Of a DNA stretch of 64,000 bases, positions 1 to 64,000 are shown piece after piece. Both the position numbers and the translations under genes were made by a program. The notes below the pieces were generated by a model. The model searched no databases. It was not told where the DNA came from and saw only the letters and a list, made by a program, of their open reading frames with translations. The stretch comes from Dehalogenimonas formicexedens (GTDB taxonomy: Bacteria; Chloroflexota; Dehalococcoidia; Dehalococcoidales; Dehalococcoidaceae): positions 1,578,210 to 1,642,209 of the forward strand of contig NZ_CP018258.1 of NCBI RefSeq assembly GCF_001953175.1. Direction: 5' to 3'. How positions within the stretch are numbered: position 1 is the first letter of the stretch; every line of letters starts with the position of its first letter.

Positions 1-193
1 CCACCAGAATAAGTCCCAGGCCGCCCACCACCAGCAGGATGCCGATGGTCCCGATCTTCTGCAAAAACGAAGACACGGGGCCTCCATCACCCGCCCCCGA
101 ATCCGGGCCGCCCTGCCGCATCCAGCGCCAGACAACCAGGACAGACAAAAGGACAATGACGGTCAGGACGATTTCGAGCAATCCCAGACGCAT
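1..193 (-). CDS. Membrane protein, 3' end outside window
   Basis: This reading frame starts with ATG at 193 on the minus strand and runs off the left edge, so only about 64 residues are visible. They form two hydrophobic segments (about residues 5-22 and 46-64) joined by a polar loop rich in Gly, Asp and Ser. I do not recognise a family. It is followed upstream, on the same strand, by another small membrane protein, and the two may be co-transcribed. Confidence 0.5.
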   Translation of the reverse strand, partial: MRLGLLEIVLTVIVLLSVLVVWRWMRQGGPDSGAGDGGPVSSFLQKIGTIGILLVVGGLGLILV

Positions 194-225
194 GAAATCA
201 GCTTAAACTCTGGCGGCCTCCGGTG

Positions 226-540
226 TCAATGGAACCAGCCGGATACCAGAAACATTACGATGGTCATCAGGATCAAAAGACCACCGGCGCCAGCCGCCAG
301 GAAAACAGTCAGGGCGCGTTCCCTGGAACGGGCGATACTTAGAACGCCGGTAATGAATGATGCGATACCGGCGATCATAGCCGAGACGGAAGCGATTACG
401 GGTAAGGCCGATGTCGAGGCGATTTCACTCCCGTCCTGTTCGATGGCGACCAGCGCCCGGCCGATGGCGACGAGCGCGAAGAAGGCGACGATCAGCCACA
501 CCGACCATTTCCCGAGCGCGGTTTTCGGCAGGAAAGACAT
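226..540 (-). CDS. Small three-helix membrane protein
   Basis: A 104-residue protein made almost entirely of three hydrophobic segments (about 12-33, 45-69 and 76-102), with short charged connectors such as the Arg-Ser-Arg-Glu-Arg stretch near residue 72. That layout indicates an integral membrane protein of unknown function. It lies between a partial membrane protein and the ABC exporter genes on the same strand, with a gap of about 45 bases to the exporter, so it may belong to the same transcription unit. No catalytic motif is visible. Confidence 0.55.
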   Translation of the reverse strand: MSFLPKTALGKWSVWLIVAFFALVAIGRALVAIEQDGSEIASTSALPVIASVSAMIAGIASFITGVLSIARSRERALTVFLAAGAGGLLILMTIVMFLVSGWFH

Positions 541-584
541 CAGCTAATGCTAGTCTGTCTTACCAACCGGAGTCAATCGGCTGG

Positions 585-1379
585 TTATATGTAGAGGTCC
601 CGCCGGTTGTAGGCGATGCGAGCCCCCGTTACCGCCACGGCGACAATGACCAAAGACAGGCCGATGAAGACCGGGTCGAAGCGCGACTGGTGCAACAGTT
701 CCGCCGGGTCGAAATACATAAACGGCGTCAGGTATTTCAAGAAGTCAAGGCTGCTGTTGAGGGTGACCACGACGGACAGGAAATAGGTGCCCAGCAGCAC
801 GAACAAAGCGGTGGAACTGGCCATCTTGTAACGCTTGAGGGCGGTACCTATAAAAACGCCGATCGAAAGAAACACAAGTTGTAACAGGAATAGCGCCGCC
901 ATGCTCAGCGCCAGGAATTTGTAAAAGGCGCTGTCCGGCTGGTAGTTGGTGGTGGCAGCCACCGAGATCCCCCAGGTAATAAGCAATAGCAGGACGCAGT
1001 TGACCAGCGCAGCCAGGGTTTTCGAAATAACGACGCGGCTGCGGGTAACCGGCAGGGTAAGCGAGAATTCGACCGTTTTATCCCGCTGTTCCTTGGCGAT
1101 GATGTCGGCGCCCCACATGGCGGCGGCGATCGAAAGAAGCAAGGCGAAATACAGGAACATGATGCCGTAAAAACCGGAGACAGTCGTCAGGTTGAACGCC
1201 TGCAGGTTCAAGATGGTAAGCACCTGCTGCGGCAGGCTGTTCAGGGTGTCCAGAAGGTCCGGGTTGTTATAGTAAGCCGAAAACTTGGAAACACCGACGA
1301 TGACGAACAGGATGACGACCCCTCCCCAGATCAAAAGAGACCGGAAATTGGCTTTAAGTTCCCGTAAAAATATATTCAT
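585..1379 (-). CDS. ABC-2 type exporter permease
   Basis: A 264-residue ABC-2 family permease. It has an N-terminal amphipathic start, a first membrane helix at about residues 17-36 and five more hydrophobic segments, with the typical soluble loop rich in Asp, Leu and Asn (about 40-60). The motif EQRDKTVEFSLTLPVTRSR, common in this family, lies between helices 2 and 3. It follows a second permease by 8 bases and an ATPase, so the three genes encode one exporter. The substrate cannot be read from the sequence. Control by the adjacent TetR gene is inferred. Confidence 0.85.
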   Translation of the reverse strand: MNIFLRELKANFRSLLIWGGVVILFVIVGVSKFSAYYNNPDLLDTLNSLPQQVLTILNLQAFNLTTVSGFYGIMFLYFALLLSIAAAMWGADIIAKEQRDKTVEFSLTLPVTRSRVVISKTLAALVNCVLLLLITWGISVAATTNYQPDSAFYKFLALSMAALFLLQLVFLSIGVFIGTALKRYKMASSTALFVLLGTYFLSVVVTLNSSLDFLKYLTPFMYFDPAELLHQSRFDPVFIGLSLVIVAVAVTGARIAYNRRDLYI

Positions 1380-1387
1380 CTCGGCTC

Positions 1388-2197
1388 CTAGGCCACCGCC
1401 GGAATGTCGCGGCGGGTATACAACATGTAACCGGCGGCGATCGAAACGACGATCACCAAAACACTGACCACTACCAATGGGGCATCGTACGAATTGTGGC
1501 CGATGATATACACCGGGTCGAAATGCTTGAACGGGCTGATCTTTTCAAGGATGCTGCTGCCCAACAAGTTACCGAAAGCAGCCAGCACGTACATGCCGAA
1601 ACTGAGCGCCAGGGCGTAGGTGATAACACTCCGGACTCTCTTCACCAGAAGGGAGACACCTAAACCCACCCCGAGGAAAAAGAGCTGGAAGACAACGATG
1701 CTTGCCAGCAGCAGAAAGAGAGTTCCGGTATCAAAAGACTGACTGCCCTTGAACAGATTAAGGAAGGTCAAGCTGGCGACCCAGGTCGCGGCATTGGTGA
1801 TCGTCAGGCCGGCGAACGCCGCCAAAAGCTTGCTGGAGAGTATCCGGTCTCTCTTGACCGGCTTGGTCAAAAGAAAATCAGCGGTCCATTCGGCTTCTTC
1901 CACCGATACCAGTCCGAAGCCGTAACTTGCCGCCTGGATAGCCAGGAGTAACTGGGCGAACAGGAACATGAAGCTGTAAAAGCCCAGGATGGTCGACAGG
2001 TCCACGCCATTTAGGCCGAAGGCGATGAGCAATTCCTTGGGGAAATTGTTCAGGAAATCATTGACCGATCCTATCTGGCTGGATATTGTGGAGAACATCG
2101 CCGAAAAGGCGAAGACGACGGCGGCGACGGCTACCGACCAGCCGAGAGCCGATTTCAGTTTCATCCGGAATTCATGTAAAAAAACATTCGCAACCAT
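1388..2197 (-). CDS. ABC-2 type exporter permease
   Basis: A 269-residue permease paralogous to the next gene downstream. It shares the same layout, with a first helix at about 17-38, a loop containing NDFLNNFPKELL, and a conserved EEAEWTADFLLTKPVKRDR segment equivalent to the one in its neighbour. The six hydrophobic segments fit one transmembrane half of an exporter. The gene lies 7 bases after the ATPase stop. Two different permeases with one ATPase suggest a heterodimeric channel. The substrate is unknown. Confidence 0.85.
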   Translation of the reverse strand: MVANVFLHEFRMKLKSALGWSVAVAAVVFAFSAMFSTISSQIGSVNDFLNNFPKELLIAFGLNGVDLSTILGFYSFMFLFAQLLLAIQAASYGFGLVSVEEAEWTADFLLTKPVKRDRILSSKLLAAFAGLTITNAATWVASLTFLNLFKGSQSFDTGTLFLLLASIVVFQLFFLGVGLGVSLLVKRVRSVITYALALSFGMYVLAAFGNLLGSSILEKISPFKHFDPVYIIGHNSYDAPLVVVSVLVIVVSIAAGYMLYTRRDIPAVA

Positions 2198-2204
2198 ATT
2201 TCAC

Positions 2205-3074
2205 CTACTCGTAGTAGTGCATGAAGATCTCTTCGAGGGACGGCTCCTCGATGGTGACATCGGCCACCGTGTTCTCGGCGATCCGGCGCATCACCACGTT
2301 GATATCACCGTTATACAGGAATCGTACCAGGCCGTCCGAGTGTTCCAGATTGGTGACACCCGGCAGATCGAAGCAGGAAGCTTCGATCTCGCCGGCCACC
2401 TGAACTTTCTTGTAGTTATCCTTCTGGAGGGTGCGGATGTCATCGATCTTGATGATGCGCCCCTCCTTGATAATGGCGACCCGGTTGCATAATCGCTGCA
2501 CTTCTCCCAGGATATGGGACGAGAAGAACACCGTCACGCCGCGCCTGTTCTCATCCCTGATGAGATCGAAGAATTTGCGCTGCATCAGAGGGTCAAGGCC
2601 CGAGGTCGGCTCATCGAGGAATAGCAGCTTCGGCCGGTGAAGCAAGCCCTGGACGATGCCGACCTTCTTTCTATTGCCGTATGAGAGATCCTCAATCTTC
2701 CGCTCCAATTCAAGTCCCATAAGTTCGGAAAGCTCATGCATCCTTGCTTTGTGGTCGCCGGGATAAAAGCTCGCCGAATAGTTCAAAAGGTCCTTGACCT
2801 TCATCCGGTCGTAATAAAAAACCTCCGAAGGCAGGTAACCGATGTCTTTTCTGATCTCAGGACCGAACGCGATGCAGTCCTTACCAAAGATAGAGGCGCT
2901 GCCGCTGGTGGGATAAATGAGACCGAGCAGCAGGCGGATGGTGGTGGACTTGCCGGCGCCGTTGGGACCGATGAAGCCGAAAATCTCGCCTTCCTCAACC
3001 TTGAACGATACGTCGTTGATGCCGCGGGACTTGCCGTAATACTTGGTCAGGTGGTTGACTTCGATGACACTCAT
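2205..3074 (-). CDS. ABC transporter ATP-binding protein
   Basis: A 289-residue ABC ATPase. The Walker A motif GPNGAGKST lies at about residues 36-44, the signature is a variant (LSYGNRKK), Walker B is LLFLDEPTSG and the H-loop is in SSHILGE. The C-terminal 80 residues form the extra domain usual for CcmA/DrrA-type exporters. I start at ATG 3074, which has AAGGAG six bases upstream, rather than the TTG three bases earlier. It is the first structural gene after the TetR regulator and powers the two permeases that follow. Confidence 0.9.
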   Translation of the reverse strand: MSVIEVNHLTKYYGKSRGINDVSFKVEEGEIFGFIGPNGAGKSTTIRLLLGLIYPTSGSASIFGKDCIAFGPEIRKDIGYLPSEVFYYDRMKVKDLLNYSASFYPGDHKARMHELSELMGLELERKIEDLSYGNRKKVGIVQGLLHRPKLLFLDEPTSGLDPLMQRKFFDLIRDENRRGVTVFFSSHILGEVQRLCNRVAIIKEGRIIKIDDIRTLQKDNYKKVQVAGEIEASCFDLPGVTNLEHSDGLVRFLYNGDINVVMRRIAENTVADVTIEEPSLEEIFMHYYE

Positions 3075-3084
3075 CAAATGCTCC

Positions 3085-3735
3085 TTATCGACTCCCTGAA
3101 GGTGTATTGGAGACCTCTCCGAAAAGGTCGATGTCCTTTTTAACGAATCCGTAGAACGCCAGCCGGGTCATCTGCTTGAGCTTATCCATGTTCTGCATCC
3201 AGTTCTGGATCAGCTCTTTTTTGGCGGCGAACCCTGCCCTCAACACATCCAGATACTCAAGAAAAACTTCCGCGTCGAGGGATTCATTGATGTATCCCTG
3301 GGCCTTCCCCTCAGCCAGGAAGTCCCGCCACATCGGCCAGGCTACGTTCCGGAACAGTTCTTCAATAAACGGAGCGATGTCCCGGTCCTGGCTGAGCATC
3401 TTGGCGATGACCTCATCGGAGGCCGCCGAGGCGATGGTGATTTTGCCCGCCACGATGCTGGCGAGTTTTTGGTCGAAGGGCAGGTCGGATTTTATGAAAC
3501 CCTCGGCCATACGCCCGATTTCGGCGATGACCGATTTTGCGGCGGCCAGCACCAGCGCTTCACGGCTGCCAAACTGGTTATATATCGTTGTCGGGGAAAC
3601 TTTGGCGGCGGCGGCGATATCCTCCACCGAAACCTTGCGGACGTCGTGGGTCCTGCGGAACAGGTCTACCGTGGTCTCGATGATGACCTGCCGCTTGCCG
3701 CCCCTTCCTCGCCCACTTTGTAGTTTTTGAGTCAT
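3085..3735 (-). CDS. TetR-family repressor
   Basis: A 216-residue TetR-type regulator. Residues 14-60 form the DNA-binding domain, with KRQVIIETTVDLFRR followed by the helix-turn-helix (SVEDIAAAAKVSPTTIYNQF). The rest is the variable ligand-binding half. It is 10 bases upstream of the exporter ATPase on the same strand and divergent from the SDR gene. A 27-bp palindrome sits in the divergent region over the SDR promoter. The likely role is local, ligand-released repression of the exporter, itself and possibly the SDR. The inducer is unknown. Confidence 0.88.
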   Translation of the reverse strand: MTQKLQSGRGRGGKRQVIIETTVDLFRRTHDVRKVSVEDIAAAAKVSPTTIYNQFGSREALVLAAAKSVIAEIGRMAEGFIKSDLPFDQKLASIVAGKITIASAASDEVIAKMLSQDRDIAPFIEELFRNVAWPMWRDFLAEGKAQGYINESLDAEVFLEYLDVLRAGFAAKKELIQNWMQNMDKLKQMTRLAFYGFVKKDIDLFGEVSNTPSGSR

Positions 3736-3757
3736 ATACTACAATTATACAATATCC

Positions 3758-3784
3758 TGTCAATATTATTTGAAGGTATTGACA
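3758..3784. promoter_or_regulatory. Candidate TetR operator palindrome
   Basis: TGTCAATA (3758-3765) and TATTGACA (3777-3784) form a perfect 8-bp inverted repeat with an 11-base spacer, between the TetR gene and the divergent SDR. The right arm contains the -35 element of the SDR promoter. The position is what one expects of a repressor site. Binding is an inference. Confidence 0.55.
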
Positions 3785-3807
3785 AGCAGGGTTTGCCAGA
3801 ATATACT
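3779..3807 (+). promoter_or_regulatory. Sigma-70-type promoter for the SDR gene
   Basis: TTGACA at 3779-3784 and TATACT at 3802-3807 are separated by exactly 17 bases and lie about 50 bases before the SDR start. Immediately downstream, two near-identical 12-mers (GGTATTAGTACC at 3809-3820, GGTTTTAGTACC at 3821-3832) sit in tandem and could be a second regulator's site. Confidence 0.6.
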
Positions 3808-3858
3808 CGGTATTAGTACCGGTTTTAGTACCCAATGAAATCGGGCAGGAGGAGAGTT

Positions 3859-4653
3859 ATGGACAAATCCATCAGGGAACTATTCGACCTTTCCGGTAAA
3901 GTCGCCATTGTCACCGGAGGAGCCCAGGGGATCGGCAAGGGAATCGCTTTGAGGCTGGCCGAAGCCGGAGCCAGCGTCGCCGTCTCTGATATCAATCTAG
4001 AATCAGCCCAGGCAACCGTCGGCGAGATGAAAAAAATGGGCTATAAAGCCGTGGCGGTGCAATCCGACATCAGCAAGGTAGCCGAGGCGGAAAGGACCGT
4101 ACAGGAGACCGTCAAACATTTCGGAGACCTGCACATCCTGGTGAACAACGCCGGAGTTTACCCGTTTGCCTCAACCGAAACGATGACCGAAGCCACATGG
4201 GACAAGACCCTTAACATCAATTTGAAGGGTTTGATGTTTTTCTCTCAGGCCGCTGTCAGGGCTATGGCTGCCAAAGGTCACGGCGGCAAGATCGTCAACA
4301 TCGCTTCGGTGGACGGCTTGCACCCCACCGGCAACCTGCTTTCGTATGATGCCTCCAAAGGCGGCGTTATCATGCTTACCAAAGCCCTGGCCAAGGACCT
4401 GGCGCCGAAGGGGATCAACGTTAACGCCATCGCTCCCGGCGCCATCGTCACCCCAGGTGCTTCCGGCGGCCTTGCCGGAATGAGCCAGGAGCAGATCGAC
4501 GCGGTCACCAAGGCGTTCCTGGCGACCATACCCATGGGCCGGCAGGGCACTCCGGACGATATAGGGCGGGTGGCACTATTCCTGGCTTCTGACGCCGCGG
4601 ATTATATTACCGGCAGCGTCGTGGTAGCCGATGGTGGCTATCTGGTCGGATAG
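3859..4653 (+). CDS. Short-chain dehydrogenase/reductase (classical SDR)
   Basis: A 264-residue classical SDR. It has the NAD(P)-binding motif TGGAQGIG at about residues 19-26, the structural NNAG motif, the catalytic Ser in NIASVDG and the YDASK active site (Tyr-x3-Lys), and it ends with the FLASDAADYITGSVVVADGGY segment typical of FabG/glucose-dehydrogenase-like enzymes. Start ATG 3859 was chosen for the AGGAGG ribosome site at 3848-3853; an earlier in-frame ATG at 3835 lacks one. The substrate cannot be assigned. It is divergent from the TetR/exporter unit. Confidence 0.88.
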   Translation: MDKSIRELFDLSGKVAIVTGGAQGIGKGIALRLAEAGASVAVSDINLESAQATVGEMKKMGYKAVAVQSDISKVAEAERTVQETVKHFGDLHILVNNAGVYPFASTETMTEATWDKTLNINLKGLMFFSQAAVRAMAAKGHGGKIVNIASVDGLHPTGNLLSYDASKGGVIMLTKALAKDLAPKGINVNAIAPGAIVTPGASGGLAGMSQEQIDAVTKAFLATIPMGRQGTPDDIGRVALFLASDAADYITGSVVVADGGYLVG

Positions 4654-4678
4654 GCACTATACCCTAAGCCGGGGGAAT

Positions 4679-4715
4679 ACAGTCCGGGCAACGTTAAACC
4701 GGCAGCCCGGACTGT
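4679..4715. terminator. Hairpin between convergent genes
   Basis: ACAGTCCGGG (4679-4688) pairs perfectly with CCCGGACTGT (4706-4715), followed by an A-rich run. It lies between the SDR and the response regulator, which converge, and may terminate one or both. Confidence 0.5.
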
Positions 4716-4756
4716 CCAAAAATAACCGGCTATGGTAGCAAGTATCCGGTTTAGAG

Positions 4757-5122
4757 CTAGGTGCCGGCGTATTGGGCTACTATTGTCCGCAGGTCCCGGA
4801 TATCCACCGGCTTGGTTAGATAATCCACCGCGCCCATGTTCAACGCCAAGTGCTTGTTCATTTCATAACCCACGGCGGTCACCATGACCACCGGTATCCG
4901 CTTGGTAGCCTCGTTTTTCTTAAGCTCGGACAGCGTCATGTAGCCATCGATTTTTGGCATCATTACGTCTAAAAGGATCAAGTTCGGTTTTTTGGCTACC
5001 GCCGACTCAATTCCCGATTTGCCGTTGGATGCCGTCACTACCTGGTAACCGGCCGCGGTCAGGACATCCCTGATCAAAGTGGTCGCCATCGGATCGTCGT
5101 CGACTGCCAGAATGGTTTTCAA
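4757..5122 (-). CDS. Single-domain response regulator (CheY-like receiver)
   Basis: A 121-residue receiver domain with no output domain. The acidic pair is in AVDDDP, the phosphoacceptor Asp in LILLDVMMP (about residue 52), the Thr in VMVTA and the Lys in LTKPVD. The start is TTG at 5122, overlapping the kinase stop by four bases (TTGA), with AGGAGCGG upstream. It is therefore translationally coupled to the kinase and is almost certainly its partner. With no DNA-binding domain, it must signal by protein contact or pass the phosphate on. Confidence 0.9.
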   Translation of the reverse strand: MKTILAVDDDPMATTLIRDVLTAAGYQVVTASNGKSGIESAVAKKPNLILLDVMMPKIDGYMTLSELKKNEATKRIPVVMVTAVGYEMNKHLALNMGAVDYLTKPVDIRDLRTIVAQYAGT

Positions 5123-7569
5123 TTTTCCGCTCCTTTTTGTTGCACCGGTATTTCAAAGGTAAATGTTGCCCCTTTGTTACTGCCTTCACTTTGCACCCAG
5201 ATACTGCCGCCGTGCATTTCCACAAGCCGTTTACTGATGGCGAGCCCAAGCCCGGTGCCCGGGGTTTTGGACAAAAGGCCGCCCTGCACCTGATAGAAAT
5301 CGGTAAACATTTTGCCTTGAGACTCCGACGGTATCCCTATGCCGGTGTCTGACACACTCACCCGAAGATGACCGTCAATACGATTGGCCTCAATTGTTAT
5401 CCTCCCGTCATCAGGGGTGAACTTGATAGCGTTCGAAAGCAGGTTAAATAAGACCTGTTTTATCTTTCGCGCGTCTGCCTGGAGTTCATCGGCGGCGGCG
5501 CCGGGGTTGAGACTGGTCTTCAACTTGACATGTTTCTTAGCCGCTTTTTCCTTTATCATCAGGAGGCTCTCCTGGATGAGCGGTCCGATACTGATATCCG
5601 AAAGCTCCAAATGGCTTTTGCCGGCTTCGATTTTTGAAAGATCCAGGATATCGTTAATCAGGCAGAGCAGGTGCTGGCCGCTGCCCAAAATGTTGGTCAC
5701 GTACTCAGCTTGCTTTTCATTCAACGACCCGAAGATCTGCTCCTCCAGAACCTGCGAGAATCCTATGACGGCGTTGAGCGGCGTCCGGAGTTCATGAGAC
5801 ATGCTGGCGAGGAAATCACTCTTGGCCTGATTCGCGGCATTGGCTTCGATCGCGGTTTCCTCGAGTTGCCGTGTGCGCTCCTCGACCCTGGCTTCTAACT
5901 GGGCATTCATCCTGAACAAAGCCCTATTCAGCTTCGTCAGCTCCAGAGCAGCGTCATGGCGTTCGATGGCGCTGCCTATGATTTCCGCGGATACGCGCAA
6001 GACCGAAAGGTCTTTTTCAGTCCAGCTGCTGCTATTGGAAATATTATCGATACCCATGAACCCGAGCAGTTTTCCCTTACCTCTGAGCGGCATGGCGACA
6101 GTCGAGGATATAGATTGGTTGTCCATGAGCGATTTTTCGGCGGCGGCTTCCGGGGGAAGCTGGGAGACGTCACGCACAAGTATGGTTTCGCCTGAATTCA
6201 GTTTTTCAATCCACCAGGAGAACTTCGAAATCGGGAGGTTCTGCAGATTATGTTTCAGGGAATCGACATCCCTGGCGCACCATTCGTTCGTATTGGACAT
6301 CGACCTTCCGTCTTCCGAAGCCCGATAAAGGTAGGCGCGGCTGGCGCCGCTCAAGTACCCGATATCGGAGAGCGATTCGTCGATGGCGGTGTTAAGGTCG
6401 GCGGTGGTCGCGAAGCGGGAAGAGATACCGGCGATTGTCTGCTCCAGGTACAAGCGGTATTGCACAATTTCGGCGGCTTTTTTCCGCTCTACCAATTCCG
6501 TTTCCAGGACGATTTTTTCGCGCCGGGCTATTTCGGCCTTGTAGCTCTCGGTATTGTCGTGAAGAATGACCAGATAACCGCTCACTCTCTTGTGGGTCTT
6601 GATCCCGGTGATGAGTACGTCTTGAATGCGCTGCTCGCCAGCCCGGGTGGTCACAGCGCTGGTCCGCTGCCCGCCTGCCGGCAACTTTTCAAAATTGATG
6701 TACATCAATTGCGGCAAGATTGAGGCCAGTGGCTTGCCTATGATGTCGGCGTGGTCGGGCACCAGCATTGCCCGGGCGGCGGAATTCAGGTCGATCACCA
6801 GCCTCGCGGTATCGAGGACAATGACGCCGTCGAGAATGCTGTTAAAAATAGCGTCCCGGGCCACCGGAGCAACTTCCACCAGGTGAAACCTCGAAAGTCC
6901 GAAGTAAAACACCACCCCGGTGATGGCGAACGCCAGGGGGGTCGGATCCACGGAGGAAAACATTGAAGGAGCCATCAGAAAAAGAGCGTTGCCAAGCCAG
7001 GGTACGAACGTGCCCAGGAACATCACCATGATCTGGTTGCGGTAGATCCCGGTAGAATGCCGCATCAGATTGAAAAGGTTCCAGGTTCCCGTCGCCAGCA
7101 GAACATAAGAATACGAGGCAAACACCCAGAACCAGGCGCCGTGGGTTACCTCATCGACCGGGTGGTTTCCACTGGTATTGAGCCAGATATCTTTCCACAT
7201 AAGATGGTGGGCGCTGTTGGTCCAGACCAAGATCAACGTTACAACAGGCAAGACGCTGATAGCCACGATGTTTCGAGGCGTGATCCATTTTTCTTTGCTG
7301 GCGTACCTTAAACAAAAACATAACCAGGCAATGGGTAGCGGCACAATTCCGAAATATGAAAAATATATCCAGAAGGTCTTGCCCGCAAGATCCGGTGTCG
7401 CCTGTTCCATGATGGCTGCAAATGACCAGGCGATCAGCGAAGCCATCAGGATAAGAAAGTTGGTAACCAAAGGTTTCCTTCGGGATTTCCAAACCTGGAT
7501 CGAGAGGATCACCCCGGTGGCCAAAGCAGCAAGGGGCAGAATTACATGGATATCGAAGAACAAATTCAT
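5119..7569 (-). CDS. Membrane histidine kinase with 7TM, PAS and GAF domains
   Basis: An 816-residue sensor kinase. Residues 1-225 contain about seven hydrophobic helices and resemble the 7TM N-terminal region of histidine kinases (PF16927 type). A PAS-like domain follows (about 240-350), then a GAF-like domain (about 380-540), a coiled coil, a HisKA domain with the H-box SMSHELRTPLNAVIGF (near 595) and a HATPase domain with NLLSNAIKFT, DTGIGIP and GTGLGLAI boxes. All catalytic boxes appear intact. It overlaps the receiver gene downstream. The signal is unknown; the GAF and PAS domains suggest an internal small molecule or redox cue. Confidence 0.92.
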   Translation of the reverse strand: MNLFFDIHVILPLAALATGVILSIQVWKSRRKPLVTNFLILMASLIAWSFAAIMEQATPDLAGKTFWIYFSYFGIVPLPIAWLCFCLRYASKEKWITPRNIVAISVLPVVTLILVWTNSAHHLMWKDIWLNTSGNHPVDEVTHGAWFWVFASYSYVLLATGTWNLFNLMRHSTGIYRNQIMVMFLGTFVPWLGNALFLMAPSMFSSVDPTPLAFAITGVVFYFGLSRFHLVEVAPVARDAIFNSILDGVIVLDTARLVIDLNSAARAMLVPDHADIIGKPLASILPQLMYINFEKLPAGGQRTSAVTTRAGEQRIQDVLITGIKTHKRVSGYLVILHDNTESYKAEIARREKIVLETELVERKKAAEIVQYRLYLEQTIAGISSRFATTADLNTAIDESLSDIGYLSGASRAYLYRASEDGRSMSNTNEWCARDVDSLKHNLQNLPISKFSWWIEKLNSGETILVRDVSQLPPEAAAEKSLMDNQSISSTVAMPLRGKGKLLGFMGIDNISNSSSWTEKDLSVLRVSAEIIGSAIERHDAALELTKLNRALFRMNAQLEARVEERTRQLEETAIEANAANQAKSDFLASMSHELRTPLNAVIGFSQVLEEQIFGSLNEKQAEYVTNILGSGQHLLCLINDILDLSKIEAGKSHLELSDISIGPLIQESLLMIKEKAAKKHVKLKTSLNPGAAADELQADARKIKQVLFNLLSNAIKFTPDDGRITIEANRIDGHLRVSVSDTGIGIPSESQGKMFTDFYQVQGGLLSKTPGTGLGLAISKRLVEMHGGSIWVQSEGSNKGATFTFEIPVQQKGAEN

Positions 7570-7719
7570 CTGGTTATCGACATTATTTGAGAATACTCGA
7601 CATTATTAGCCTCGTGGCAATCGAAAATAAATAGTACTTTCGTTTCAGGGACAGCGGAGCGATATGTTTTTGGATTGCCGCTCAAGGTTTTCGGTAGCTT
7701 CATGCTAGAATCTATTAAC

Positions 7720-10422
7720 ATGGTTGAAAGCAACTGGCATTCCCTCCCACCCGACGAAGTCCTAAAAAAGCTGGACACCGCCAGTTCCGGCTTGAGCAGG
7801 GTTGAAGCGAAAAAACGGCTGGAACAATACGGCCCGAATGCTCTCGCAGAAAAACCGGGCAAACCGTTGTGGTTGGTCTTCCTGTCCCAGTTCGCCAATC
7901 CCCTGGTCTATGTTCTTTTCGCCGCGGCCGCCATTTCGATTTTCACCGGCCATGGTGTGGATACGCTTACCATCTTCGGTGTCCTCCTGGTCAATGCCGT
8001 AATCGGTTACATCCAGGAGACCCGGGCTGAAAAGGCGATGGCCGCTCTCAAAGAAATGACGGCGCCCCAGGCAAATGTCAGGCGTGACGGGCGTCTGCAT
8101 GTAATCCCAGCCCGTGAACTGGTCCCGGGTGACATCATCATTCTTGCGGCTGGCGACCGCGTTCCGGCTGACGCCCGGCTGATGCAGGTGAACGGTCTGG
8201 AGAGCAATGAATCCGCCCTCACCGGCGAGTCCGAAACGGTGAAAAAAAGCCTGCCACCACTTTCCGCAGACGCCACTCTGGGCGACCGCACCAACCTGAT
8301 TTTCCAGGGAACGTCGGTCACCAAAGGCCAGGGTGAAGCAGTCGTTGTCGCCACCGGCATGGCGACAGAACTCGGGCGGATTGCCGGCAGCCTGGAAGAA
8401 ATCCCCCAGGAAAGGACCCCGCTTCAGAAAAATATCGCCCGTTTGTCCACCACCCTGGTAATCATTCTCCTCGGCGTCTGCGCCTTGATCCTGGCCGCCG
8501 GTTTGATCCGCGGACTGGGGCTAACCGACATGGTGCTGTTCGCGGTTGCCGCCGCTGTGTCCGCTATTCCGGAAGGTCTGCCCGCGGTGGTCACCGTCGT
8601 TCTTGCCATAGGTATGAGGATCATGGCCAATCGGCATGCCATCATCCGGAGGCTTGTCGCTGTGGAGACGCTGGGATCGGCCACCGTTATCTGCTCCGAT
8701 AAAACGGGCACCCTTACCATCAATCAGATGACATTGCGGAAGCTTTTTTTGGACGGTCGTTCTTTGGAAGTCACCGGCGAGGGTTACAGGCCCGAGGGGG
8801 AATTCAAAGAAGGCCGCAGAACCGTCGAGATAGCAAAAGACGAAGCGTTGATCAAGATCTTGCGCGTGGGCGTCCTAGCGAATGATGCCTCTATCACTAC
8901 CGGAGCTGAGTGTTGCGAAATTTTTGGCGACCCGACCGAAGCGGCCTTGCTGGTTGCCGCCGCCAAAGCCGGCATCACAAAAAACGAATTGGAAAAGTCC
9001 GAGCCGCGCCTTGACGAACTGCCTTTTTCATCCGAACTTCAGTATATGGCCGCTCTCAACGCCGGCGCCGATAACCACCGAACGGTAAACCTGAAGGGCG
9101 CCGCGGAAAAAGTCCTGGACATGTGCAAGTTGATCTGGCGCGACGGCAAGGCTGTGAAACTTGATGCTGCTGCCAGAAACCAGGTCACTCAGGAAATCGA
9201 ATCGATGGCAGCTTCCGGGCTGAGAGTGCTGGCGCTGGCATCCGCGGAACTGGATAATTCCGGCGCCGATTTTGGCGGCCTTTCATTCGAAGACGGGCTG
9301 GTTTTCATCGGACTGGTCGGGATTGCCGATCCACCGCGGCCTGAGGCCAGAGATGCGGTCGCTTTGGCAAAGGGAGCCGGCATCAGGGTGATCATGATCA
9401 CCGGCGACCATGTCTCGACGGCCAAAGCTATCGCCAAGCAGGTTGGCATCGATGGGGAGCAAGCCCTTACCGGAGCCGAGCTTTCGGCAATGGATGAAGC
9501 CGATTTCACGCGTTCTGTCGAAAAAATCTCCGTTTATGCCAGGATCGAGCCGCTTCAAAAATTGCGCATCGTCAAAACCTTGAAAAGCCGGGGCGAAGTG
9601 GTGGCGGTCACCGGCGACGGCGTCAACGACGCTCCCGCGCTCAAGGCGGCGGACATCGGCGTGGCCATGGGCAAATCCGGCACCGATGTCGCCCGCGAGG
9701 CCGCCGATATGGTGCTGACAGATGACAACTTCACTTCAGTAGTTGCCGCAGTCGAAGAAGGACGCGGTATTTTCAACCGCCTGCGCTCGGTATTTTATTA
9801 CCTGCTGGCGTCTAATATCGGCGAACTGCTGGCCCTGGCGGCGGCTATTGCCATCATCGGCGAGGCGCCGCTGCTTGCGGTACAGATCCTGTGGGTCAAT
9901 GTCGTCACCGACGCCACCCTGACGGTGCCCCTGGCCCTGGAACCTCGACGGGGTGACGAACTCGACGGGCCGCCCCGGTCACCCGATGTCGGCCTGCTGT
10001 ATCCCGGCATGGCCTGGCGTATCGGTTACACCGCGGCGATCATGGGGACGGCGGTGTTCGGTATTTTCTGGTGGGGGCTCCAACACGAGACGATAGAACA
10101 AGCCCGGACGCTGGCTTTCTGCACTATCGTCAGCTTCGAACTTTTCAAAGGTTTTGTTGCCCGTACCGATGATAAACCGGTCCTCAGGATCGGTCTTTTT
10201 TCCAACAGGTGGTTTTTGTTGGCGTTGGGTATCGCCGTTCTTCTCCAATTGGCGGCGGTGTATTTGCCATTCATGCAGGCGGCTTTTCACACCGCGCCGC
10301 CTTCGCTCACGGACTGGCTGATAATTCTGGGCGCAGGGCTGTCCATCTTCGTGATCGAAGAGCTTCGCAAACAGTTTTTCCCCGACCTTTTTTCCAAAGG
10401 CAAGTGGCGGAAAGGAAGTTGA
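7720..10422 (+). CDS. Cation-transporting P-type ATPase (Ca2+ type)
   Basis: A 900-residue P2-type ATPase. An N-terminal cation-ATPase domain precedes TM1-2, then come the actuator TGES loop, the PEGLPAVV motif in TM4, the phosphorylation motif SDKTGTLT, the KGAAEKV nucleotide-binding motif, TGDGVNDAPALK, and a C-terminal six-helix domain containing NVVTDATLTVPLA. The PEGL and NxxxD motifs resemble SERCA/PMCA-like bacterial Ca2+ or Mn2+ pumps. I use ATG 7720, which puts the family N-terminus in the usual place; ATG 7702 is also possible. The next gene, which converges on it, encodes a Ca2+/Na+-exchanger-like protein, supporting a role in calcium export. Confidence 0.88.
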   Translation: MVESNWHSLPPDEVLKKLDTASSGLSRVEAKKRLEQYGPNALAEKPGKPLWLVFLSQFANPLVYVLFAAAAISIFTGHGVDTLTIFGVLLVNAVIGYIQETRAEKAMAALKEMTAPQANVRRDGRLHVIPARELVPGDIIILAAGDRVPADARLMQVNGLESNESALTGESETVKKSLPPLSADATLGDRTNLIFQGTSVTKGQGEAVVVATGMATELGRIAGSLEEIPQERTPLQKNIARLSTTLVIILLGVCALILAAGLIRGLGLTDMVLFAVAAAVSAIPEGLPAVVTVVLAIGMRIMANRHAIIRRLVAVETLGSATVICSDKTGTLTINQMTLRKLFLDGRSLEVTGEGYRPEGEFKEGRRTVEIAKDEALIKILRVGVLANDASITTGAECCEIFGDPTEAALLVAAAKAGITKNELEKSEPRLDELPFSSELQYMAALNAGADNHRTVNLKGAAEKVLDMCKLIWRDGKAVKLDAAARNQVTQEIESMAASGLRVLALASAELDNSGADFGGLSFEDGLVFIGLVGIADPPRPEARDAVALAKGAGIRVIMITGDHVSTAKAIAKQVGIDGEQALTGAELSAMDEADFTRSVEKISVYARIEPLQKLRIVKTLKSRGEVVAVTGDGVNDAPALKAADIGVAMGKSGTDVAREAADMVLTDDNFTSVVAAVEEGRGIFNRLRSVFYYLLASNIGELLALAAAIAIIGEAPLLAVQILWVNVVTDATLTVPLALEPRRGDELDGPPRSPDVGLLYPGMAWRIGYTAAIMGTAVFGIFWWGLQHETIEQARTLAFCTIVSFELFKGFVARTDDKPVLRIGLFSNRWFLLALGIAVLLQLAAVYLPFMQAAFHTAPPSLTDWLIILGAGLSIFVIEELRKQFFPDLFSKGKWRKGS

Positions 10423-10433
10423 ACGAAACCCCT

Positions 10434-11462
10434 TCAGGCAGGTTTGGCCAGGAAGAATAGCGAAAGCATGGCGCCGATGTAAACCGCCGCCAGCAGCACC
10501 ACGTCCAGTCCAGCCCACGGCTTCAACCACAAGCGGGGTTTAAATAAGATGCCGATAATGACGATGGTGCTCATCAGAATGGCAAACAGAGCCGTCAGAA
10601 CGTGAATCGGGTCGACGTGCTGCAATATTGAGCCGGCCCGGTAGAATATGTCGTCGATAAATATAATCACGCCAATATTGAACAGGACGCTGCCGACCAG
10701 ATTGCCCACCGCCATATCCAGGGCAAACAACCGCACCGCAGAAATCGAGACGACAATTTCCGGCGCCGTAGTAGAAACGGCAAGAAACAGAGTACCGACC
10801 AACGAACTGCTGAGACCCGTTATTTCAACTATCTGGTTGCCGATAAAACCCAGCCATATACCGCCGATGACTGTTGCCAGGGCCGCGCCTAAGAAATATG
10901 CAACGATCCTTGAGGTCGAGATACTGGGGGCGGGAGGCGCGGGCCTTAAATCGACAGCGTTCTCTCCAACGGGAGGCTTATACCGGAATATCATGAGCTG
11001 GGCCAGGATATACAGTCCCAGAAGCAAGAATGAATACAAGCTTACGTGCCCGAAGACGGTTAAATCGATATTGTCCTGAGCTAAGAAGATAAAGACCGCG
11101 GCCGCCGCGGTTATGGTCACGCCGAGGGCGGCGGTCAACACCACCCCTGAACCCAATAAGGGTAATAAATGACCCTTCCGGTACAGGATGTCTATTACCG
11201 CGATGACCAGAAGATTGATGAGGTTGGCTCCGAAAATGTCGCCGAAGGTGAGATCGGGCTGACCGATGATCGTCACGGAACTTATGCCCGTCGCCAATTC
11301 AGGCAGGGAGGTCACGGTGGCAAGGGCGATGACGCCTATCCAGACCTTCGATAAACCGGCTCGTTCACCGAAGAGGTCCGCGTACTTGGCCAGCCGGCTG
11401 CCGGCCAGGATGATCAGCCCCAGACAGGCCGCAAATTGGATCCAGATCCACAAAGTATTCAT
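10434..11462 (-). CDS. CaCA-family sodium/calcium exchanger
   Basis: A 342-residue membrane protein with two inverted halves of about five helices. The first alpha repeat contains IGVIALATVTSLPELATGIS and the second VGTLFLAVSTTAPEIVVSIS. Both keep the Ser/Pro/Glu ion-ligand signature of the CaCA superfamily. Downstream of each is the GNLVGSVLFN / GDIFGANLIN motif. It probably exchanges Ca2+ for Na+ or H+ at the cytoplasmic membrane. It converges on the P-type ATPase with only 11 bases between stops. Confidence 0.88.
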   Translation of the reverse strand: MNTLWIWIQFAACLGLIILAGSRLAKYADLFGERAGLSKVWIGVIALATVTSLPELATGISSVTIIGQPDLTFGDIFGANLINLLVIAVIDILYRKGHLLPLLGSGVVLTAALGVTITAAAAVFIFLAQDNIDLTVFGHVSLYSFLLLGLYILAQLMIFRYKPPVGENAVDLRPAPPAPSISTSRIVAYFLGAALATVIGGIWLGFIGNQIVEITGLSSSLVGTLFLAVSTTAPEIVVSISAVRLFALDMAVGNLVGSVLFNIGVIIFIDDIFYRAGSILQHVDPIHVLTALFAILMSTIVIIGILFKPRLWLKPWAGLDVVLLAAVYIGAMLSLFFLAKPA

Positions 11463-11649
11463 CCAGTCTCAACGGGGATTTGAAAAACCCTCTCAGTATA
11501 TTATGCAAGGGAGTCTCCAGAAAAGTCCGGTTGATGCGATTGCTTCGATCACCTTCGAATCCAATCCACCAGCCGGCTCAGATGATATTTTAATATCTTC
11601 AGTGAAAAGCCTTTTATAATGAATCTATAATGCGGTGAAAGGACATATT

Positions 11650-12171
11650 ATGGAAGGCACAAAGAAAAACAATGTTGACGAACTGGTGGCACTTCTCGAT
11701 TGCGAAGACCCGATTCAATGCCGTAAAGCCCGTCGCCGGTTGATCAAGATCGGGCAGGAAGCGGTGCCCGCCCTTGCGGCCGCTGCCTCCAGTGGACTTC
11801 CCATGAAACGCTGGGAGGCACTCGCTGCCCTTGGCTCAATCGGCGGGCACGATGCTATACAGACTCTTATCAGCCACCTTGGCGACGCCGATTACGGCAT
11901 CAGGTGGACCGCAGCCGACAATCTAATCAAGATCGGCGAACCGGCGTTGACGCCCGTCCTTAAAGCCATGATCAGCAACAGCGGATCACTGCCCTTCCGC
12001 GACGGAGCCCACCATTTCCTGACCGGTTTGGTCAGCGGCACCAGCCCATTCAATGAGATCCTCGACCCGGCAATCAAGAGTCTCGAAGAGCCGGTCGCTG
12101 ACCTTAAGGCGCCGGTGGCCGCCGAAAGTGCCCTGGATGATATTAGAGCGTCCCATAAGATTCGGGGTTGA
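11650..12171 (+). CDS. HEAT-repeat protein
   Basis: A 173-residue protein with three or four HEAT-like helical pairs, for example CRKARRRLIKIGQEAVPALA, RWEALAALGSIGGHDAIQTL and IRWTAADNLIKIGEPALTPV, each about 30 residues apart. This resembles PBS-lyase-type HEAT repeats of bacterial scaffolding proteins. There is no enzymatic motif. Start ATG 11650 has GAAAGGA upstream; an in-frame GTG lies 15 bases earlier. The gene stands alone downstream of a TATAAT-containing region. Its function is unknown, and a protein-protein contact role is inferred. Confidence 0.7.
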   Translation: MEGTKKNNVDELVALLDCEDPIQCRKARRRLIKIGQEAVPALAAAASSGLPMKRWEALAALGSIGGHDAIQTLISHLGDADYGIRWTAADNLIKIGEPALTPVLKAMISNSGSLPFRDGAHHFLTGLVSGTSPFNEILDPAIKSLEEPVADLKAPVAAESALDDIRASHKIRG

Positions 12172-12282
12172 AGTTGGACTGGGTGCATTAAAAACGACTG
12201 AAACGACTCCCTACGGCCAAAACGTGCTTCAGGCAACCTAGCCGTGATTTTTCTTTGGCCATATGTGCTAATATCAAGGGAG

Positions 12283-12347
12283 GATATTATAGCACTGGTG
12301 TACGTTACGGGTGTCAAGCGCTTCGTGTCGTTTTTGGTGAAATATTT
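12283..12347. repeat. Intergenic repeat, copy 1 (matches 33451-33526)
   Basis: This stretch and 33451-33526 share long identical blocks (GATATTATAGCACTGG, TGTCAAGCG, TTCGTGTCGTTTTTGGT) in the same order and spacing. Read on the minus strand both contain TTGACA and TATAAT separated by 20 bases, so the conserved unit may be a promoter region. No intact gene follows on the minus strand here. Confidence 0.6.
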
Positions 12348-12457
12348 TGGGTATGGGGCCTAACCCTGCCCTTATCTTAGGTCGTACTGCTAACCGTGGG
12401 AGAGGGAATAGCATATTAAGCCGGATGCCCGCCCGAAGGGTCAAGAAAAGGAGAACC

Positions 12458-13201
12458 ATGAATATTAAAGGCAATACCGTCCTGATCACCGGAGGCGCTA
12501 CGGGAATCGGATTTGCCCTGGCTGAGACTTTTCTCAAAGCCGGCAATGTGGTCATCATCTGCGGGAGGCGGCAGAATAAGCTGGATGCCGCCCGTAACAA
12601 GCTGCGTGGGGTTCACACCTTCACCTGCGACGTCACCAAAAAAGCTGACCGGCAGGCGCTTTTCCGCTGGACTGAAGACAAGTTTCCTGGATTGAATATC
12701 CTTATTAATAACGCCGGGGTACAGGGTTTCGCCGATTTGAAAAAAGGATTGCAGGGTTTACCCCACGACGTCAACGAGATCGGTACAAACCTCGTGGCGC
12801 CGATACAACTGTCTGCCCAGTTCACGCCGAGTTTCCTGAAAAAAGATGCCGCGGCGATCATCAATGTCACTTCAGGGCTAGGATTTGTCCCGATAGCATC
12901 CATGCCGATCTACTGCGCCACTAAGGCGGCCTTGCACTCTTTCACGCTGTCCCAGAGGCGGCAGTTCAGGAACACGCCGATACTGGTTTTCGAGATCATT
13001 CCGCCGATGGTGGCGACAGAACTCGGAGGGCAAGAATCGGCAACGGCGCGTGGTATGAATCCGGCGGTATTGGCAGATGAAGTTTTGAATGCCATCGCCG
13101 AAGACAAGTTCGAGATTCCTATCGGTGAGGCGTCAGGGCTGGTGGAGGGGTCGAAGGCGAACTTCGAGGCTACATTCCAGAGGCTCAACAGCTGGGGGTA
13201 G
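12458..13201 (+). CDS. Short-chain dehydrogenase (DltE-like SDR)
   Basis: A 247-residue SDR. The cofactor motif TGGATGIG is near residue 12, NNAGVQG in the middle, the active-site serine in NVTSGLGF, and YCATKAALHSF supplies the catalytic Tyr and Lys. The sequence after the active site (VFEIIPPMVATELGG) is characteristic of the uncharacterised DltE/YqjQ-like oxidoreductases. Start ATG 12458 has AAAAGGAG upstream. The substrate is unknown. It stands alone and is followed by about 400 bases of repeats. Confidence 0.85.
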   Translation: MNIKGNTVLITGGATGIGFALAETFLKAGNVVIICGRRQNKLDAARNKLRGVHTFTCDVTKKADRQALFRWTEDKFPGLNILINNAGVQGFADLKKGLQGLPHDVNEIGTNLVAPIQLSAQFTPSFLKKDAAAIINVTSGLGFVPIASMPIYCATKAALHSFTLSQRRQFRNTPILVFEIIPPMVATELGGQESATARGMNPAVLADEVLNAIAEDKFEIPIGEASGLVEGSKANFEATFQRLNSWG

Positions 13202-13612
13202 CCCCTGCGATTTTCACAAGATAATGGAGTCACCGTCCTTCGACAGTCAGTTCATTAACGAAACTGAACTGCCCTCAGCCTACCCTCGCCCGCGAGGCCG
13301 CGGGCGAGGAGATTAAAACCCAACCGCAGATTGCCGCGTCGCTGCGCTCCTCGCAAAGACGAAGGGGTAACTGCCTTCGCATGGTGCGGTAAGTAAGTCT
13401 TGCGGCTTTTCACCCTCTCCTTCACTTCCTCTCCCATCGAGGGAGAGGAAGGAGATAGAGATCCTTCACTTCGTTCAGGATGACAAACGAAAGGAGTCCG
13501 TTCATGGATTCCCTTCGGTAGACTCAGGGCAGGCTTAGCTCACCACGAACGGATAATATGCTTGATCTTGCCCTCACCCTACCCTCTCCCGCGAGGCCGC
13601 GGGCGAGGGGTG
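13202..13612. repeat. Gene-free stretch with dispersed hairpin repeats
   Basis: I see no gene here. It contains two copies of a GC-rich palindrome with the same flanks: CTCGCCCGCG/CGCGGGCGAG at 13285-13308 and a slightly different copy at 13585-13608. Between them, 13321-13363 nearly duplicates 14729-14772 (core GCAGATTGCCGCGTCGCT). The stretch also has the 'TTCACTTCGTTCAGGATGAC' type of dispersed repeat. It is probably a landing zone for short non-coding repeats. Confidence 0.6.
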
Positions 13613-13858
13613 TTACTGCAGGTTTCTTTTGATCTCTTCGAATTGATCTTTAGTGATCTCGCCTTTGGCGTAACGCTCTTTGGCGATATCGAGAGGACCT
13701 TGTCCCCTCGGCTGGCCCATTCCCATGCCCATCCCCATATGATGCCCGCCGCCCCGGGTAAGGGCGATGATCCCTCAGACCAGCAAGCCAATGATGATGA
13801 GCCCGATGATGAAAAAGAACCAGCCTCCGTATCCGTAGTCATGCATTCCCCAGTACAT
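13613..13858 (-). pseudogene. SHOCT-domain membrane protein with in-frame TGA
   Basis: Read on the minus strand from ATG 13858, the frame encodes 81 codons in the pattern of the SHOCT protein at 19803: a Trp/Gly/Tyr-rich start, one membrane helix, a His/Met-rich linker and the terminal SHOCT motif (IAKERYAKGEITKDQFEEIK). Codon 28 (13775-13777) is TGA, exactly where the 19803 paralogue has TGG in LIVWGAIAL. GGAGGACGGT precedes the start. Everything after the stop is intact, so the lesion is recent or the codon is read through. No stop-codon reassignment is suggested elsewhere in the window. Confidence 0.75.
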
Positions 13859-14040
13859 ACCGTCCTCCTTGACGAGAGAGTCTCTCAACTTCTTAATTCT
13901 AGTCTAACACCGGTTTATGTAAAAACGATGAAGTCTCCAAGTAGATTTGAAGAAATTACATTCGTTAATGCTATGGTCAGATCACAAGAATTATTTTCAT
14001 AGGCCTCGGTTTTTAGCTTTGACCCCTTACTTCCGTTCTA

Positions 14041-14093
14041 TTGACAGGCACTACCCATAGTGGTACCTTATTTCTGCCCCACAACAGGTTGTA
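14041..14093 (+). promoter_or_regulatory. nrdR promoter with two NrdR-box-like palindromes
   Basis: TTGACA (14041-14046) and TACCTT (14064-14069) are 17 bases apart. CACTACCCATAGTG (14049-14062) sits between them, and CACAACAGGTTGTA (14080-14093) lies downstream. Both have the CAC(T/A)A-N4-T(A/T)GT(G/A) symmetry of NrdR boxes, and their centres are exactly 31 bp apart, the three-turn spacing known for NrdR box pairs. Autoregulation of nrdR by NrdR is inferred. Confidence 0.65.
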
Positions 14094-14104
14094 GATATTA
14101 GAAC

Positions 14105-14662
14105 ATGAACTGTCCAAACTGCCATCAAACTGATTTCAAAGTCGTCGACTCGCGCGAGGTCGAAGACGGCATCCGCCGGCGCCGGGAATGCCTGGGCTGC
14201 GGCTTCCGTTTCACCACTTACGAGCGCATCCAGCCCGCCGCCCTGTTCGTCATCAAGCGCGACGGCCGGCGCGAGGAGTTCAACAAGGAGAAGCTGCTGG
14301 GGGGATTGCACAAGGCGTGCGAGAAACGTCCCCTGCCGGTGGGTACCGTCGACAGACTGGCCGACGAGATCGAAGCGGAACTTGTGGAGACCGGCAAAGC
14401 CGAGATCGCTTCTGCCCTGATCGGCGACAAGGTGATGGAAAAGCTCAAGGGCGTCGATAATATCGCCTATATACGGTTCGCCTCGGTGTACCGCAAATTC
14501 ACCGACGTCACCGAGTTCAAGGAGATTATCGACAAGCTTATCGACCGCGGTGAGCCCGACATGCGGGCCCAACTGCCGCTGGACCTGGAAGACAACGACG
14601 GACAGGCACGGAATACGCCGGGGCGGCACCTGGTATCGGCGAAGGGGCAGGTGAAGGGATGA
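14105..14662 (+). CDS. nrdR: Transcriptional repressor NrdR
   Basis: A 185-residue NrdR. The zinc ribbon begins at the N-terminus (CPNC...C-x2-C in ECLGCGFRF) and is followed by the ATP-cone domain, starting with the signature FTTYERIQPAALFVIKRDGR. The length is slightly above the usual 150-160 residues because of a C-terminal tail. NrdR senses dATP/ATP through the cone and represses ribonucleotide reductase genes. It lies directly upstream of the reductase gene, separated by about 300 bases of repeats. Confidence 0.95.
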   Translation: MNCPNCHQTDFKVVDSREVEDGIRRRRECLGCGFRFTTYERIQPAALFVIKRDGRREEFNKEKLLGGLHKACEKRPLPVGTVDRLADEIEAELVETGKAEIASALIGDKVMEKLKGVDNIAYIRFASVYRKFTDVTEFKEIIDKLIDRGEPDMRAQLPLDLEDNDGQARNTPGRHLVSAKGQVKG

Positions 14663-14960
14663 TCGGAATCAGGGACTGCCCCGAAATCCCCCTCAGTCCC
14701 CCTTTTGTAAAGGGGGAACGAAAGGTGCCAACCGCAGATTGCCGCGTCGCTTCGCTCCTCACAAAGACGAAGTGTTTGGGCGTGGCGGTCGCCTTTACGG
14801 AACAACGTAGGCGGGCACGGCACACCGTGCCGCTACGGGATGAACGGGCGGGCAAGCGCCGCTCGCCCCTACGGAAATGCGGACAATTCCAATCAGATTG
14901 CCACGGGCCCCGATTTCATCGCGGGCCCTCGCAAAGACACAATAACGTAAAGGATATCCT
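14663..14960. repeat. Repeat-filled spacer between nrdR and nrdJ
   Basis: This 298-base gap has no gene. It has an imperfect 'CCCCCTCAGTCCCCCTTTTGTAAAGGGGG' hairpin repeat from 14688, related to one found in frame inside copA (from about 32054). It also has a copy of the 13321-13363 repeat at 14729-14772, a GGGCACGG...CCGTGCC hairpin near 14814, and an ATTGCCACGGG...CGCAAAGACA element near 14898 related to the 38.5-39.2 kb array. Confidence 0.6.
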
Positions 14961-17729
14961 ATGACGCCACAGCCATCCGGCAAACCGCTGGTAGACAAAA
15001 ACCGCATCGCTTCGATCATCTTCAACCAGGCGTCCGCCATGGGTATCGCCGACCGCGGCAAGATCGAAGAGATGACCAGAAGCATCATCGAGAAGCTGGA
15101 GAAGCCGAGCGTTTTGCCCGGCATGGAGGCCTTTGCCCCGCCGTCCGGGACCAGGCTGCCGATAGCCGTGACTGAGAACGAGATCGAGAACATGGTCAAG
15201 GACGCGGTCGAGGGGGTGAAATCTGATGCCGAAGCTCACCCTTCGACAAGCTCCCACGATTCCGATCGGGGCGGGGCAGGGCAAACGGAAGCTACAGATG
15301 AAATACCAAAGCCGCCCACGCCGCCGTTGCCGCCGCTGCAAGCGGCGCCAGTTGCCAACACACCAAAACCTGTCACAGAGGAGAATAAAGTGGTAATCGC
15401 AGTCAAAACCAAAAACGTCAAAGCAATGAAGAAACAGCCCATCCCGGAGAAGATCGGGCTTTCGGATAACGCCCTCCAGGTGCTGGAGAAACGCTATCTC
15501 AAAAAGGACAAGGCTGGCAAGGCCATCGAGAAACCGGAAGACATGATACGGCGCGTCGCCCGGACCATCGCCGCCGCCGAACTAATCTACGACCCCAAGT
15601 GCGACGTCCGGTCCATCGAGGACGAGTTCTACGGCCTGATGGCCCGCCTTGAGTTCCTGCCCAACTCCCCCACCCTGATGAACGCCGGCCGCGAGCTGGG
15701 ACAACTTTCCGCCTGCTTCGTGCTGCCGATCGACGACGCCATCGAGAGCATTTTCGACGCCGTGAAGCACACCGCGATGATCCACAAGTCCGGCGGCGGC
15801 ACCGGCTTCTCCTTCTCCCGCCTGCGCCCCGAAAAAGACCGCGTCGGCTCCACCGGCGGCGTCGCCTCCGGCCCGGTGTCCTTCATGCGCGCCTTCGACG
15901 TGGCCACCGACGTCATCAAGCAGGGAGGCACCCGCCGGGGCGCCAACATGGCGATACTCTCCGTCGACCACCCGGACATCGAGCGCTTCATCAAGGCCAA
16001 GCAGACGGCCGGGGTACTGACCAATTTCAATCTTTCAGTCGCCGTCACCGACGCCTTCATGGAAGCCGTCCGCAACAACGGCGAATATGAACTTAAAAAT
16101 CCCCACAACGGCGAGGTCGTCGAGAAGAAGAAAGCCCGCGACATCTTCGACCAGATCGTGAACCTGGCCTGGAAGACCGGCGACCCCGGTGTGGTGTTCA
16201 TCGACCGCATCAACGCCGGCAACCCGACGCCGCAGCTGGGCAAGATCGAGTCCACCAACCCCTGCGGCGAGCAGCCGCTTCTGCCCTACGAGTCCTGCAA
16301 CCTGGGCTCGATCAACCTGTCCAAGATGGTCAAGTCCAACGGCAAGAAGACCATAGATTATGACAAGCTGGGCTACACCGTGCGCACGGCAGTCCGCTTC
16401 CTGGACGACGTCATTGACGTCAACAAGTTCCCCTTGCCCCAGATCGCCGAGCGCACCCGCCAGACGCGCAAGATCGGCCTGGGGGTCATGGGCTTCGCCG
16501 ACATGCTGATCGATTTGGGGATCGCCTACGACTCGCCCGCCGCACTGGATACCGCCGAGGCGGTCATGGGCTTCATCGAGAGCGAATCGCACAAAGCCTC
16601 CGAGGAATTAGCCGCCATCCGCGGCACGTTCCCGGCCTATGACGGCTCGGTCTACGACGGCAAGGTCAAGATGCGCAACGCCTCCTGTACCACCATCGCC
16701 CCCACCGGCACCCTGTCCATCATCGCCGGATGCTCAAGCGGCATCGAGCCCCACTTCGCCCTGTGCTTCACCAGGAACATCATGGACGGCACCAAGATGG
16801 TCGAGGTCAACCCCTACTTCGAGCGGGCATCCGTCGAGGGCGGTTTTTTCAGCAAGGAGATGATGGAAAAGCTGGCCGGCGGCGCCCACCTTGAAGAGTT
16901 TGCCAACGTGCCCGAGGCGGTCAAGAAGCTGTTCGTCACCGCCCACCAGATCACTCCCGAAGGCCACGTCAAGATGCAGGCGGTGTTCCAGAAGTACACC
17001 GATAACGCCGTTTCGAAGACGGTCAACTTCCCGGCTAACGCCACCGTCGCCGATGTCGACAAGGTCTATCTGATGGCCTTCGACGACAAGCTGAAGGGCA
17101 TCACCATCTATCGCGACGGCTGCAAGGCCGACCAGCCGATGTCCACCGGCAAGACCGAGGCCAAGGCCGAGGCCGCCCCGGCACCCGCCGCGCCGCCCAA
17201 ACCCGTCGGCCCGCGCGAGCGCGCCAAGGTCACCACCGGCTTCACCGAGAAGGTCAAGACCGGCTGCGGCAATATTTACATCACCATCAACACCGACGAG
17301 ACCGGCATCTGCGAGGTCTTTTCCCACCTGGGCAAGGCGGGCGGTTGCGCCACCGCGCAGCTCGAAAGCACCTGCCGCCTGGTGTCGCTGGCCCTCAGAA
17401 GCGGCGTACCGGTCGACACGGTGGCCAAACAGCTCAAGGGCATCCGCTGCCCGTCAATTGCCTGGGACGCCGGCAAGAGCGTCCTAAGCTGCGCCGACGC
17501 CATCGCCACGGTGCTGGAGAACTACATCGCCAGCGGCATGAGCGTCAAGCTGGAGACCAAGGCCGAGCACAACGGCAATGGCAACGGGAACGGCAACGGT
17601 GAAAAGAAGGTCATCAAGGACTTCGGCCTGGTGAAGAACATAGCCGGCCAGTGCGTCGAGTGCGGCAGCATCCTGGTCTACCAAGAGGGGTGCTTTATTT
17701 GTCCGGGGTGCGGGTTTACGAAGTGCTAA
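14961..17729 (+). CDS. nrdJ: B12-dependent ribonucleotide reductase (class II)
   Basis: A 922-residue adenosylcobalamin-dependent ribonucleotide reductase, which makes deoxyribonucleotides without oxygen. Visible motifs include FLPNSPTLMNAG, the redox Cys in LSACFVLP, KSGGGTGFSFSRLRP and NPCGEQPLLPYE with the thiyl-radical Cys. A TSCPD-type domain (TGCGNIYITI, GKAGGCATAQLE) and a C-terminal zinc ribbon (CVECGS, CPGCG) follow. Residues 90-140 are a low-complexity linker rich in Pro and Ala that seems to include a dispersed repeat (CCTTCGACAAGCTC at about 15240). The length fits the large NrdJ type. It is preceded by nrdR and ends at a strong hairpin. Confidence 0.95.
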   Translation: MTPQPSGKPLVDKNRIASIIFNQASAMGIADRGKIEEMTRSIIEKLEKPSVLPGMEAFAPPSGTRLPIAVTENEIENMVKDAVEGVKSDAEAHPSTSSHDSDRGGAGQTEATDEIPKPPTPPLPPLQAAPVANTPKPVTEENKVVIAVKTKNVKAMKKQPIPEKIGLSDNALQVLEKRYLKKDKAGKAIEKPEDMIRRVARTIAAAELIYDPKCDVRSIEDEFYGLMARLEFLPNSPTLMNAGRELGQLSACFVLPIDDAIESIFDAVKHTAMIHKSGGGTGFSFSRLRPEKDRVGSTGGVASGPVSFMRAFDVATDVIKQGGTRRGANMAILSVDHPDIERFIKAKQTAGVLTNFNLSVAVTDAFMEAVRNNGEYELKNPHNGEVVEKKKARDIFDQIVNLAWKTGDPGVVFIDRINAGNPTPQLGKIESTNPCGEQPLLPYESCNLGSINLSKMVKSNGKKTIDYDKLGYTVRTAVRFLDDVIDVNKFPLPQIAERTRQTRKIGLGVMGFADMLIDLGIAYDSPAALDTAEAVMGFIESESHKASEELAAIRGTFPAYDGSVYDGKVKMRNASCTTIAPTGTLSIIAGCSSGIEPHFALCFTRNIMDGTKMVEVNPYFERASVEGGFFSKEMMEKLAGGAHLEEFANVPEAVKKLFVTAHQITPEGHVKMQAVFQKYTDNAVSKTVNFPANATVADVDKVYLMAFDDKLKGITIYRDGCKADQPMSTGKTEAKAEAAPAPAAPPKPVGPRERAKVTTGFTEKVKTGCGNIYITINTDETGICEVFSHLGKAGGCATAQLESTCRLVSLALRSGVPVDTVAKQLKGIRCPSIAWDAGKSVLSCADAIATVLENYIASGMSVKLETKAEHNGNGNGNGNGEKKVIKDFGLVKNIAGQCVECGSILVYQEGCFICPGCGFTKC

Positions 17730-17779
17730 AGGCGATGTAGCTATGCCTGAAAATAGTTCGAGTCCGTCCGGATTCAATG

Positions 17780-17809
17780 AAGCGCCTGGTGCGAGAAGCC
17801 CAGGCGCTT
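17780..17809 (+). terminator. Terminator after nrdJ
   Basis: AAGCGCCTGG (17780-17789) pairs perfectly with CCAGGCGCTT (17800-17809), followed by TTCC. Fifteen bases around the left arm (TGAAGCGCCTGGTGC) recur before the UvrD-like gene at 58.5 kb. Confidence 0.65.
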
Positions 17810-17845
17810 TCCTTATCCGAAATTATTACCGTAAGGAGAAAAGGG

Positions 17846-19282
17846 ATGAGGGTATCTGAGTATTTCGAGCTTGGGCGTACCCAATCTGAATTGGATTTTG
17901 TCGATATAGATATTGATGGAGATGTTCCTGTATTTGTTGATCCCAGAGCCTTACGCCTTCTTGAAACCGAATGGGGTGGACTTTGTGTTCACCTCATCCA
18001 AGATTGTTTCACGGAAATAATCACTGAACTTGGGGCAAACCATGTTCAACGCGCCCAAGGCATTCTTCGAACTTTAAAGGAACCAAATGAGACACATCTA
18101 GGTTTGTCCAAACGCAAAGCTCAAGGAAGAGCATTAGGAAACGAATCTTCTGTTGACGTTTCTGATAGTCTTTTGTCAAGCGTTGCTGTGAGGACCGGTT
18201 TATTAGAAGACCTAGAAGATACAATATTGCTGGTTGATGGCATAGGACCTGACATTATTTCTGATATGACAACGAATATCATCCGCGGCCCTTTGATTAC
18301 ATACACGCAGGATATGTGTAATTTATACGGAATTCCACTTCAAGAAGTAGGTTCGGGACCGATCTGGGATGAGACTAAAAAAGAATTCACCACAATTCAT
18401 GTATTACAACCTGTAGCAAATAATAAGAAACTGTTGTTTGTTCCAAAGTCAATCGTCCGTGTCAGGATGGATTACAATCCCGATGAGTACTATCGCGATT
18501 ATTTATTGCAGCATCTCCGCGGAATTGAATTGGGCACACCAAGCTCAGAGTTGGTCACATTATTAAAAAATGGTGAGAAAAGAGTATTTTCAAAAGATCT
18601 CGTAAAAAAATATGGTCAAGGGAAAAAGGCAGCTTTACGGATTACAATTGAGCATCCTGATGTGCTTGACAGGTATAGGAATTCTAAGTCTTCATTTACT
18701 AGACGTACGTTAGATAATGCGGAACTCGCAGAAGCAATTGGCGTTGAACTTCCAAACTTAGACGTCTTGTTGCACGACGTTCTTCGAGTACCACCCGGAA
18801 CCGAAAATGCTACCTTATTTCATAGAAACGTAGAAAAACTAATCTCTGCGTTGTTTTCTCCAGATCTAGCATATCCCCAAATCGAAAGACCAATTCATGA
18901 TGGGCGCAAACGAATTGACATTACTTATACTAACGTCGCCGCTTCAGGTTTTTTCAAATGGATAGGTGACCACGCGCCAGCGCCTTATGTATTCCTTGAA
19001 TGTAAGAACTATTCGCGTGATCTGGCAAATCCCGAATTGGATCAGATTGCCGGTAGATTTTCACCTAGACGAGGTAAATTTGGTATTATCGTTTGCCGGA
19101 ATATTGAAGAAAAACAAGCTTTTCTTAGAAAATGCAAGGATACCCTCCTGGATGACCGAGGAATCGTCTTACCTTTGGATGATAATGATTTAGCTTTACT
19201 CGTTGAACAGACCAAGGATCCTGCGAACCTTCCAGGAGTGTACCCACTATTAAAAACCCGTTGTGATGAAATAATGCTCTAG
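17846..19282 (+). CDS. Probable PD-(D/E)XK nuclease, AT-rich island gene
   Basis: A 478-residue protein starting at ATG 17846 (AAGGAGAAAAGGG upstream). The C-terminal 150 residues contain RKRIDITYTN, then FLECKNYSRDL about 28 residues later, followed by DQIAGRFSPRRGKFGIIVCR. The spaced Asp and Glu-x-Lys fit the PD-(D/E)XK nuclease core, the fold of many restriction enzymes and defence nucleases. The N-terminal 300 residues are unrecognised. Base composition and codon use are visibly more AT-rich than in nrdJ upstream and the GNAT downstream, suggesting transfer. There is no methyltransferase partner nearby. Nuclease activity is inferred from motifs only. Confidence 0.6.
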   Translation: MRVSEYFELGRTQSELDFVDIDIDGDVPVFVDPRALRLLETEWGGLCVHLIQDCFTEIITELGANHVQRAQGILRTLKEPNETHLGLSKRKAQGRALGNESSVDVSDSLLSSVAVRTGLLEDLEDTILLVDGIGPDIISDMTTNIIRGPLITYTQDMCNLYGIPLQEVGSGPIWDETKKEFTTIHVLQPVANNKKLLFVPKSIVRVRMDYNPDEYYRDYLLQHLRGIELGTPSSELVTLLKNGEKRVFSKDLVKKYGQGKKAALRITIEHPDVLDRYRNSKSSFTRRTLDNAELAEAIGVELPNLDVLLHDVLRVPPGTENATLFHRNVEKLISALFSPDLAYPQIERPIHDGRKRIDITYTNVAASGFFKWIGDHAPAPYVFLECKNYSRDLANPELDQIAGRFSPRRGKFGIIVCRNIEEKQAFLRKCKDTLLDDRGIVLPLDDNDLALLVEQTKDPANLPGVYPLLKTRCDEIML

Positions 19283-19283
19283 G

Positions 19284-19727
19284 ATGCTAGGCATAAGACT
19301 AATTCTAAACTCCCTCACGCCCGCCGCCTATGACCAAGCCCTCGCCTTGTGGCAAGCCTGCGAGGGCATCGGGCTGTCTGATGCGGACTCGCGCTGCGGC
19401 ATAACCAGGTATATTGAACGCAATCCCGGCTGCAGCTTCGGAGCGTGGGACGGAGAAAGGCTCGTCGGTACCATTCTCGGGGGGCATGACGGGAGGAGGG
19501 GATACATCTACCACCTGGCGGTGCATCCGGATTACCGGCATCGCGGTATCGGCAAACAGTTAGCTGAAGCCTGCCTGGGAGCATTGAAAGCGGAAGGTAC
19601 CAATAAGGTCCACCTGTTCGTCTTCAACACCAACACATCGGCCATAAAGTTCTGGGAACACATCGGCTGGACGCTGCGGAAAGACATCAGCGTCATGTCC
19701 CTGGTGATGGAAAAGGGGACGTGCTGA
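19284..19727 (+). CDS. GNAT-family N-acetyltransferase
   Basis: A 147-residue acetyltransferase of the YpeA type. The acetyl-CoA binding motif A is visible in IYHLAVHPDYRHRGIGKQL (V-x-x-x-x-R-x-x-G-I-G), preceded by the beta-strand GTILGG and followed by the NTNTSAIKFWEHIGW motif B segment. The substrate is unknown. The start lies one base after the stop of the nuclease-like gene, but the GC-rich composition returns here, so the junction marks the right edge of the AT-rich island. Confidence 0.88.
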   Translation: MLGIRLILNSLTPAAYDQALALWQACEGIGLSDADSRCGITRYIERNPGCSFGAWDGERLVGTILGGHDGRRGYIYHLAVHPDYRHRGIGKQLAEACLGALKAEGTNKVHLFVFNTNTSAIKFWEHIGWTLRKDISVMSLVMEKGTC

Positions 19728-19733
19728 TTTTCC

Positions 19734-19749
19734 TGTGACCCCCGTCACA
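19734..19749. promoter_or_regulatory. CRP/FNR-type palindrome upstream of a SHOCT gene
   Basis: TGTGA (19734-19738), six bases, then TCACA (19745-19749): an exact match to the TGTGA-N6-TCACA consensus of the CRP family, extended to a 6+6 palindrome. It lies 54 bases before the SHOCT gene at 19803. Regulation is inferred. Confidence 0.45.
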
Positions 19750-19802
19750 TACAATGTCCATCCTAAATAGTAAAATTCTTTATTATTCAGGAGGACAAGT
19801 AT

Positions 19803-20063
19803 ATGATGTATGGCTGGGGACCCGGGTGGTACGGAGGTTTCGGAGGAGGCTGGTTCATGCTTCTCTTCTGGATCGTCCTTATTTCCCTTATCGTTTGGGG
19901 AGCGATTGCCCTAACCAGGCACGGACGCTACGGGCATGCGCACATGCATTCCGGCGGGTGCTGCTCCACAGACGGCAACGCGCTGGATATCGCAAGGGAG
20001 CGCTACGCTCGAGGAGAGATCAGCAAGGAGCAGTTCGAAACCCTCAAGAAAGACTTGGGTTAA
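19803..20063 (+). CDS. SHOCT-domain membrane protein
   Basis: An 86-residue protein with a Gly/Trp/Tyr-rich start, one strong membrane helix (about 17-42), a His/Cys-rich linker (HGRYGHAHMH, GGCC) and a C-terminal SHOCT motif (IARERYARGEISKEQFETLK). SHOCT is a short oligomerisation domain usually at the C-terminus of membrane proteins. The His/Cys linker could bind metal. Strong AGGAGGA ribosome site; followed by a clear terminator. First of three SHOCT genes in 800 bases. Confidence 0.85.
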   Translation: MMYGWGPGWYGGFGGGWFMLLFWIVLISLIVWGAIALTRHGRYGHAHMHSGGCCSTDGNALDIARERYARGEISKEQFETLKKDLG

Positions 20064-20079
20064 GTCTCCGGGGAATCCC

Positions 20080-20111
20080 AAAAGGGGATGGCTTAAAAGC
20101 CATCCCCTTTT
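20080..20111 (+). terminator. Intrinsic terminator after SHOCT gene
   Basis: AAAAGGGGATGGC (20080-20092) pairs with GCCATCCCCTTTT (20099-20111), continuing into a T-run. It separates the first SHOCT gene from the next two. Confidence 0.8.
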
Positions 20112-20184
20112 TTATACGAAATTAGGAGAACGTCACTTCCGGCGATAAAATGAAGTCGACCGGGGGGTAGGAGGTTTTCGAGCG

Positions 20185-20379
20185 ATGTTCGGGGACTGGA
20201 GATTCGGCGTTGTCATAGTGGTAATACTGATCATCGTGCTGATGTTCGTGGTCTGGAACGTCGCCCGGGGAGGCATCGGCAGCCACGTGCATGACCCGGT
20301 AGCTATCGCCAAGGAAAGGTATGCCAGGGGCGAAATTACGCTTGAACAGTTAAACGACATCAAGAAGAATATCCGGTAA
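20185..20379 (+). CDS. Short SHOCT-domain membrane protein
   Basis: A 64-residue protein: a membrane helix at about 8-27, a short Gly-rich linker, then a SHOCT motif (IAKERYARGEITLEQLNDIK). It is shorter than its paralogue at 19803 because the His-rich linker is reduced to GSHVH. GGAGG lies upstream of ATG 20185. It is followed 17 bases later by a frameshifted third copy, so the two probably form one transcript ending at the terminator near 20631. Confidence 0.8.
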   Translation: MFGDWRFGVVIVVILIIVLMFVVWNVARGGIGSHVHDPVAIAKERYARGEITLEQLNDIKKNIR

Positions 20380-20396
20380 GATTCAGGAGGAACGCC

Positions 20397-20574
20397 ATGA
20401 TCATTTTAGTTATTGTTGTCATCGGATTGATCGTTTGGCTGGTAGCCAACAACAACGGCTGGAGGATGGGATTGGGGTCCGAGTTCCAGGCAAGACCCGA
20501 TGGAGATCGCCAAGGAGCGTTACGCCAGGGGCGAGATCACCAAAGATCAATTCGAGGAGATCAAGAAGGGCCTG
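20397..20574 (+). pseudogene. Frameshifted SHOCT-domain gene
   Basis: The frame from ATG 20397 encodes a membrane helix and the start of a linker (about 30 residues, to GLGSEFQ). The SHOCT half (MEIAKERYARGEITKDQF) continues in a different frame around 20490-20500, so a one-base shift has split the gene. The second frame also lacks a stop where the family ends and would run through the terminator at 20603. Two lesions argue for decay rather than programmed frameshifting. Confidence 0.65.
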
Positions 20575-20602
20575 ACCGGCCGACAATATCCTGGTCAAAA
20601 CG

Positions 20603-20631
20603 AAAAGGGGAGGCGTCAAGCCTCCCCTTTT
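20603..20631 (+). terminator. Intrinsic terminator of the SHOCT run
   Basis: AAAAGGGGAGGC (20603-20614) and GCCTCCCCTTTT (20620-20631) form a 12-bp perfect stem with a five-base loop, continuing into TATTTATT. Confidence 0.8.
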
Positions 20632-20652
20632 ATTTATTCTAAGCAGCTGTGC

Positions 20653-20850
20653 CTATTTCTTTTTGGTCGAAATGCCGAAAGGCATATAGAGCGGGCAGGT
20701 GCCGATCAAAGAGGTGACGATCATGATGGCCCCCAGCGTGAACAAAGCGCCCGCCCAGACTCCGGTGGCAATGAAGATACCCCAAAGAACAAATATGATA
20801 CCTAGAATGATCCGGATCCAGCGGTCAACCGCGCCCATGTTTTTGTTCAT
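20653..20850 (-). CDS. DUF2892 (YgaP-type) membrane protein
   Basis: A 65-residue protein starting MNKNMGAVDRWIRIILG, the signature opening of DUF2892. Two hydrophobic helices follow and the protein ends SLIGTCPLYMPFGIS, where the Cys-Pro-Leu-Tyr motif is conserved in the family. The domain occurs alone or fused to rhodanese domains, and its role is unsettled. It converges on the SHOCT run. Confidence 0.88.
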   Translation of the reverse strand: MNKNMGAVDRWIRIILGIIFVLWGIFIATGVWAGALFTLGAIMIVTSLIGTCPLYMPFGISTKKK

Positions 20851-20989
20851 GTATCAACTCCTTAAAAAGCAATCTTCTTCAACTATCATATCGCGGAATT
20901 TTTCGAGACCAAAACGAAGCCCAGCCGGATAAGTATCGCTTTTCACCGCGTAACGCCCTATAATCAGCCAAAATACATCGGAGCTTCGG

Positions 20990-21382
20990 ATGGCGGACAA
21001 TAAAACGCTTGAATTCGACACCTGGCTGCTGCAATCGGTGATCCTGGCAAACGTCGATGGCCCCGGCACCACGGAGCGAATAAACAACGCCGCCGACCTG
21101 TTGAGCAAGACTCCGATGGCAGTTTCGGACCTGCGCGCCGGGCTTTTCAGGCTGGCGCAAAAAGGGTTCGTTCAAGAAGCCAACGGTAATTATTCAGCGG
21201 CGCAAACAACGGCAGGCATCAAATGGTTGGAACGCGATAAGATCCGGCAGTTGCTGTCAGCGGAACCCGCCCAGGGAGATGTGAAGTCAGCCGGAACGGG
21301 CAACCTCTCCAAAGTAGCCGGTGATTATGTCAAGAAGTTCCAGGGTTTCATGTCCGGGCTGACCAACCCCAGGAAAGAATAA
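20990..21382 (+). CDS. Hypothetical protein, winged-helix-like
   Basis: A 130-residue soluble protein. Residues 5-75 are predicted-looking helices with a pattern (TTERINNAADLLSKTPMAVSDLRAGLFRLAQKGFVQE) resembling a winged helix, as in regulators that read a few helices plus a beta-wing. The C-terminal 40 residues are amphipathic. I recognise no family. It stands alone between divergent and convergent neighbours, so its role cannot be inferred from context. Confidence 0.6.
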   Translation: MADNKTLEFDTWLLQSVILANVDGPGTTERINNAADLLSKTPMAVSDLRAGLFRLAQKGFVQEANGNYSAAQTTAGIKWLERDKIRQLLSAEPAQGDVKSAGTGNLSKVAGDYVKKFQGFMSGLTNPRKE

Positions 21383-21420
21383 TCCCCTGCGAGTGGATTT
21401 GTCATCGATTGAGGGTCGTA

Positions 21421-23262
21421 TTAGATCGAAGCTCTTCCGGCCGGAGCCAGACCGAACACCCTATCCAGAGCCTCTCGTAGCTGGTCTATACTATACGGCT
21501 TGTGAATAACGCCGCTGAACCCCAGGTCGGCATATTGAGCGAGGGCCGGGTCATCGGAATAACCTGATGAAACGATAGCGGTGACCATGGGATCGATATC
21601 GCGAAGAATACCGATTGTTTCCAGGCCGCCCATGCCACCGGGGACGGTCATGTCCAGGATGACGGCATTGAACCGGTTGCCGGTGGTGATACCCTCCCGG
21701 TATAGCTCGATAGCCTCGCGGCCGTCGACAGCCGTCTCGACGTCATAGCCTATCCTGAGGATCATCTTGCCGGCCACCTTGCGCACGTCCTGCTCATCGT
21801 CCATAACGAGGATTCTGAAGTGGCTGGCCGCCCCGGCGCGCGCTTCCGGTAGTTCTGGGGCGGTGATGCCGGCGGGGAGGTAGATGCTGAACGTAGCGCC
21901 CCTGCTGCCATTGTAGCTGATGGTCAGATAGCCCCCATGACTCTTGCAGATGGAATAAGCCGCCGGCAGCCCAAGGCCACTGGCGCCGGGTTTAGTCGAG
22001 AAAAATGGCTGGAAAACCTTGTCCCGATCTTTTTCGGGGATGCCGGGACCATCGTCGCTGACCTCGAGCAGGATATAGCGTTCTCCGTTCAACAAGCCTG
22101 AAAGGCCCCTGCGGGAGATTTCCAAGGCATCGACACTCCTGGCATCGATCCTCACGGTGCCGCCACCGGGCATGGCCTCTTTGGCGTTGACCAGGATGTT
22201 TTTCAGCGCCTGCCTGATCTGGGCGGGGTCCATCTCAGCGATGATCACTTCCGGGATAGAAACTTTGGCCTCGATTTTTGACCCGTTCAGGACGGAATTA
22301 ACCGTTTCCCGCACGAGATCGACGACATAGGAAGGTTGCTTGACCGGCTGCCCGCCCCGGGCAAAGGTAATCAGCTGCCGGTTCAGTTCGGTTGCCCGTA
22401 TGGAGGCCTTCTCAGCCTCAGCGAGGATCACGCCCATTTCGCTGTCCGGCTCCGCCAGTTCCCTTGCCAGGCTGACATTGCCGATGATAGCGGTGAAAAT
22501 GTTGTTGAAATCATGGGCGATGCCGCCGGCAGCCTGTCCGATGGCTTCCAGTTTTTCGGTACGGTGCTGCTCAAGTTCCATTTTGAGTTTTGCTTCCTGT
22601 GCCTGAGCTTCCGCTTCCCGGGCTAAGGTCTCGCGGCAACGGGAGGCTTGAAGACGCCGGGAGAGGCCGAAGCCAATGATGTTTACGGTTGCGAAGGTCG
22701 GGATGATAGTGAAGAGCTGGGAGTGCAGCGCAACATCCTTGGTGAAAATCAGAATCAGGATATCCCCGGCCATAATGTACATACCCAGGAATAACTGGTT
22801 CGATAACTTCTGTGGCACCGCAATATATATGGCCGCCGCCGCGGCGAGATCCGAGAGAAGGTACAGGGTGTAATCCGGCGGCCGGGTAGCGTTGATTATC
22901 AAAAACCCCGTCACGCCTGCCAGGAATCCGAAAAAGGTTACTCTGTCGAAAGCACGGAAGTCATCGACCGATTTCAAAAACCGGATGATGAACAATCCCA
23001 TGATGACGATGCCCAGGCGAAGCGCGGCAAGGGCATAGAATTCAGAGGACATTCCCAGGAACTGGTAATCCCGGAAGGCGAACAATCCGGTTATGGCGAT
23101 ACTGAAGAGCGCGGTAATCGAAGTTAGACGGGCGTCTTCCTTCAGGTACCTTGGGCGATACCTTTCTTCAGGCACATTGGGCAACCAGAGGTTGTGGGGT
23201 GAGTGTTCCAGGCCGAAAAACCTCAAAATAATATCGGGAATTTTATCACGATATTTGAACAT
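21421..23262 (-). CDS. Hybrid histidine kinase with C-terminal receiver
   Basis: A 613-residue sensor protein. Five or six membrane helices occupy residues 60-205. A coiled coil leads to the H-box GQAAGGIAHDFNNIFTAIIG, the HATPase domain has NILVNAKEAMPGGG, DDGPGIP and GASGLGL boxes, and a receiver domain starts near 495 (LVMDDEQDVRK, phosphoacceptor in AVILDMTVPG). This is the NtrB-like kinase type with phosphorelay to its own receiver. The ORF can start at TTG 23286; I prefer ATG 23262. No separate output regulator is adjacent. Confidence 0.9.
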   Translation of the reverse strand: MFKYRDKIPDIILRFFGLEHSPHNLWLPNVPEERYRPRYLKEDARLTSITALFSIAITGLFAFRDYQFLGMSSEFYALAALRLGIVIMGLFIIRFLKSVDDFRAFDRVTFFGFLAGVTGFLIINATRPPDYTLYLLSDLAAAAAIYIAVPQKLSNQLFLGMYIMAGDILILIFTKDVALHSQLFTIIPTFATVNIIGFGLSRRLQASRCRETLAREAEAQAQEAKLKMELEQHRTEKLEAIGQAAGGIAHDFNNIFTAIIGNVSLARELAEPDSEMGVILAEAEKASIRATELNRQLITFARGGQPVKQPSYVVDLVRETVNSVLNGSKIEAKVSIPEVIIAEMDPAQIRQALKNILVNAKEAMPGGGTVRIDARSVDALEISRRGLSGLLNGERYILLEVSDDGPGIPEKDRDKVFQPFFSTKPGASGLGLPAAYSICKSHGGYLTISYNGSRGATFSIYLPAGITAPELPEARAGAASHFRILVMDDEQDVRKVAGKMILRIGYDVETAVDGREAIELYREGITTGNRFNAVILDMTVPGGMGGLETIGILRDIDPMVTAIVSSGYSDDPALAQYADLGFSGVIHKPYSIDQLREALDRVFGLAPAGRASI

Positions 23263-23365
23263 TAAACAAAATACATTTAATAACAAAACAGTGAATATAA
23301 GTTAAATATTCGCAACCGCCCCTCAAACGCCTTATAATTGGTATATCAACCTTGGAGGTAACCAC

Positions 23366-24157
23366 TTGGCCGATAAAGAAGAACGAGTGATGATCTTCGT
23401 CGACGGGTCCAATATGTACCACTCGTTAAAAGCCTATTTTCACCGCACCGATATCGATCTGGGTAAGTTCTGCGAAAAGCTGGTCAACAAGCGTAAGCTG
23501 GTACGCATCTACTATTACAACGCCGAAGTCGGCCAGACGCAGGAGCCTGAAAGATACAAGGACCAGCGGGCCTTCTTCGACAGTGTCGAAGCGATACCCT
23601 ACACCGAACTGCGCCTTGGCCGCCTGGTATATACCAACGCCTGGCCGAACACCCCGCCCTACGAAAAAGGCGTTGACGTCATGCTGGCGACCGACATGCT
23701 GACCCACTGTTTCAAGAACAACTACGATACCGCCATCCTCGTCGCCGGCGATGCCGACTTCGTCGGCGCGCTGCAGGCGGTCAAGGATAACGGCAAACAC
23801 TGTGAAGCCGCGCTGTTCGGCGAAGAACGGACATCGGTGCCTTTGCGGAAAGTCGCTGACGTAGTCCATATTATCGACGGTAACCTGATGCGAGGCTGCT
23901 GGAAAACCCCGCCGCCGCCCCCGAGACCCCAACGGCAGTTCCAGCATCGGCATATCAGGCCGCCGCAAGGGCAACAACTGCCTCAGCCGGGGCAAATACC
24001 GCAGCAGCCGCCGGCAACGGCACCTTCCCAGCCCACGCCCCAGGCCCCCCAGGCGCGCCCGGAGACCAGCGAGGGACAATTACAGTCGCGACAACTGCCG
24101 CCGTCGCCTCCGGTGCAGTACGTGCCCAAACCTTTTAACCCGAATGGTCTGGAATAG
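23366..24157 (+). CDS. NYN-domain (LabA/DUF88-type) putative RNase
   Basis: A 263-residue protein. Residues 7-165 are an NYN domain, a PIN-like nuclease fold: IFVDGSNMYHSL, GVDVMLATDML and ILVAGDADFVGAL carry the conserved acidic residues expected to bind Mg2+. The last 85 residues are a Pro/Gln-rich, probably disordered tail. The start is TTG 23366 with a strong GGAGGT site. A role in RNA cleavage is inferred from the fold. It overlaps the radical SAM gene by 14 bases, so the two are coupled. Confidence 0.85.
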   Translation: MADKEERVMIFVDGSNMYHSLKAYFHRTDIDLGKFCEKLVNKRKLVRIYYYNAEVGQTQEPERYKDQRAFFDSVEAIPYTELRLGRLVYTNAWPNTPPYEKGVDVMLATDMLTHCFKNNYDTAILVAGDADFVGALQAVKDNGKHCEAALFGEERTSVPLRKVADVVHIIDGNLMRGCWKTPPPPPRPQRQFQHRHIRPPQGQQLPQPGQIPQQPPATAPSQPTPQAPQARPETSEGQLQSRQLPPSPPVQYVPKPFNPNGLE

Positions 24158-25670
24158 GGCTTTAAAAGACCGGTTGAGCGCCGAATCAGGCGCTGTCACC
24201 AGAGACTGGGGCGGGCGCCTCCCGGTAGCCATCATTTACGCCAACAGCTACCACATCGGCATGTCCAACCTAGGCGTCCACGCGCTGTACCGCTGGTTCA
24301 ATTCCCGGGATGATTTCGTTGCCGAGCGCGTCTTCTGGGAAGAAGGCCCGCAGTCCACCAGCGGCGCGCTCTCCGTTGAGAGCCGCCGGCCGTTGACCGA
24401 TTTTTCCGCCCTGGCTTTCTCGGTCTCATTCGAACTGGATTATCTTAATATCCCCGGATTGTTGGACGCGGCCGGCATCCCGGCCCGCTCATCAGACAGG
24501 GACGAGTCTTATCCGCTGGTCATCGGGGGCGGGGCGGTGCTGACGGCCAACCCTTTACCTGTCGCTCCATTTTTCGATGCGATCTGCGTCGGAGAGGCTG
24601 AAGCCATCCTCCCAGAGCTTGCCCGGGCGATTAAAGAGACCCTTGGGCAGCCTAGACAATCGCAACTCGACCGTATAGGCGCAATCCCCGGCGTTTATGT
24701 CCCACGGCAGAAGGCTTCTGTTAAGCGGCAGTTTGTCTCAAACCTTGATGATTTTCCTGTCGGCACCGCCGTTTTCACCGAAGATACCGAATTCGGGGAC
24801 ATGTTCCTGCTCGAAGTGCAGCGGGGCTGCCGTTTCTCCTGCCGTTTTTGCCTGGTGGCGAGCACTTTTTGTCCCTTCCGTTACCGCACCCTCGGTTCTC
24901 TACTGTCACAAGCCGAAGCAGCTCGAAAATACCGCGACCGCATCGCCCTGGTCGGACCGGTGGTCAGTGAATATCCCCAACTCGTCGAGTTGCTGCGGGG
25001 ACTCAGGGGACTGGATTACAACCTGTCCGTCGGTTCGATGCGCGTGAAGCCGATTTCGAGTGAAGTGCTCGAGGAACTGGTAAAGGGCGGCGTAAAAAGC
25101 CTGACTATCGCCCCTGAAGCAGGAACGCCACAACTCAGGCGATCGATCGGCAAAGGGTTCTCGGATGACGACATTTTAGAGGCGATCAGTAAAATCGGTG
25201 AGGCAGGTATAAGGCAGTTGACTTTATATTCAATGGTCGGGCTGCCGGGCGAGACCGATGACGACGTTCGTTCACTGGCGGCGTTGGTTCTACGATGCAA
25301 AACCGAAGCTGACCGACATCACGTCGTCCTATCGCTCAACGTCTCAGCCTTCGTCCCCAAGGCCCACACTCCTTTCGAGCGGGAACCCATGACATCTGCC
25401 CAAGACATCGATCGGCGTTTCGACCTGCTCGAAAGGTCATTGTCCGGCAAAGGCGTCAAGGTCAAGCCGGACGCCTCGGGGTGGGGAGAGATCCAGGCAG
25501 CGCTGGCCCGTGGAAACGAAAAACTGGCCGAAGTTATCGAGAAGCTGGACAAGGTCTCGCTGGTCGGCTGGCGCCGAGCCCTGAAAGGTGCGGGGTTGTC
25601 CATGGAAGATTATGCCCGCCGGCGTTTCGACGAACATGAGCCCTTGCCCTGGGATTTTATCTCGATGTAG
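24144..25670 (+). CDS. Radical SAM protein, B12-binding-like family
   Basis: A 508-residue radical SAM enzyme. The 4Fe-4S motif is in RGCRFSCRFCLVAST (C-x3-C-x2-C) near residue 234. The N-terminal part (AIIYANSYHIGMSNLGVHALY) matches families with a cobalamin-binding-like domain before the radical SAM core, such as TIGR03960. LTIAPEAGTPQLRRSIGKGF is a further conserved block. Members are paired with a DUF2344 protein in many genomes, but none is next to it here. The substrate is unknown. Confidence 0.85.
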   Translation: MVWNRALKDRLSAESGAVTRDWGGRLPVAIIYANSYHIGMSNLGVHALYRWFNSRDDFVAERVFWEEGPQSTSGALSVESRRPLTDFSALAFSVSFELDYLNIPGLLDAAGIPARSSDRDESYPLVIGGGAVLTANPLPVAPFFDAICVGEAEAILPELARAIKETLGQPRQSQLDRIGAIPGVYVPRQKASVKRQFVSNLDDFPVGTAVFTEDTEFGDMFLLEVQRGCRFSCRFCLVASTFCPFRYRTLGSLLSQAEAARKYRDRIALVGPVVSEYPQLVELLRGLRGLDYNLSVGSMRVKPISSEVLEELVKGGVKSLTIAPEAGTPQLRRSIGKGFSDDDILEAISKIGEAGIRQLTLYSMVGLPGETDDDVRSLAALVLRCKTEADRHHVVLSLNVSAFVPKAHTPFEREPMTSAQDIDRRFDLLERSLSGKGVKVKPDASGWGEIQAALARGNEKLAEVIEKLDKVSLVGWRRALKGAGLSMEDYARRRFDEHEPLPWDFISM

Positions 25671-25748
25671 GAGAGTTCCGCTCCCCCATCCTGGTTCGAA
25701 AGCTGACCGCCAAAGGCATCTGGGCGGAACGGGTTTTGCCAAACCTGC

Positions 25749-26846
25749 TTAGATAACGAACTCCCCGTTTTTGTAGAAAAGCTCTCCATCCACGGTGATC
25801 TCGCCACCGTTTCGCAGGTCGCAAACCATGTCCCAATGGATACCGCTTTCGTTCTTGGCGCCGGTTTCCGGGATGCCCGCGCCCAGGGCCATGTGGAAGC
25901 TGCCGCCGATCTTCTCGTCGAACAGGATCTCGCGGGTGAAATTCTTGATGCCTTCGTTGGTGCCGATAGCCAGCTCACCCAGGTAGCGGGCGCCGGGATC
26001 GGTATCCAGGATTTTATTCAGGTAGTCCTCGTTCTTCTCCGCCGTCGCCCTGACGCATTTGCCCTTTTCAAACCACAGCCGGACGCCGGTGACCTCATGG
26101 CCCTGGTGAATGGCCGGGTACGAAAAATAAACGTGCCCCTCGGCGGAATCTTCGACGGGTCCGGTAAAGACCTCGCCATCCGGCATGTTCTTCCGGCCGT
26201 CGCAATTTTCCCAGGTCCGCCCCTCGATGTTGAAGCGGATATCAGTCTCCGGGGCGGTGATATGCACCGTTTTCTTGCCGGTTAACCAGTTGATTATATA
26301 TTCATGTTTGTCCGAAAGGGCTTGCCAGAAGCCCACCGGGTCGTTCAGGTCCGGCAGGCAGGCATCGAAAATGAAATCGGTGTAGTCTTCCAGGCTCATG
26401 TCCGCGTCCTGGGCCATGGCATTGGTTGGGTAGGGCGCTATCGTCCAGCGGAACGCCCCGGTGGCAGAACGCTGCATCATCGTCTTCATCAGGTTGCGGC
26501 GCGCCGCCGAATGCCAGGCTGCTTTCTGAGGATCGATCCGGGAAAGGCTGCGGGTGTTCTCTTCAGCCAGGACCGAAATTCGTACTTCATACTGCTCAGT
26601 GATGTGAGACAGCATCTGATGAATATATTCGATTTGTTCTTTGGAACCATACTTGAAAAGCAGTTCGGATGGTTGGGGGCCCATCAATATCGGATAGCCG
26701 CCAGCCCTGAGGGTCTCAATGAATATAGCGTCGGATAGCGGCCGTGCGATTTCCGGGGCATTTATCGCTACTCGATCGCCTGGTCGAACTGCTACGGAAT
26801 AGTTGACCAAGAGTTTAGCCAGTTTATCAACACGGGGATCGTGCAT
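25749..26846 (-). CDS. Aminopeptidase, M29 family
   Basis: A 365-residue M29 metallopeptidase (thermophilic aminopeptidase type). The opening, KLAKLLVNYSVAVRPGDRVAI, is characteristic. Metal-ligand regions are visible in the second half: MPDGEVFTGPVEDSAEGHVYF, LGELAIGTNEGIKNFT and GIHWDMVCDL. The family uses two Co2+ or Zn2+ ions to release N-terminal residues in the cytoplasm. The length is slightly short of the usual 370-410. It stands alone on the minus strand. Confidence 0.9.
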   Translation of the reverse strand: MHDPRVDKLAKLLVNYSVAVRPGDRVAINAPEIARPLSDAIFIETLRAGGYPILMGPQPSELLFKYGSKEQIEYIHQMLSHITEQYEVRISVLAEENTRSLSRIDPQKAAWHSAARRNLMKTMMQRSATGAFRWTIAPYPTNAMAQDADMSLEDYTDFIFDACLPDLNDPVGFWQALSDKHEYIINWLTGKKTVHITAPETDIRFNIEGRTWENCDGRKNMPDGEVFTGPVEDSAEGHVYFSYPAIHQGHEVTGVRLWFEKGKCVRATAEKNEDYLNKILDTDPGARYLGELAIGTNEGIKNFTREILFDEKIGGSFHMALGAGIPETGAKNESGIHWDMVCDLRNGGEITVDGELFYKNGEFVI

Positions 26847-26866
26847 TTTTTTATCTCCTTTGGCGA

Positions 26867-27661
26867 CTATTGGACGAAAATGATCACGTAATAATAGACG
26901 GCGATGACGGCAAAGACGACAGAATCCATGCGGTCAAGCAATCCGCCGTGGCCGGGGATAGCCTGGCTTGAGTCCTTAACCGCCATATTCCGTTTGAATA
27001 GCGACTCAACCAGATCGCCGGCTTGCCCGACGATAGAGGCAAAAACACTCAAGATCCCGATGGTAATGAAACCCGAAGGCAAGTCGAAAACGGCTTTCAG
27101 TGCCAACCCCACCGCCGCCGCCGCGATCAAGCCGGCCGCCGCCCCTTCCCAGCTCTTGGCGGGACTTATCGTGGGAGCCATTTTGTGCCTGCCGAAAGAA
27201 CGCCCGATGAAGTAGGCAAAAGAATCCGAAGCGACAGTAACACCGAGGGCAAACAAAACCCAATCGCGCCCGTTATCAAGCCCGCGTAACGCCACCAAAA
27301 AAGAAAGAAGCAAGCCTACGTATATTACTCCAGCCAGCGTCCAGGTCCATTGGATAAATCTCTTTGACCTTTCGCCCGGCTTCAGCAGGTACAAAAGAGA
27401 AAGAGCAGCGAACCCGGTTAAAATTGGCGTCAAAGAGTTCTCGAAGTGGGGTGAAACGATCAACAGGATCACAGCGATAGACCCGATTACGGCAAAGGGT
27501 GCCGCCTTCACTTGAGTCACGACCCGGTTGAACTCCCGTAGCGCCAACACCCCCCAGATCGCTGCCCCGATCGTCAGCCAGGGTATCGGCTGGTCGAACC
27601 AGACGGCCAGGAGCGCGGCCAGGCCGAGGATAAAACCTGAGATGAGACGGGTCTTGAGCAA
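26867..27661 (-). CDS. cdsA: Phosphatidate cytidylyltransferase CdsA
   Basis: A 264-residue membrane enzyme that makes CDP-diacylglycerol for phospholipid synthesis. There are about seven hydrophobic helices. The family signature is at the C-terminal half: SFAYFIGRSFGRHKM, PTISPAKSWEGAAAG and the end KDSSQAIPGHGGLLDRMDS. It follows uppS directly, three bases after its stop, the common bacterial uppS-cdsA order. Confidence 0.95.
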   Translation of the reverse strand: MLKTRLISGFILGLAALLAVWFDQPIPWLTIGAAIWGVLALREFNRVVTQVKAAPFAVIGSIAVILLIVSPHFENSLTPILTGFAALSLLYLLKPGERSKRFIQWTWTLAGVIYVGLLLSFLVALRGLDNGRDWVLFALGVTVASDSFAYFIGRSFGRHKMAPTISPAKSWEGAAAGLIAAAAVGLALKAVFDLPSGFITIGILSVFASIVGQAGDLVESLFKRNMAVKDSSQAIPGHGGLLDRMDSVVFAVIAVYYYVIIFVQ

Positions 27662-27663
27662 AA

Positions 27664-28377
27664 TTAAAGGCCTCCGAAACGGCGTTGCCGGCGGGCGTAT
27701 TCAGCCAGGGCTTTCTCAATGTCGCCTCTGGAAAAATCCGGCCACAGGGTATCGGTAAAATACAATTCCGCGTAGGATGATTGCCATAAAAGAAAATTCG
27801 ACAGCCTCATCTCTCCGCCGGTGCGAACCAGGAGGTCGACATCGGGAATGCCGGCGGTGTACAGGTAACGGGCAAAGGTGTTCTCTTCGACATCTTCCGC
27901 TTTAATACCGCTTTTCATCAACCTCTTTGTGGCATTGAGTATCTCCGCCCGCCCGCCGTAATCGAAAGCAAAACTGGCAACGGCGCCGGTGTTATCTTTG
28001 GTTTTTTCGACGACTTCTTTGACTCGATGGCGGAGCGGCGGCGCCAGGCGGTCAAGCCTTCCCAGATGGCGAATGACAATGTTTTGGGCGTTCAGGTCTT
28101 TGACCGTCCGTTCCAGGCCTTCTGCCAGCAGGCGCAAAATCCCCGCGACCTCTTCCTTGGGGCGTTTCCAGTTTTCCGTCGAGAAGCTGAATAGCGTTAT
28201 GAAAGAGACCCCTGCCGCGGCAAGTCCCAGGACCGCATCCCCGGCCTTTTCCAGGCCGACCCGATGTCCTTCCAGCCGAGGCAACCCTCTTGCTGTAGCC
28301 CATCTTCCATTGCCGTCCATGATGATGGCTACATGACGAGGAACCGAGCTGACTGGAGTTTCTGCGGATTGCATCAA
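27664..28377 (-). CDS. uppS: Undecaprenyl diphosphate synthase
   Basis: A 237-residue cis-prenyltransferase. It has the P-loop-like HVAIIMDGNGRWA with the catalytic Asp, ITLFSFSTENWKRP, NAFDYGG-like FAFDYGGRAEI and the C-terminal substrate site DLLVRTGGEMRLSNFLLWQSSYAELYF. It condenses isopentenyl diphosphate into the C55 lipid carrier for cell-envelope polymers. Length and motifs are normal. Confidence 0.95.
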   Translation of the reverse strand: MMQSAETPVSSVPRHVAIIMDGNGRWATARGLPRLEGHRVGLEKAGDAVLGLAAAGVSFITLFSFSTENWKRPKEEVAGILRLLAEGLERTVKDLNAQNIVIRHLGRLDRLAPPLRHRVKEVVEKTKDNTGAVASFAFDYGGRAEILNATKRLMKSGIKAEDVEENTFARYLYTAGIPDVDLLVRTGGEMRLSNFLLWQSSYAELYFTDTLWPDFSRGDIEKALAEYARRQRRFGGL

Positions 28378-28456
28378 GGAGCTATTGTAGGACTATGCGC
28401 TTTACAGGGCAAGAAGTTGCGTTGTATAGCTTAAAGAACTCTGTTAATCTTTCACC

Positions 28457-29737
28457 GTGAAGTTGCCGCCGATAACCGGATTTCTAAAAGGGTCCGAATA
28501 TCTCAAGATAACCATCCTCAGCGCTGGCCTGGCCGCACTGTCGCAGAGCATCCACGGCATAATCCTCCCGCTAAGGGTGCTCGACTTCGTCGGTGAAGAT
28601 GACAAGAACACCGCCCTGGCGGCCATAACCTTCACCGGGCTTATCCTGGCCATGTTGTTCCAACCCATCGCGGCGGCAATCTCCGATTCGACAACCTCAC
28701 GATGGGGACGGCGCAAACCATTTGTCATTTTTGGAGGGTTGGCGCTATTGCTCCTTCTACCGGGAGTAGCGCTGGTTTCCAGCTTTGCTGTTCTTTTCAC
28801 GATCTATTGCCTCATCCAACTGGCGGGAAATACCGCTCAGGGGCCTTACCAGGGGTACATCCCCGATTTGGTGCCCCTTGACCACCGGGGCCGCGCCTCT
28901 TCTTTAAAATCAGAGATGGAACTCTTCGGAGGGGCGGCGGGGGTGATGGGCGCCGGAATCCTCATGTCCCATTACTCCGGAGGCGACCGGAGCGGACTCT
29001 GGGTGTTCCTGCTTTGCCTGGAAATTTTCATCGGCGGGATCTTGTTTTACCTCGGGCGAAATCTCAAAGAAAGCCCGGTAAGGAAGCCCCTGAAACGGTT
29101 CAATAATCCGCTCTCGGCGTACCGATTCAATCTCAACAAGAGCCCGGCCTTCGGTTGGCTGCTGGGGTCACGGCTGCTCTTTTTCATGGCCGCGGCGACT
29201 TTACAACAATTCGCTCTATTCTATCTTAGAGACGTACTCGGCGTATCCGATCCGGCGGGTTTTACGGCCATCTTCATCCTCACGGCGGGAGCCAGTATGG
29301 CTCTGGCGATTTTGCCCGCGGGCTTTTTCACCGATCGGTATGGGGCCCCGGTCCTGTCCAGAGCCGCCGGATTACTCGGAGGGTTCGGGGTTTTGCTCCT
29401 GTTACTCTGGCCATCGACGGTCACCCTGATCATCACCGCCGGGGTCACCGGGTTCGCCATCGGTATTTTCGGGGTTTCCAACTGGGCCATGGCGACGAAG
29501 ATGGTGGTCAAAGGAGAAGAAGCCAAGTACCTGGCTATCGCCAACATGGCCACCGCCGGCGGGGCGGCTATCGCCAGGCTGATCGGTCCGGTGATCGACT
29601 ATTTCAATCGGATGGAGGCGAACCTTGGTTACCAGGTAATGCTCGCCGCGTGCCTTTTTTACTTCCTGCTGGCCGGCCTGCTGGTCAAAAAGCCAAAGCG
29701 GCAACCGCGCCAATTTGTTATAGAACAAGACATTTGA
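28457..29737 (+). CDS. Major facilitator superfamily transporter
   Basis: A 426-residue transporter with 12 hydrophobic segments. The MFS A-like loop between TM2 and TM3 appears as DSTTSRWGRRKPFVIFG, which resembles the GPH/sucrose-type branch. A second such loop (FTDRYGAPVLSRAAG) follows TM8. The C-terminus is a basic tail. The substrate cannot be read from the sequence. It is directly upstream of tRNA-Glu(TTC) in the same direction. Confidence 0.85.
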   Translation: MKLPPITGFLKGSEYLKITILSAGLAALSQSIHGIILPLRVLDFVGEDDKNTALAAITFTGLILAMLFQPIAAAISDSTTSRWGRRKPFVIFGGLALLLLLPGVALVSSFAVLFTIYCLIQLAGNTAQGPYQGYIPDLVPLDHRGRASSLKSEMELFGGAAGVMGAGILMSHYSGGDRSGLWVFLLCLEIFIGGILFYLGRNLKESPVRKPLKRFNNPLSAYRFNLNKSPAFGWLLGSRLLFFMAAATLQQFALFYLRDVLGVSDPAGFTAIFILTAGASMALAILPAGFFTDRYGAPVLSRAAGLLGGFGVLLLLLWPSTVTLIITAGVTGFAIGIFGVSNWAMATKMVVKGEEAKYLAIANMATAGGAAIARLIGPVIDYFNRMEANLGYQVMLAACLFYFLLAGLLVKKPKRQPRQFVIEQDI

Positions 29738-29755
29738 TATACTCTTAAAGTTCTT

Positions 29756-29828
29756 GCCCCCATCGTCTAGAGGCCTAGGACAACGGCCTTTCACGCCGTC
29801 AACAGGGATTCGAATTCCCTTGGGGGTA
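29756..29828 (+). tRNA. tRNA-Glu (anticodon TTC)
   Basis: A 73-nt cloverleaf. The acceptor stem is GCCCCCA/TGGGGGT, the D-arm contains TCTAGAGGCCTAGGA, the anticodon stem CGGC/GCCG encloses the loop CTTTCAC with anticodon TTC, and the T-arm is AGGGATTCGAATTCCCT. The CCA end is not encoded. The D-arm sequence GGCCTAGGAC is shared with the tRNA-Glu(CTC) at 48.2 kb. Confidence 0.95.
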
Positions 29829-29944
29829 TTTCCCTCCTTCAAAACATCTCCTTTCTCGTTTATCTATTCTTTCGAAATCCCCAAAGTGTCAGAACTAAGG
29901 TATACTGATAATTAACGATCACCAAAAATTTGACAGGGGGATTT

Positions 29945-30157
29945 ATGAACGCAATTCTGAACGTCCAGGGCATGAGCTGCGGGCACTGCGTCCAGCATGT
30001 GGAGACGGCGCTCAAGAAAGTGGCCGGAGTCAGCTCCGTGTCCGTCGACCTGGCCAAGGGCAAGGCGTCGGTGGCGTACGACCCGGTAAAGACCAACCCC
30101 CAAGCGTTGAAAACAGCCGTCGACGCCGCTGGATACCCGGCTACCATCGCCAACTGA
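29945..30157 (+). CDS. copZ: Copper chaperone CopZ
   Basis: A 70-residue heavy-metal-associated (HMA) domain with the copper-binding motif MSCGHC at residues 10-15 and the usual beta-alpha-beta pattern (VSVDLAKGKASVAYDP). It carries Cu(I) to the efflux ATPase encoded 18 bases downstream. Start ATG 29945 has a CAGGGGG site upstream. Confidence 0.93.
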   Translation: MNAILNVQGMSCGHCVQHVETALKKVAGVSSVSVDLAKGKASVAYDPVKTNPQALKTAVDAAGYPATIAN

Positions 30158-30175
30158 TTCAGCGCCGAACACAAC

Positions 30176-32824
30176 ATGGCCGTCACCAAAAAGACCGCTT
30201 TAACTCTTTTCATCGGCGGAATGACGTGCGCCGCCTGCGTCCGCCATGTCGAGGGCGCGCTCAAGAGCGTCCCGGGCGTGGGCGCGGTGGCGGTCAACCT
30301 GGCCACGGGCAAGGCTGCCGTCGAGTACGACCCGTCACAGGCGACGCTGGCAGACCTCAAGAAATCTGTCGAGGACGTCGGATACTCCGCGTCCCTCGAT
30401 GTGGCCGACGTGGCAATCTCCGGCATGTCATGCGCGGCCTGCGTTAAGAATATTGAACGGGTTGTCGCCGCTATGCCGGGAGTCAATTCGGTAGTGGTGA
30501 ACCTGGGTACAGCCAGCGCCAAGGTCGAATACGCTCCCTCGATCACCCCCCTCTCCGAAATCGTCGCCGCCATCAACGACCTGGGGTACGAGGCGACCGA
30601 GAAGATCGTGGGGCAGGCCGCCCTCGACCGGGAGCAGGAAGCCCGATCGAACGAGATCAAGCGGCAGAAGCGCAACCTCATCGTCGCGGGAACGCTCGGT
30701 ATCATCGTCATGCTGGGAATGTTCCAACCGTACTGGATCTTCCCCGATTTCATCCCCTCCTGGCTCAATAACAAGGTCCTGCTGTTCTTCCTGACCACGC
30801 CCATCGTATTCGGGCCGGCGAGGCAGTTCTTCGTCAACTCGTGGAACGGGCTCAAGCGCGGCCTGACCGACATGAACCTTTTGTACGCCACCGGCATCGG
30901 GGCGGCGTATCTGATCGCCGTCATCAACACCTTCTTCCCCGACGCCGGTTTCGGAGGCAAGGAAGCCACGTTTTACGAAGCGGCAGCGCTCTTAACCGCT
31001 TTCATCATCCTCGGCAGGTACCTGGAAGCGGTCACCAGGGGCCGCACCTCCGAATCCATCCGCCGCCTGATGAAGCTCCAGCCCCGGATAGCACGAGTCG
31101 TCAAGGACGGAGTCGAAACCGAAGTCCCAGCCGAAGCTGTCATCATCGGCGATGTAATTGCCGTTAGACCTGGCGAGGCCATCCCCGTCGACGGAACAAT
31201 CGTCGAGGGGTATTCGGCGGTAGACCAGGCGATGATCACCGGCGAGAGCATCCCCGTCGAGAAGAAGGCCGGCGACGAGGTGCTGGGCGGCACGCTCAAT
31301 AAAACGGGCGCGTTCAGATTCAAGGCGACCCGCGTGGGCAGGGACACCGCCCTGGCACAAATCATCCGGTTGGTGGAAGACGCCCAGACGACCAAGGCGC
31401 CTATCCAGAAGCTGGCGGACAGGGTGGCCGGGCAGTTCATCATGGGCGTCCACATCATCGCGCTTGTCGCATTCGTATTCTGGTTTTTCATAGGCTTCGG
31501 GCTGTGGTTCATCCCCGAAACCCGGCTTATCCTCACCCCGTACGTCCTCTCCGGCCTCGGGGTGTTCGGCTTTGCGCTGTTGACCTCGGTGACGGTACTG
31601 GTCATCTCCTGCCCTTGCGCCCTCGGGCTGGCGACGCCCTCTGCGGTGATGGCGGGTTCAGGCAAAGGGGCGGAGTACGGCATCCTGTTCAAGGGCGCCG
31701 ATGCCATGGAAGTGACCGCCAGGATCGATGCCATCGTCTTCGATAAGACCGGCACGCTGACAAAGGGCGAGCCCTCGGTCACCGACGTTGTGCCTGCATA
31801 CGAAAACGACTCAAACGACTTGCTGCGCCTTGCGGCTATCGCCGAGAAGCACTCGGAGCACCCATTGGGGGAAGCGATTGTCAGGAAGTGGAACGAAATA
31901 CGAAGCACAAAATCCGAAAATGGCAACGAGGATCTTGAGGACGCAGAGGAGTTCGAGGCAGTGCCGGGACATGGAATTATCGCCCGAAGCGGAGACCGTT
32001 TCATCCTGCTGGGCAACCGAAAGTTGATGGAAACCAATTCGGTCGAGATAAAAATCCCCCTTAGTCCCTCCTTCGACAAGCTCAGGACCGGCTCTTTGCC
32101 AAAGGGGGAAAGTACCACATTAGCCGCTGAGGCGGAGAGGCTTGAAAACGAGGGCAAGACGGTGGTTTTTGTCGCTGTCGACGGAAAAGCCGCCGGTATC
32201 GTCGCTGTCGCCGATACGATGAAGGAAAGCTCTGCCCGGGCCGTCGCCGAACTCAAGCGGATGGGACTCAAGGTGCTGATGATCACCGGCGACAACGCCC
32301 GTACGGCACAGGCCATCGCCAGGCAGGCAGGCATCGACAGAGTCCTCGCCGAGGTGCTGCCGCAGGACAAGGCGGCCGAGGTCAAGAAGCTGCAGTCGCA
32401 GGGACTCAAAGTCGCCATGGTCGGCGATGGCATAAATGACGCGCCGGCGCTCGCCCAGGCAGAAGTCGGCATCGCCATCGGGTCGGGGACGGATGTCGCC
32501 AAGGAAACGGGCAACGTCATACTGGTCAAGGACGACCCGCTGGACGTCGTCGCCGCGGTGCAGGTGGGACGCCAGACGCTCGGGCTGATCAGGCAGAACT
32601 TGTTCTGGGCGTTCGGGTACAACACGCTGGCGATACCCCTGGGTATGGGGGTGCTGTACCCCTTCACCCACCAGATGGTGTCGCCGGAACTAGCGGCGCT
32701 CCTGATGGCCACCAGCTCACTATCAGTCACGCTGAACACGCTCCGGATGCGGGGCTTCGTGCCGCAGATTCGTCGGGAGGGAACGGGCACGATGTATCGT
32801 GCCCCTACGGGGGACGCCAAATGA
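30176..32824 (+). CDS. copA: Copper-exporting P1B-type ATPase CopA
   Basis: An 882-residue Cu(I) pump. Two HMA domains (MTCAACVRH near residue 15, MSCAACVKN near 85) precede eight membrane helices. The TGES actuator loop, the [14 protein letters not shown] metal site, [11 protein letters not shown] and [12 protein letters not shown] are all present. An extra segment at about 626-650 ([20 protein letters not shown]) in the N-domain is encoded by a dispersed hairpin repeat inserted in frame. The C-terminus ([12 protein letters not shown]) also reads through an intergenic-type hairpin. Function is probably retained, since all motifs are intact. It overlaps the next gene by four bases. Confidence 0.95.
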
Positions 32825-33003
32825 AAGCCTCGTTCGTCTATACCGGCCTTTCTCTGCTGGCGGCGGCATTGTTCGTTATTGCCACCATAAGCGGCGATTA
32901 CAGCACTGTCGCCAGAATCGGCGGGGCGGTCTGGGTGTTCATACTGTCGATGATAATCCTGATGCCGCCGGTTACCGCCGCATTTAAGAAACGCGGCGGA
33001 TAA
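32821..33003 (+). CDS. Small two-helix membrane protein
   Basis: A 60-residue protein with two hydrophobic helices (about 5-22 and 33-52) and a basic end (FKKRGG). The ATG overlaps the copA stop (ATGA), so it is translationally coupled to copper efflux and may be an accessory subunit. I recognise no family. Confidence 0.6.
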
Positions 33004-33715
33004 GTTCACAGTAAACAGTTTACAGTTCACAGTTCTCAATAAACCTTCAGCGGTCAGCTATCAGCTTTCAGCGAAATTTGTTTGGACATCTTCTTCAAGG
33101 TTTCCCGAAACAACACGATTGAAACATGCAAATATCACGATTGAGTTGTTTGGCGCGGACAATTCATTCAATACGGTCAATTCAATCAAGTAGACAGTCA
33201 TCAGTTCACAGTTTTCAGTTCTCAGCCCCGTTTTTTGGTGGGGTGGCGGCGGGGGGGTTTGTTTCGCTCTTCTGCAAAGCCTTGTTTTCTGAAACAAATC
33301 ATCCGAAATCAGCTTTGGCTCAATCGTATGATTTGATTTCGAAGTCAAATCTTCACCGAACGTAAACGATCCACTCATTCTCCGGTCGCTTTGCCGAACG
33401 ATCAGGGATGGGCAACCGTAGTAATACAGGCGTTCTAATTTATCCACGCCGATATTATAGCACTGGCGTTCCTTTGGGTTGTCAAGCGTTTCGTGTCGTT
33501 TTTGGTAGGGTGGGGAAAATATTTTTTAGACCTTCACGTCGTCCCGAGGGAGGACTCCTCAGAGACGGCTTTGCTGTTTTGTTATGTTACGCTTCAAATT
33601 AAGCAATCGCTCACAGTTGCGGTTGTGTGAAGTTGGGAAGCATTCGATCTCCTTCGCCACGATTTCATAGCGGGCCACCGGAGAACGTCGCGGCTGGCGA
33701 CATCTCTCTTAGCCG
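33004..33715. other. Gene-poor decayed stretch with repeats
   Basis: About 700 bases without a gene I can support. The first part has short imperfect TTCACAGT and ATCAGCTTTCAGC repeats (33006-33070, 33196-33220). 33451-33526 is the second copy of the repeat at 12283, with a TTGACA-N20-TATAAT promoter-like pair on the minus strand. The remainder shows mixed AT-rich and GC-rich patches with no start-stop structure worth calling. Confidence 0.55.
33451..33526. repeat. Intergenic repeat, copy 2 (matches 12283-12347)
   Basis: See the copy at 12283. The two share the GATATTATAGCACTGG start, TTGTCAAGCG and TTCGTGTCGTTTTTGGT. A minus-strand frame starting just beyond it (GTGGATAAATTAG) does not resemble any gene I know. 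Confidence 0.6.
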
Positions 33716-33877
33716 GTGGACAAACTGCTCAACGTCACGCCACGATCTCTCATGGTTGCAAATGAAGCGTTGAAGAATACGATCGGTATGGACCTGACGG
33801 AAATGATCAAGCTCATCCGCACAGGCAAGACCGACGAAGTCCTCAAGATGGCCGAGGCGAAGACGGAGACGGAGTAG
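33716..33877 (+). pseudogene. C-terminal fragment resembling a flotillin/SPFH protein
   Basis: A 53-codon frame opens with GTG right after an in-frame TAG and encodes LLNVTPRSLMVANEAL and IGMDLTEMIKLIRTG. This resembles the C-terminal tail of flotillin-like SPFH membrane-scaffold proteins. No N-terminal portion precedes it, and a good terminator follows. I read it as the remnant of a deleted gene. Confidence 0.45.
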
Positions 33878-33897
33878 GCGGCGACAGGAACAACGTT

Positions 33898-33926
33898 AAA
33901 GAGCCCTCTTGCGAGAGGGCTCTTTT
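33898..33926 (+). terminator. Intrinsic terminator after the fragment
   Basis: GAGCCCTCT (33901-33909) and AGAGGGCTC (33914-33922) form a 9-bp stem with TTGC loop, flanked by A's upstream and TTTT downstream. Confidence 0.8.
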
Positions 33927-34052
33927 GGTTTAGGGGGGTGGTTGGGTGGGGTGGTGAGAAAAAACATTTTCGGGGGGGATTGGATAGACAAAATCATTTT
34001 TGAGTAAGTGTTGAAAGCTATTGGCTTAGTTCTCCATGAACTATACTCAATC

Positions 34053-34862
34053 CTAAGAATGAACGTTACTAAGATCTAAGTATACAGTACCGACCTCTGG
34101 GTCCCACCAATAAGCTGTGGTTCCAACCATTGCTTCGCACCAAACGTAATAATAACCATTTGCATATTCATATAGGCAGGCTGAAATAAAATAACCATCG
34201 TTCATAGCCGCGGTTTGAACATTCAACGCGTGTTGATAAAATACGTTTGCCGAAGACGAACCAGGTTGAATGTGAGCAGAAACCCATGATTGCAACGCTG
34301 AAAAAGAGCCAAAGTTTTTTAGTGGGTATTTAGCTTGAATCGCGGCCAAATTGGTATTTAAGGATGCAACTGAACCCTGCAAAGAAGTTATTGTATAGTT
34401 CAAATTAGTTTTATCGTTAGTAAGGGTTGTGATTGATCCATTCAGGGACGTGATTTCGCTTTGAAAAGCGGTGATCGAAGATTGTAGACTGTTGTTTTCA
34501 TTGGTCAGATTGGTTTTTGTATTGGTCCACTGAAAACCTAGAAATCCTGCCCCGATGATAGCCAAGACCAAAAATATAGAAAGAATTACAATCGGAATGG
34601 ATTTGTTTTTTTCGCGATACACAGGAGGACTTGAATTGATATAAATTGGTCCAGCCGTTGGGGGAACTGGAACGGTTGTAACAGGGTGAGCCGGAATAAT
34701 TGGGGGAGCACTTGCTACTGGTGGTACAACATTTTGAGATTGAACCTGTTGGGGGGCCATCTCGGGAGCTTTGTTAGTCTTGTATTGTGAAAGATTCGTA
34801 CCACAATTGAAACAGAATTGGGAATCATCCTGATTTTGTTTGTTACAATTCGGGCAATACAT
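34053..34862 (-). CDS. Zinc-ribbon, membrane-anchored coiled-coil protein
   Basis: A 269-residue protein. An N-terminal zinc ribbon (MYCPNCNKQ..FCFNCG, C-x2-C-x10-C-x2-C) is followed by a Pro-rich linker, one membrane helix (about 90-110), a coiled coil (about 112-175, repeated Leu/Asn/Ser/Thr heptads) and a C-terminal extracytoplasmic domain with paired Tyr/Trp. Start ATG 34862 has AAGGAGTGAAG upstream; an earlier in-frame start gives eight more residues. The layout suggests a cytoplasmic zinc ribbon and an external domain. The function is unknown. It is one of six zinc-ribbon genes in this region. Confidence 0.8.
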   Translation of the reverse strand: MYCPNCNKQNQDDSQFCFNCGTNLSQYKTNKAPEMAPQQVQSQNVVPPVASAPPIIPAHPVTTVPVPPTAGPIYINSSPPVYREKNKSIPIVILSIFLVLAIIGAGFLGFQWTNTKTNLTNENNSLQSSITAFQSEITSLNGSITTLTNDKTNLNYTITSLQGSVASLNTNLAAIQAKYPLKNFGSFSALQSWVSAHIQPGSSSANVFYQHALNVQTAAMNDGYFISACLYEYANGYYYVWCEAMVGTTAYWWDPEVGTVYLDLSNVHS

Positions 34863-34914
34863 AAGCGAAACTTCACTCCTTACCAATTTCAGTGGGTGTT
34901 CAATAAAATCCCCC

Positions 34915-35436
34915 TCAAATATTAATTACGGTCACCAACTTTCTTTCAGATCCGCATTTCCAGCAGTATTTCGAATCTGAACGGAATTTTTCGCCACACC
35001 TGGCGCAGAATTGAGAGGCGTAACTGCGGATCGGCTCTTGTGTGATTGTGGTTTGCTGCCTAATCAAATTTTGCGATTGCTTGTATTCATTTCTGTCAAC
35101 TAGAATACCAGTCAAAACTAATAGAACTACGGAGGGCAAACCCGTGATCAGCAGGAACATGCTTGCGGTTTCAATTTCCATCTCTGCCATAGAACCCAGA
35201 AAGTTCTGAAAAGTTAAAACCATGAGTATTGATCCAACTAGTCCCAACAAGAATTCGTACCATTCGATTGGGGTTCTTTTAGTCGTGATCCAAATATATA
35301 TATATAAAATAATTGATCCCAGGACTATTCCGATCACCCAATAAGAAGGAAAGAAGTCTAAACCGCGCTTCGTCATTTTCTCGGAAAAAAGTCCGACGAT
35401 TAACAGATTAAGGATGAATCCTGTTATTAACCACAT
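34915..35436 (-). CDS. Membrane protein with C-terminal zinc ribbon
   Basis: A 173-residue protein with four hydrophobic helices (about 3-18, 30-50, 62-80 and 88-108) and a C-terminal zinc ribbon (FCARCGEKF..YCWKCG). Helices 3 and 4 with their linker (MEIETASMFLLITGLPSVVLL) are similar in pattern to the 36356 protein (VELEPAAANMVLIVTGLPGFLL), so the two are probably paralogues. Function unknown. Confidence 0.75.
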   Translation of the reverse strand: MWLITGFILNLLIVGLFSEKMTKRGLDFFPSYWVIGIVLGSIILYIYIWITTKRTPIEWYEFLLGLVGSILMVLTFQNFLGSMAEMEIETASMFLLITGLPSVVLLVLTGILVDRNEYKQSQNLIRQQTTITQEPIRSYASQFCARCGEKFRSDSKYCWKCGSERKLVTVINI

Positions 35437-35470
35437 ATAATTCCCTGCTGCTCCCTAACTCCGGAATGCT

Positions 35471-36067
35471 TTAGGAAGTGCCCAAGAACAACTTTTCGGT
35501 TCCACATCCAGGACAATAACGAATGTATTCTTCAATTTTTTTCCCGCATTTTGTGCAAAAATAAGGCCTATGATTAGGATTAAAATGAGTTTCAGGAAAA
35601 GGAGTCGTTTCCGAATTTTCAATTCTCTCGATTAGTGGAGCCGATGGCATTCCGATATCAAAGTTCATCAATCTGGGAGAAATCGACGTTTTTGATGAAT
35701 ATTTTATCCACCCAAATAGACCACGAAGAATATCGTATATGCCGAAAATAATTGCTCCCCAAAAAACAACGTATGTGCCCCCATCGCCCGCGGACGAATA
35801 CGTTAAAGCCGTTACGATTCCTCCTCCGATTGCCCAGAGTGCGCCAGTAATCATTTTTTTGATGCTAGCCTTCACCATGGCTTGGGCATATTCAGGAGTG
35901 TTTTTATATTCCTCGATAATAGAGTGTGCCACGGCTAAATATTGTCTTACCAATTCCTCAGGGATACCCTTGTTCTTGAATTCTTTAACAAGTGATTTAT
36001 CATCCCTCCCATTGAGGATCAACTGAAGGATTTGTTGAAGGGGCTCATCTGGGTTGTTCTCTGTCAT
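35471..36067 (-). CDS. Membrane protein with C-terminal zinc ribbon
   Basis: A 198-residue protein. An acidic, helical N-terminal 70 residues (with EELVRQYLAVAHSIIEEY) precede two membrane helices (about 78-98 and 105-128) and a C-terminal zinc ribbon (YFCTKCGKK..YCPGCG). ATG 36067 was chosen because AGGAG lies just upstream; a longer frame to 36103 lacks a site. Function unknown. Same strand as the two zinc-ribbon genes downstream. Confidence 0.75.
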   Translation of the reverse strand: MTENNPDEPLQQILQLILNGRDDKSLVKEFKNKGIPEELVRQYLAVAHSIIEEYKNTPEYAQAMVKASIKKMITGALWAIGGGIVTALTYSSAGDGGTYVVFWGAIIFGIYDILRGLFGWIKYSSKTSISPRLMNFDIGMPSAPLIERIENSETTPFPETHFNPNHRPYFCTKCGKKIEEYIRYCPGCGTEKLFLGTS

Positions 36068-36355
36068 GATTTCTCCTAAGGTACCGGAGTGATAATAGAA
36101 CAAACAAACGAGTTATTATTATTCACCACTAAACAGATGTCAATAGTTTTGTAAATAATATTTAGCAATCCACTTCCAAGGATAATGCCAGAAGATTGCT
36201 AGTTCTATAGCTTAGCGATGATCTAGTGTGACGGGGAGGTGGTGAACAGGGCGGGCAACCCGATGGGTCGCCTCTACACAATGGTTCCAGTTTTCGGAAA
36301 ACGGGTCAGGGCATAACGTGTTATGCTTCAAACTGGCGTAAAAGAACTCCGAAGG

Positions 36356-36691
36356 TCAGGCCAGGGCATTCGTCCCGCACTTCGGGCAATAATTGGAATT
36401 CGTATTAAGCTGGCCTCCACAATTTCTACAGTATAAAGTCCTGCCAGGCTGGGAGTTCCCAACTCTTATGTCGTGGCGCGGTAAACTCTGGCGAGATCTT
36501 TTTGAATAACTAAAGATCAATACAACGCCACCTGCGGCCAAAAGGAAGCCCGGCAAGCCCGTAACTATCAGAACCATATTTGCGGCTGCGGGTTCAAGTT
36601 CAACCTGATAACCAAAATAGTTTTGTATCGTAAAGAGAAGCAGAAACAATGCCAGAACCGTTAAAATAATGCCGATTATTAGTCTTGCCAT
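36356..36691 (-). CDS. Small membrane protein with C-terminal zinc ribbon
   Basis: A 111-residue protein with two membrane helices (about 3-22 and 36-62) and a terminal zinc ribbon (YCRNCGGQ..YCPKCG). The helical part resembles the middle of the 34915 protein. It faces the divergent TM2 gene at 36856, with about 160 AT-rich bases between. Function unknown. The 290 bases after it (36068-36355) hold no gene I can support. Confidence 0.75.
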   Translation of the reverse strand: MARLIIGIILTVLALFLLLFTIQNYFGYQVELEPAAANMVLIVTGLPGFLLAAGGVVLIFSYSKRSRQSLPRHDIRVGNSQPGRTLYCRNCGGQLNTNSNYCPKCGTNALA

Positions 36692-36855
36692 CTAATTTCC
36701 TTTCCATCAATCTTAAAAATAATTTCTTGCTACCCGTTCCAAAATCTTGTTAATATGTTAGAGTGTAGAACTTATAAGTTACCGTAGTCAATATTGTAGT
36801 AATCTCATATTCGAATTAAAGTAAGCGTAAATATTCAATAAGAGAGGACAAAACG

Positions 36856-37173
36856 ATGTATTGCGCCAATTGCGGAAAACAGGTTGTAGAGGGAGCGTCG
36901 TTCTGTTCAAATTGCGGGGCAGCTACAAATCCCAATCAGGCGAACGCAGATCTCAAACAAAAATCCAAGATCGCTGCGGGCTTATTCGGGATATTCCTCG
37001 GCGCCTTTGGCGTGCATCGTTTCTATCTAGGGTTTGTCGGGATCGGGATCGTTCAAATCGTTGTTACCATCGTTACTTTGGGGTTCGGCGGTGTTTGGGG
37101 ATTTATCGAAGGTATTTTGTTATTAACCGGGACTTTCAACAAAGATGCCAGGGGCATTCCGCTCCGTGACTGA
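36856..37173 (+). CDS. TM2-domain protein with N-terminal zinc ribbon
   Basis: A 105-residue protein. The zinc ribbon (MYCANCGKQ..FCSNCG) is followed by a TM2 domain: KIAAGLFGIFLGAFGVHRFYLG then a second helix ending GFGGVWGFIEGILLL. The GxFGxHRFYLG motif is diagnostic. TM2 proteins with an attached ribbon are widespread, but their job is unsettled. It begins the rightward zinc-ribbon group. Confidence 0.9.
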   Translation: MYCANCGKQVVEGASFCSNCGAATNPNQANADLKQKSKIAAGLFGIFLGAFGVHRFYLGFVGIGIVQIVVTIVTLGFGGVWGFIEGILLLTGTFNKDARGIPLRD

Positions 37174-37206
37174 TGTTCAATTTGGGAGCGGTAAAGAGGA
37201 CTAGAG

Positions 37207-37998
37207 ATGTACTGCGTAAATTGCGGTAGCCAAGTCGTAAGCAACGATTCTTTTTGCACAAATTGCGGGAACCCAAGCTCAGTGTCGAGAGGAGTCCCGA
37301 CCGTTTACAAACCTCTTCCTAAATATTCCTCGGTTCACGGACTTTCTCTAAGTCTGGCGATTGTATTCGCGGTTCTGCTGGTAGTTGCTGCAGTATCGAT
37401 TTATTCGGACATTTTACAGGTACAACTGATTGACCGTGTTGCAAATGGGGGAATTATCACCGAAGCAGAAGCGACAACCAATGATGCGCGTGTGGCTTCT
37501 ATCGGTGGCATCTATTTTCTCGTGAACATCGTGGTAATCGTTCTATTCTTGGTGTGGATTCACACTGCGCACCGGAATCTCGGTCCTCTTGGTTCCGCTG
37601 GGCTAGAATACACTCCCGGATGGGCGGTTGGCGGCTTTTTTGTTCCTTTTCTAAATCTCGTTCGCCCCTACCAGGTGACCAAGGAAATTTGGAAAGCGAG
37701 CGATCCTGATTTTCTGAGTACGACGGGCGACAATTGGAAAAAGGTTCGAGTATCGTCAATATTGGGGTGGTGGTGGGCTTTGTTTCTTATTACGGGATTT
37801 TTTGGAAACATGGTGCTCCGTAGTTCATTTAACCTGGACACACTCGAAAATATCCAATCATATACGTATGTCACTTTAGCCTCCGATATAATCCTTGTGC
37901 CTGCGATAATCTTGGCTGTCGTTCTAGTCTTAGACATTGATAACCGACAAATGAAAAGATACAAGGTTAAATTTTTTGCGAGAAACCAGGAACCTTAA
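37207..37998 (+). CDS. DUF4328 membrane protein with N-terminal zinc ribbon
   Basis: A 263-residue protein. The ribbon MYCVNCGSQ..FCTNCG is followed by about six membrane helices with the DUF4328 hallmark: AHRNLGPLGSAGLEYTPGWAVGGFFVPFLNLVRPYQ then EIWKASDP. The domain is found in many bacterial membrane proteins of unknown function. It lies 33 bases after the TM2 gene and likely shares its transcript. Confidence 0.87.
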   Translation: MYCVNCGSQVVSNDSFCTNCGNPSSVSRGVPTVYKPLPKYSSVHGLSLSLAIVFAVLLVVAAVSIYSDILQVQLIDRVANGGIITEAEATTNDARVASIGGIYFLVNIVVIVLFLVWIHTAHRNLGPLGSAGLEYTPGWAVGGFFVPFLNLVRPYQVTKEIWKASDPDFLSTTGDNWKKVRVSSILGWWWALFLITGFFGNMVLRSSFNLDTLENIQSYTYVTLASDIILVPAIILAVVLVLDIDNRQMKRYKVKFFARNQEP

Positions 37999-38060
37999 TA
38001 GCCATTCCATAACGTGGAATTTTAATATCGGGACGTTTCAACGGTCGTTCGGAGCAAGAA

Positions 38061-38303
38061 ATGAGTATCGCCGGATTCATTATCGGTGTCTTAGCTTTCC
38101 TGGGTTTCCTCGTAGGACTGATCCCTTTCCTGGGTTGGACCAATTGGGTGAACATCCCTTTCGCAATCCTCGGCTTCATCCTTAGTTTAGTCGGGGCTGT
38201 CAGAGGCCCGAACAAAGGCTTGGGGATTGCCGGCATAATCCTTTGCGCTATCGCGATATTCGTGGGGGCTTTGAGGCTGGGGGCGGGGGGAGGGATTATC
38301 TAG
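38061..38303 (+). CDS. Small membrane protein, DUF4190-like
   Basis: An 80-residue protein with three hydrophobic stretches and a Gly/Pro pattern (GFIIGVLAFLGFLVGLIPFLG, then PNKGLGIAGIILC). This resembles the DUF4190 type of small membrane proteins that often accompany zinc ribbons. It starts 62 bases after the DUF4328 gene. Function unknown. Confidence 0.65.
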   Translation: MSIAGFIIGVLAFLGFLVGLIPFLGWTNWVNIPFAILGFILSLVGAVRGPNKGLGIAGIILCAIAIFVGALRLGAGGGII

Positions 38304-39325
38304 GGGAGGGTGGAGAGGGGGAGGATGCGGGCGATCGGCCGCTCGCCCTTACACAGGATTTTATAGTCCGGTGCTCGGGGGAGGACGATTGCGATCCTCC
38401 GACTCCAGACCGCTCAAGGGGCGAACCCTCTTAGGATGGCGAGCGAACTCAGTGGCGGCTTATCCGCATCAGATTGCCACGGACTGCTGACCGGCAGTCC
38501 TCGCAAAGACATATGAGAACATGGATTCCCGCCTTCGCGAGAATGATAGAGGGGGGCGGGGGGGGTTGGGGACGACGAGGCGGGCGGGTTAAAAACCCGC
38601 CCCTACGATAGAACATGGCCGGCGAGCCGGTGGGTCGGTCTACGGTTGAATGGAGGGGTGGCGGGAGGGAGATTGCCACGGACTGCTGACCGGCAGTCCT
38701 CGCAAAGACATATGAGAACATGGATTCCCGCCTTCGCGGGAATGACAGAGGGGGGCGGAGAACGGGACAGCATGCCATGCTACTACAAGACACCTGGATT
38801 CCGCCTTCGCAGAATGACAGAAGGGGCGAAGGGGAGGGTTGGGGACGACGAGGCGGGCGGGTTAAAAACCCGCCCCTACGATAGAACAAGGCCAGCGAGC
38901 CGGTGGGCCGGTCTACGGTTGAATGGAGGGGTGGCGGGAGGGAGATTGCCACGGACTGCTGACCGGCAGTCCTCGCAAAGACATATGAGAACATGGATTC
39001 CCGCCTTCGCGGGAATGACAGAGGGGGGCGGCGGGGGGGGGGGTTGGGACGACGAGGCGGGCGGGTTAAAAACCCGCCCCTACGATAGAACAAGGCCGGC
39101 GAGCCGGTGGGCCGGTCTACGGTTGAATGGAGGGGTGGCGGGAGGGAGATTGCCACGGACTGCTGACCGGCAGTCCTCGCAAAGACATATGAGAGCATAG
39201 ATTACCGCCTTCGCGGGAATGACAGAAGGGGGTGGAGGACGATTCCATTAAGGTCGGGACACGTTATTGACCCGTGCCATATAATCTAAAAGCAGTAGAT
39301 TTCTGGCTTTTCGAGGTACAAATAT
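38304..39325. repeat. Composite array of intergenic repeats, about four units
   Basis: There is no real gene here. Four copies of a composite unit begin at 38471, 38670, 38943 and 39147 (spacings 199, 273, 204; the last is truncated near 39235). Each unit strings together several hairpins: GGACTGC/GCAGTCC, CCCGCCTTCGCGGG, GGGCGGGTT/AACCCGCCC and GGCCGG/CCGGCC-type elements. The longer second unit carries an extra block (about 38760-38830). The open reading frames across it are products of the repeats. Confidence 0.75.
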
Positions 39326-40330
39326 TTGGAGATTTCACCAGAAGAACGAAAGAAAATATACGAGGAAGAAGAAGCCAGGATTGAGGGGGAAGCGCAAGCG
39401 ACGATTAAACCAATGGACCCTTCTCAGAAAACAAGCCTGGGGCTTTCACAAAATATCGAAGCATTTCTGTGCTACCTGGGCATGTGGGTTACCGGCATAA
39501 TTTTCCTCATCATCGAACAAAAAAACGCCAAAGTCCGTTTCCACGCCACCCAATCCATCTTAATCTTCGGCCCGCTCTCAGTCGCGGGATGGATCCTCGG
39601 CTGGATCCCGGTTTCGGGCGGAGTCCTTTCATTTCTCGTGTCCATCGTAGCCCTGGTGCTCTGGATAGTATTAATGGTCAAAACATACCGGGGCGACGAG
39701 TTTGAAATACCGGTAGTCAGCAACCTGGCCAGGCAACTAACAGGAATATCCGCAACTCCCCCATCCCAGATCAATGAGATTCGAACCAGGAGCAGCCTCA
39801 ATGCTCCGAGTGAGCCAGCCGATTCGCGGAAATACGTTCCGGGCAGCCGGGTGGGAAGGCTGGTGGGTTCCAGCATTCTAATCGCCTGGTACTCGGCGCT
39901 ACTAATATTGATGAATTTCTACCACCAGTACATCGCGATTTACCATGGTAACACCTCGAACGGCGTCACCACATGGACCAGGGATCCAATTCTGAACCAG
40001 GATTTCCACCAGTGGTTGCCGATCCTGAATGTTGCCCTGTTTGTAGGCATAGCAGGAAATATCATGACCATTGTCTGGGACAAATACCTGCTCCGGGAAC
40101 CCGTCAAGATGGTCATCGACATTTTTTCCCTCGCTGCGATCGTCAGTCTGATAAACACCTTCCCGTTCGATTTCAGTTCGTTCCCGGATGCCCTTTCGAT
40201 CGATGCCACGCGGGTCGGAGTGAGAGTGGTACTCATACTAGCGGCTGTCGGCACTGGAATCGGCATACTGGTACGATTTATTAAGTTTATAGCGAACCTT
40301 TCGACCGGCCGGACTAGTTATCAACCGTAA
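39326..40330 (+). CDS. Multi-helix membrane protein, DUF4870-like N-terminus
   Basis: A 334-residue protein starting at TTG 39326 (CGAGG upstream). An acidic helical lead (SPEERKKIYEEEEARIEGEA) precedes FLCYLGMWVTGIIFLIIEQKNAKVRFHATQSILIF, the DUF4870-type signature, spread over three helices. After a polar linker (about 145-175) four more helices follow that I do not recognise. The two-part layout suggests a fusion of a DUF4870-like module and a second membrane domain. It overlaps the convergent isoprenoid gene by 10 bases. Confidence 0.75.
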   Translation: MEISPEERKKIYEEEEARIEGEAQATIKPMDPSQKTSLGLSQNIEAFLCYLGMWVTGIIFLIIEQKNAKVRFHATQSILIFGPLSVAGWILGWIPVSGGVLSFLVSIVALVLWIVLMVKTYRGDEFEIPVVSNLARQLTGISATPPSQINEIRTRSSLNAPSEPADSRKYVPGSRVGRLVGSSILIAWYSALLILMNFYHQYIAIYHGNTSNGVTTWTRDPILNQDFHQWLPILNVALFVGIAGNIMTIVWDKYLLREPVKMVIDIFSLAAIVSLINTFPFDFSSFPDALSIDATRVGVRVVLILAAVGTGIGILVRFIKFIANLSTGRTSYQP

Positions 40331-41574
40331 AGACCCGCGTTTTTCAATGAAAGCTTTTGCTTCCTGAGGGTCGCCGTGACTTTTTCCAAGTGGGCGAGGC
40401 GGAAGGGGAAATGAGCTTCGAGGCGGCTTAAATATTCCCTGCGAAAATACCGGTGGCTCTGATAGGCGGCGCCGATGATCAATTGGGCCACGCTCATGCG
40501 GATGACTTCTTTCAAGGGCTCGATGCCTTGCGCCGTGAACGCTTCAAGATAATCCATGACATGTTTTCCGAAGGCGATGGCCCGGTTGGCGAGCGATTCC
40601 AGGGCGATCGGGTCCTTCGCAGCCAGGCAAAACAAGGTGACGTTACCGCTCTTGAGGTCCTGCTTCAAGTCCTGAATATCATCGACCAGTTGGAGAAAAA
40701 TGCCCAGCCCGAAAATGAATCTCACCTGCCGTGGAGTGAGCCCGTTTTCAGCTATAAGGTAGGCATCCGCGAGCACCGACGTGCCGCCTTTATCGATGGT
40801 TACCGTCAGGACATCATCGACACTCGGCTGTCTCTTAGTTTGCAGCTCCAGGCTTTTGACCTGGGCTCGCTGGATGGCCAGCAAGCTGGCGAAGACCTGA
40901 GGCGTTCGAGCGCGGTATTTTTCAGACTCGATCGTCGCCACCATCGAAAATATCCGTTTTTCGTGCCCGTTGGCGGGAGAGACATTTTCCCCGGCCAGGC
41001 GCCGCCCGAAGAGGGCGTTGAATGCCCGTTTGGACGCCGCGGGGATCTTCGGGTCATCGAGGTAGTTATCGGAGTAGGGATAGAGCATGCTGTAGGCAAA
41101 AACCGAGGGCGTCAGGAGGCACGATTGCCCTAACAGCAATTGCAGGACGTGCATCACGACGACGTTCCGGGAAGCCTGGAAGATCTCATCGTCAGATAGG
41201 GATTCTTGCCCTCGGGCCATTTGCGCGAATTGTACGAGAGATTGAGGCATGCCGCGGCGGCAGAGGATCTCGAGTTGGGCGGGGCTTAAGCCGAACGCCG
41301 CCTGGCCGAGCCGGTCCAGCCCGAACAGTACGCGTTCCTCAAGAGCTGACTTACCATCGAAAGTCGAAGGCGGATGGCGGAGTTCCCCCAGCGACTGGCT
41401 CAAAAAAAGATCCAGGTGGGATTCCCGAATGGCGTGATCGGCGTCGTCAACCAGAGGGCTCAAATCGGCGTCTTCTCCCGCCCCGTTCCAGACGCGCGAG
41501 AATTCCTCCACCAGTCGGGCGACGGGCGGATCGATCGCGCTTTTCGGTGAATCAACCCCCATGGCTTGGAGCAC
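40321..41574 (-). CDS. Class I isoprenoid enzyme (all-alpha prenyltransferase fold)
   Basis: A 417-residue protein. Two Asp-rich motifs fit the trans-prenyltransferase/terpene-synthase fold: YSDNYLDDP near residue 167 and LQLVDDIQDLKQD near 300, which would bind Mg2+-diphosphate. The sequence is longer and more diverged than the usual 300-350-residue polyprenyl synthases, and the first motif is DNxxDD rather than DDxxD. That places it with unassigned 'class 1 isoprenoid biosynthesis' proteins. The product is unknown. It stands alone. ATG 41562 is an alternative start to GTG 41574. Confidence 0.75.
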   Translation of the reverse strand: MLQAMGVDSPKSAIDPPVARLVEEFSRVWNGAGEDADLSPLVDDADHAIRESHLDLFLSQSLGELRHPPSTFDGKSALEERVLFGLDRLGQAAFGLSPAQLEILCRRGMPQSLVQFAQMARGQESLSDDEIFQASRNVVVMHVLQLLLGQSCLLTPSVFAYSMLYPYSDNYLDDPKIPAASKRAFNALFGRRLAGENVSPANGHEKRIFSMVATIESEKYRARTPQVFASLLAIQRAQVKSLELQTKRQPSVDDVLTVTIDKGGTSVLADAYLIAENGLTPRQVRFIFGLGIFLQLVDDIQDLKQDLKSGNVTLFCLAAKDPIALESLANRAIAFGKHVMDYLEAFTAQGIEPLKEVIRMSVAQLIIGAAYQSHRYFRREYLSRLEAHFPFRLAHLEKVTATLRKQKLSLKNAGLYG

Positions 41575-41719
41575 TCCCGACTGTGAATGTTACCACGAAG
41601 GGGGAGAGGGTGCTATGGGTGAGCGCGGTAGAGCTCCCCGAAGGTCTTGATTATGCTCCCGCATAGTGGTACTTTTAAAGACAAACTAGGTCTCATCAAC
41701 CGGTAGAGGTGGTTCGGTC

Positions 41720-42100
41720 ATGAGTAAGAAGATCGGGTTTTTTGCCGGTACGTTTATCGTTCTGATCGCAGTTGGGATATTGGCCGTGCCCGTATTTGCG
41801 GATGATCCGCCAACTAAAACTCCTCCTCCGACCTCCGAGGGGCCGAGGGTCAAGGTGCCGCCGGCAACAACCGATACGCCAAGGGTGAAGGCGCCTCCCG
41901 CAACCACCGACTCACCCAGGATTAAACTACCCCCGACGACTACTGTACCTCCGAGGGTGAAACTGCCGCCCGCGACCATCGCGCCGCCGAGGATAAAAGT
42001 GCCGCCGGCAACTGTCGAACCGCCAAGGGTGAAATTGCCACCGACAACAGCCGATGCGCCCAGGGTAAAAGTGCCTCCTACGGGCGCACCACAGAAATAG
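41720..42100 (+). CDS. Secreted Pro/Lys-rich 12-residue repeat protein
   Basis: A 126-residue protein. The signal peptide runs to about residue 28 (KK start, 17-residue hydrophobic core, VFA-DD cleavage-like site). The mature part is seven tandem 12-residue units of the form PR(V/I)KxPP(A/T)Txxx, ending PPTGAPQK. Each unit has two prolines and two basic residues, implying an extended, positively charged rod outside the cell. There is no anchor motif. I know no family. The repeat is visible in the DNA with 36-base period. Confidence 0.7.
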   Translation: MSKKIGFFAGTFIVLIAVGILAVPVFADDPPTKTPPPTSEGPRVKVPPATTDTPRVKAPPATTDSPRIKLPPTTTVPPRVKLPPATIAPPRIKVPPATVEPPRVKLPPTTADAPRVKVPPTGAPQK

Positions 42101-42264
42101 CCCGTCATCAAGGGCTTGGGATCAATGAATCCGGCTTGAAATCCGGTGGTCATTCGGAAGCAGGAATGAACACAACCTTCCGACGTCCTTTCTAACTGAC
42201 GCCGCGGCTTTGACAACTCCACCCTTAACCTATAAAGTAATCACAATTTTTCGAGGGAGAGAAT

Positions 42265-42504
42265 ATGGCTGGAGCAATCGATTATCAAAAACAGATGTCG
42301 GAGATCGTGTACATCAACCTGCCCGGTCCGGCGGAACCCGAAGCGGGAATGAGCGGCGGCGAACTGCTGCACGGCTTTTTGGCTGGACTACACGACGCGC
42401 CTGACCAGAAAGTCAGGGATTTTGTGAACTACCTGTCGCTCAGATGGAACGTGGTTTACCGTTTCAAAGGGGCGGACGCCTCCAGGAGGATGCCCATCGG
42501 TTAA
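42265..42504 (+). CDS. Small conserved protein, paralogue of 43018 gene
   Basis: A 79-residue soluble protein closely related to the product at 43018: shared IDYQK, LPGPAEPE, GMSGGELLHGFLAGLHD and the ending (LSLRWNVVYRF). It is probably a compact alpha/beta fold. The family is unknown to me. GAGGGAGAG lies upstream of ATG 42265 and a clear terminator follows. Confidence 0.7.
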   Translation: MAGAIDYQKQMSEIVYINLPGPAEPEAGMSGGELLHGFLAGLHDAPDQKVRDFVNYLSLRWNVVYRFKGADASRRMPIG

Positions 42505-42525
42505 GGTTTTCACCTGCAAACTAAG

Positions 42526-42552
42526 AGGGAGCTTGAGAGCTCCCTTTTTTTT
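42526..42552 (+). terminator. Intrinsic terminator
   Basis: AGGGAGCT (42526-42533) and AGCTCCCT (42538-42545) with a TGAG loop, followed by eight T's. Confidence 0.85.
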
Positions 42553-42624
42553 GTATCTAAGATTGGATTGACACCAGAAGTACAATATTATTGTGTTGAC
42601 AATCCCGCCATCTGGAGGGACAGC

Positions 42625-42942
42625 ATGAAGAAGTGGATCGCCCCGGCAACCATTCCAGGCAAAGTGAGCGCGATAGCCATACTGCTTTTCTTCCCGTTGT
42701 TCATCCTGAGCCGGACAATCCGGATCGTCCCCAGGGAAATACCCAGTAATTCGTCTTTCTTCAACGAACCAATCACCGCGACGTTGTTGATACTTGCATG
42801 GGCGGCGGGAACTGCGGCCATGGTTTCCGGAGTGTGGGCTGTCGTCAAAAAGCGGGAACGGGCTGTGCCAGTATTTATGGCGGTTTTCGTAGGTCTTTTC
42901 ATTTTCCTGTTCGGCGCCGGAGAAGTCATCTCGCCCCATTAG
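42625..42942 (+). CDS. Small membrane protein
   Basis: A 105-residue protein with three hydrophobic helices (about 12-32, 47-72 and 80-100). Start ATG 42625 follows GGAGGGA. It lies between the two paralogous small genes at 42265 and 43018. I recognise no family. Confidence 0.6.
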   Translation: MKKWIAPATIPGKVSAIAILLFFPLFILSRTIRIVPREIPSNSSFFNEPITATLLILAWAAGTAAMVSGVWAVVKKRERAVPVFMAVFVGLFIFLFGAGEVISPH

Positions 42943-43017
42943 AGGCAATAAAATCGTTGACACTGCCTTAGGGTGGGAATAGAGTGATGCCAACCAGTTC
43001 GCTAAGGGAGGATTAAT

Positions 43018-43227
43018 ATGGGTACCTCCATCGATTACCAAAAAGTCATGACCGAAATCGTTTGGGTCAATTTGCCAGGCCCAGCAGAACCGGAGCCGGG
43101 GATGACCGGAGGAGAATTGCTGCACGGGTTTCTGGCCGAACTCCACGATACCCCTGATCCCGCGATCAACGTTTTTGTAAACGAGCTGTGTCTGCGCTGG
43201 AATATCCACTACCGGCAGAATCCCTGA
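43018..43227 (+). CDS. Small conserved protein, paralogue of 42265 gene
   Basis: A 69-residue soluble protein sharing about two thirds of its residues with the 42265 product (IDYQK, LPGPAEPEPGM, GGELLHGFLAELHD, LCLRWNIHYR) and lacking its C-terminal tail. GGGAGGA lies upstream. A recent duplication flanking a membrane protein gene is the simplest reading. Function unknown. Confidence 0.7.
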   Translation: MGTSIDYQKVMTEIVWVNLPGPAEPEPGMTGGELLHGFLAELHDTPDPAINVFVNELCLRWNIHYRQNP

Positions 43228-43243
43228 TCTCTATCTAACTGGC

Positions 43244-43924
43244 CTAAACAATTTTCATATAACTGGAAATCAAGGGTATCAAGTCATCGCTCGCCGGTGG
43301 AGTGAAGGCGAGAGACCTGCTCAGTATCATGCAGTCGAAAGACTTGCGTGTTTTGAAATTGTGCCGCGACAAGGTCTTGAATGGGATCCCCAGCCCCCTT
43401 CTCAAAAAATGCCCGGAAGATTCCTCGGCTATGCCAGCTTCGCGTATATTCGATGCTTGATCAGCTTTATGCAGCCTTTTCGGCGGCACCAGGAGGGGAA
43501 TCCAAACCAGAGACCCGATCCAGCCCATGGCAATGGCAAAGGTTAAATAGTTGCCCGAATGGACGTAATCCTCGATGAACGCCGAGCGTTCCGCCGGATC
43601 AATATAAAGCCTGTTTGAAACAAGACGAAGCCCACCCCTTACCGAGAGATCGGGATGGGCATCGACGTGAATGACATCGAACGGGATCTTAAGATCGCCC
43701 GAATCGATTAGGGCTTGCCAGAAACTAAGGACGAGATCGTGGCTTTCGATCACCCGCCCCATTACTGGCGTTTGAGGGGACAACCCACATCTGACCTCCA
43801 GAAAATGCTCAACCCGAGGTCCGGTCCAGGGCCGGTATTCTTCACCGAGTCTCCGGGTTTCAGCCCCTGAATAATAGGCATTTCGATTCAGGAAAAAATC
43901 CAGATCGATATCCAGGCAGCGCAT
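43244..43924 (-). CDS. UPF0489-family protein
   Basis: A 226-residue protein with the UPF0489 signatures: LDIDLDFF at the very start, IHVDAHPDL near residue 86 and YVHSGNYLTFAIAMGW near 122. Paired Asp/His motifs (D-x-D and H-x-D-A-H) resemble the metal sites of the arginase/deacetylase fold, but enzymatic activity in this family is not settled as far as I know. It ends close to and convergent with the small gene at 43018. Confidence 0.8.
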   Translation of the reverse strand: MRCLDIDLDFFLNRNAYYSGAETRRLGEEYRPWTGPRVEHFLEVRCGLSPQTPVMGRVIESHDLVLSFWQALIDSGDLKIPFDVIHVDAHPDLSVRGGLRLVSNRLYIDPAERSAFIEDYVHSGNYLTFAIAMGWIGSLVWIPLLVPPKRLHKADQASNIREAGIAEESSGHFLRRGLGIPFKTLSRHNFKTRKSFDCMILSRSLAFTPPASDDLIPLISSYMKIV

Positions 43925-44173
43925 ATTGTCCTCTGATGATTCAGCCCATCTGTTTAGATTCTATCTCCCATCCTGGGCGGAAACAATGGTTTCAGAATAT
44001 TTTTTCCGGTGCGGCACACTCAGTTCACCAAACGTGCTAAGGTTGATACAAAGATATCGGTAGAAATCAGGCGATCTTTCGATAATCAACGATCTTTGAT
44101 GAGATATGATTCAATTTTTGACTGTCAAAAGGTTTCATGTTTTACCCTAAACGATAAATCGCTTCAAATAGAT

Positions 44174-44233
44174 TTGGCGAAACCTTGATATTTTGGTATA
44201 AAGAAATTAGCAGTCGATGGGCGTGACTGCTAA
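44174..44233 (+). promoter_or_regulatory. hsp20 promoter with CIRCE-like operator
   Basis: TTGGCG (44174-44179) and TATAAA (44197-44202) are 17 bases apart. Over the expected start site, TTAGCAGTC (44207-44215), nine bases, then GACTGCTAA (44225-44233) matches the CIRCE element TTAGCACTC-N9-GAGTGCTAA except for one position in each arm, changed in compensating fashion. HrcA control is inferred. The upstream 43925-44173 is AT-rich and has no gene. Confidence 0.75.
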
Positions 44234-44264
44234 CAAATTGTAATATATAAGGAGGGAAAGGTTT

Positions 44265-44732
44265 ATGGTACTTCAAAGATGGGACCCCTACCGGGAACTC
44301 CGACAGGTGGACAGGACCTTCGACAGGATGTGGCGCAATTTCGGGCTGCAGCCAGCTACGGTTGAACAGTGGGACATCCCGATCGACGTCAAAAAGGTGG
44401 GCGATGAGATTGTAGTCAAGGCTTCATTGCCTGGTGTGAAGGCTGACGAAATCCAGGTCACCGTAGAAGACAACGTCCTGGAACTCAAAGCCGAAAGCTC
44501 TTCGGACACCGAAACCGAAGAATCCGGTTACCTGGTCCGCGAGCGGGCGTTCGGCTCATTCTACCGGGCGCTCAGATTGCCGGAGAGCGTCGACACCGAA
44601 CATATCAGATCGACCTATGAGCACGGGGTTCTGACGGTAACGCTGCCCAAAGCCGAGGAGAAAAAGCGCAAGCAGATCAAGGTCTCCGTTCAAAGCGGCG
44701 GGAAAGTTATAGAGACCGCAGAGAAAAAGTAA
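44265..44732 (+). CDS. Small heat-shock protein Hsp20
   Basis: A 155-residue alpha-crystallin-type chaperone. The N-terminal arm (WDPYRELRQVDRTFDRMWRNF) precedes the alpha-crystallin domain: DIPIDVKKVGDEIVVKASLPGV, VTVEDNVLELKAE, FYRALRLPESVD and the AYEHGVLTVTLPK-type box (STYEHGVLTVTLPKAE). The C-terminal extension lacks a clear I-x-I motif but has IKVSV. It holds unfolding proteins in the cytoplasm. Strong GGAGGGAAAGG site; regulated by the CIRCE-like operator just upstream. Confidence 0.93.
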   Translation: MVLQRWDPYRELRQVDRTFDRMWRNFGLQPATVEQWDIPIDVKKVGDEIVVKASLPGVKADEIQVTVEDNVLELKAESSSDTETEESGYLVRERAFGSFYRALRLPESVDTEHIRSTYEHGVLTVTLPKAEEKKRKQIKVSVQSGGKVIETAEKK

Positions 44733-44758
44733 CCCGAGAAGTTCCCGGTAATTCCCAT

Positions 44759-44789
44759 AAGGAAGCCAGCTCAAAAACCTGGCTTCCTT
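44759..44789 (+). terminator. Intrinsic terminator after hsp20
   Basis: AAGGAAGCCAG (44759-44769) pairs with CTGGCTTCCTT (44779-44789), followed by GTTTT. Confidence 0.8.
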
Positions 44790-44838
44790 GTTTTACATCC
44801 AAGCCGCGGTATCCACCGACCCTAAAAGTTAAAAAGCG

Positions 44839-45234
44839 TCAGGGACTGCTGCCGACTTTATCCGCCGGGCGGAACCTCATGGCCGACCAGGTTTCGTCGA
44901 TCGAAACCAGCGAAACGCCGAGTAAATGGTATTGCTCCATCTCTTTCCAGAGGATATCGCGGTTCAGATCCGTTTTGACCTTTGAGGAACCCTTGGGATA
45001 CGAAATCCAAAGCAATCCGTCGTGTTTCAAGGCTTTTTGTACCTCGGGGATGACCCGCGCCAGGTCTCCGGCGTTTCTCACAAAGACCTGGACAAAATCA
45101 AGGCTTTGACCCGCCGCGCCGGTTAAGCTCTCCGACACGGGAATCGATTCATCGACATATCCAGGCGGCGCATTCAGCACCGCAGCTTTTGTCCCCGACT
45201 TGAACTGGAGTTTTTTAATGACCGAGGCATCCAT
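44839..45234 (-). CDS. DUF3052-family protein
   Basis: A 131-residue soluble protein. The pattern matches DUF3052: KLQFKSGTKAAVLNAPPGY, LDFVQVFVRNAGDL, HDGLLWISYPKGSSK, DLNRDILW and ETWSAMRFRP. Family members are small proteins of unknown function, usually encoded alone. It converges on hsp20 past the shared terminator region. Confidence 0.85.
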   Translation of the reverse strand: MDASVIKKLQFKSGTKAAVLNAPPGYVDESIPVSESLTGAAGQSLDFVQVFVRNAGDLARVIPEVQKALKHDGLLWISYPKGSSKVKTDLNRDILWKEMEQYHLLGVSLVSIDETWSAMRFRPADKVGSSP

Positions 45235-45345
45235 TTACCGCCTCCTTTTTGCCTAACGTAGGCGAATCGATTGTATACGGTAGCGGCTGCCCGGGCAATT
45301 CCGATCGCGATCCCCGAAAAAGAATGAGGTTGAAGCGGAAGCTTT

Positions 45346-45374
45346 TTGTATTTGGGCAACGCGGCCCTTATAAT
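45346..45374 (+). promoter_or_regulatory. Promoter for leader ORF and DMT transporter
   Basis: TTGTAT (45346-45351) and TATAAT (45369-45374) are 17 bases apart. Transcription would start near 45381, only about nine bases before the leader ORF's ATG, leaving almost no 5' untranslated region. Confidence 0.55.
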
Positions 45375-45389
45375 ACCGGAATCATTCCG

Positions 45390-45500
45390 ATGAATAACGT
45401 ACTGGCACCCCGGGAAACAGAAGACTTACATCGTCCCGCAGCAGCGGACGCCGGCACTCTGGCGGCCGTCCCGCGCATCCCCGTTTGCGTCTTCGACTAG
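45390..45500 (+). CDS. Candidate 36-residue leader peptide
   Basis: A short frame from ATG 45390 to TAG 45500 lies between a good promoter and a hairpin that masks the ribosome site of the transporter. Its sequence is not membrane-like and not obviously biased (it has several Ala, Pro and Arg). A ribosome stopping at 45500 would cover the left arm of the hairpin (45504-45513). The arrangement resembles translational attenuation. That the ORF is translated is inference. Confidence 0.35.
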   Translation: MNNVLAPRETEDLHRPAAADAGTLAAVPRIPVCVFD

Positions 45501-45503
45501 CGG

Positions 45504-45542
45504 CCTTTCTAACACCCCACCGCCACCGTAAAGTTAGAAAGG
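45504..45542 (+). promoter_or_regulatory. Hairpin sequestering the transporter ribosome site
   Basis: CCTTTCTAAC (45504-45513) is perfectly complementary to GTTAGAAAGG (45533-45542), with a 19-base loop. The right arm contains the AAAGG used by ATG 45552. No T-run follows, so this is not a terminator; it would hide the ribosome site unless opened. Confidence 0.55.
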
Positions 45543-45551
45543 AAATCTCAC

Positions 45552-46460
45552 ATGTCACCCATCTGGTTTGTTCTGGCATTCTCCACAACGATAATTTCCG
45601 CCCTGGTAACGCTGCTCGACAGCCATTTCATGTCCCGCCGCATGCCGGGGACCAGAGCCTACATGCTTATCTGCGGCGCCTTTCTGCTTCCGGTAAGCAT
45701 CGTCACCCTGATCCTTTTTCCGGTACCCGCCGGAACCGGATTAGCCCCGATCGGGGCTATTACCGGATCAGCGGTCATTACCTCGTTCGCCTCGCTGCTC
45801 ATGATCAACGCGATGAAAAGCCAGGATGTCGCCCGGGTCGCGCCGGTCGTCAGTACGGCGCCGGTTTTTGTAGCCATCCTGGCGACCATTTTCCTCGGCG
45901 AGAGCCTGGGGCTTCAACAGTGGCTGGGCATTGTGGCGGTCATCAGCGGCGCGGTCATAATTTCCTTCAGGTGGGATAGCCGGGGCACCAGTCATTTTCA
46001 TTCCAGGCCTTTTTTCGTGCTCCTTGGCGTAGCGATCATCGCCGCCACCGGCAGTGTGTTCAACAAATTCGGGCTGGAATACATGTCGTACTGGACGTGC
46101 GCCGGCATCGATTTTCTGGTCGCCTCGCTGGTGATACTGGGCCTGTGCCTGAGACGGGATGTGATCGCCAGCCTGAAAGCAATGGCAAATTCCAGGCAGG
46201 CGATAAACCTCACCCTGGTAAATCAGGCGATCGCCACGGCGGCCACGATTATGGCTTTTTGGACGATCCAACTCGGCCCGGTGGCCTTGGCTTCCACAGT
46301 ATTCAACTCGAAGCCGCTGCTGGTCTTTGCGGCCTCGGCGGTAATCGGCCGGTGCGCGCCGGGTTTCATGATCTGCGAAAAACTAAGCGCCAGGGGCTGG
46401 GTGATCAAAGGGGCGGGCACCGCGGCGGTGGTCGGGGGACTGGCCGCGGTGTTCATCTAG
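45552..46460 (+). CDS. EamA/DMT-superfamily transporter
   Basis: A 302-residue membrane protein with ten hydrophobic helices in two EamA halves. The first half ends with ARVAPVVSTAPVFVAILATIFLGESLGLQQWLGI and the second has LGPVALASTVFNSKPLLVFAAS before the final pair. The substrate is unknown; relatives export metabolites or amino acids. Its start is preceded by the hairpin and leader ORF described above. Confidence 0.87.
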   Translation: MSPIWFVLAFSTTIISALVTLLDSHFMSRRMPGTRAYMLICGAFLLPVSIVTLILFPVPAGTGLAPIGAITGSAVITSFASLLMINAMKSQDVARVAPVVSTAPVFVAILATIFLGESLGLQQWLGIVAVISGAVIISFRWDSRGTSHFHSRPFFVLLGVAIIAATGSVFNKFGLEYMSYWTCAGIDFLVASLVILGLCLRRDVIASLKAMANSRQAINLTLVNQAIATAATIMAFWTIQLGPVALASTVFNSKPLLVFAASAVIGRCAPGFMICEKLSARGWVIKGAGTAAVVGGLAAVFI

Positions 46461-46556
46461 CTTAACAATTGCCCGGAAAAATTAGGTAGTTCTACTAATT
46501 GTCGAGCCGCCAGGTCAGCCGTATAATCAGCCAACGCTCTAGACTGGGAGTTGGTC

Positions 46557-46994
46557 ATGATCACCATCGTTATCGCTGACGACCATAAGGTAGTCCGGCA
46601 AGGCCTGCGGACGCTTCTGGAAATGGAACCCGATTTGAAGGTGGTCGGCGAGGCCGCCAATGGTTCTGAGGCGCTGGCGCTTGTCGAGAGCCAGAAGCCG
46701 GACATCCTGGTAACCGATATCAGCATGCCGCCCCCGACCGGTATCGAGCTCGCAAAAACCATCAGACAAAAAGGTTATCCCAGTAAAGTGGTGGTGCTTT
46801 CGATGCACGCCGACGAACCGTTCGTGGTGAGCGCCCTGACCGCCGGGGCTCTCGGTTATGTCCTGAAGGAAGCCGGAGTAGAGTACGTGGTTACCGCCAT
46901 CAGGGAAGCGGCGGCCAACCGCTGTTTCGTCAGCCCGCCGCTGGTCATGCCCATGGAAGTCGCTTCGAACAGCAGCCGCCAAAAGAAGGATTAA
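46557..46994 (+). CDS. Receiver-only NarL-type response regulator
   Basis: A 145-residue protein starting at ATG 46557 with GGGAG upstream. It has a complete receiver: IADDHKVVRQGLRTLLE, phosphoacceptor Asp in ILVTDISMPP (near 53), VVLSMHADE and the Lys in YVLKEAG. The sequence is of the NarL/LuxR class, but the helix-turn-helix that normally follows at residue 150 is missing; the frame ends in a Ser/Lys-rich tail. It is either truncated or a true single-domain regulator. There is no kinase next to it. Confidence 0.85.
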   Translation: MITIVIADDHKVVRQGLRTLLEMEPDLKVVGEAANGSEALALVESQKPDILVTDISMPPPTGIELAKTIRQKGYPSKVVVLSMHADEPFVVSALTAGALGYVLKEAGVEYVVTAIREAAANRCFVSPPLVMPMEVASNSSRQKKD

Positions 46995-47011
46995 GAAAAG
47001 GAGAGAGACAC

Positions 47012-47419
47012 ATGGCAGTCAAGATTCCCCAGGAACTCCAGGAATTCATGAAAGGCAAACAGGGTTGGGTGGCGACTTCATCGAAGGCAGGGGTACCCAA
47101 CGTTTCGATAAAAGGGTCGCTCAGGCTCCTGGACGACGAGCACCTCGTCTTTGCCGATCTCTTCTCAATGAAGACCCGCAAGAATTTGAGCGAAAATCCG
47201 GTGGCGGCGATCATGGTCTTCGAAGAGGCCTCGAAACGTGGCTATATGTTCAAGGGAGCGACCGAGCAGATCGGAAGCGGCCCGTTATATGATCAAACGG
47301 CCGAGGCTATCCACAAGGCTATGCCCCAACTGCCGGCCCCGAAGTATGTGGTTAAAGTGACCGTCGAATCCATCTGGAACCAGTCTTCCGGACCGGACGG
47401 CGGGAAACAGATCGCGTAG
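47012..47419 (+). CDS. Pyridoxamine 5'-phosphate oxidase-like flavoprotein
   Basis: A 135-residue split-barrel protein. MKGKQGWVATSSKAGVPNVS then EHLVFADLFSMKTRKNLSENPVAAIMVF is the FMN-binding pattern of PNPOx-like proteins. It may bind FMN or F420 and act as a small redox enzyme; the substrate is unknown. A GGAGAG site lies upstream. It follows the receiver gene by 17 bases. Confidence 0.85.
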   Translation: MAVKIPQELQEFMKGKQGWVATSSKAGVPNVSIKGSLRLLDDEHLVFADLFSMKTRKNLSENPVAAIMVFEEASKRGYMFKGATEQIGSGPLYDQTAEAIHKAMPQLPAPKYVVKVTVESIWNQSSGPDGGKQIA

Positions 47420-47475
47420 CCACAGGCGGGTAAAACTGAGGGTAGCCTGCAACGCACCCTCAGCTCTCTCGGCGC

Positions 47476-47892
47476 CTATTTTTGGGGGCTTACGGCGACA
47501 GCGTTCGGCGGGGGCACCATCAGGAAGGGCTTGCAGCTGAAATTGGCATACAGGTTGGACATCCAACCGGCATCGCTTTCCATGTAGTGGTCCGGCCATT
47601 TGGCTTTATCGATCCCGGGAGCCGTTTCCAGGGTTTGTCGTGAGAAATTACCGATGAACTTGTGCTGTTCCGGGGACCAGCAGAGCGCCTCCCAGGGGAT
47701 GCCCAGCCATTTATCGGTGAAACCCAGGGTGCCGCCGAAGGCTACCACCGCGTACATGATCCTGCCCGAGGCAGCGTCGATCATGAAATCCTGGACCTGT
47801 CCCAGATCCTCGTTCTTGTCATTGGTGATGTCGAAATCAGTCAGCCTCCTGGCCGGGATCAAGTTCATTTCCATGTTGATTGCTCCTCTCAT
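47476..47892 (-). CDS. PRC-barrel domain protein
   Basis: A 138-residue protein. Residues 8-85 fit the PRC-barrel: DFDITNDKNEDLGQVQDFMIDAASGRIMYAVVAFGG, then IPWEALCW. PRC barrels occur in ribosome maturation factor RimM and as small stress-linked proteins. The C-terminal part has a short Tyr/Asp/Met-rich region. Function unknown. The 300 bases between it and the tRNA (47893-48189) hold no gene I can support. Confidence 0.82.
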   Translation of the reverse strand: MRGAINMEMNLIPARRLTDFDITNDKNEDLGQVQDFMIDAASGRIMYAVVAFGGTLGFTDKWLGIPWEALCWSPEQHKFIGNFSRQTLETAPGIDKAKWPDHYMESDAGWMSNLYANFSCKPFLMVPPPNAVAVSPQK

Positions 47893-48192
47893 AAATTTCA
47901 GTCGGGAAAGACTAAAGACAATAATAATTAAGTAGTCTGTTCAGCCGGTACGCCGAAAACCATGGTCAACCCTCCTCAGCAAGCCCGAAATCCTGTCGCC
48001 AATACAACTATACTCCGGGTTCGGCGGGTTCCAATCCGTAACATCACCTATTTTCGGGGGAGAAGGCTACTGATGTTTTGGAAAATCAGGTTATTGGAGA
48101 GTTCGTTCACGTGCCGGGGAACAGAGGGAGGAAGGGGTTCCGGATCCAGTCATGACAACCGGTCGAGTGGATAAAGTTGGGGTGAGAAATGG

Positions 48193-48266
48193 TAGCGCAT
48201 ACGGGATTCGAACCCGTGATCTCTGCCTTGAGAGGGCAGCGTCCTAGGCCGCTAGACGAATGCGCC
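48193..48266 (-). tRNA. tRNA-Glu (anticodon CTC), integration target
   Basis: A 74-nt cloverleaf on the minus strand: acceptor GGCGCAT/ATGCGCT, D-arm TCTAGCGGCCTAGGA, anticodon stem CTGCC/GGCAG around CTCTCAA (anticodon CTC), and T-arm ACGGGTTCGAATCCCGT. CCA follows directly in the DNA (48190-48192), unlike the TTC isoacceptor at 29.8 kb. The first 23 nt are also the last codons of the serine recombinase gene. Confidence 0.93.
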
Positions 48267-49764
48267 GCGAGGAATCTGGCTGCCGACTCAGGACGGGTTC
48301 CGTACCTTTACCCCGGGAGGAGATCAAGGCAAAAGGCGGGTTCAACTCAAATCCGGCAATCTTACCATCGCGAACCCTTACCTGTTTGAACACCGTTTCA
48401 CAGAGCAAGCGCCGGTTGTTATTATCGCCATTTTCGAATAACAAGTCAAACTTACTGGCAAGCTCCAAAGCTATTTCAAAGTCACCCCTTATCAGGCCGC
48501 GCCGCGTGCTTACAGTGGTTAGGAGGTCCCTGAGATTGGCCCTTTCGGCCTCGATGCGTGTCCGGTGTTCCCTATAGTCTTCTTTTGAGACGTCCTCCTC
48601 CAAGAGCATCTCCTGGAGGTGATTTTCCATCCGATCCAATTTCAGAAGCCGCTGCCTGGCCCGCTCCAATTCTTCATCCCCGTTGTTTTCGGCGGCAAAC
48701 CATTTGCTGAGTTGCACTTCAAGTTCAACTTTCCCCTCTTCGGTTATGGTGATGTCTTTGATGACTTCGAAAAGCTGGCCATCGATATCGCGGGTATTGT
48801 AGAAGATCTGACTGCCATTGACCCTTCCCTTGGTGCGGTAGTAGCTGATCTTCTTCTTCGGATGCGTCTCAACAAAGCAAGGTGTGGCGGTGTCATCGGA
48901 GTACAACAGCCCCCGCAGAAGATAGGTGTGGCGCTGGGTGCGTTGCTTGTAGTTATCATGTGATCTCAGGATCACATTTACCGTGGCGAAAGTATCGGCC
49001 TCGGTAAGAGCCTCGTGATTGCCTTTGTTAGGCATGTCGCCCTTCTTAAGCCAAGTCTCCCCAAGATAAAAGCGGTTGTGAAAGACAAAACTCCAGAGAC
49101 CGCTTGAAATACGAAAGCCTTTCCGGCTGCGATAGCCCTGACTATAAACGTAGTCCGCCCACTCTTTTATGGTCCATTTCCCCGAAGCCATCTCCCTGAA
49201 GGCCCTGGTTACGAGAGGGCCGAGTTCGGGATCAACTTCGATCCAGGCACTGCTTTTGTCATGCTTATTGAGATATCCGAGGGGCGCCAGTTTCGGCCAA
49301 CCGCCTTGCTCAACCTTCTCTTTAAGTCCCTTTCTGGCTTCAACAGCCAGATTCTTTGAATACCAGGTGCTGATGATCTGCATCATCCGCCGGCCGATGT
49401 AACCGGCTGGCGTGGAGGCATCCCCCGGCTCGCTGACGCTCTCGAGACTTATGCTGAGTTCTTCCAGTTCTTTCTCATAAACAACGAAGTCATAGTCATT
49501 TCGAGCGAAACGGTCGAATTTGTGAACGAGTATTATGTCAATTTCTCGTGCCCGGGCAGCGCTGATCATTTTCTGGAATTCGGTGCGCTTATCGGTGCGG
49601 GCGCTCTCACCGGCATCGACGTACTCCTTGACCACCTCCCAGCCGTTACCCTTGGCATGATAGCGGCACCTTTCAAGCTGAAATGGAATGGAGAGGTCCC
49701 GTTCCGCTTGCTCCTCGGTGGAAACCCTGGCGTAGATAGCGACCCTTTTGACATCACCGCTCAT
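48244..49764 (-). CDS. Large serine recombinase (integrase)
   Basis: A 506-residue recombinase. The resolvase catalytic domain starts AIYARVSTEEQAERD with the nucleophilic Ser in YARVST. Arg residues follow in DKFDRFARND, then a recombinase domain (KWTIKEWADYVYSQGYRSRKG, SSGLWSFVFHNRFYLGE). The zinc-ribbon region (LLRGLLYSDDTATPCF) has lost most of the usual cysteines. A coiled coil follows (about 370-430). I start at ATG 49764, which has GGAGG upstream and overlaps the ImmA-like stop (ATGA). The C-terminal codons lie within tRNA-Glu, so integration at this tRNA is the natural reading. Confidence 0.92.
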   Translation of the reverse strand: MSGDVKRVAIYARVSTEEQAERDLSIPFQLERCRYHAKGNGWEVVKEYVDAGESARTDKRTEFQKMISAARAREIDIILVHKFDRFARNDYDFVVYEKELEELSISLESVSEPGDASTPAGYIGRRMMQIISTWYSKNLAVEARKGLKEKVEQGGWPKLAPLGYLNKHDKSSAWIEVDPELGPLVTRAFREMASGKWTIKEWADYVYSQGYRSRKGFRISSGLWSFVFHNRFYLGETWLKKGDMPNKGNHEALTEADTFATVNVILRSHDNYKQRTQRHTYLLRGLLYSDDTATPCFVETHPKKKISYYRTKGRVNGSQIFYNTRDIDGQLFEVIKDITITEEGKVELEVQLSKWFAAENNGDEELERARQRLLKLDRMENHLQEMLLEEDVSKEDYREHRTRIEAERANLRDLLTTVSTRRGLIRGDFEIALELASKFDLLFENGDNNNRRLLCETVFKQVRVRDGKIAGFELNPPFALISSRGKGTEPVLSRQPDSSRRIRLAA

Positions 49765-50723
49765 GGCAACCTCCAACTGCATCTATTCGGATTATGGCAC
49801 CTTTTTTCGGACGGGCAAAAATGGTCTCCATTGACTGATACCGGTTCGAGTAATTCCAGTTGCGGGGCAAGCATACCGCACTCTTCACTGGGTACGGCAA
49901 GGAGAATCACCCTGTATGGCTCGAGACTTGAGGTAAATAACGGACGCACCAGGACCGCGGGGGAGTTTTCGATATGCGGGCTGCGCCACAAAAGCGATTT
50001 TCCGCCGGTAATGGCGGCGCACACCAGGGAGGCGGTCTCGGGTCGGCTATGGCGGGCCGGCGTCGGCTGCACCCAGCAAAGGTTTTTGGTCCGGCGAGCC
50101 CGTCCTGTTTTCACAACCACCGTCGCCACGAAATCATCAGCCTCAGCCTTCTCGGCGGCGGGAGTCTTCGGTTGGTGCTCGTACAGCGCCCCGATAAGCG
50201 GAATATCGGTGTGGTGCTGCCCTAGGGCGATCATCAGGCATTGATGCGAAAGTCCGAGTTCTTCGCCCAATTTTACAAGGTCGCATCCGGTCCTCCCCAC
50301 TTGCTCCAGAAAGAAGACCGACGGTATCAAGGCAGAAGCGGCGAAACGGTCGGCGTGCTGGCTGAGTTTGGGTTCAACCATCGGGCTAATGCCAGCGTCG
50401 ATAGCGCTGAGCTCTTTATGTATGATTTCAAAAAGCTCGTGGAAGATGTCGAACTTCTGAGTGCCGGTGCGGTCTTTAGCCGCGTAATGGATATGCCAGG
50501 ATCCCCTGGCCGACATGTTGGTGCCGCCACTGTCCAGGTAAACGACGCCCTCGATCTTGATATCGAATGAACGTATCAGTTCAAGGGTCTTTTTGAGGCT
50601 CGGCGTGCGGTCGATCCCGGCATAATCTCGAAATAAAGACGCCAATCTCACCGGGTCACCAGCATCCTGTCCCTCGCTAAGGGCAAAACGGCAGAACTCC
50701 ATGAGTCTATCAGAAACGGTCAT
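49761..50723 (-). CDS. ImmA/IrrE-like metallopeptidase homologue
   Basis: A 320-residue protein. Residues 40-150 follow the ImmA/IrrE layout (IDRTPSLKKTLELIRSFDI, then QKFDIFHELFEIIHKEL, then QHADRFAASALIPSVFFLEQ). The zinc motif HExxH appears as HELFE, with the second His replaced by Glu, although another His lies three residues on. The C-terminal 110 residues are unrecognised. In phages and ICEs such a protein cleaves the XRE repressor encoded next to it. Here it sits 15 bases after an XRE gene and overlaps the integrase. Proteolytic activity is uncertain. Confidence 0.72.
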   Translation of the reverse strand: MTVSDRLMEFCRFALSEGQDAGDPVRLASLFRDYAGIDRTPSLKKTLELIRSFDIKIEGVVYLDSGGTNMSARGSWHIHYAAKDRTGTQKFDIFHELFEIIHKELSAIDAGISPMVEPKLSQHADRFAASALIPSVFFLEQVGRTGCDLVKLGEELGLSHQCLMIALGQHHTDIPLIGALYEHQPKTPAAEKAEADDFVATVVVKTGRARRTKNLCWVQPTPARHSRPETASLVCAAITGGKSLLWRSPHIENSPAVLVRPLFTSSLEPYRVILLAVPSEECGMLAPQLELLEPVSVNGDHFCPSEKRCHNPNRCSWRLP

Positions 50724-50738
50724 GTAATCCCCCGGGTA

Positions 50739-51137
50739 CTAAATTGTGAGCAACTTCTTGCCGGTCAGGGTTTCGTAGACGATGACGATGCCGCGTTTGG
50801 CTTCGATGCTTAAGGTCTCGCCCCTGATACGGGTGCCGAGCTTATAGTCCGGGTCGGAAAGCACGTACTGGAAAGCGGCTTCGATTCGCTCGTCTTCGCT
50901 GGCCGTAACTTCGCGTTCGTCCAGGTAACCGGCCCTCATAAATAACTCCCTCGCCGTTACCTTATAGGCGGGAGCCAGTTTCTTGAGAATTTCCGGTCGA
51001 GGCGTCGGCTTTTCGCCTGTTTCTATCTGGGAGATATAGGCATTAGAAACGCCGCTTACCTTTTCGACTTCACGCATCGACATGCGCTGCCTCTCCCGGA
51101 GACTCCGCAGGTATTGACCAAAAGTGAGTTCTGCCAT
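50739..51137 (-). CDS. XRE-family repressor
   Basis: A 132-residue repressor. Residues 6-62 are a Cro/C1-type helix-turn-helix (GQYLRSLRERQRMSMREVEKVSGVSNAYISQIETG). The C-terminal part has a beta-rich stretch ending ETLTGKKLLTI. It is first in the leftward operon with the ImmA-like protein and recombinase, and faces a divergent promoter. The likely job is to keep the element quiescent and repress one or both promoters. Confidence 0.88.
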   Translation of the reverse strand: MAELTFGQYLRSLRERQRMSMREVEKVSGVSNAYISQIETGEKPTPRPEILKKLAPAYKVTARELFMRAGYLDEREVTASEDERIEAAFQYVLSDPDYKLGTRIRGETLSIEAKRGIVIVYETLTGKKLLTI

Positions 51138-51156
51138 TAGTCCTCACCTCTCTTTC

Positions 51157-51253
51157 AGCAAGCATTATAGCACTATGTGTTAATGATAGCAAGCACTTAT
51201 TTTCCACTACGATTGACAGATGCTTGACTTTCCCAGAAAGCTTGTTTTATAAT
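51157..51253. promoter_or_regulatory. Divergent control region of the element
   Basis: Leftward: TTGCTA (reads TAGCAA at 51187-51192) and TATAAT (reads ATTATA at 51164-51169) are 17 bases apart. Rightward: TTGACT (51224-51229) and TATAAT (51248-51253) are 18 apart. AGCAAGCA occurs at 51157-51164 and 51188-51195, 31 bp apart, and its complement core TGCTTG at 51221-51226. These repeats straddle both promoters and are candidate XRE operators. Confidence 0.6.
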
Positions 51254-51260
51254 GGGCGCC

Positions 51261-51419
51261 ATGCAGCAAGTCGTCGAGTCCTCACTGGAAGAACTTTTCA
51301 AGCATAACCCCGAGATTTTGAGGGTGTGCCGCGAGTTCGGGTGGGGCAAGATCGAGATTGCGGTCAAGGACGGTAAACCGGTGATGGTGACGGTCAGGCG
51401 AGAGATTAAACTCAGCTAA
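51261..51419 (+). CDS. DUF2292-like small protein
   Basis: A 52-residue protein. The second half (GWGKIEIAVKDGKPVMVTVRREIKL) resembles the DUF2292/YezD pattern, a small beta-hairpin protein. Its ATG lies only seven bases after a TATAAT box, so the transcript would be almost leaderless; no ribosome site is visible. It is the first gene of the rightward direction and is followed by a terminator. It could be an antirepressor or DNA-binding small protein; that is a guess. Confidence 0.6.
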   Translation: MQQVVESSLEELFKHNPEILRVCREFGWGKIEIAVKDGKPVMVTVRREIKLS

Positions 51420-51446
51420 CATTTAATCCGCCGAATCGAAAACGAT

Positions 51447-51485
51447 AGGCGCTTTGGGCTTAAAAGCCCGAGGCGCCTTTATTTT
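51447..51485 (+). terminator. Intrinsic terminator after the first rightward gene
   Basis: AGGCGC/GCGCCT (51447-51452, 51473-51478) and GGGCTT/AAGCCC (51456-51461, 51464-51469) form a two-part stem, followed by TTTATTTTT. It lies between the DUF2292-like gene and the next regulator and could be a point of antitermination. Confidence 0.75.
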
Positions 51486-51516
51486 TGCCACAAATCTTAC
51501 CAGGGGGATTGAGCGA

Positions 51517-51777
51517 ATGATTATCAAGGTAAGAGTGAACCAGCCGGCCGTCCTGCGGGCCATCGCCAGGCGAAACCTGTCCCAGAACGGGCTCGCCATT
51601 AAAGCCGGCATCAGCAGCGGATTTATCTCGCAAATCATGCGCGGTAGCCGCTACCCCTCCCCCATGGTACGGGAGAAACTTCAAAACGCACTGAGAGTCA
51701 CCTTCGACGATATTTTCATCATCGAGGAAGTCGAATGTGACGGCGCAGAAGCCCATGAAACAGCCAGGGCTAACTGA
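51517..51777 (+). CDS. Small helix-turn-helix regulator
   Basis: An 86-residue XRE-like protein. AIARRNLSQNGLAIKAGISSGFISQIMRGSRYPS is a clear helix-turn-helix of the Cro type, followed by a short helix (VREKLQNALRVTFDDIF) and an acidic tail. ATG 51517 has CAGGGGG upstream. It is opposite in direction to the C1-like repressor, the layout of a lambda-type switch, so a Cro or activator role for the rightward operon is plausible. Confidence 0.8.
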   Translation: MIIKVRVNQPAVLRAIARRNLSQNGLAIKAGISSGFISQIMRGSRYPSPMVREKLQNALRVTFDDIFIIEEVECDGAEAHETARAN

Positions 51778-52025
51778 TGGGTGCGCAAACAGCCGGTATT
51801 CACAAGGCCGAGCCGGTTGCATGTGAACCCCACCTTATCAAGCAGCGGATCCGCAACCTTATCGAACTCGCCATCATCATCGGCCGAAAAGAAGGCCTGA
51901 TAAAGAGTCACGAAGAAACCAAAATGAAAAAGGAGGAGCACCATGTCGCCAATCAAAGGGATCACCGGTGTCATCAGATTGCCCAGGCTGGGCAAGATCA
52001 GGCTCGGACTACGGAAGGAATCTAG
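51777..52025 (+). CDS. Small hypothetical protein overlapping the next gene
   Basis: An 82-residue frame whose ATG overlaps the preceding TGA (TGATG), suggesting coupling. Residues 19-52 are helical (HLIKQRIRNLIELAIIIGRKEG), and the rest is polar and lies inside the start of the gene at 51943, an overlap of 83 bases. I recognise no family. The long overlap makes the C-terminal part doubtful; the gene is plausible but not certain. Confidence 0.4.
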   Translation: MGAQTAGIHKAEPVACEPHLIKQRIRNLIELAIIIGRKEGLIKSHEETKMKKEEHHVANQRDHRCHQIAQAGQDQARTTEGI

Positions 52026-52923
52026 TGAGGGGTTTCCCTACCCGGTACCGACCGATTACTTCGTCTGCCCGGATGAGGTCAGGAAAATCTTCGGAGAAAA
52101 ACCCACCGAGCTTGCCATCATGCTGCCGACCGAAGACCCAAACCAGTGGGCAGGCCAGTACCTGCGGTGCTATTCGTCCTACCGCGGCCTCATCTGCCGC
52201 GGCGACGGCGAGACCGCCCTCGCCAGGGTGAATATAAAGACCGGCCGCATCGCCACCCATGAGGACGTAGAGACCGAGCTCAGGGAGATCACCTGTAGCC
52301 CGAAGACATGCGCTCATTATGAGACCCTCCGCTGCAAACGGGTGATGAATTTACAGTTCCTCATCCCCGACTGCCCCGGCCTGGGCGTCTACCAGCTCGA
52401 TACCAGTTCGTTTCATTCCATCGTCGGCATCAATTCAAGCCTTGAACTTGTTAAGGCCGTCTGCGGCCGGCTGTCGATGATCCCGTTGTCCCTGAGGCTC
52501 ATTGAGAAGGAAGTGGAGGTCGATGGGAAGAAAAAGACCGTCCGGGTTCTATCCCTGACTGCTTCATACACGCTGGCTGAAATCCAGAAATTCGCCCAAA
52601 TGCCGCCGGGCCAGGTGCTGGTTCTGCCGCCGCCTGACAGCGAGGCTCCAGACGACCTTTTCCCGGAGGCAGTAATCAGCAAGGAGAATGTCAGGCTCGA
52701 GGACGGCGTTACCGAACGCGACCTGATCAAACTTTGGGACCGGGCGAAGAGCAAGGTCTGGCAGCTCGATATCCGGGAGCACCAGCTCAAGGAGTGGTTT
52801 GAGAAGCACTGCCACGTCAACGTCGAAATGGACGACTTCAACTGGCCGCTGCCGCCGGCGAAATTCACCGCCGAAGGCCTTAACCGGTTCCTTAAAGCTG
52901 TCGACCGCGACGCCGCTTCCTAG
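51943..52923 (+). CDS. Candidate recombination directionality factor (gp3-like)
   Basis: A 326-residue protein. A middle cluster TCSPKTCAHYETLRCKR, then LQFLIPDCPGLGVYQLDTSSFHSIVGIN, recalls the Cys cluster and 'C-x-G-x-x-Q-L-x-T-x-S' block of phiC31 gp3-like directionality factors, which bind serine integrases and reverse their direction. The following LSLRLIEKEVEVDGKKKTVRVLSL is also of that type. A serine integrase in the same element supports the idea. AAGGAGGAG precedes ATG 51943. The assignment is from remembered pattern only. Confidence 0.45.
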   Translation: MSPIKGITGVIRLPRLGKIRLGLRKESSEGFPYPVPTDYFVCPDEVRKIFGEKPTELAIMLPTEDPNQWAGQYLRCYSSYRGLICRGDGETALARVNIKTGRIATHEDVETELREITCSPKTCAHYETLRCKRVMNLQFLIPDCPGLGVYQLDTSSFHSIVGINSSLELVKAVCGRLSMIPLSLRLIEKEVEVDGKKKTVRVLSLTASYTLAEIQKFAQMPPGQVLVLPPPDSEAPDDLFPEAVISKENVRLEDGVTERDLIKLWDRAKSKVWQLDIREHQLKEWFEKHCHVNVEMDDFNWPLPPAKFTAEGLNRFLKAVDRDAAS

Positions 52924-52936
52924 AGCGAATATCACC

Positions 52937-55225
52937 ATGAAAGACATGAGCGGTGAAAAGGCCGCTACTGGAGGCGTGTTCTCCGAGGCCGTGCCGGAGC
53001 TTCTGGAAAATCATCTGAAGCATCTTCTGGAAGAAACCGGCCTCGATCTCGACATCATCCGGGAGCGGAAATACCGGAGCATTGTGGGCAAAGCCGAGCT
53101 TGCCAGGCTCGGTTTTGCACCGGCACAACAACAGGTCCCCGGACTTTTGATTCCCCTCTGGGGCGTCGATGGTCAGGCAGCCGGTTGCCAGCTCCGGCCT
53201 GATAATCCTCGCACCAACAACCAAGGCAAGATAGTGAAGTACGAGCTCCCGGCCGGTTCGTCGAACCGCCTCGATTGCCCGCCTCGATGTCACAAAGCCC
53301 TCGGCAATCCGAAAGTTCCTCTCTGGATTACCGAGGGCTCGAAGAAGGCCGATGCCCTGGCTGGCCGCGGCGCCTGCGCCATATCCGTCACCGGCGTCTG
53401 GGGCTTCAAGGGCAAGAACGAGTTCGGCGGCGTCACCTTCCTCGCCGATTGGGATTACATCGCCCTCAAAGACCGCACTGTTTACCTCGCCTTCGACTCC
53501 GACATCGTCACCAAGGAGCCGGTAAGGAAAGCGCTGTCCCATGTCGCCGAGCATATCCGGCGCAAAGGGGCGAAAGTGCAAATCGTCCAACTGCCTCAGT
53601 TGGAAGGTCAGGGCAAAACAGGCATTGACGACTATCTGCTGCGACATTCCCTTGCCGATGCCGAAAAACTGGTTGGCGAGTTTAAGCTGGAAGAGGAAGA
53701 CCGGGAACGCTATGTCTCCGGCTTCGTCCTCCGCGATGGCACGGTGGGCGAGATGGTGGTCGACGAAGACGACCGTTATTTCATGGTTTCGGATGGCGGG
53801 GCAATCAAAAAGGTCTGGCAGTACGACACCTCGAAGGTGGCTTACTTGCCAACCGCTGATCCACTGGTCGGCCAGGTAGTGCACTTCGCCCCTGGCGCCA
53901 CGCCCTATGACTCCCAGGCAATCCTCTTCAGCGAGGTAAAGAACTTCATTCACCGTTATATGGAACTGCCGGCCGACTTCGAGGAGATCGCTTCGCTCTA
54001 TGTCCTTTTAAGCTGGGTATATGAGTTTGCCCCGTCGATTCCCTATCTCCGGGTGATTGGCGACTGGGGCACTGGCAAGACGCGCTTTTTGCAGGTCGTA
54101 GGCAGCGTCTGCTTCCGGCCGATGTTTGCCTCAGGCGCGACCACCCCGTCGCCGATCTTCCGCATCCTGGAACAATTCCGGGGAACGCTGGTGCTTGATG
54201 AAGCCGACTTCAAGGATTCTTCCGCCTGGACGGAGATGGTGAAGCTTCTCAATAACGGCTACCGGCCGGGTATGCCGGTCCTTCGAGCCGACAAGGAAAA
54301 CGGGAAATGGTTTCCGCGGGGCTACCAGGTGTTCGGCCCGAAACTTCTGTCGACCAGGTTTCCTTTCAGCGACGAGGCCCTGGAGAGCCGCTGCCTCACC
54401 TCCGAGATGATGCCTCTCACCCGCGACGACATCCCCCGGGTGCTGCCGGCATCGTTCGACAAGGAAGTCGGGACCCTGCGCTCAAAGCTGTTAACTTTTC
54501 GTCTTCATAATCTCTGTCGCCTGAAGGGCAAGACCTTTGGCAACGAACTTCTCGAACCGAACCTGCAGCCACGGCTTCAGGAGATCCTCATCCCGATGAA
54601 AGCGATGCTTAACGGCGACCATGCCATGGCGGAGGCGCTGGGCAGTTTCGTCCACCGGCTGCAGGAGTCGCTTTACACTAGGCGCCGGGAGAGCGATGCG
54701 GGACGGGTACTTGCCGCCATGATCGAACTGCACTTGAAAAATCAGGAACTGTCCCTCAAAAACATCGCCTTATACGCCAGCGCTATAGACGAAGAAGGGG
54801 CTCCGTTTAACCCGGAAAAGGCTGGCTGGCTGACCCGGCGACTGGGCTTTCAAAAAGAGAAGGGAAGCACCACCCGGCGAAGGGTGGTCTGCTGGGATCA
54901 GGCAAGGGTCGAAAGCCTGGTCAAGCAGTACGGCCTTGCGCTCGAAACCCCCGTATCGGTGGTAAAACCTTTCATTCCTTTCGAACCTTTCGAAACAGCT
55001 TCGGATTCCCCGAAAGGTTCTGCCGGCGAGGAAAAACCTTTCGCTGAAAAAGCCGGAAATATTGCGGATTTAGCTTCAAACGGGGCGAAAGGTTTGGAAA
55101 CCGCGGAAAAACCTTTCGAAAAACCTTTCAATCGTGAGCCTGAACGTGAGGCGAAAGGTTTGAAAGGTTCGAAAGGTTCTGAGCCGAATGCGGCGCCTCA
55201 TCATCAGCCGGAGGAAACTACATGA
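52937..55225 (+). CDS. Replication protein: DUF3854 (TOPRIM-like) plus helicase
   Basis: A 762-residue protein. Residues 30-260 fit DUF3854, a TOPRIM-like primase-associated domain (LWITEGSKKADAL; VYLAFDSDIVTKEPVR; KTGIDDYL). Residues 340-560 are an ATPase with Walker A in RVIGDWGTGKTRFLQV, Walker B in LVLDEADF and sensor residues in FGPKLLSTRFPF. The last 90 residues are a low-complexity tail of KPF and KG(L/S) units encoded by repeated octamers. The protein probably opens and primes the element's DNA. ATG 52937 was chosen over the frame's earlier start, which overlaps the previous gene. Confidence 0.78.
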   Translation: MKDMSGEKAATGGVFSEAVPELLENHLKHLLEETGLDLDIIRERKYRSIVGKAELARLGFAPAQQQVPGLLIPLWGVDGQAAGCQLRPDNPRTNNQGKIVKYELPAGSSNRLDCPPRCHKALGNPKVPLWITEGSKKADALAGRGACAISVTGVWGFKGKNEFGGVTFLADWDYIALKDRTVYLAFDSDIVTKEPVRKALSHVAEHIRRKGAKVQIVQLPQLEGQGKTGIDDYLLRHSLADAEKLVGEFKLEEEDRERYVSGFVLRDGTVGEMVVDEDDRYFMVSDGGAIKKVWQYDTSKVAYLPTADPLVGQVVHFAPGATPYDSQAILFSEVKNFIHRYMELPADFEEIASLYVLLSWVYEFAPSIPYLRVIGDWGTGKTRFLQVVGSVCFRPMFASGATTPSPIFRILEQFRGTLVLDEADFKDSSAWTEMVKLLNNGYRPGMPVLRADKENGKWFPRGYQVFGPKLLSTRFPFSDEALESRCLTSEMMPLTRDDIPRVLPASFDKEVGTLRSKLLTFRLHNLCRLKGKTFGNELLEPNLQPRLQEILIPMKAMLNGDHAMAEALGSFVHRLQESLYTRRRESDAGRVLAAMIELHLKNQELSLKNIALYASAIDEEGAPFNPEKAGWLTRRLGFQKEKGSTTRRRVVCWDQARVESLVKQYGLALETPVSVVKPFIPFEPFETASDSPKGSAGEEKPFAEKAGNIADLASNGAKGLETAEKPFEKPFNREPEREAKGLKGSKGSEPNAAPHHQPEETT
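54966..55178. repeat. Array of ten AACCTTTC/GAAAGGTT octamers
   Basis: AACCTTTC occurs at 54966, 54984, 55035, 55110 and 55122; its complement GAAAGGTT at 55012, 55087, 55153, 55162 and 55171. That is ten exact copies in 213 bases, five in each direction, inside the 3' end of the replication gene. The copies keep the codon frame and give KPF or KGL/KGS. The array could be an origin or protein-binding site. Confidence 0.75.
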
Positions 55226-55467
55226 AGAAGAAACGGACGCTTTATGAATGCGCCCATGCCAGAGTGCATGGCAAGAGGATTTTCTGCCGCAGGGGATTTC
55301 CTCTGTCCGACAAAGCCGGAAACGGCGGCATCGACATTATCCGGCTGGCCCGCGGTGAGCCGCTGGCGCTCGACATCTGTCAGGCTTGCCTCGATTTCAA
55401 CCGCCTGGGACCACCCGTCCCCGACGAGGAACGAGGGTGGCTTATAAAGAAAGAGGCCAAGAAATGA
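55222..55467 (+). CDS. Small Cys-containing protein
   Basis: An 81-residue protein with an ATG overlapping the preceding stop. Four cysteines (C-x10-C near residues 10-21, then CQAC near 53-56) could hold a zinc ion. The first half is basic (MKKKRTL). I recognise no family. It sits in the replication operon and is coupled at both ends (ATGA overlaps). Confidence 0.65.
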   Translation: MKKKRTLYECAHARVHGKRIFCRRGFPLSDKAGNGGIDIIRLARGEPLALDICQACLDFNRLGPPVPDEERGWLIKKEAKK

Positions 55468-55685
55468 TCGACTTCCTGGGCAGACTATATGAAAGTCTCT
55501 GGCGGAAAGTGGGCGGCAGACCTTGGACGGAGATCATCCGGGACGACCAGAAGAAATCGCCGCTCGTCTATATGCTTGTCTTCCTAGGGCTGGGAATACT
55601 TCTTGCCAGGATCGGCGGCAATTACTGGTGGCAGATCCTCGTTGGTTTCTTAATCGGTGTCTTATGCGGGCATTTCTGGTGGTGA
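55464..55685 (+). CDS. Small membrane protein
   Basis: A 73-residue protein. Residues 1-33 are polar and amphipathic, 34-49 and 55-70 are hydrophobic helices (YMLVFLGLGILLARIGG; WWQILVGFLIGVLCGHF). ATG 55464 overlaps the previous stop. Family unknown. Confidence 0.6.
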   Translation: MIDFLGRLYESLWRKVGGRPWTEIIRDDQKKSPLVYMLVFLGLGILLARIGGNYWWQILVGFLIGVLCGHFWW

Positions 55686-55687
55686 AC

Positions 55688-56047
55688 ATGGAAGAGCGTT
55701 TCAACCGGATCAAGCGCATGCAACTGGATCTGGCATATGAGCTTCAGTCCTTCATGGCCGATTGTTTTTCTAATGCCGCCGACCCGGCCGCTATCATCGG
55801 TTTCGCTCAGCGGCTCGGCATGGATATATCGGCAGCCCAAAGAACAGCGTCTTCAACTCAGCCGACTTTTGACCCCTACCGTATCCTCGGCTGCGACCGG
55901 TCCATGCCTCAGGAGCAGGTGAGGCGGCGTTATCTCGATCTCTTGCGGAAACTCCATCCCGACACCGCCGGTATCAAAGGTACTGAGTACCTGACTCAAC
56001 TTGTGACCGAGGCGTTCAGGAAAATCTCAAGCGAAAGGAGGTGGTGA
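55688..56047 (+). CDS. J-domain protein
   Basis: A 119-residue protein. The C-terminal 60 residues are a J domain: YRILGCDRSMPQEQVRRRYLDLLRKLHPDTAG, with the essential HPD, then LVTEAFRKISSERR. The N-terminal half is helical. J domains stimulate Hsp70 (DnaK); phage and plasmid forms recruit it to disassemble replication complexes. It is encoded between the replication protein and an AAA+ ATPase. An in-frame GTG six bases upstream is also possible. Confidence 0.8.
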   Translation: MEERFNRIKRMQLDLAYELQSFMADCFSNAADPAAIIGFAQRLGMDISAAQRTASSTQPTFDPYRILGCDRSMPQEQVRRRYLDLLRKLHPDTAGIKGTEYLTQLVTEAFRKISSERRW

Positions 56048-56048
56048 A

Positions 56049-56969
56049 ATGAAAGCTGACAACACCCTTGAACTTCTCACGGAGATCGCCCGGTTCGAGG
56101 CCTCGGTAGACATGGACAAGGACTACCGCATCGGCTGGGGCTGGCGGCATGTCCGGATCTGGCCGGCCACGCTTTCCAAGCTTTTCAAAGAAGGCTACCT
56201 CGAAAACGTCTTCCGCTCTAACTCCCACACCGGCTACCGGTTGAGCGAACTGGGCAAAAGCCTTCTTGCGGCTGAAAACACGCCGCCCCGGACGCACCAG
56301 GAGCCAAAACTGGCAACACCCAACTCTCTTTTCGATGACATCATAGGGCATGACGGCGTAAAAGAACTTCTCAGGGCGTCATTACTTGCCGAAAAGCCAG
56401 TGCATGTGCTCCTTACCGGGCCGCCGGCGCTGGCCAAGACGCTATTCCTCTGGGACATCGAAAGGGCGGGCGGCGAGAAAGCTATCTGGCTGGTGGGCTC
56501 GGCCACATCGAAAGCTGGACTATGGGACCTGGTGGCCGAGCGCGAGCCGTCGATACTCCTTATTGACGAGATCGACAAGATGAACGCCGCCGATACTGCC
56601 GCGCTTCTCACCATGATGGAAGGCGGGCGGTTGGTGCGGGCTAAGAGAGGCCGCGAGCTCAACTTAAACAACCCTCTCCGCGTGATCGCCGCTTCCAACC
56701 GCTGTGAAAAACTGTCGCCGGAACTTCGGTCGCGGTTCGCCATCCGGCAGCTCTTCCCATATGGCCGGGCGGAGTATCTCACGGTCGTAAAAGGCGTGTT
56801 GGTGCGATGCGAAGGCCTCAGTCCCGAGCTTGCTGAAGAGATCGCCCGCCGCCTGGACGGCCTCACCCAGAACGTTCGCGATGCCATCAGGGTGGCAAGA
56901 CTGGCGCCCCAACTCGGGGTAGAAAAAGCAATCAAATTATTGATCGGAGGAAACGAAGGTGAAAAGTGA
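56049..56969 (+). CDS. AAA+ ATPase with winged-helix N-terminus
   Basis: A 306-residue protein. Residues 1-80 look like a winged helix (WPATLSKLFKEGYLENVFRSNSHTGYRLSE). The AAA+ domain has Walker A GPPALAKT (near 123), Walker B ILLIDEIDK, sensor 1 in VIAASNRCE and an Arg-rich SPELRSRF. The pattern is closest to RuvB/MoxR-like helicases or remodelers. In this position it probably loads or moves the replication machinery. AGGAGGTGG precedes ATG 56049. Confidence 0.85.
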   Translation: MKADNTLELLTEIARFEASVDMDKDYRIGWGWRHVRIWPATLSKLFKEGYLENVFRSNSHTGYRLSELGKSLLAAENTPPRTHQEPKLATPNSLFDDIIGHDGVKELLRASLLAEKPVHVLLTGPPALAKTLFLWDIERAGGEKAIWLVGSATSKAGLWDLVAEREPSILLIDEIDKMNAADTAALLTMMEGGRLVRAKRGRELNLNNPLRVIAASNRCEKLSPELRSRFAIRQLFPYGRAEYLTVVKGVLVRCEGLSPELAEEIARRLDGLTQNVRDAIRVARLAPQLGVEKAIKLLIGGNEGEK

Positions 56970-57071
56970 ATCGGAGATTAGGCAGAAGCTGAACGGATCC
57001 GCGGCGACTCGCCAGACGATGGGGAGGGGGTGACCCCCGGGGAAAAGGAGGCCGGGACATGAGGGCAATTT

Positions 57072-57111
57072 CGGGTATTCACAGGCGGGTATCTACAGCG
57101 GGTATTCACAC
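57072..57111 (+). repeat. Three tandem 13-bp repeats before the C2H2 gene
   Basis: CGGGTATTCACAG (57072-57084), CGGGTATCTACAG (57086-57098) and CGGGTATTCACAC (57099-57111) sit about 60 bases before the C2H2 zinc-finger gene, in the only spacer of the operon longer than 100 bases (56970-57170). They may be an operator, possibly for that protein itself. Confidence 0.55.
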
Positions 57112-57170
57112 TGTAGGCACGGCCTGTACGTTCCACAGGAAGTTACGGCACCGGTTACAGGAGGCAGGAA

Positions 57171-57956
57171 GTGTACACATGCAAGATCTGCAACAGGCAA
57201 TTCAAGTCGATCAAGGCGCTCGGCGGTCATACGTCGGGCGCCCACCCGGTAAACAAGGATGAACCACCCATGAGCGAAAACCAGGCTCCTGAACAGGTTG
57301 ACGGAAAGGCGGATGAGGCGAGCATCGCCGCCGAGATCAGGGAATACCTGGGCAAGGGCTACACCTTCGAGCAACTCACGAATGACCTTCACTTCAAAGA
57401 AAGAACGGTGAGGCAGGAGCTGGCCAAGATGATCCCGGCGGCCGACGATCAGGCCAGCAACCTGCCGTCGACCTACAAGCAGAGCGAAGTCATTTCGCCA
57501 GAGGCGGTCCTCCGCCGTTACATGGGCGATAGCTATGAAGAACAGTGCGAGCTCCGGGGCATGATGAAACTCCGGTCGTCGATGCTTCTTGTAATGGAGC
57601 TGGCTCAAATCCAAAAGACGCAAGCCGAAGCTGAGGCGAAACGCTTTGAGCCCCTTTTAAGGATGCTGACTGCCTCTCGCGAGGAGCTCGATGCCGCGGC
57701 GGCCAGAGCCCGGGGCGCCAGTTCGGAAATGGCCAGAGAAGCGGCCCAAGAGGCGGTTGGCGGTGTCTTGGGCTATATCGAAGAGAAGCTACCCAAAGGA
57801 CCGCCGCCGAAGACGGTTGACGAGGCCTATGCCAAGCGAGTCGATAAAGTGATGGACATGATGTGGGGCATGATGGAGCAACAGATGTTTCCTGGCCGGG
57901 GCGGCGGTGGCGTTCCGGAAGGCTGGGAGACAGAACAAAAGAAAGGAGGCATGTAA
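57171..57956 (+). CDS. C2H2 zinc-finger protein
   Basis: A 261-residue protein starting at GTG 57171 (CAGGAGGCAGG upstream). The first 25 residues are a classical C2H2 finger: CKIC-x12-HTSGAH (C-x2-C-x12-H-x4-H). A helix-turn-helix-like stretch (YTFEQLTNDLHFKERTVRQELAKM, about 63-86), a long helix rich in Glu/Ala (about 140-200) and a Met/Gly-rich end follow. C2H2 fingers are rare in bacteria but are common in archaeal viruses and plasmids. It is probably DNA-binding. Coupled to the next gene by an ATGTAATG overlap. Confidence 0.7.
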   Translation: MYTCKICNRQFKSIKALGGHTSGAHPVNKDEPPMSENQAPEQVDGKADEASIAAEIREYLGKGYTFEQLTNDLHFKERTVRQELAKMIPAADDQASNLPSTYKQSEVISPEAVLRRYMGDSYEEQCELRGMMKLRSSMLLVMELAQIQKTQAEAEAKRFEPLLRMLTASREELDAAAARARGASSEMAREAAQEAVGGVLGYIEEKLPKGPPPKTVDEAYAKRVDKVMDMMWGMMEQQMFPGRGGGGVPEGWETEQKKGGM

Positions 57957-58201
57957 TGTTTAATCCGGGTATGGCCGGCATCAACCGGCAGCAGATGGAG
58001 CAGGCCCAGGAGATCGGGCGGCATATGGGCATGGAGATCACCAAACGCCGAAAGGAAGGCCGGCTCGAGGTCAGGTTTTACCTGTTGGACCCGAACGAGA
58101 AACTCGACCTTGGCGAGCCGGTGGACAAACTCTGCGAGCAGTTGGCCTGGGGCTTTTCAACCATGTTCGGCATCAAGGGCAAGATCATCAATGTGGAATA
58201 A
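57956..58201 (+). CDS. Small hypothetical protein
   Basis: An 81-residue soluble protein. The N-terminal 40 residues are helical and rich in Met, Gln and Arg, and the rest is a beta-alpha-beta pattern (GRLEVRFYLLDPNEKLDLGEPVDKLCEQLAWGF, then GIKGKIINVE). I know no family. GGAGG sits upstream, inside the end of the C2H2 gene. Confidence 0.6.
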   Translation: MFNPGMAGINRQQMEQAQEIGRHMGMEITKRRKEGRLEVRFYLLDPNEKLDLGEPVDKLCEQLAWGFSTMFGIKGKIINVE

Positions 58202-58421
58202 CTATTTCACCTTGCTCACTATCGTCGCGCTCCTTAGGGCAGATTACGAGATCAGCAAGCCGCCGGAGGAGACGAATCCTCCGGCGGCTTCTCGATCACT
58301 GAGGAAGAACGTCCTCGCAGCTAGCCAGAGGGAGTGGGCGGATAAAGCGGTCCGCAAGTATGCTGAAGCCCAGGACAAGAAGTGGCGGAACTGGCAGGAG
58401 GCGATGTTTGAGTTAGAATAG
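58191..58421 (+). CDS. Small hypothetical protein
   Basis: A 76-residue protein overlapping the previous gene by 11 bases. One short hydrophobic start (NYFTLLTIVALL) and a charged helical C-terminus (VRKYAEAQDKKWRNWQEAMFELE). Family unknown; possibly a small membrane-anchored protein. It ends the early operon before the AT-rich UvrD insert. Confidence 0.5.
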   Translation: MWNNYFTLLTIVALLRADYEISKPPEETNPPAASRSLRKNVLAASQREWADKAVRKYAEAQDKKWRNWQEAMFELE

Positions 58422-58479
58422 GCTATTTCATGTGTTGAACCCGATGTTCGTGCAATGGTAATTAAGCCGACAAATTAAC

Positions 58480-58524
58480 TTGAATGGTGAAGCGCCTGGT
58501 GCTATAAATGCCCAGGCTCTTTTT
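58480..58524 (+). promoter_or_regulatory. Hairpin and promoter before the UvrD-like gene
   Basis: TTGAAT (58480-58485) and TATAAA (58503-58508) are 17 bases apart. GCCTGG (58494-58499) and CCAGGC (58512-58517) form a GC stem that ends in TTTTT, so the same stretch can serve as terminator for the early operon and promoter for the UvrD gene. TGAAGCGCCTGGTGC also occurs after nrdJ. Confidence 0.5.
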
Positions 58525-58550
58525 GGTTTATCAACTCATGGAGGAATGGA

Positions 58551-60461
58551 ATGACTTGGCATGATGATCTTTCTCCGGAACAAAAAGAGAAGGCCGAACA
58601 CTTTGGTTCACATGCAAGATTATTAGCTGGACCTGGAACGGGTAAGACTCGAACCATGACTGGTAGGATTGCCTTTCTGTTACAGGAAAAAAATGTTTCT
58701 GCAGGTGAGATTTTAGCCCTGACTTTCACTAGAGCAGCGGCAAGCGAACTAAGAAAACGCATTGCCGAGCATCAAGAAGGTGGAAGCATCCCTAAAGTAA
58801 CTACACTCCATTCTTTCGCTCTCCAATCGCTCCTGCAACTTGGAGCCGGTAACCGCCTCCCCTCTCCAATCAGAATTGCAGATGATTTTGAAGAAAGACA
58901 AATCATTGAAGAAGACATCAAAGACTTACTCGATTTGCCAAAGGTTAAAAATGCCCGGGATCTCATCGATCTTCTTTCCGCAGACTGGGAGATGCTTTCA
59001 GCTGAGGTCGATGATTGGGCTCATAGGTTTCCAAACCCCAGATTTCTTGGTGCTTGGCAAGAGCATCGAACAATCTACGGGTATACACTCCAAGCTGAAC
59101 TTGTATACCAATTAAAGAAGGCATTGGAAGAGGGAACAAGAAGACTTGCAAATTCGCCATTACATGTCTTGGTAGATGAATATCAAGATCTTAATGCATG
59201 TGATTTGTCTGTCATTAATAGCCTGGCGCGGGGTGGCGCCACACTCTACGTCGCTGGAGACGATGATCAAAGTATCTATGGCTTTAGACATGCTGATCCA
59301 ACTGGTATTCGCCGCTTTCTTGAAGAATATCCTGGATCTGAACCTCTGACACTATCTGAATGCCATCGTTGCGGTCAAAATATACTTACTATCGCAGATT
59401 ATGTTGCAGAGCAAGATATTCGCAGGCTTATTAAACCTTTGACTCCATGTAGCATGAGACCGGGAGAAGTTCATTTGTTAGAATTTAACGACTTTGATGA
59501 TGAAGCCAACGCGATTGCGCGAATTTCACGCTGGTTAGTTGAGACTAAAGGCATCACTCCCGATCAGATCTTGGTTTTGATTAGGTCTAATAAGCATCAC
59601 AGATTTTCCAACCCGATTTGTGCCGCATTGCAAAACCAAGGAATTCCAGCAACAACCGTTGAAAACCCACTGAATGTATTTGAACAAGATCAAGGCCGTG
59701 TTTTTATCTCATTTCTTCGCCTAATGGTCAATCGAAATGATAATTTGGCTTGGCGAAACCTGATTAAGATACGGGACAATGATCTAGGGGATGTCGCAGT
59801 TGCCAGCATTTACGAGATTGCTCGAAATAAGGGAATCACCTTCTTTGAAGCCCTGTCTCTAATAGCTAACAATCCAGTCCTTATCCCAAGACAGGGAGAA
59901 GCAATAAAAACAGAGTATGAAACCACAAATAATATGCTCGATAGGCTTAATGCGACGAACGAACATGCCGACAATCTTAGTGAGTTCATACATTGTATGG
60001 TCAACGAGTTACTTGCCATTGAACATGGGGAAGAAATGATGGAAGTCATCGAACACATTATTTCTGACAATTCCGGCATCTCGCTTGAGGATTTTCTGCG
60101 AGAAATCGTCTCTCCGATGCGGGACAAAGAACAAGTTCGAGTTGAAGGAAAGGTAAATGTAATGACAATGCATCAGGCAAAGGGACTCGATGCAGAAGTA
60201 ATTTTTGTTGCCGCAGCGGAAGATGAATATATCCCTGGGCGAGCTCAGGGTAATGAAATTGACGATGAGCGAAGATTGCTTTATGTGTCTCTCACTCGCG
60301 CACGTTCTTTTCTTTACGTCACCTATTGCAATCATCGAACAGGAATTCAACAGCATACTGGTAGATCACCTTTGACAGCGAGTCGTAACCTAACCCGGTT
60401 CCTCAGCGGGGGACCCGTGCGCCGAGTATTAGGCCAAACCTTTGTCGCTGGTTTAGATTAG
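58551..60461 (+). CDS. UvrD/PcrA-type superfamily 1 helicase
   Basis: A 636-residue SF1A helicase. Walker A GPGTGKTRT (near 31), motif Ia LALTFTRAAASEL, motif II VDEYQDLN, GDDDQSIYGFRHA, motif IV-VI VNVMTMHQAKGLDAEVIFVAA and RRLLYVSLTRAR are all intact. It unwinds DNA with ATP. The base composition is clearly more AT-rich than the rest of the element, and the gene is flanked by non-coding DNA on both sides, so it looks like acquired cargo. Stand-alone UvrD-like helicases occur in defence systems, but no nuclease partner is adjacent here. Confidence 0.88.
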   Translation: MTWHDDLSPEQKEKAEHFGSHARLLAGPGTGKTRTMTGRIAFLLQEKNVSAGEILALTFTRAAASELRKRIAEHQEGGSIPKVTTLHSFALQSLLQLGAGNRLPSPIRIADDFEERQIIEEDIKDLLDLPKVKNARDLIDLLSADWEMLSAEVDDWAHRFPNPRFLGAWQEHRTIYGYTLQAELVYQLKKALEEGTRRLANSPLHVLVDEYQDLNACDLSVINSLARGGATLYVAGDDDQSIYGFRHADPTGIRRFLEEYPGSEPLTLSECHRCGQNILTIADYVAEQDIRRLIKPLTPCSMRPGEVHLLEFNDFDDEANAIARISRWLVETKGITPDQILVLIRSNKHHRFSNPICAALQNQGIPATTVENPLNVFEQDQGRVFISFLRLMVNRNDNLAWRNLIKIRDNDLGDVAVASIYEIARNKGITFFEALSLIANNPVLIPRQGEAIKTEYETTNNMLDRLNATNEHADNLSEFIHCMVNELLAIEHGEEMMEVIEHIISDNSGISLEDFLREIVSPMRDKEQVRVEGKVNVMTMHQAKGLDAEVIFVAAAEDEYIPGRAQGNEIDDERRLLYVSLTRARSFLYVTYCNHRTGIQQHTGRSPLTASRNLTRFLSGGPVRRVLGQTFVAGLD

Positions 60462-60757
60462 TGGGATTTTTAGAAGAAACTCACTCCTCCTTTAATGGTA
60501 TAAAAGCGGAGCTTCCGCATGGTGATATGCTGTTGAGTATGCTATTTGAATAGTTTTCTTTGTATTTGCTGAGCAATTTAATGCCCCCTCGCCACCCCTC
60601 CCCTCATCGCCATGTTTAATCTCCTCTCCGTCTCCCCCCTGGCCTTTCAGCCTTTGATTTCAACGAAGTATGAGTAGAAGTCTGGTTTTGTTAGAGAACG
60701 GCCAATTGAGGTGTCTATTTGCGCGATCGTATTCAAAGCTAAAATACCCTCACCCTA
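60462..60757. other. Non-coding spacer after the UvrD gene
   Basis: About 300 AT-mixed bases with a GCGGAGCTTCCGC hairpin near 60508 and runs of C. I see no gene. A promoter follows. Confidence 0.5.
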
Positions 60758-60988
60758 TTGACAGGCCAGACACAGCCTGTATAATCTGATTTCGTAAGCC
60801 TCGTGAGCTTGCTGGAAAAACCCGGCTCACGAGGCTCGTTGTTTTTCACGGCAGCTCACAGGCTCGCACAAGGGGTCAGCACTCCGGACCGGCAAGGTTC
60901 AGGCTGACCCCTTTGCCTTTCCGCCCGGAGTGCAACCCCGAAATCGTCCCGGCCGCGAACGGACCGAGACTAAAGAGGAGGTGCCCGC
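60758..60988 (+). ncRNA. Structured leader of the late operon with promoter
   Basis: TTGACA (60758-60763) and TATAAT (60780-60785), 16 apart, precede three RNA elements. First, AGCCTCGTGAGC (60797-60808) pairs with GCTCACGAGGCT (60825-60836), then a T-run: a terminator only five bases into the transcript. Its left arm can also pair with GCTCACAGGCT (60854-60864). Second, AAGGGGTCAGC (60870-60880) pairs with GCTGACCCCTT (60903-60913). Third, GCACTCCGG (60879-60887), in that loop, pairs with CCGGAGTGC (60925-60933) beyond it: interleaved stems, a pseudoknot or switch. Confidence 0.6.
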
Positions 60989-61201
60989 ATGGGAAAGTAC
61001 GCCAGCTGGAACGACCTGGAAAAGAACGTCCCCGTCGCCTACCAAGAAAAAGCCACCCCCGAAGCCTTCCGCACCGGCATGAATGGCATCGCGCCGTCCG
61101 GTCTGAAGGTGAAAGAGGGGCGGGTTAATCACTATCGCGACGGCGTCGACGGCAAGGGTCCGGTCATGGTTAGCGGCTACAAGCGCGCCATGTTCGAATA
61201 G
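60989..61201 (+). CDS. First late-operon protein, unknown
   Basis: A 70-residue soluble protein. KYASWNDLEKNVPVAYQEKA suggests an initial helix, and the rest is Gly-rich and basic (SGLKVKEGRVNHYRDGVDGKGPVMVSGYKRAMFE). AGGAGG precedes ATG 60989. I recognise no family. It is the first gene after the structured leader. Confidence 0.6.
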   Translation: MGKYASWNDLEKNVPVAYQEKATPEAFRTGMNGIAPSGLKVKEGRVNHYRDGVDGKGPVMVSGYKRAMFE

Positions 61202-61343
61202 CGCCTGCTCTGCCTGATGCCTTTTCTCAGATTTTAATCCTTCTTCCTTCACTGCTGTCGCGGCGGCAGAGGAGGAAGATCCACCAGGGAGAGGACACCA
61301 GGCAAATGCCGGAAATCCAAATGAAAATAACGAGGAGGCAGCG

Positions 61344-61547
61344 ATGTTCAATCCACAGCAAATCAGCGGGCCGGTAGCGCCGGGGCAATATAACCCGATG
61401 CAGGTGAGCGGCCCGGGCTCTTACTACCCCACCCAGACCACCGATCCCTTTTCAGGGATGTTTTCCGCCATGATGCCCATGATCATGATGGTGATGATGA
61501 TGGCTATCATCATGCCCATGATGAAGGGCGTCACGTCTAAGGACTGA
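61344..61547 (+). CDS. Met-rich single-helix membrane protein (copy 1)
   Basis: A 67-residue protein. Residues 1-35 are a Gly/Pro/Gln/Tyr-rich, probably exposed segment (QQISGPVAP, SGPGSYYPTQTTD). Then comes a membrane helix with 12 methionines in 24 residues (about 38-61), and a short charged end (KGVTSKD). It is a close paralogue of the next gene. Such composition is very unusual. GAGGAGGCAGCG precedes ATG 61344. Function unknown; a structural or membrane-remodelling role is inferred from size and context. Confidence 0.65.
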   Translation: MFNPQQISGPVAPGQYNPMQVSGPGSYYPTQTTDPFSGMFSAMMPMIMMVMMMAIIMPMMKGVTSKD

Positions 61548-61583
61548 ACTAAAACGAAAGTTACTGTAGGAGGTAGCTAAACC

Positions 61584-61778
61584 ATGTACGCAACACAGCA
61601 GTTCGCCGGGATGCAGGCCCGGCCCCAGCAATACCAGTACGGCACTGTCGGCGGCTACTATCCCCAGCAGACCACCGACATGACGAGCATGTTCTCGGGC
61701 ATGATGCCCATGATCATGATGGTGATGATGATGGCCATCATGATGCCGATGATGAAAGGCATCACCGGTAAATCCTAG
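61584..61778 (+). CDS. Met-rich single-helix membrane protein (copy 2)
   Basis: A 64-residue paralogue of the preceding protein: a Gln/Tyr-rich exposed start (ATQQFAGMQARPQQYQYG), the shared YYPxQTTD block, a membrane helix with 13 methionines in 24 residues and a terminal KGITGKS. GTAGGAGGTAGC precedes ATG 61584. The pairing of two near-identical small membrane proteins recalls major and minor coat subunits or pore subunits. That is inference. Confidence 0.65.
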   Translation: MYATQQFAGMQARPQQYQYGTVGGYYPQQTTDMTSMFSGMMPMIMMVMMMAIMMPMMKGITGKS

Positions 61779-61809
61779 GCGAGGCAAATTCAATACAGGA
61801 GGTAAATTC

Positions 61810-62397
61810 TTGAACAAGAAGATTGTTCCGCAGCAATATCCGGGCTATCCCGGGGCGCGGCCTCCCAAGGGCTGGGTGCCTCCCCTGGGTCAGTCGTTGG
61901 CGCTGCTCGGCGTGTACGACAACGAGTCTGGCAACTGGATGGGTCTGCCGCTCCAGGTATTTAGGGAAGCCCTGCTAAACGCCGAGGCAATCCATACCGA
62001 AGACCGCATCGACGAGCGCGACAAGGTCGAGGTAACCGTGCCTGATGCTTCGGCCCAGGATACGGTCAAAACCGTCGAGCTCGAGGTGCCGGCAGGCGAG
62101 GTCTGGTTCCTGAACCGCCTCAACTTGGTCACCGAAGCCGAGGTGTCGGGCAACTTCCGTGTCTCGAAGTTCCCAAAGTCAGACACCATCGACAAGAAAT
62201 ACTTGGGCACCGACCAGGCGGCCGGGGCTAATACCAACTACGACCTGGCCGCGGCCGGGCAGCTCGGCGCCGATCTCCGGCTCACCCCTGGCGACAAGCT
62301 GACCGTGGTCGCCACGGTGACCGCCGCCGGCGGCACCACGGCAGCCCGAAAGGTGACCCTTAATCCGTACGGCCGCAAGGCCAGGCGGCTAGTCTAA
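61810..62397 (+). CDS. Beta-rich protein, possible structural component
   Basis: A 195-residue protein starting at TTG 61810 with a strong CAGGAGGTAAATT site. Residues 1-45 are Pro/Gly-rich (QQYPGYPGARPPKGW). Residues 75-195 show alternating strands: VKTVELEVPAGEVWFLNRLNLV, GNFRVSKFP, DKLTVVATVTAAGGTT. The phrase EVPAGEVWFLNRL resembles beta-sandwich proteins of virions. No membrane helix. I do not know the family. Confidence 0.55.
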   Translation: MNKKIVPQQYPGYPGARPPKGWVPPLGQSLALLGVYDNESGNWMGLPLQVFREALLNAEAIHTEDRIDERDKVEVTVPDASAQDTVKTVELEVPAGEVWFLNRLNLVTEAEVSGNFRVSKFPKSDTIDKKYLGTDQAAGANTNYDLAAAGQLGADLRLTPGDKLTVVATVTAAGGTTAARKVTLNPYGRKARRLV

Positions 62398-62414
62398 GCG
62401 TAGGGAGGCTTCCC

Positions 62415-62915
62415 ATGCCCTATGCGATGGTGCCGCCGGGCTACCGGGCTATCCCACTGGGGCAAACCGGTAGCATTGAAGGACTGGGCGCCTTCGCCCC
62501 GCTCGAAGAGAGCTCAGACGAAGGCGCTCTTTTCTTAGCCCGGCTCGATTTCGAGGAATTTCCTTCGGGCGAGATAATGGCGCAGCTGGAGCAGGCTTTT
62601 AGCGATGCCGGAGTCGAGCATTGGCCCGGCTATAGCTATATCGTACATGCCGATTCGGGCAGGCCTGCCGTTTATCTCGCCTGGCAGAAGGGATTCGCCT
62701 GGCTGCCGATCATTGCCGGCATTATCGGTTTCATCGCCCTGCCGCCGCTGGTCGGCACCGTCATCTGGTGGCTGATCCCGGAGGATGTGAAAAACCTCAT
62801 CTCCAGCCTCATCAACATGGGCATGATGCTGCTTGTTATGTACATCCTGATGCAGGTGATGAAGCCGCTCGCCGCGCCTAAAAAGCCCAAGAAATTACCC
62901 GAGGCTAAAACATGA
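62415..62915 (+). CDS. Membrane protein with soluble head, two helices
   Basis: A 166-residue protein. Residues 1-90 are a soluble alpha/beta-like head (ALFLARLDFEEFPSGEIMAQLEQAF). Two helices follow (about 93-118 and 124-150: WLPIIAGIIGFIALPPLVGTV; LINMGMMLLVMYILMQVM), then a basic Pro/Lys tail (APKKPKKLPEAKT). GGGAGGC precedes ATG 62415. It overlaps the next gene (ATGA). Family unknown. Confidence 0.6.
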   Translation: MPYAMVPPGYRAIPLGQTGSIEGLGAFAPLEESSDEGALFLARLDFEEFPSGEIMAQLEQAFSDAGVEHWPGYSYIVHADSGRPAVYLAWQKGFAWLPIIAGIIGFIALPPLVGTVIWWLIPEDVKNLISSLINMGMMLLVMYILMQVMKPLAAPKKPKKLPEAKT

Positions 62916-63073
62916 ACGGCTACCCCACAGAGTACAACACCTACCAGCCGATGTTCTGGCAGTCGGCATTTTCTGCGATCATCGGCGTTGCCATGATGAT
63001 CGCCCTGGGTACCTGGGCTCTGTCCACGGTGAGAAAAGCCTTGAAAGGCGAAGACGTGGAGTTTCCATTATGA
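62912..63073 (+). CDS. Tiny single-helix membrane protein
   Basis: A 53-residue protein not usually called because of its size: a Tyr/Pro/Gln-rich start (NGYPTEYNTYQPMFWQ), one helix (about 18-38, AFSAIIGVAMMIALGTWAL) and a basic-then-acidic tail (VRKALKGEDVEFPL). The ATG overlaps the preceding stop, and its own stop overlaps the next ATG. Coupling on both sides makes it credible. Family unknown. Confidence 0.6.
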   Translation: MNGYPTEYNTYQPMFWQSAFSAIIGVAMMIALGTWALSTVRKALKGEDVEFPL

Positions 63074-63636
63074 GCCAGGCATCATCGGTCATGGGTGGCG
63101 CGCTGGGCGATGTCTTCTGGGACCTGCCGCCATGGCTTTACTACACCCCAGGTTATGATCTGGGTCTTTCCGTTTATGTGGCCAATCCCACTGACGTGGA
63201 GCAGGAATACGCCCTGATGGCCCGGCTGTCGCGGGACACTACCCAGATTAGCGAAGAAGCCTTGCCGGTCTTCGGCTACACCTGGTTCAAGGTCGAGCCT
63301 GGGGACCTCGCCCAACTCAAAGGCGCTTTGCGTTTTTCCGAGACCAACGCGGTCCTTGCGCTGCTTTTACACGAGAAAGAAAGCGGCGAGGTCATCGACT
63401 CAGTGGCCACCATGCTGGTAGCGCCGGGTAGCTCGGTGCTGCCGCCGGCCTGGCCCGGTGCGCCAGGAAACGCCGGCTCTTCAGGCTTCGACTGGACCTC
63501 GCTCATGGGACTCATGTTGCCGGTTTTGATGCTGGGTATAGTGGCCTCGGCAATGAAGCCGAAAACAGACAAGGCCAAGCAGCTTGCGCCGGCAAAAGAA
63601 CCCGCAAAACAGTTGCCGGTCGGGAGGGGAAGCTGA
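63070..63636 (+). CDS. Membrane protein with beta-rich head and C-terminal helix
   Basis: A 188-residue protein. The N-terminal 125 residues are beta-rich (YDLGLSVYVANPTDVEQEYALMARLS; LPVFGYTWFKVEPGDLAQLKGALRF), the pattern of an immunoglobulin-like sandwich. A helix follows (about 140-158, SLMGLMLPVLMLGIVAS) and then a basic Lys/Pro/Ala tail, like the product at 62415. It is coupled to both neighbours by overlapping stop and start codons. Family unknown. Confidence 0.6.
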   Translation: MSQASSVMGGALGDVFWDLPPWLYYTPGYDLGLSVYVANPTDVEQEYALMARLSRDTTQISEEALPVFGYTWFKVEPGDLAQLKGALRFSETNAVLALLLHEKESGEVIDSVATMLVAPGSSVLPPAWPGAPGNAGSSGFDWTSLMGLMLPVLMLGIVASAMKPKTDKAKQLAPAKEPAKQLPVGRGS

Positions 63637-64000
63637 TGCCCGGCGAGTTTTACGTCGAGGGAAGCAAGGCGAAGCTGAGCCTTAAAGCCATCGAGACGGC
63701 CATCGCCAACCTCGAGGCGAGGCTTGAGGCGATTAGGAACCAGACCGACAAGTTATCCGGCGAGATCCCGTATGTGGGTTTCACCATAGCCGACTGGCAG
63801 ATCGCCGAGAGCAACCTGATCGTCGTCGGGGCACCGGGGGTGAAGTACAAGCTCCACGACCTTTCCCTCGGTATCCAAAACCTTGCCGGAACTCAGATCA
63901 CCATCAGGCTGTATAAGCAGATAAACGGCATCGAGCGAAAAGTGTATGAACAGTCTTTCGACGCTGCCGCGGATGGCCCAGGCTTGCCGGTGGTCAACGG
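63636..64000 (+). CDS. Late-operon protein, 3' end outside window
   Basis: At least 121 residues, running off the right edge. A helical coiled-coil-like start (LSLKAIETAIANLEARLEAIRNQ) is followed by beta strands (NLIVVGAPGVKYKLHDLSLGI; TQITIRLYKQING). Its ATG overlaps the previous stop (TGATG). A coiled coil plus beta domain would fit a trimeric fibre or spike, but that is a guess. Confidence 0.6.
   Translation, partial: MPGEFYVEGSKAKLSLKAIETAIANLEARLEAIRNQTDKLSGEIPYVGFTIADWQIAESNLIVVGAPGVKYKLHDLSLGIQNLAGTQITIRLYKQINGIERKVYEQSFDAAADGPGLPVVN

Follow-up and report, generated by a model that had tools for sequence, protein, structure and literature searches.

Pleolipoviruses and the plasmid vesicles of haloarchaea carry membrane-anchored surface proteins, possess no capsid hallmark or packaging motor and encode few structural genes. 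The Halopanivirales (Sphaerolipoviridae, Simuloviridae and Thermus phage P23-77; PMC12642351, PMC5332951) contain a membrane but no tail, can be temperate or lytic, have genomes of 16-30 kb and combine shells of the single jelly-roll type with spikes that change fast. The Portogloboviridae, typified by Sulfolobus polyhedral virus 1, combine about 20 kb of dsDNA and mostly short genes with single jelly-roll shell proteins and membrane proteins, and the functions assigned in their profile include no packaging ATPase (PMC8459092). Here we compare with these systems the late operon of an integrated element of Dehalogenimonas formicexedens NSZ-14, whose late genes start in a stretch of 64,000 nucleotides (the window) and continue past its edge. 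We cautiously favour the view that this operon builds the particles of a temperate virus-like element of Dehalococcoidia, tailless and associated with membrane.

Three diverged copies (A, B and C) of the element, roughly 25-30 kb each and sharing 83-92% DNA identity, are integrated in the NSZ-14 genome; relatives were found only in Dehalococcoidia, in agreement with the Dehalococcoidia-like origin proposed in the first-pass annotation. The tmRNA end of the host matches the ssrA island described in the literature for this strain. The aligned late genes contain no stops and, in the three-copy comparison, show dN/dS values mostly of 0.02-0.25, that is, purifying selection; from the identity of the three copies, the dN/dS values and the absence of stops, it is certain that the late genes are true coding sequences. 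The late genes are collinear among close relatives. Host-like genes flank copy C and the UBA5620 copy on both sides, but the exact ends of the element are not fixed because no long direct repeats that could represent att sites were found in the stretches compared.

At the left end of the element, a serine recombinase (integrase; 48244..49782, reverse strand; Pfam Resolvase, 2e-30) is found in this position in copies B and C and in relatives too. Next to it on the reverse strand are genes for an ImmA/IrrE-like regulator (49761..50723) and an XRE-type repressor-like protein (50739..51137), both assigned from sequence and position; copies B and C and Dehalococcoides have a gene resembling the former in this position, and the other copies have one resembling the latter. 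The forward strand encodes a Gp3-like recombination directionality factor-like protein (51943..52923; Pfam, 1.6e-52), a primase/helicase-like replication protein (52943..55225; Pfam DUF3854, 4.9e-22; PHROG DNA primase, 1.9e-9), a J-domain protein (55691..56047; Pfam DnaJ, 4e-8), an AAA+ ATPase whose N-terminal region is of unknown fold (56049..56969; present in 22 of 393 genomes of the class at E <= 1e-30) and, also in the early block, a conserved C2H2-zinc-finger protein (57171..57956). These are followed by a cargo slot that holds a UvrD/GajB-like helicase (58551..60461, forward strand) and is filled by different cargo in copies B and C; the defence cargo of the element is variable. A sliding clamp and a sigma-like gene are encoded as well. 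With an integrase, an excision-factor-like protein and replication genes of its own (primase/helicase and clamp), this is a temperate integrative element.

The strong promoter previously noted ahead of the late genes proved to be a perfect 12/12 match to the consensus (TTGACA-16-TATAAT; 60758..60785, forward strand) that is kept in copies B and C, whereas the chance expectation for sites matching at least 9 of 12 positions is 0.4. Between this promoter and the first late gene lies a leader RNA (fold z -7.3) that consists of two modules on the forward strand, 60796..60864 and 60870..60933, each with two interleaved stems. Both modules covary, none of 500 shuffles reaching the observed score in either case; in the second module, 10 pairs have changed on both sides, and each full element tested contains one strong site for it. 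This strongly covarying RNA is absent from Rfam (no convincing match) and is a candidate for attenuation or antitermination of the 12-kb operon.

The late operon comprises 25 genes and ends at 73069, about 9 kb beyond the window; coordinate 64000 is the edge of the window and not the end of the operon. Eight genes, all on the forward strand, start in 60989-64000: a small soluble protein (60989..61201) with a paralogue, 70743, near the operon end (hhalign, 99.9%); a small tail-anchored protein with a Met-rich helix (61344..61547) and its paralogue (61584..61778); a predicted single jelly-roll protein (61810..62397); a conserved two-helix membrane protein (62415..62915); a one-helix membrane protein (62912..63073); a protein with a beta domain and a C-terminal membrane helix (63070..63636); and a variable beta-rich protein that is fibre-like in relatives (63636..64103, running past the window edge). 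The tight coupling ascribed to these genes holds from 61344 onward, where the gaps are -4 to 36 nt, although the first gap, between the 60989 and 61344 genes, is 142 nt. Equally, one or two membrane helices are predicted in five of the eight proteins (61344, 61584, 62415 with two, 62912 and 63070), and two others look beta-rich, 61810 from a prediction of mostly beta structure with one helix and 63636 from its sequence.

Across the whole operon, about 11 proteins have predicted membrane helices, and several of them share a C-terminal helix. The fibre-like proteins were recognised by a family match and by a coiled-coil version in one relative, with fast turnover of 64104/64621; tblastn searches of two of them against phages gave no match. 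The only late proteins that could be recognised are a subtilisin with a catalytic triad intact in all 8 copies checked, a tyrosine recombinase and a DUF192/ArdC protein; none of the late proteins belongs to a well-described structural family. Searches of PDB profiles with the 61810, 63070 and 64621 families returned nothing useful, the predicted structure of 63070 was too weak for use and the other late beta proteins were not modelled well.

By structure prediction, 61810 is a candidate shell protein. AlphaFold2 predicts a single jelly roll at residues about 58-194 (pLDDT 74.8), and among the closest structures found with Foldseek and VIA many are viral coats, with Z of 8 or less, which is not decisive; the VIA scores of 6.9 to HHIV-2 and 6.1 to SPV1 are both under the decisive level of that tool. 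The fold match is only moderately strong and is also compatible with the jelly rolls of cement, fibre and cellular proteins, tblastn against phages and plasmids found no match for 61810, and hhalign, used to look for a second jelly roll, revealed no relation to the other late families. The main rival explanation draws on this latitude: the element might travel, much as pleolipoviruses or haloarchaeal plasmid vesicles do, as DNA-filled membrane vesicles that bear tail-anchored beta proteins, with 61810 as a surface or cement protein and not a shell. The many small membrane proteins and the lack of a packaging motor would suit such a carrier; however, no other beta-rich late protein is as well conserved as 61810, which is 99% and 92% identical to its versions in copies B and C; it has no predicted membrane helix, and viral coats are prominent among the structures closest to its predicted jelly roll. 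We regard vesicles as unlikely.

The claim that no terminase, portal, tail, relaxase or VirB4 gene can be recognised also holds beyond the window. Among the proteins scanned as far as the ends of the element, no terminase, portal, tail or HK97 capsid was detected, profile scans of the element proteins detected no relaxase, no VirB gene (VirB4 included) and no VirD4 or FtsK-type transfer/coupling ATPase, and no standard set of either kind appears just past 64000. Of the jelly-roll and packaging-ATPase folds for which a search had been suggested, a jelly roll is predicted in 61810, and scans for a HerA/FtsK-type packaging ATPase show only the clamp-loader/MCM-like AAA+ protein (nearest to clamp-loader, MCM and RuvB types, not HerA/FtsK, in Pfam and PHROGs), the primase/helicase and the cargo helicase. 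As a possible packaging motor we considered, and rejected, a Zot/HerA-like ATPase that adjoins the G361 element: NSZ-14 has no match to it, and its gene is located outside the integrase.

The operon could, alternatively, build no particle and encode a surface structure or an unfamiliar device for cell-to-cell transfer of the element. The host surface would be a possible site for the subtilisin and for the Ig-like and fibre-like proteins, and one late protein contains an ArdC-type domain, a type known from conjugative plasmids; against this, there is no relaxase, coupling ATPase or VirB4, the late proteins, fibre-like ones included, have no obvious signal peptides, and the layout resembles that of a phage late operon, so we consider such a device quite improbable. 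A remnant or rearranged tailed phage with lost or unrecognisably diverged head genes, suggested by fibres resembling those of tailed phages and by the tailed prophages of Dehalococcoides (PMC3462421; also the FL2 prophage), is largely refuted by bounded elements in which no terminase, portal, capsid or tail gene is recognisable and by copies that are intact and collinear, without decay, and has very little probability.

Of the two readings offered in the first-pass annotation, a virion or an unfamiliar transfer machine, the fibre-like proteins and the jelly roll predicted for 61810 favour the virion, of which a membrane or envelope would be a putative part. In the virus-like element that we prefer, induction would lead to excision and replication, and late transcription would pass through the leader modules. 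The 61810 protein would form a shell around or on a membrane bearing the tail-anchored proteins, and the fast-changing fibre-like proteins would bind the host surface. DNA might be packed without a recognisable motor by co-assembly of shell and nucleoprotein, which is a guess, and no nucleocapsid protein was identified in the element. The particle may also carry the DUF192-ArdC-peptidase protein, which would then shield the DNA as it enters a host. The subtilisin would cut the protein S-layer for exit or entry, a protease replacing lysozyme because the hosts have no peptidoglycan: Dehalococcoidales have lost it, and Dehalococcoidaceae have S-layers (PMC10284905). Against this reading count the modest fold match of 61810, the failure to detect a packaging ATPase, and the lack of obvious signal peptides on the late proteins, which makes their orientation in a membrane hard to assign.

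No free virion genome was found in the phage records searched; in scans of viral contigs, late genes turned up only in a single provirus derived from a genome, and the other hits were short contigs that carry the shared end genes and lack terminal repeats that would show circularity. Mini-elements of 6-7 kb have ends in common with the full element and no structural genes. In four genomes, ATPases related to the Zot/HerA-like type occur near mini-elements. More tentatively, and with rather low confidence, the elements could represent a new group of bacterial viruses, of high rank and confined to Dehalococcoidia, that are tailless and membrane-associated. Such viruses would have a shell of the single jelly-roll type, lack a packaging ATPase and use a protease to cross an S-layer envelope free of peptidoglycan; a leader RNA of tandem interleaved-stem modules would govern their late genes, and the mini-elements would be class-wide satellites that share the end genes and borrow particles.

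Dehalogenimonas formicexedens breathes chlorinated pollutants, and Dehalococcoidia, widespread in sediments and the sea, matter for the cleanup of chlorinated solvents. The literature searched yielded no account of a virus of this kind from the class; if particles are found, they would represent a virus type new to this bacterial group, and three apparently intact copies in a cultured strain make particle formation directly testable. A membrane-rich jelly-roll element that lacks a packaging motor would be informative on DNA packaging by tailless viruses, and a protease acting as lysin would suit hosts without peptidoglycan.

Several known mobile elements resemble this one in part. The Dehalococcoides tailed prophage (Waller 2012, as cited in PMC3462421) and the ssrA islands (PMC13390414) are mobile in the same bacterial family, but the former, as far as that citation goes, is of tailed-phage type and the latter carry rdh cargo next to tmRNA, both unlike the present element. 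The Charybdis elements (PMC12324425), likened by description only, are also mobile and combine a structural module and fibre-like proteins with the lack of a hallmark gene, but are of about 4.6 kb and have a putative archaeal host. Unlike pleolipoviruses and plasmid vesicles, the element has 25 late genes in one operon, including those for a predicted jelly roll and for fibre-like proteins. The Halopanivirales differ in that they have two major capsid proteins, both jelly rolls, and a packaging ATPase of a kind not found here. The Portogloboviridae, in turn, infect archaea; two jelly-roll shell proteins, over a membrane and a nucleoprotein core, and a nucleocapsid protein are proven in them, and no integrase or replication proteins are listed (PMC8459092), whereas the present element has one predicted jelly roll only and no sequence match to them.

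All eight genes that the first-pass annotation placed at positions 60989-64000 are present, with predicted membrane-helix counts that match those it gave, and the strong promoter claimed ahead of them is a sigma-70 promoter with a 12/12 match. The late operon extends to 73069 (window numbering) and comprises 25 genes. The window covers bases 1578210-1642209 of a single chromosome of 2,092,789 bp, which carries three copies of the late block, namely A (in the window), B (~233-257 kb) and C (~1848-1872 kb); counterparts of the tested A genes were all found in B and most of them in C. With dN/dS values of the late genes mostly between 0.02 and 0.25, the late block is functional coding DNA. Given the absence of synonymous differences between A and B over four adjacent late genes (L005:4157-5900 vs L007:7158-8901), with differences elsewhere, recent gene conversion between these two copies is suggested. 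In the same chromosome, the tmRNA ends at 1,384,296. In D. formicexedens NSZ-14, the dcpA island downstream of ssrA is published as starting at the very next base, 1,384,297 (PMC13390414), and the host is therefore taken to be this strain.

In UBA5620 (G262; L073 lies on this contig as well), the entire element spans ~25 kb and is followed by host-like genes; the order is integrase, XRE regulator, directionality factor, primase/helicase, J protein, AAA+ protein, late block, a member of the family of 72533 (the last late gene), sigma-like gene, beta clamp and small genes. The sigma-like label is our own reading of the sequence, the gene having no match in Pfam. Copy C is bounded by its serine integrase and, right after the late module, by a second tyrosine recombinase, beyond which lie host-like, cobalamin-related genes; this second zinc-ribbon recombinase (L009:10579-11343) is ~59% identical to that of the late operon. 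In A and B, a slot for known defense genes separates the 72533 gene from the sigma-like gene. In A, this post-late cargo consists of an LmuB-like ATPase plus SoFic (L005:9443-13397); B has a SIR2 protein (L007:12096-13910), and a Dehalococcoides copy has Dsr1 (E 3e-215; L044:10091-13405). A second cargo slot is located immediately upstream of the late promoter.

Scans of the element's proteins against Pfam and PHROGs detected no terminase, portal, HK97 capsid, relaxase, coupling protein, VirB4 or HerA/FtsK ATPase, in agreement with the earlier statement that phage and conjugation genes are not recognizable. Three late proteins were recognized: a subtilisin of family S8 (1.3e-34), a tyrosine recombinase with a zinc ribbon (4e-22) and a protein of DUF192-helix-ArdcN-M78 architecture, in which the M78 match falls under the Pfam cut-off. 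Membrane helices are predicted in 11 late proteins by a simple hydropathy rule, marginally in 64104 and 71048. A C-terminal Met-rich helix is common to 61344, 61584 and 68157 (hhalign, at least 97%) and, more weakly, to 63070 (late gene 7), 62415 and the subtilisin tail, although hydrophobic bias may inflate the weak links. The catalytic triad of the subtilisin is intact in all eight copies checked, and the protein terminates in a tail resembling this helix. Given that peptidoglycan is lost in Dehalococcoidales and an S-layer is present in some Dehalococcoidaceae (PMC10284905), a protease would be a sensible substitute for lysozyme, and the subtilisin may take its place.

Several late proteins are fiber-like. 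For 64621, one relative has a match to a 'tail fiber' family of PHROG (5.6e-4), and the L072 version of 63636 (late gene 8) encodes a long coiled coil matching tail-needle and minor-head families, probably in part due to coiled-coil composition; 69508 and 70143 have a common N-terminal segment (hhalign 84%). Among the fiber-like genes, a small Cys-rich late protein with a CxxCxxCC pattern (L005:6448-6765) is perhaps a metal-cluster protein. In a distant copy, a 1867-aa repeat protein (L035:12054-17657), probably a surface or fiber protein, occupies the variable position upstream of the subtilisin. The order of the late genes found is the same in close relatives and rearranged in distant ones. 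The well-kept genes are 60989, 61344/61584, 61810, the subtilisin and the recombinase, whereas 64104, 64621 and parts of 63636 are poorly kept, being duplicated or replaced, a pattern shared with those proteins of other viruses that bind receptors or sit at vertices.

The candidate shell protein is 61810 (late gene 4), homologs of which were detected in 13 of the 393 Dehalococcoidia genomes; in a phylum sample, 7 of 400 genomes had a match, these seven all from the host's own family, and additional matches in the named-genome collection come only from Dehalococcoidia or 'Chloroflexi' MAGs. In the AlphaFold2 model built from ten sequences (pLDDT 74.8, pTM 0.63), residues ~58-194 are predicted to form a jelly-roll-like beta sandwich. 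Coat proteins (birnavirus VP2, ilarvirus, alfamovirus, polerovirus, nanovirus and circovirus) predominate among the top Foldseek matches in PDB, with E values no better than 4e-4 to 4e-3 and TM of ~0.2-0.35. VIA gave Z scores of 7-8 with PHM, nucleoplasmin and a phage cement protein and of 6-7 with satellite virus coats, HHIV-2 and SPV1, where, by its own caveat, Z below 8 may reflect merely a common arrangement; in the viral library, small uncharacterized phage proteins rank on top. Judging by the model and these matches, 61810 is likely a jelly roll and plausibly a capsid protein.

The leader between the promoter and 60989 (60796-60933) contains a tandem pair of modules, each built of two interleaved, covarying stems (strand order X Y X' Y'), and folds 7.3 SD better than shuffled sequences; no corresponding family was found in Rfam. 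Module 2 has 25 pairs, with 96% of cells paired and 10 pairs changed on both sides; none of 500 shuffles was as high, and sliding the partners destroyed the signal. Module 1 (16 pairs) gave a similar result. These counts are biased towards structure by manual trimming of the alignment, although slid controls score far lower. In each full element tested, the module 2 model finds a single strong site, located at the late leader, and 784 kb of sequence contain no further strong one; the elements tested include those of L037 and L035, which were outside the model-building set. Given the GC-rich first stems and the U-rich tracts behind them, the modules are suggested to keep the strong promoter in check until antitermination takes place; alternatively, the leader may act at the DNA level, in packaging or as an origin.

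The last late gene, 72533, is present in 51 of the 393 Dehalococcoidia genomes, in many cases within a short cassette of serine integrase, regulator, zinc-ribbon tyrosine recombinase, 72533, sigma-like gene and clamp, without structural genes. Such mini-elements occur class-wide in Dehalococcoidia, in genomes (e.g., L179:7101-13523) as well as in IMG/VR contigs L086, L087 and L089, and NSZ-14 itself has one at ~1,672.7-1,679 kb (L057:10512-16884). The mini-elements may depend on the full element as its satellites, or else may represent an older type that gave rise to the virus-like one. In four other Dehalococcoidia genomes, Zot/HerA-like ATPase genes lie directly downstream of the cassette (L162:13492-14238, L163, L164 and L165).

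Taken together, the best supported mechanism is that of a temperate virus-like element whose particle would be tailless and membrane-associated, a reading that we favor by a modest degree. Integration, the replication module, the operon, selection and the leader structure are established from the nucleotide sequence, and we infer the particle, its membrane and the capsid role. We assign the element to no known family: it differs from Halopanivirales in that no packaging ATPase was detected, and Portogloboviridae are comparable by analogy only.

Follow-up and report, generated by a model that had tools for sequence, protein, structure and literature searches.

The major coat proteins of Inoviridae of the Pf3 and M13 type are 50-70 residues long and form one helix, and the Pf3 coat protein is made without a signal peptide. 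Spindle viruses of the Fuselloviridae type also have small hydrophobic coat proteins, which contain two membrane helices, and some spindle viruses encode MoxR-type ATPases. The capsids of PRD1-like viruses (Tectiviridae, Sphaerolipoviridae, Simuloviridae and allies) are formed by double or paired single jelly rolls, and several short single-helix proteins are encoded beside the jelly-roll genes in mobile or temperate genomes (see also PMC12643093 and PMC12642351). In the host family considered here, the Dehalococcoides prophage of Waller et al. 2012 is described as Siphoviridae-like in a passage of PMC3462421.

We describe a locus that resembles each of these systems in part, in a 64,000-nucleotide window of the Dehalogenimonas formicexedens genome. 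It encodes two adjacent small paralogues, hereafter the twins, whose predicted membrane helix is about half methionine. We interpret them, with a probability of roughly 55%, as membrane proteins that act in pairs as structural parts of a temperate, virus-like and so far undescribed element of Dehalococcoidia. Their helices would pack together, and with the Met tails of other late proteins, into a patch of particle membrane. The twins head the late run of the element together with a third small gene, in the following order.

60989-61201, + strand: conserved small protein of 70 residues, first gene of the operon, with a paralogue further downstream
61344-61547, + strand: twin 1, 67 residues; Met-rich helix at residues 37-60 (window 61452-61523) with 12 Met in 24
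61584-61778, + strand: twin 2, 64 residues; Met-rich helix at residues 34-57 (window 61683-61754) with 13 Met in 24
61810-62397, + strand: protein of 195 residues, a possible capsid protein with a single jelly roll at residues 63-192 by structure prediction
62415-62915, + strand: protein of 166 residues with two C-terminal membrane segments, 6 Met in 24 and a basic tail
62912-63073, + strand: single-span membrane protein of 53 residues
63070-63636, + strand: protein of 188 residues with a C-terminal membrane segment (4 Met in 24) and a basic tail
63636-64000, + strand: fibre-like protein of 155 residues (coiled coil then beta, by eye), running past the window edge
L009:13596-14852, beyond the window: subtilase of 418 residues with a Met tail
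L009:16367-16831, beyond the window: Ig-like protein of 154 residues with a Met tail

Further fibre-like genes precede the subtilase, and small membrane proteins, beta-sandwich-like proteins, the 154-residue protein and a recombinase follow it.

An earlier note, made from the letters of this DNA, had proposed two adjacent paralogous reading frames with a common YYPxQTTD block and a 24-residue helix containing 12 or 13 Met, and all of this was recovered on the + strand. The frames are separated by 36 bases, both are preceded by strong Shine-Dalgarno sequences, and the blocks read YYPTQTTD and YYPQQTTD. In each twin, Met was counted in the 24 residues before a conserved Lys, and hydropathy assigns one membrane segment to each protein. 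The exposed segment had been called rich in Gly, Gln and Tyr, which holds, with Pro equally rich and left out of that description. The composition had further been called very rare, and the host genome bears this out: no stretch of 24 residues holds more than 4 Met in 97 called host genes from three flanks outside the element copies, and hydropathy-based membrane segments contain 3.0% Met in the host (2128 residues) versus 14.6% in the elements (874 residues). At a Met frequency of 3%, the naive binomial chance of at least 12 Met in any one stretch of 24 residues is about 9e-13.

The twins are real genes under purifying selection in the named frame. Their pN/pS ratio is 0.09-0.29 in all ten pairwise comparisons and is the lowest of the six frames wherever it is defined; the minus frames over the twins have no pN/pS support. 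A minus-strand open frame of 121 codons lies opposite the twins (window 61452-61817) and is His-rich only as the mirror of the ATG-rich coding strand. The density of ATG in the DNA would suit untranslated frames or a Met run that is an artefact of ATG repeats, a reading that can practically be dismissed given the in-frame ratios, the strong Shine-Dalgarno sequences and the family-wide conservation. A chance or untranslated frame is ruled out by the ratios, by the host maximum of 4 Met in 24 and by that conservation, and an ATG microsatellite by the Ile, Val, Ala and Pro codons that break up the Met run and by its maintenance as protein. As to whether the family had been characterized before, a point that the earlier note had raised along with translation, the twins gave no Pfam match over the cut-off, no PHROGs match and no PDB sequence at E 1, and no description was found in the literature, most subscription journals lying outside that search.

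Only two Met positions, -13 and -2 from the Lys, are fixed in the family (30 of 30 helices). The others drift to Leu, Ile, Val or Phe, and distant relatives have as few as 7 Met in 24. The numerous MxM and MxxM spacings would be compatible with copper binding by the helix or with a role as an oxidation switch, close to the copper-binding or oxidation-sensitive bundle of the earlier note, but the drift of all but two Met positions lends this no support, the family matches include no copper gene, and the hosts are strict anaerobes. We consider such a role very improbable.

The two helices of a pair resemble each other more than they resemble their counterparts elsewhere. Across 15 elements, the twin 1 and twin 2 helices of the same element agree at 83% on average, versus 58% (twin 1) and 60% (twin 2) for orthologous helices of different elements, and the N-terminal parts show the reverse, with 50% agreement within an element and 57% and 62% between elements. 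The partner from the same element is the single best helix match in 6 of the 15 elements, is tied in 4 and is beaten by a foreign twin 2 in the remaining 5. None of 100,000 permutations equalled the observed likeness, a figure that overstates the significance, the rows being related. Judged by these alignments, the case for likeness within pairs is carried by four far lineages, in which the own partner scores above the best stranger helix: G310 (0.96 vs 0.58), G079 (1.00 vs 0.38), L061 (0.88 vs 0.62) and L063 (0.92 vs 0.75). Twins are paired in all 15 elements compared, the exception being a lone relative of 77 residues, without a partner, in G047.

Codon comparisons argue against recent gene conversion as the sole and general cause of this likeness. 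At positions where the twins share a non-Met residue, identical codons are used in 4 of 9 cases in element A, 5 of 11 in element C and 6 of 14 in G079. In these three elements the codons thus differ at half or more of such positions, and selection on the protein is the likely cause of the likeness there. In G310 and L063 the twin helices look like products of recent conversion or duplication, with 13 of 13 and 11 of 13 identical codons, and the other five pairs fall between (5/9 to 9/13 and 11/15). Helices kept alike and exposed parts kept different are what would be expected if both helices share one lattice.

Other late proteins have a Met-rich helix of this kind as their C-terminal tail. 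It contains 11 Met in 24 residues in the 154-residue Ig-like protein and 9 in the subtilase, and the recurrence is weaker in the 166- and 188-residue proteins, with 6 and 4. In G079, a distant relative from the same order, a segment of this type is present in proteins of 567 and 99 residues and in two small proteins next to a far homologue of the 195-residue protein, and another contig of that genome encodes a 71-residue protein of the Met-helix type behind a leader RNA, a second one beginning at the contig edge. Inspection by eye revealed no obvious N-terminal signal sequence in the Met-helix proteins, and we accordingly take all of them to be anchored in one membrane by their C termini. By the positive-inside rule, the 166- and 188-residue proteins would have their basic ends in the cytosol, which a simple tail-anchor model fails to explain. 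The helix of the 154-residue protein was not confidently modelled (pLDDT under 50), and a fold search with this protein returned generic beta-sandwich rows only (Z to 9.4).

This recurrence bears on the possibility that the twins are small lysis proteins of the holin or pinholin type that form an exit pore. Their size, single helix and pairing resemble those of small holins, but the same type of helix forms the tail of a protease and of an Ig-like protein, the twin genes head a run of structural genes, and better holin candidates exist in two other small proteins with two spans each (63 and 102 residues), which makes this reading improbable. In the subtilase, columns D103, H135, N246 and S320 are invariant among 11 sequences, and from the motifs we take them to be the S8 catalytic residues. 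The hosts have no normal peptidoglycan wall, and the single Mur-ligase-type match in the host genome (40 bits) is consistent with its absence; exit or entry would therefore be better served by a protease than by an endolysin.

The 195-residue protein encoded directly after the twins contains a predicted beta domain at residues 63-192, modelled with middling confidence (mean pLDDT 64.7). Fold searches with residues 61-194 returned, at 8-10% identity, PHM (Z 9.1), nucleoplasmin-type cores (Z 8.6), the KHP40 phage cement protein (Z 8.5) and the satellite panicum mosaic virus coat protein (Z 7.3). In BFVD, coat proteins of small circular DNA viruses rank best together with unnamed phage proteins, with TM-scores by query of 0.26-0.42 in the first ten rows. 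In our reading, the model is that of a single jelly roll and would be suitable for a virion; the arrangement is a common one, the Z-scores are in the range of such domains and a function is not implied.

The fibre-like genes vary between elements. At L061:12085-16283 the fibre region is expanded, with Fn3-like domains and coiled-coil repeats, which suggests host-range variation. Several other features of the late run were noted in passing. The 70-residue protein and its 101-residue paralogue (L009:18953-19258) both start MGKYA, the family opening the late run and returning downstream. Proteins of 128 residues (L009:15359-15745) and 200 residues (L009:15755-16357) have a common C-terminal motif ending in D-F-A-K-V. 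A protein of 491 residues, encoded from L009 position 19258 into L010:733, combines a short N-terminal domain that resembles DUF192 by eye, a membrane segment and a region of zinc-protease type.

The late run belongs to an integrated element, the recombinase and regulators of which lie near one end and are followed by the replication genes, the J-domain and AAA genes and the operon of the twins.

48244-49764, - strand: serine recombinase, adjoining tRNA-Glu at 48190-48266
49761-51137, - strand: ImmA/IrrE-type protease and Cro/CI-type repressor
52799-55225, + strand: DUF3854 primase/helicase, 808 residues
55664-56047, + strand: J-domain protein, 127 residues
56049-56969, + strand: MoxR/RuvB-like AAA ATPase, 306 residues
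58551-60461: UvrD helicase

A tyrosine recombinase and a sliding clamp are encoded further right. The UvrD helicase is absent from all 16 regions compared, some of them short contigs, and is probably cargo. The order of J-domain protein, AAA ATPase, twins, 195-residue protein, membrane proteins and subtilase is largely kept in the distant genomes G342 and G310, with rearrangement in G342.

The host genome, a single contig of 2,092,789 bases, contains three twin pairs, and the shared blocks of its element copies are 75-92% identical in DNA. A scan of nine element regions with ARAGORN located tRNA genes ahead of the recombinase in seven of them (Glu; Ile, Ile; Ala; Ala; Val; Ala; and a Phe-Leu-Gln-Asn cluster) and none in the other two. 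G004 retains the left flank, and tRNA-Glu was not seen in the stretch read there. The exact ends of the element were not located, and neither a direct repeat nor an attachment site nor a clean empty site was found. A site-specific recombinase, a repressor, multiple copies and proximity to tRNA genes were all observed, and the element thus has the markers of a temperate mobile element. Beyond the element, a gene for a 300-residue protein (G000:C1:1661086-1661988) encodes a product 100% identical to one in G003, and a second recently moved region may adjoin there.

The element fails each of the virus families named above on at least one of the features compared. A PHROGs scan of 29 element proteins and Pfam scans returned no terminase, portal, HK97 capsid, FtsK/HerA packaging ATPase or Zot family; the P-loop proteins in the scanned set are the primase-helicase, UvrD and a cargo AAA protein. 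The element is thereby unlike Caudoviricetes of the siphovirus-like type, in terminase, portal and capsid, and unlike the prophage of Waller et al. 2012, with which it shares the host family and the proviral state. It resembles PRD1-like viruses in its short single-helix proteins beside a predicted jelly-roll gene and in its mobile genome, but has no recognised packaging ATPase or capsid family of theirs, and has paired Met-rich helices of a type common to a protease. As to the jelly rolls of these viruses, one single jelly roll is predicted in the element, at the middling confidence given above. Unlike Inoviridae, it is much larger, encodes a primase and a clamp, and has two coat-like proteins, a jelly roll and fibres. 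The one membrane segment of each twin sets them apart from the Fuselloviridae-type coats, to which they have no sequence match. No known phage type was accepted for the element, no hallmark family having been found.

The twin profile matched 14 of 393 genomes of the class, in one case by way of a related tail alone, and the subtilase profile matched 13 of 294 at E 1e-60. The profile of the 195-residue protein matched 7 of 400 genomes drawn from the phylum, all in the Dehalococcoidaceae, the family of the window itself; the protein had no match in INPHARED. All eight matches in the named-genome collection are Dehalococcoidia or Chloroflexi assemblies, and no relative of the twins outside these groups was found there or in IMG/VR. 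Protein and pattern scans of IMG/VR returned one contig with close relatives, besides one distant subtilase; that record looks like a provirus from the genome of an isolate, and no free virus was seen. The subtilase matched 308 plasmid records, all below 60% identity, and those among the rows listed are annotated as ordinary S8 proteases or carry no annotation.

Under a different interpretation, the gene cluster would encode an apparatus for secretion or for the cell surface that is non-viral and borne by an integrative element, the twins being its membrane base or a pilus-like polymer. The missing capsid and packaging hallmarks and the lack of free viral contigs would fit such an apparatus, as would the AAA protein, MoxR-type ATPases serving many assembly systems. 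However, the Pfam-scanned proteins include no conjugation family, and the CI/ImmA regulation, the element's own replication genes and its fibre-type variability look viral. We regard a non-viral apparatus as a serious but rather unlikely alternative, and infer that the element is a virus, probably a membrane-containing one, known here from its genes alone.

Upstream of the late operon, we detected a promoter-like site and a structured leader.

60750-60988, + strand: structured leader of the late operon (RNA model R1, 259.5 bits)
60758-60785, + strand: sigma70 promoter-like site, TTGACA-16-TATAAT, 12 of 12 positions, a consensus match only
60797-60836, + strand: leader hairpin 1, terminator-like, then a T-run
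60870-60931, + strand: leader hairpin 2 (60870-60880 with 60903-60913) and pseudoknot helix 3 (60881-60887 with 60925-60931), in which the loop of hairpin 2 pairs with downstream bases

A perfect promoter-like site lies 231 bases before the first gene in 6 of the 10 elements checked, and weaker sites are present in the other 4; about one promoter-like site would be expected by chance in the region, though usually not a perfect one. Across 15 elements, 98.3% of 462 cells of the leader alignment pair and 17 of 31 pairs changed on both sides, counts that lean towards helices 1 and 2, to a model of which the alignment was fitted. Helix 3 is absent from that model, and 4 of its 7 pairs changed on both sides. 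A first alignment of 9 sequences, not so fitted, contained 4, 3 and 4 such pairs for helices 1, 2 and 3, respectively, and did not support a fourth small helix. In the 15-element alignment, sliding the pairing partners destroys the pairing and covariation signal. A search of Rfam returned 13 sub-threshold rows and none at the gathering score.

In 294 genomes of the class, the leader model matched 18 places in 12 genomes at E 1e-6, and 15 of these are in twin-bearing elements. The prediction that every leader precedes twins failed in all three leader-only places, G045 (L154), G047:C19 (L155) and G144 (L156). At the G047 place, a short piece of the operon's first gene remains, and the G045 leader lies ahead of a cassette that, by eye, encodes ParB-like and serine-recombinase-like proteins.

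Among the roles suggested for the twins by the earlier note, that of a major membrane subunit fits best, because they are early structural genes behind a consensus promoter, are paired, adjoin a jelly-roll protein and have a helix that is reused as a tail; their abundance is the conjectural part of this role. We propose that late transcription from the consensus promoter, which the leader RNA may gate, would yield the twins in quantity, each as a short soluble N-terminal segment and one membrane helix. Made without signal peptides, they would insert by a tail-anchor or YidC-like route, and the J-domain protein of the element may keep them and the Met tails soluble; in yeast, J-proteins aid the targeting of tail-anchored proteins (PMC8054193). 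The twin helices, for which Met would provide flexible, unbranched and easily packed surfaces, would pack together and admit the similar tails of the subtilase and the Ig-like protein, forming one protein-rich membrane patch. The jelly-roll protein and fibres would assemble on this patch, possibly helped by the AAA ATPase, and the patch would become the particle membrane.

A further-reaching version of this proposal is tentative, and we hold it to be less probable than not. The element would found a virus lineage of Dehalococcoidia with a particle built on a membrane lattice of paired half-Met helices, the shared C-terminal Met helix would be an address tag by which the protease and further proteins of the virion are placed in that lattice, the protease would replace an endolysin, and the pseudoknot leader would gate late transcription past a terminator.

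If our reading is correct, bacteria used in the clean-up of chlorinated solvents carry as many as three copies per genome of a virus type that escapes hallmark-gene searches. The shared Met helix would then be a clear test case for two questions, how membrane proteins are selected for a virion and why a membrane would be built from methionine in nature. The carrier hosts include cultured strains, and the claim is testable now.
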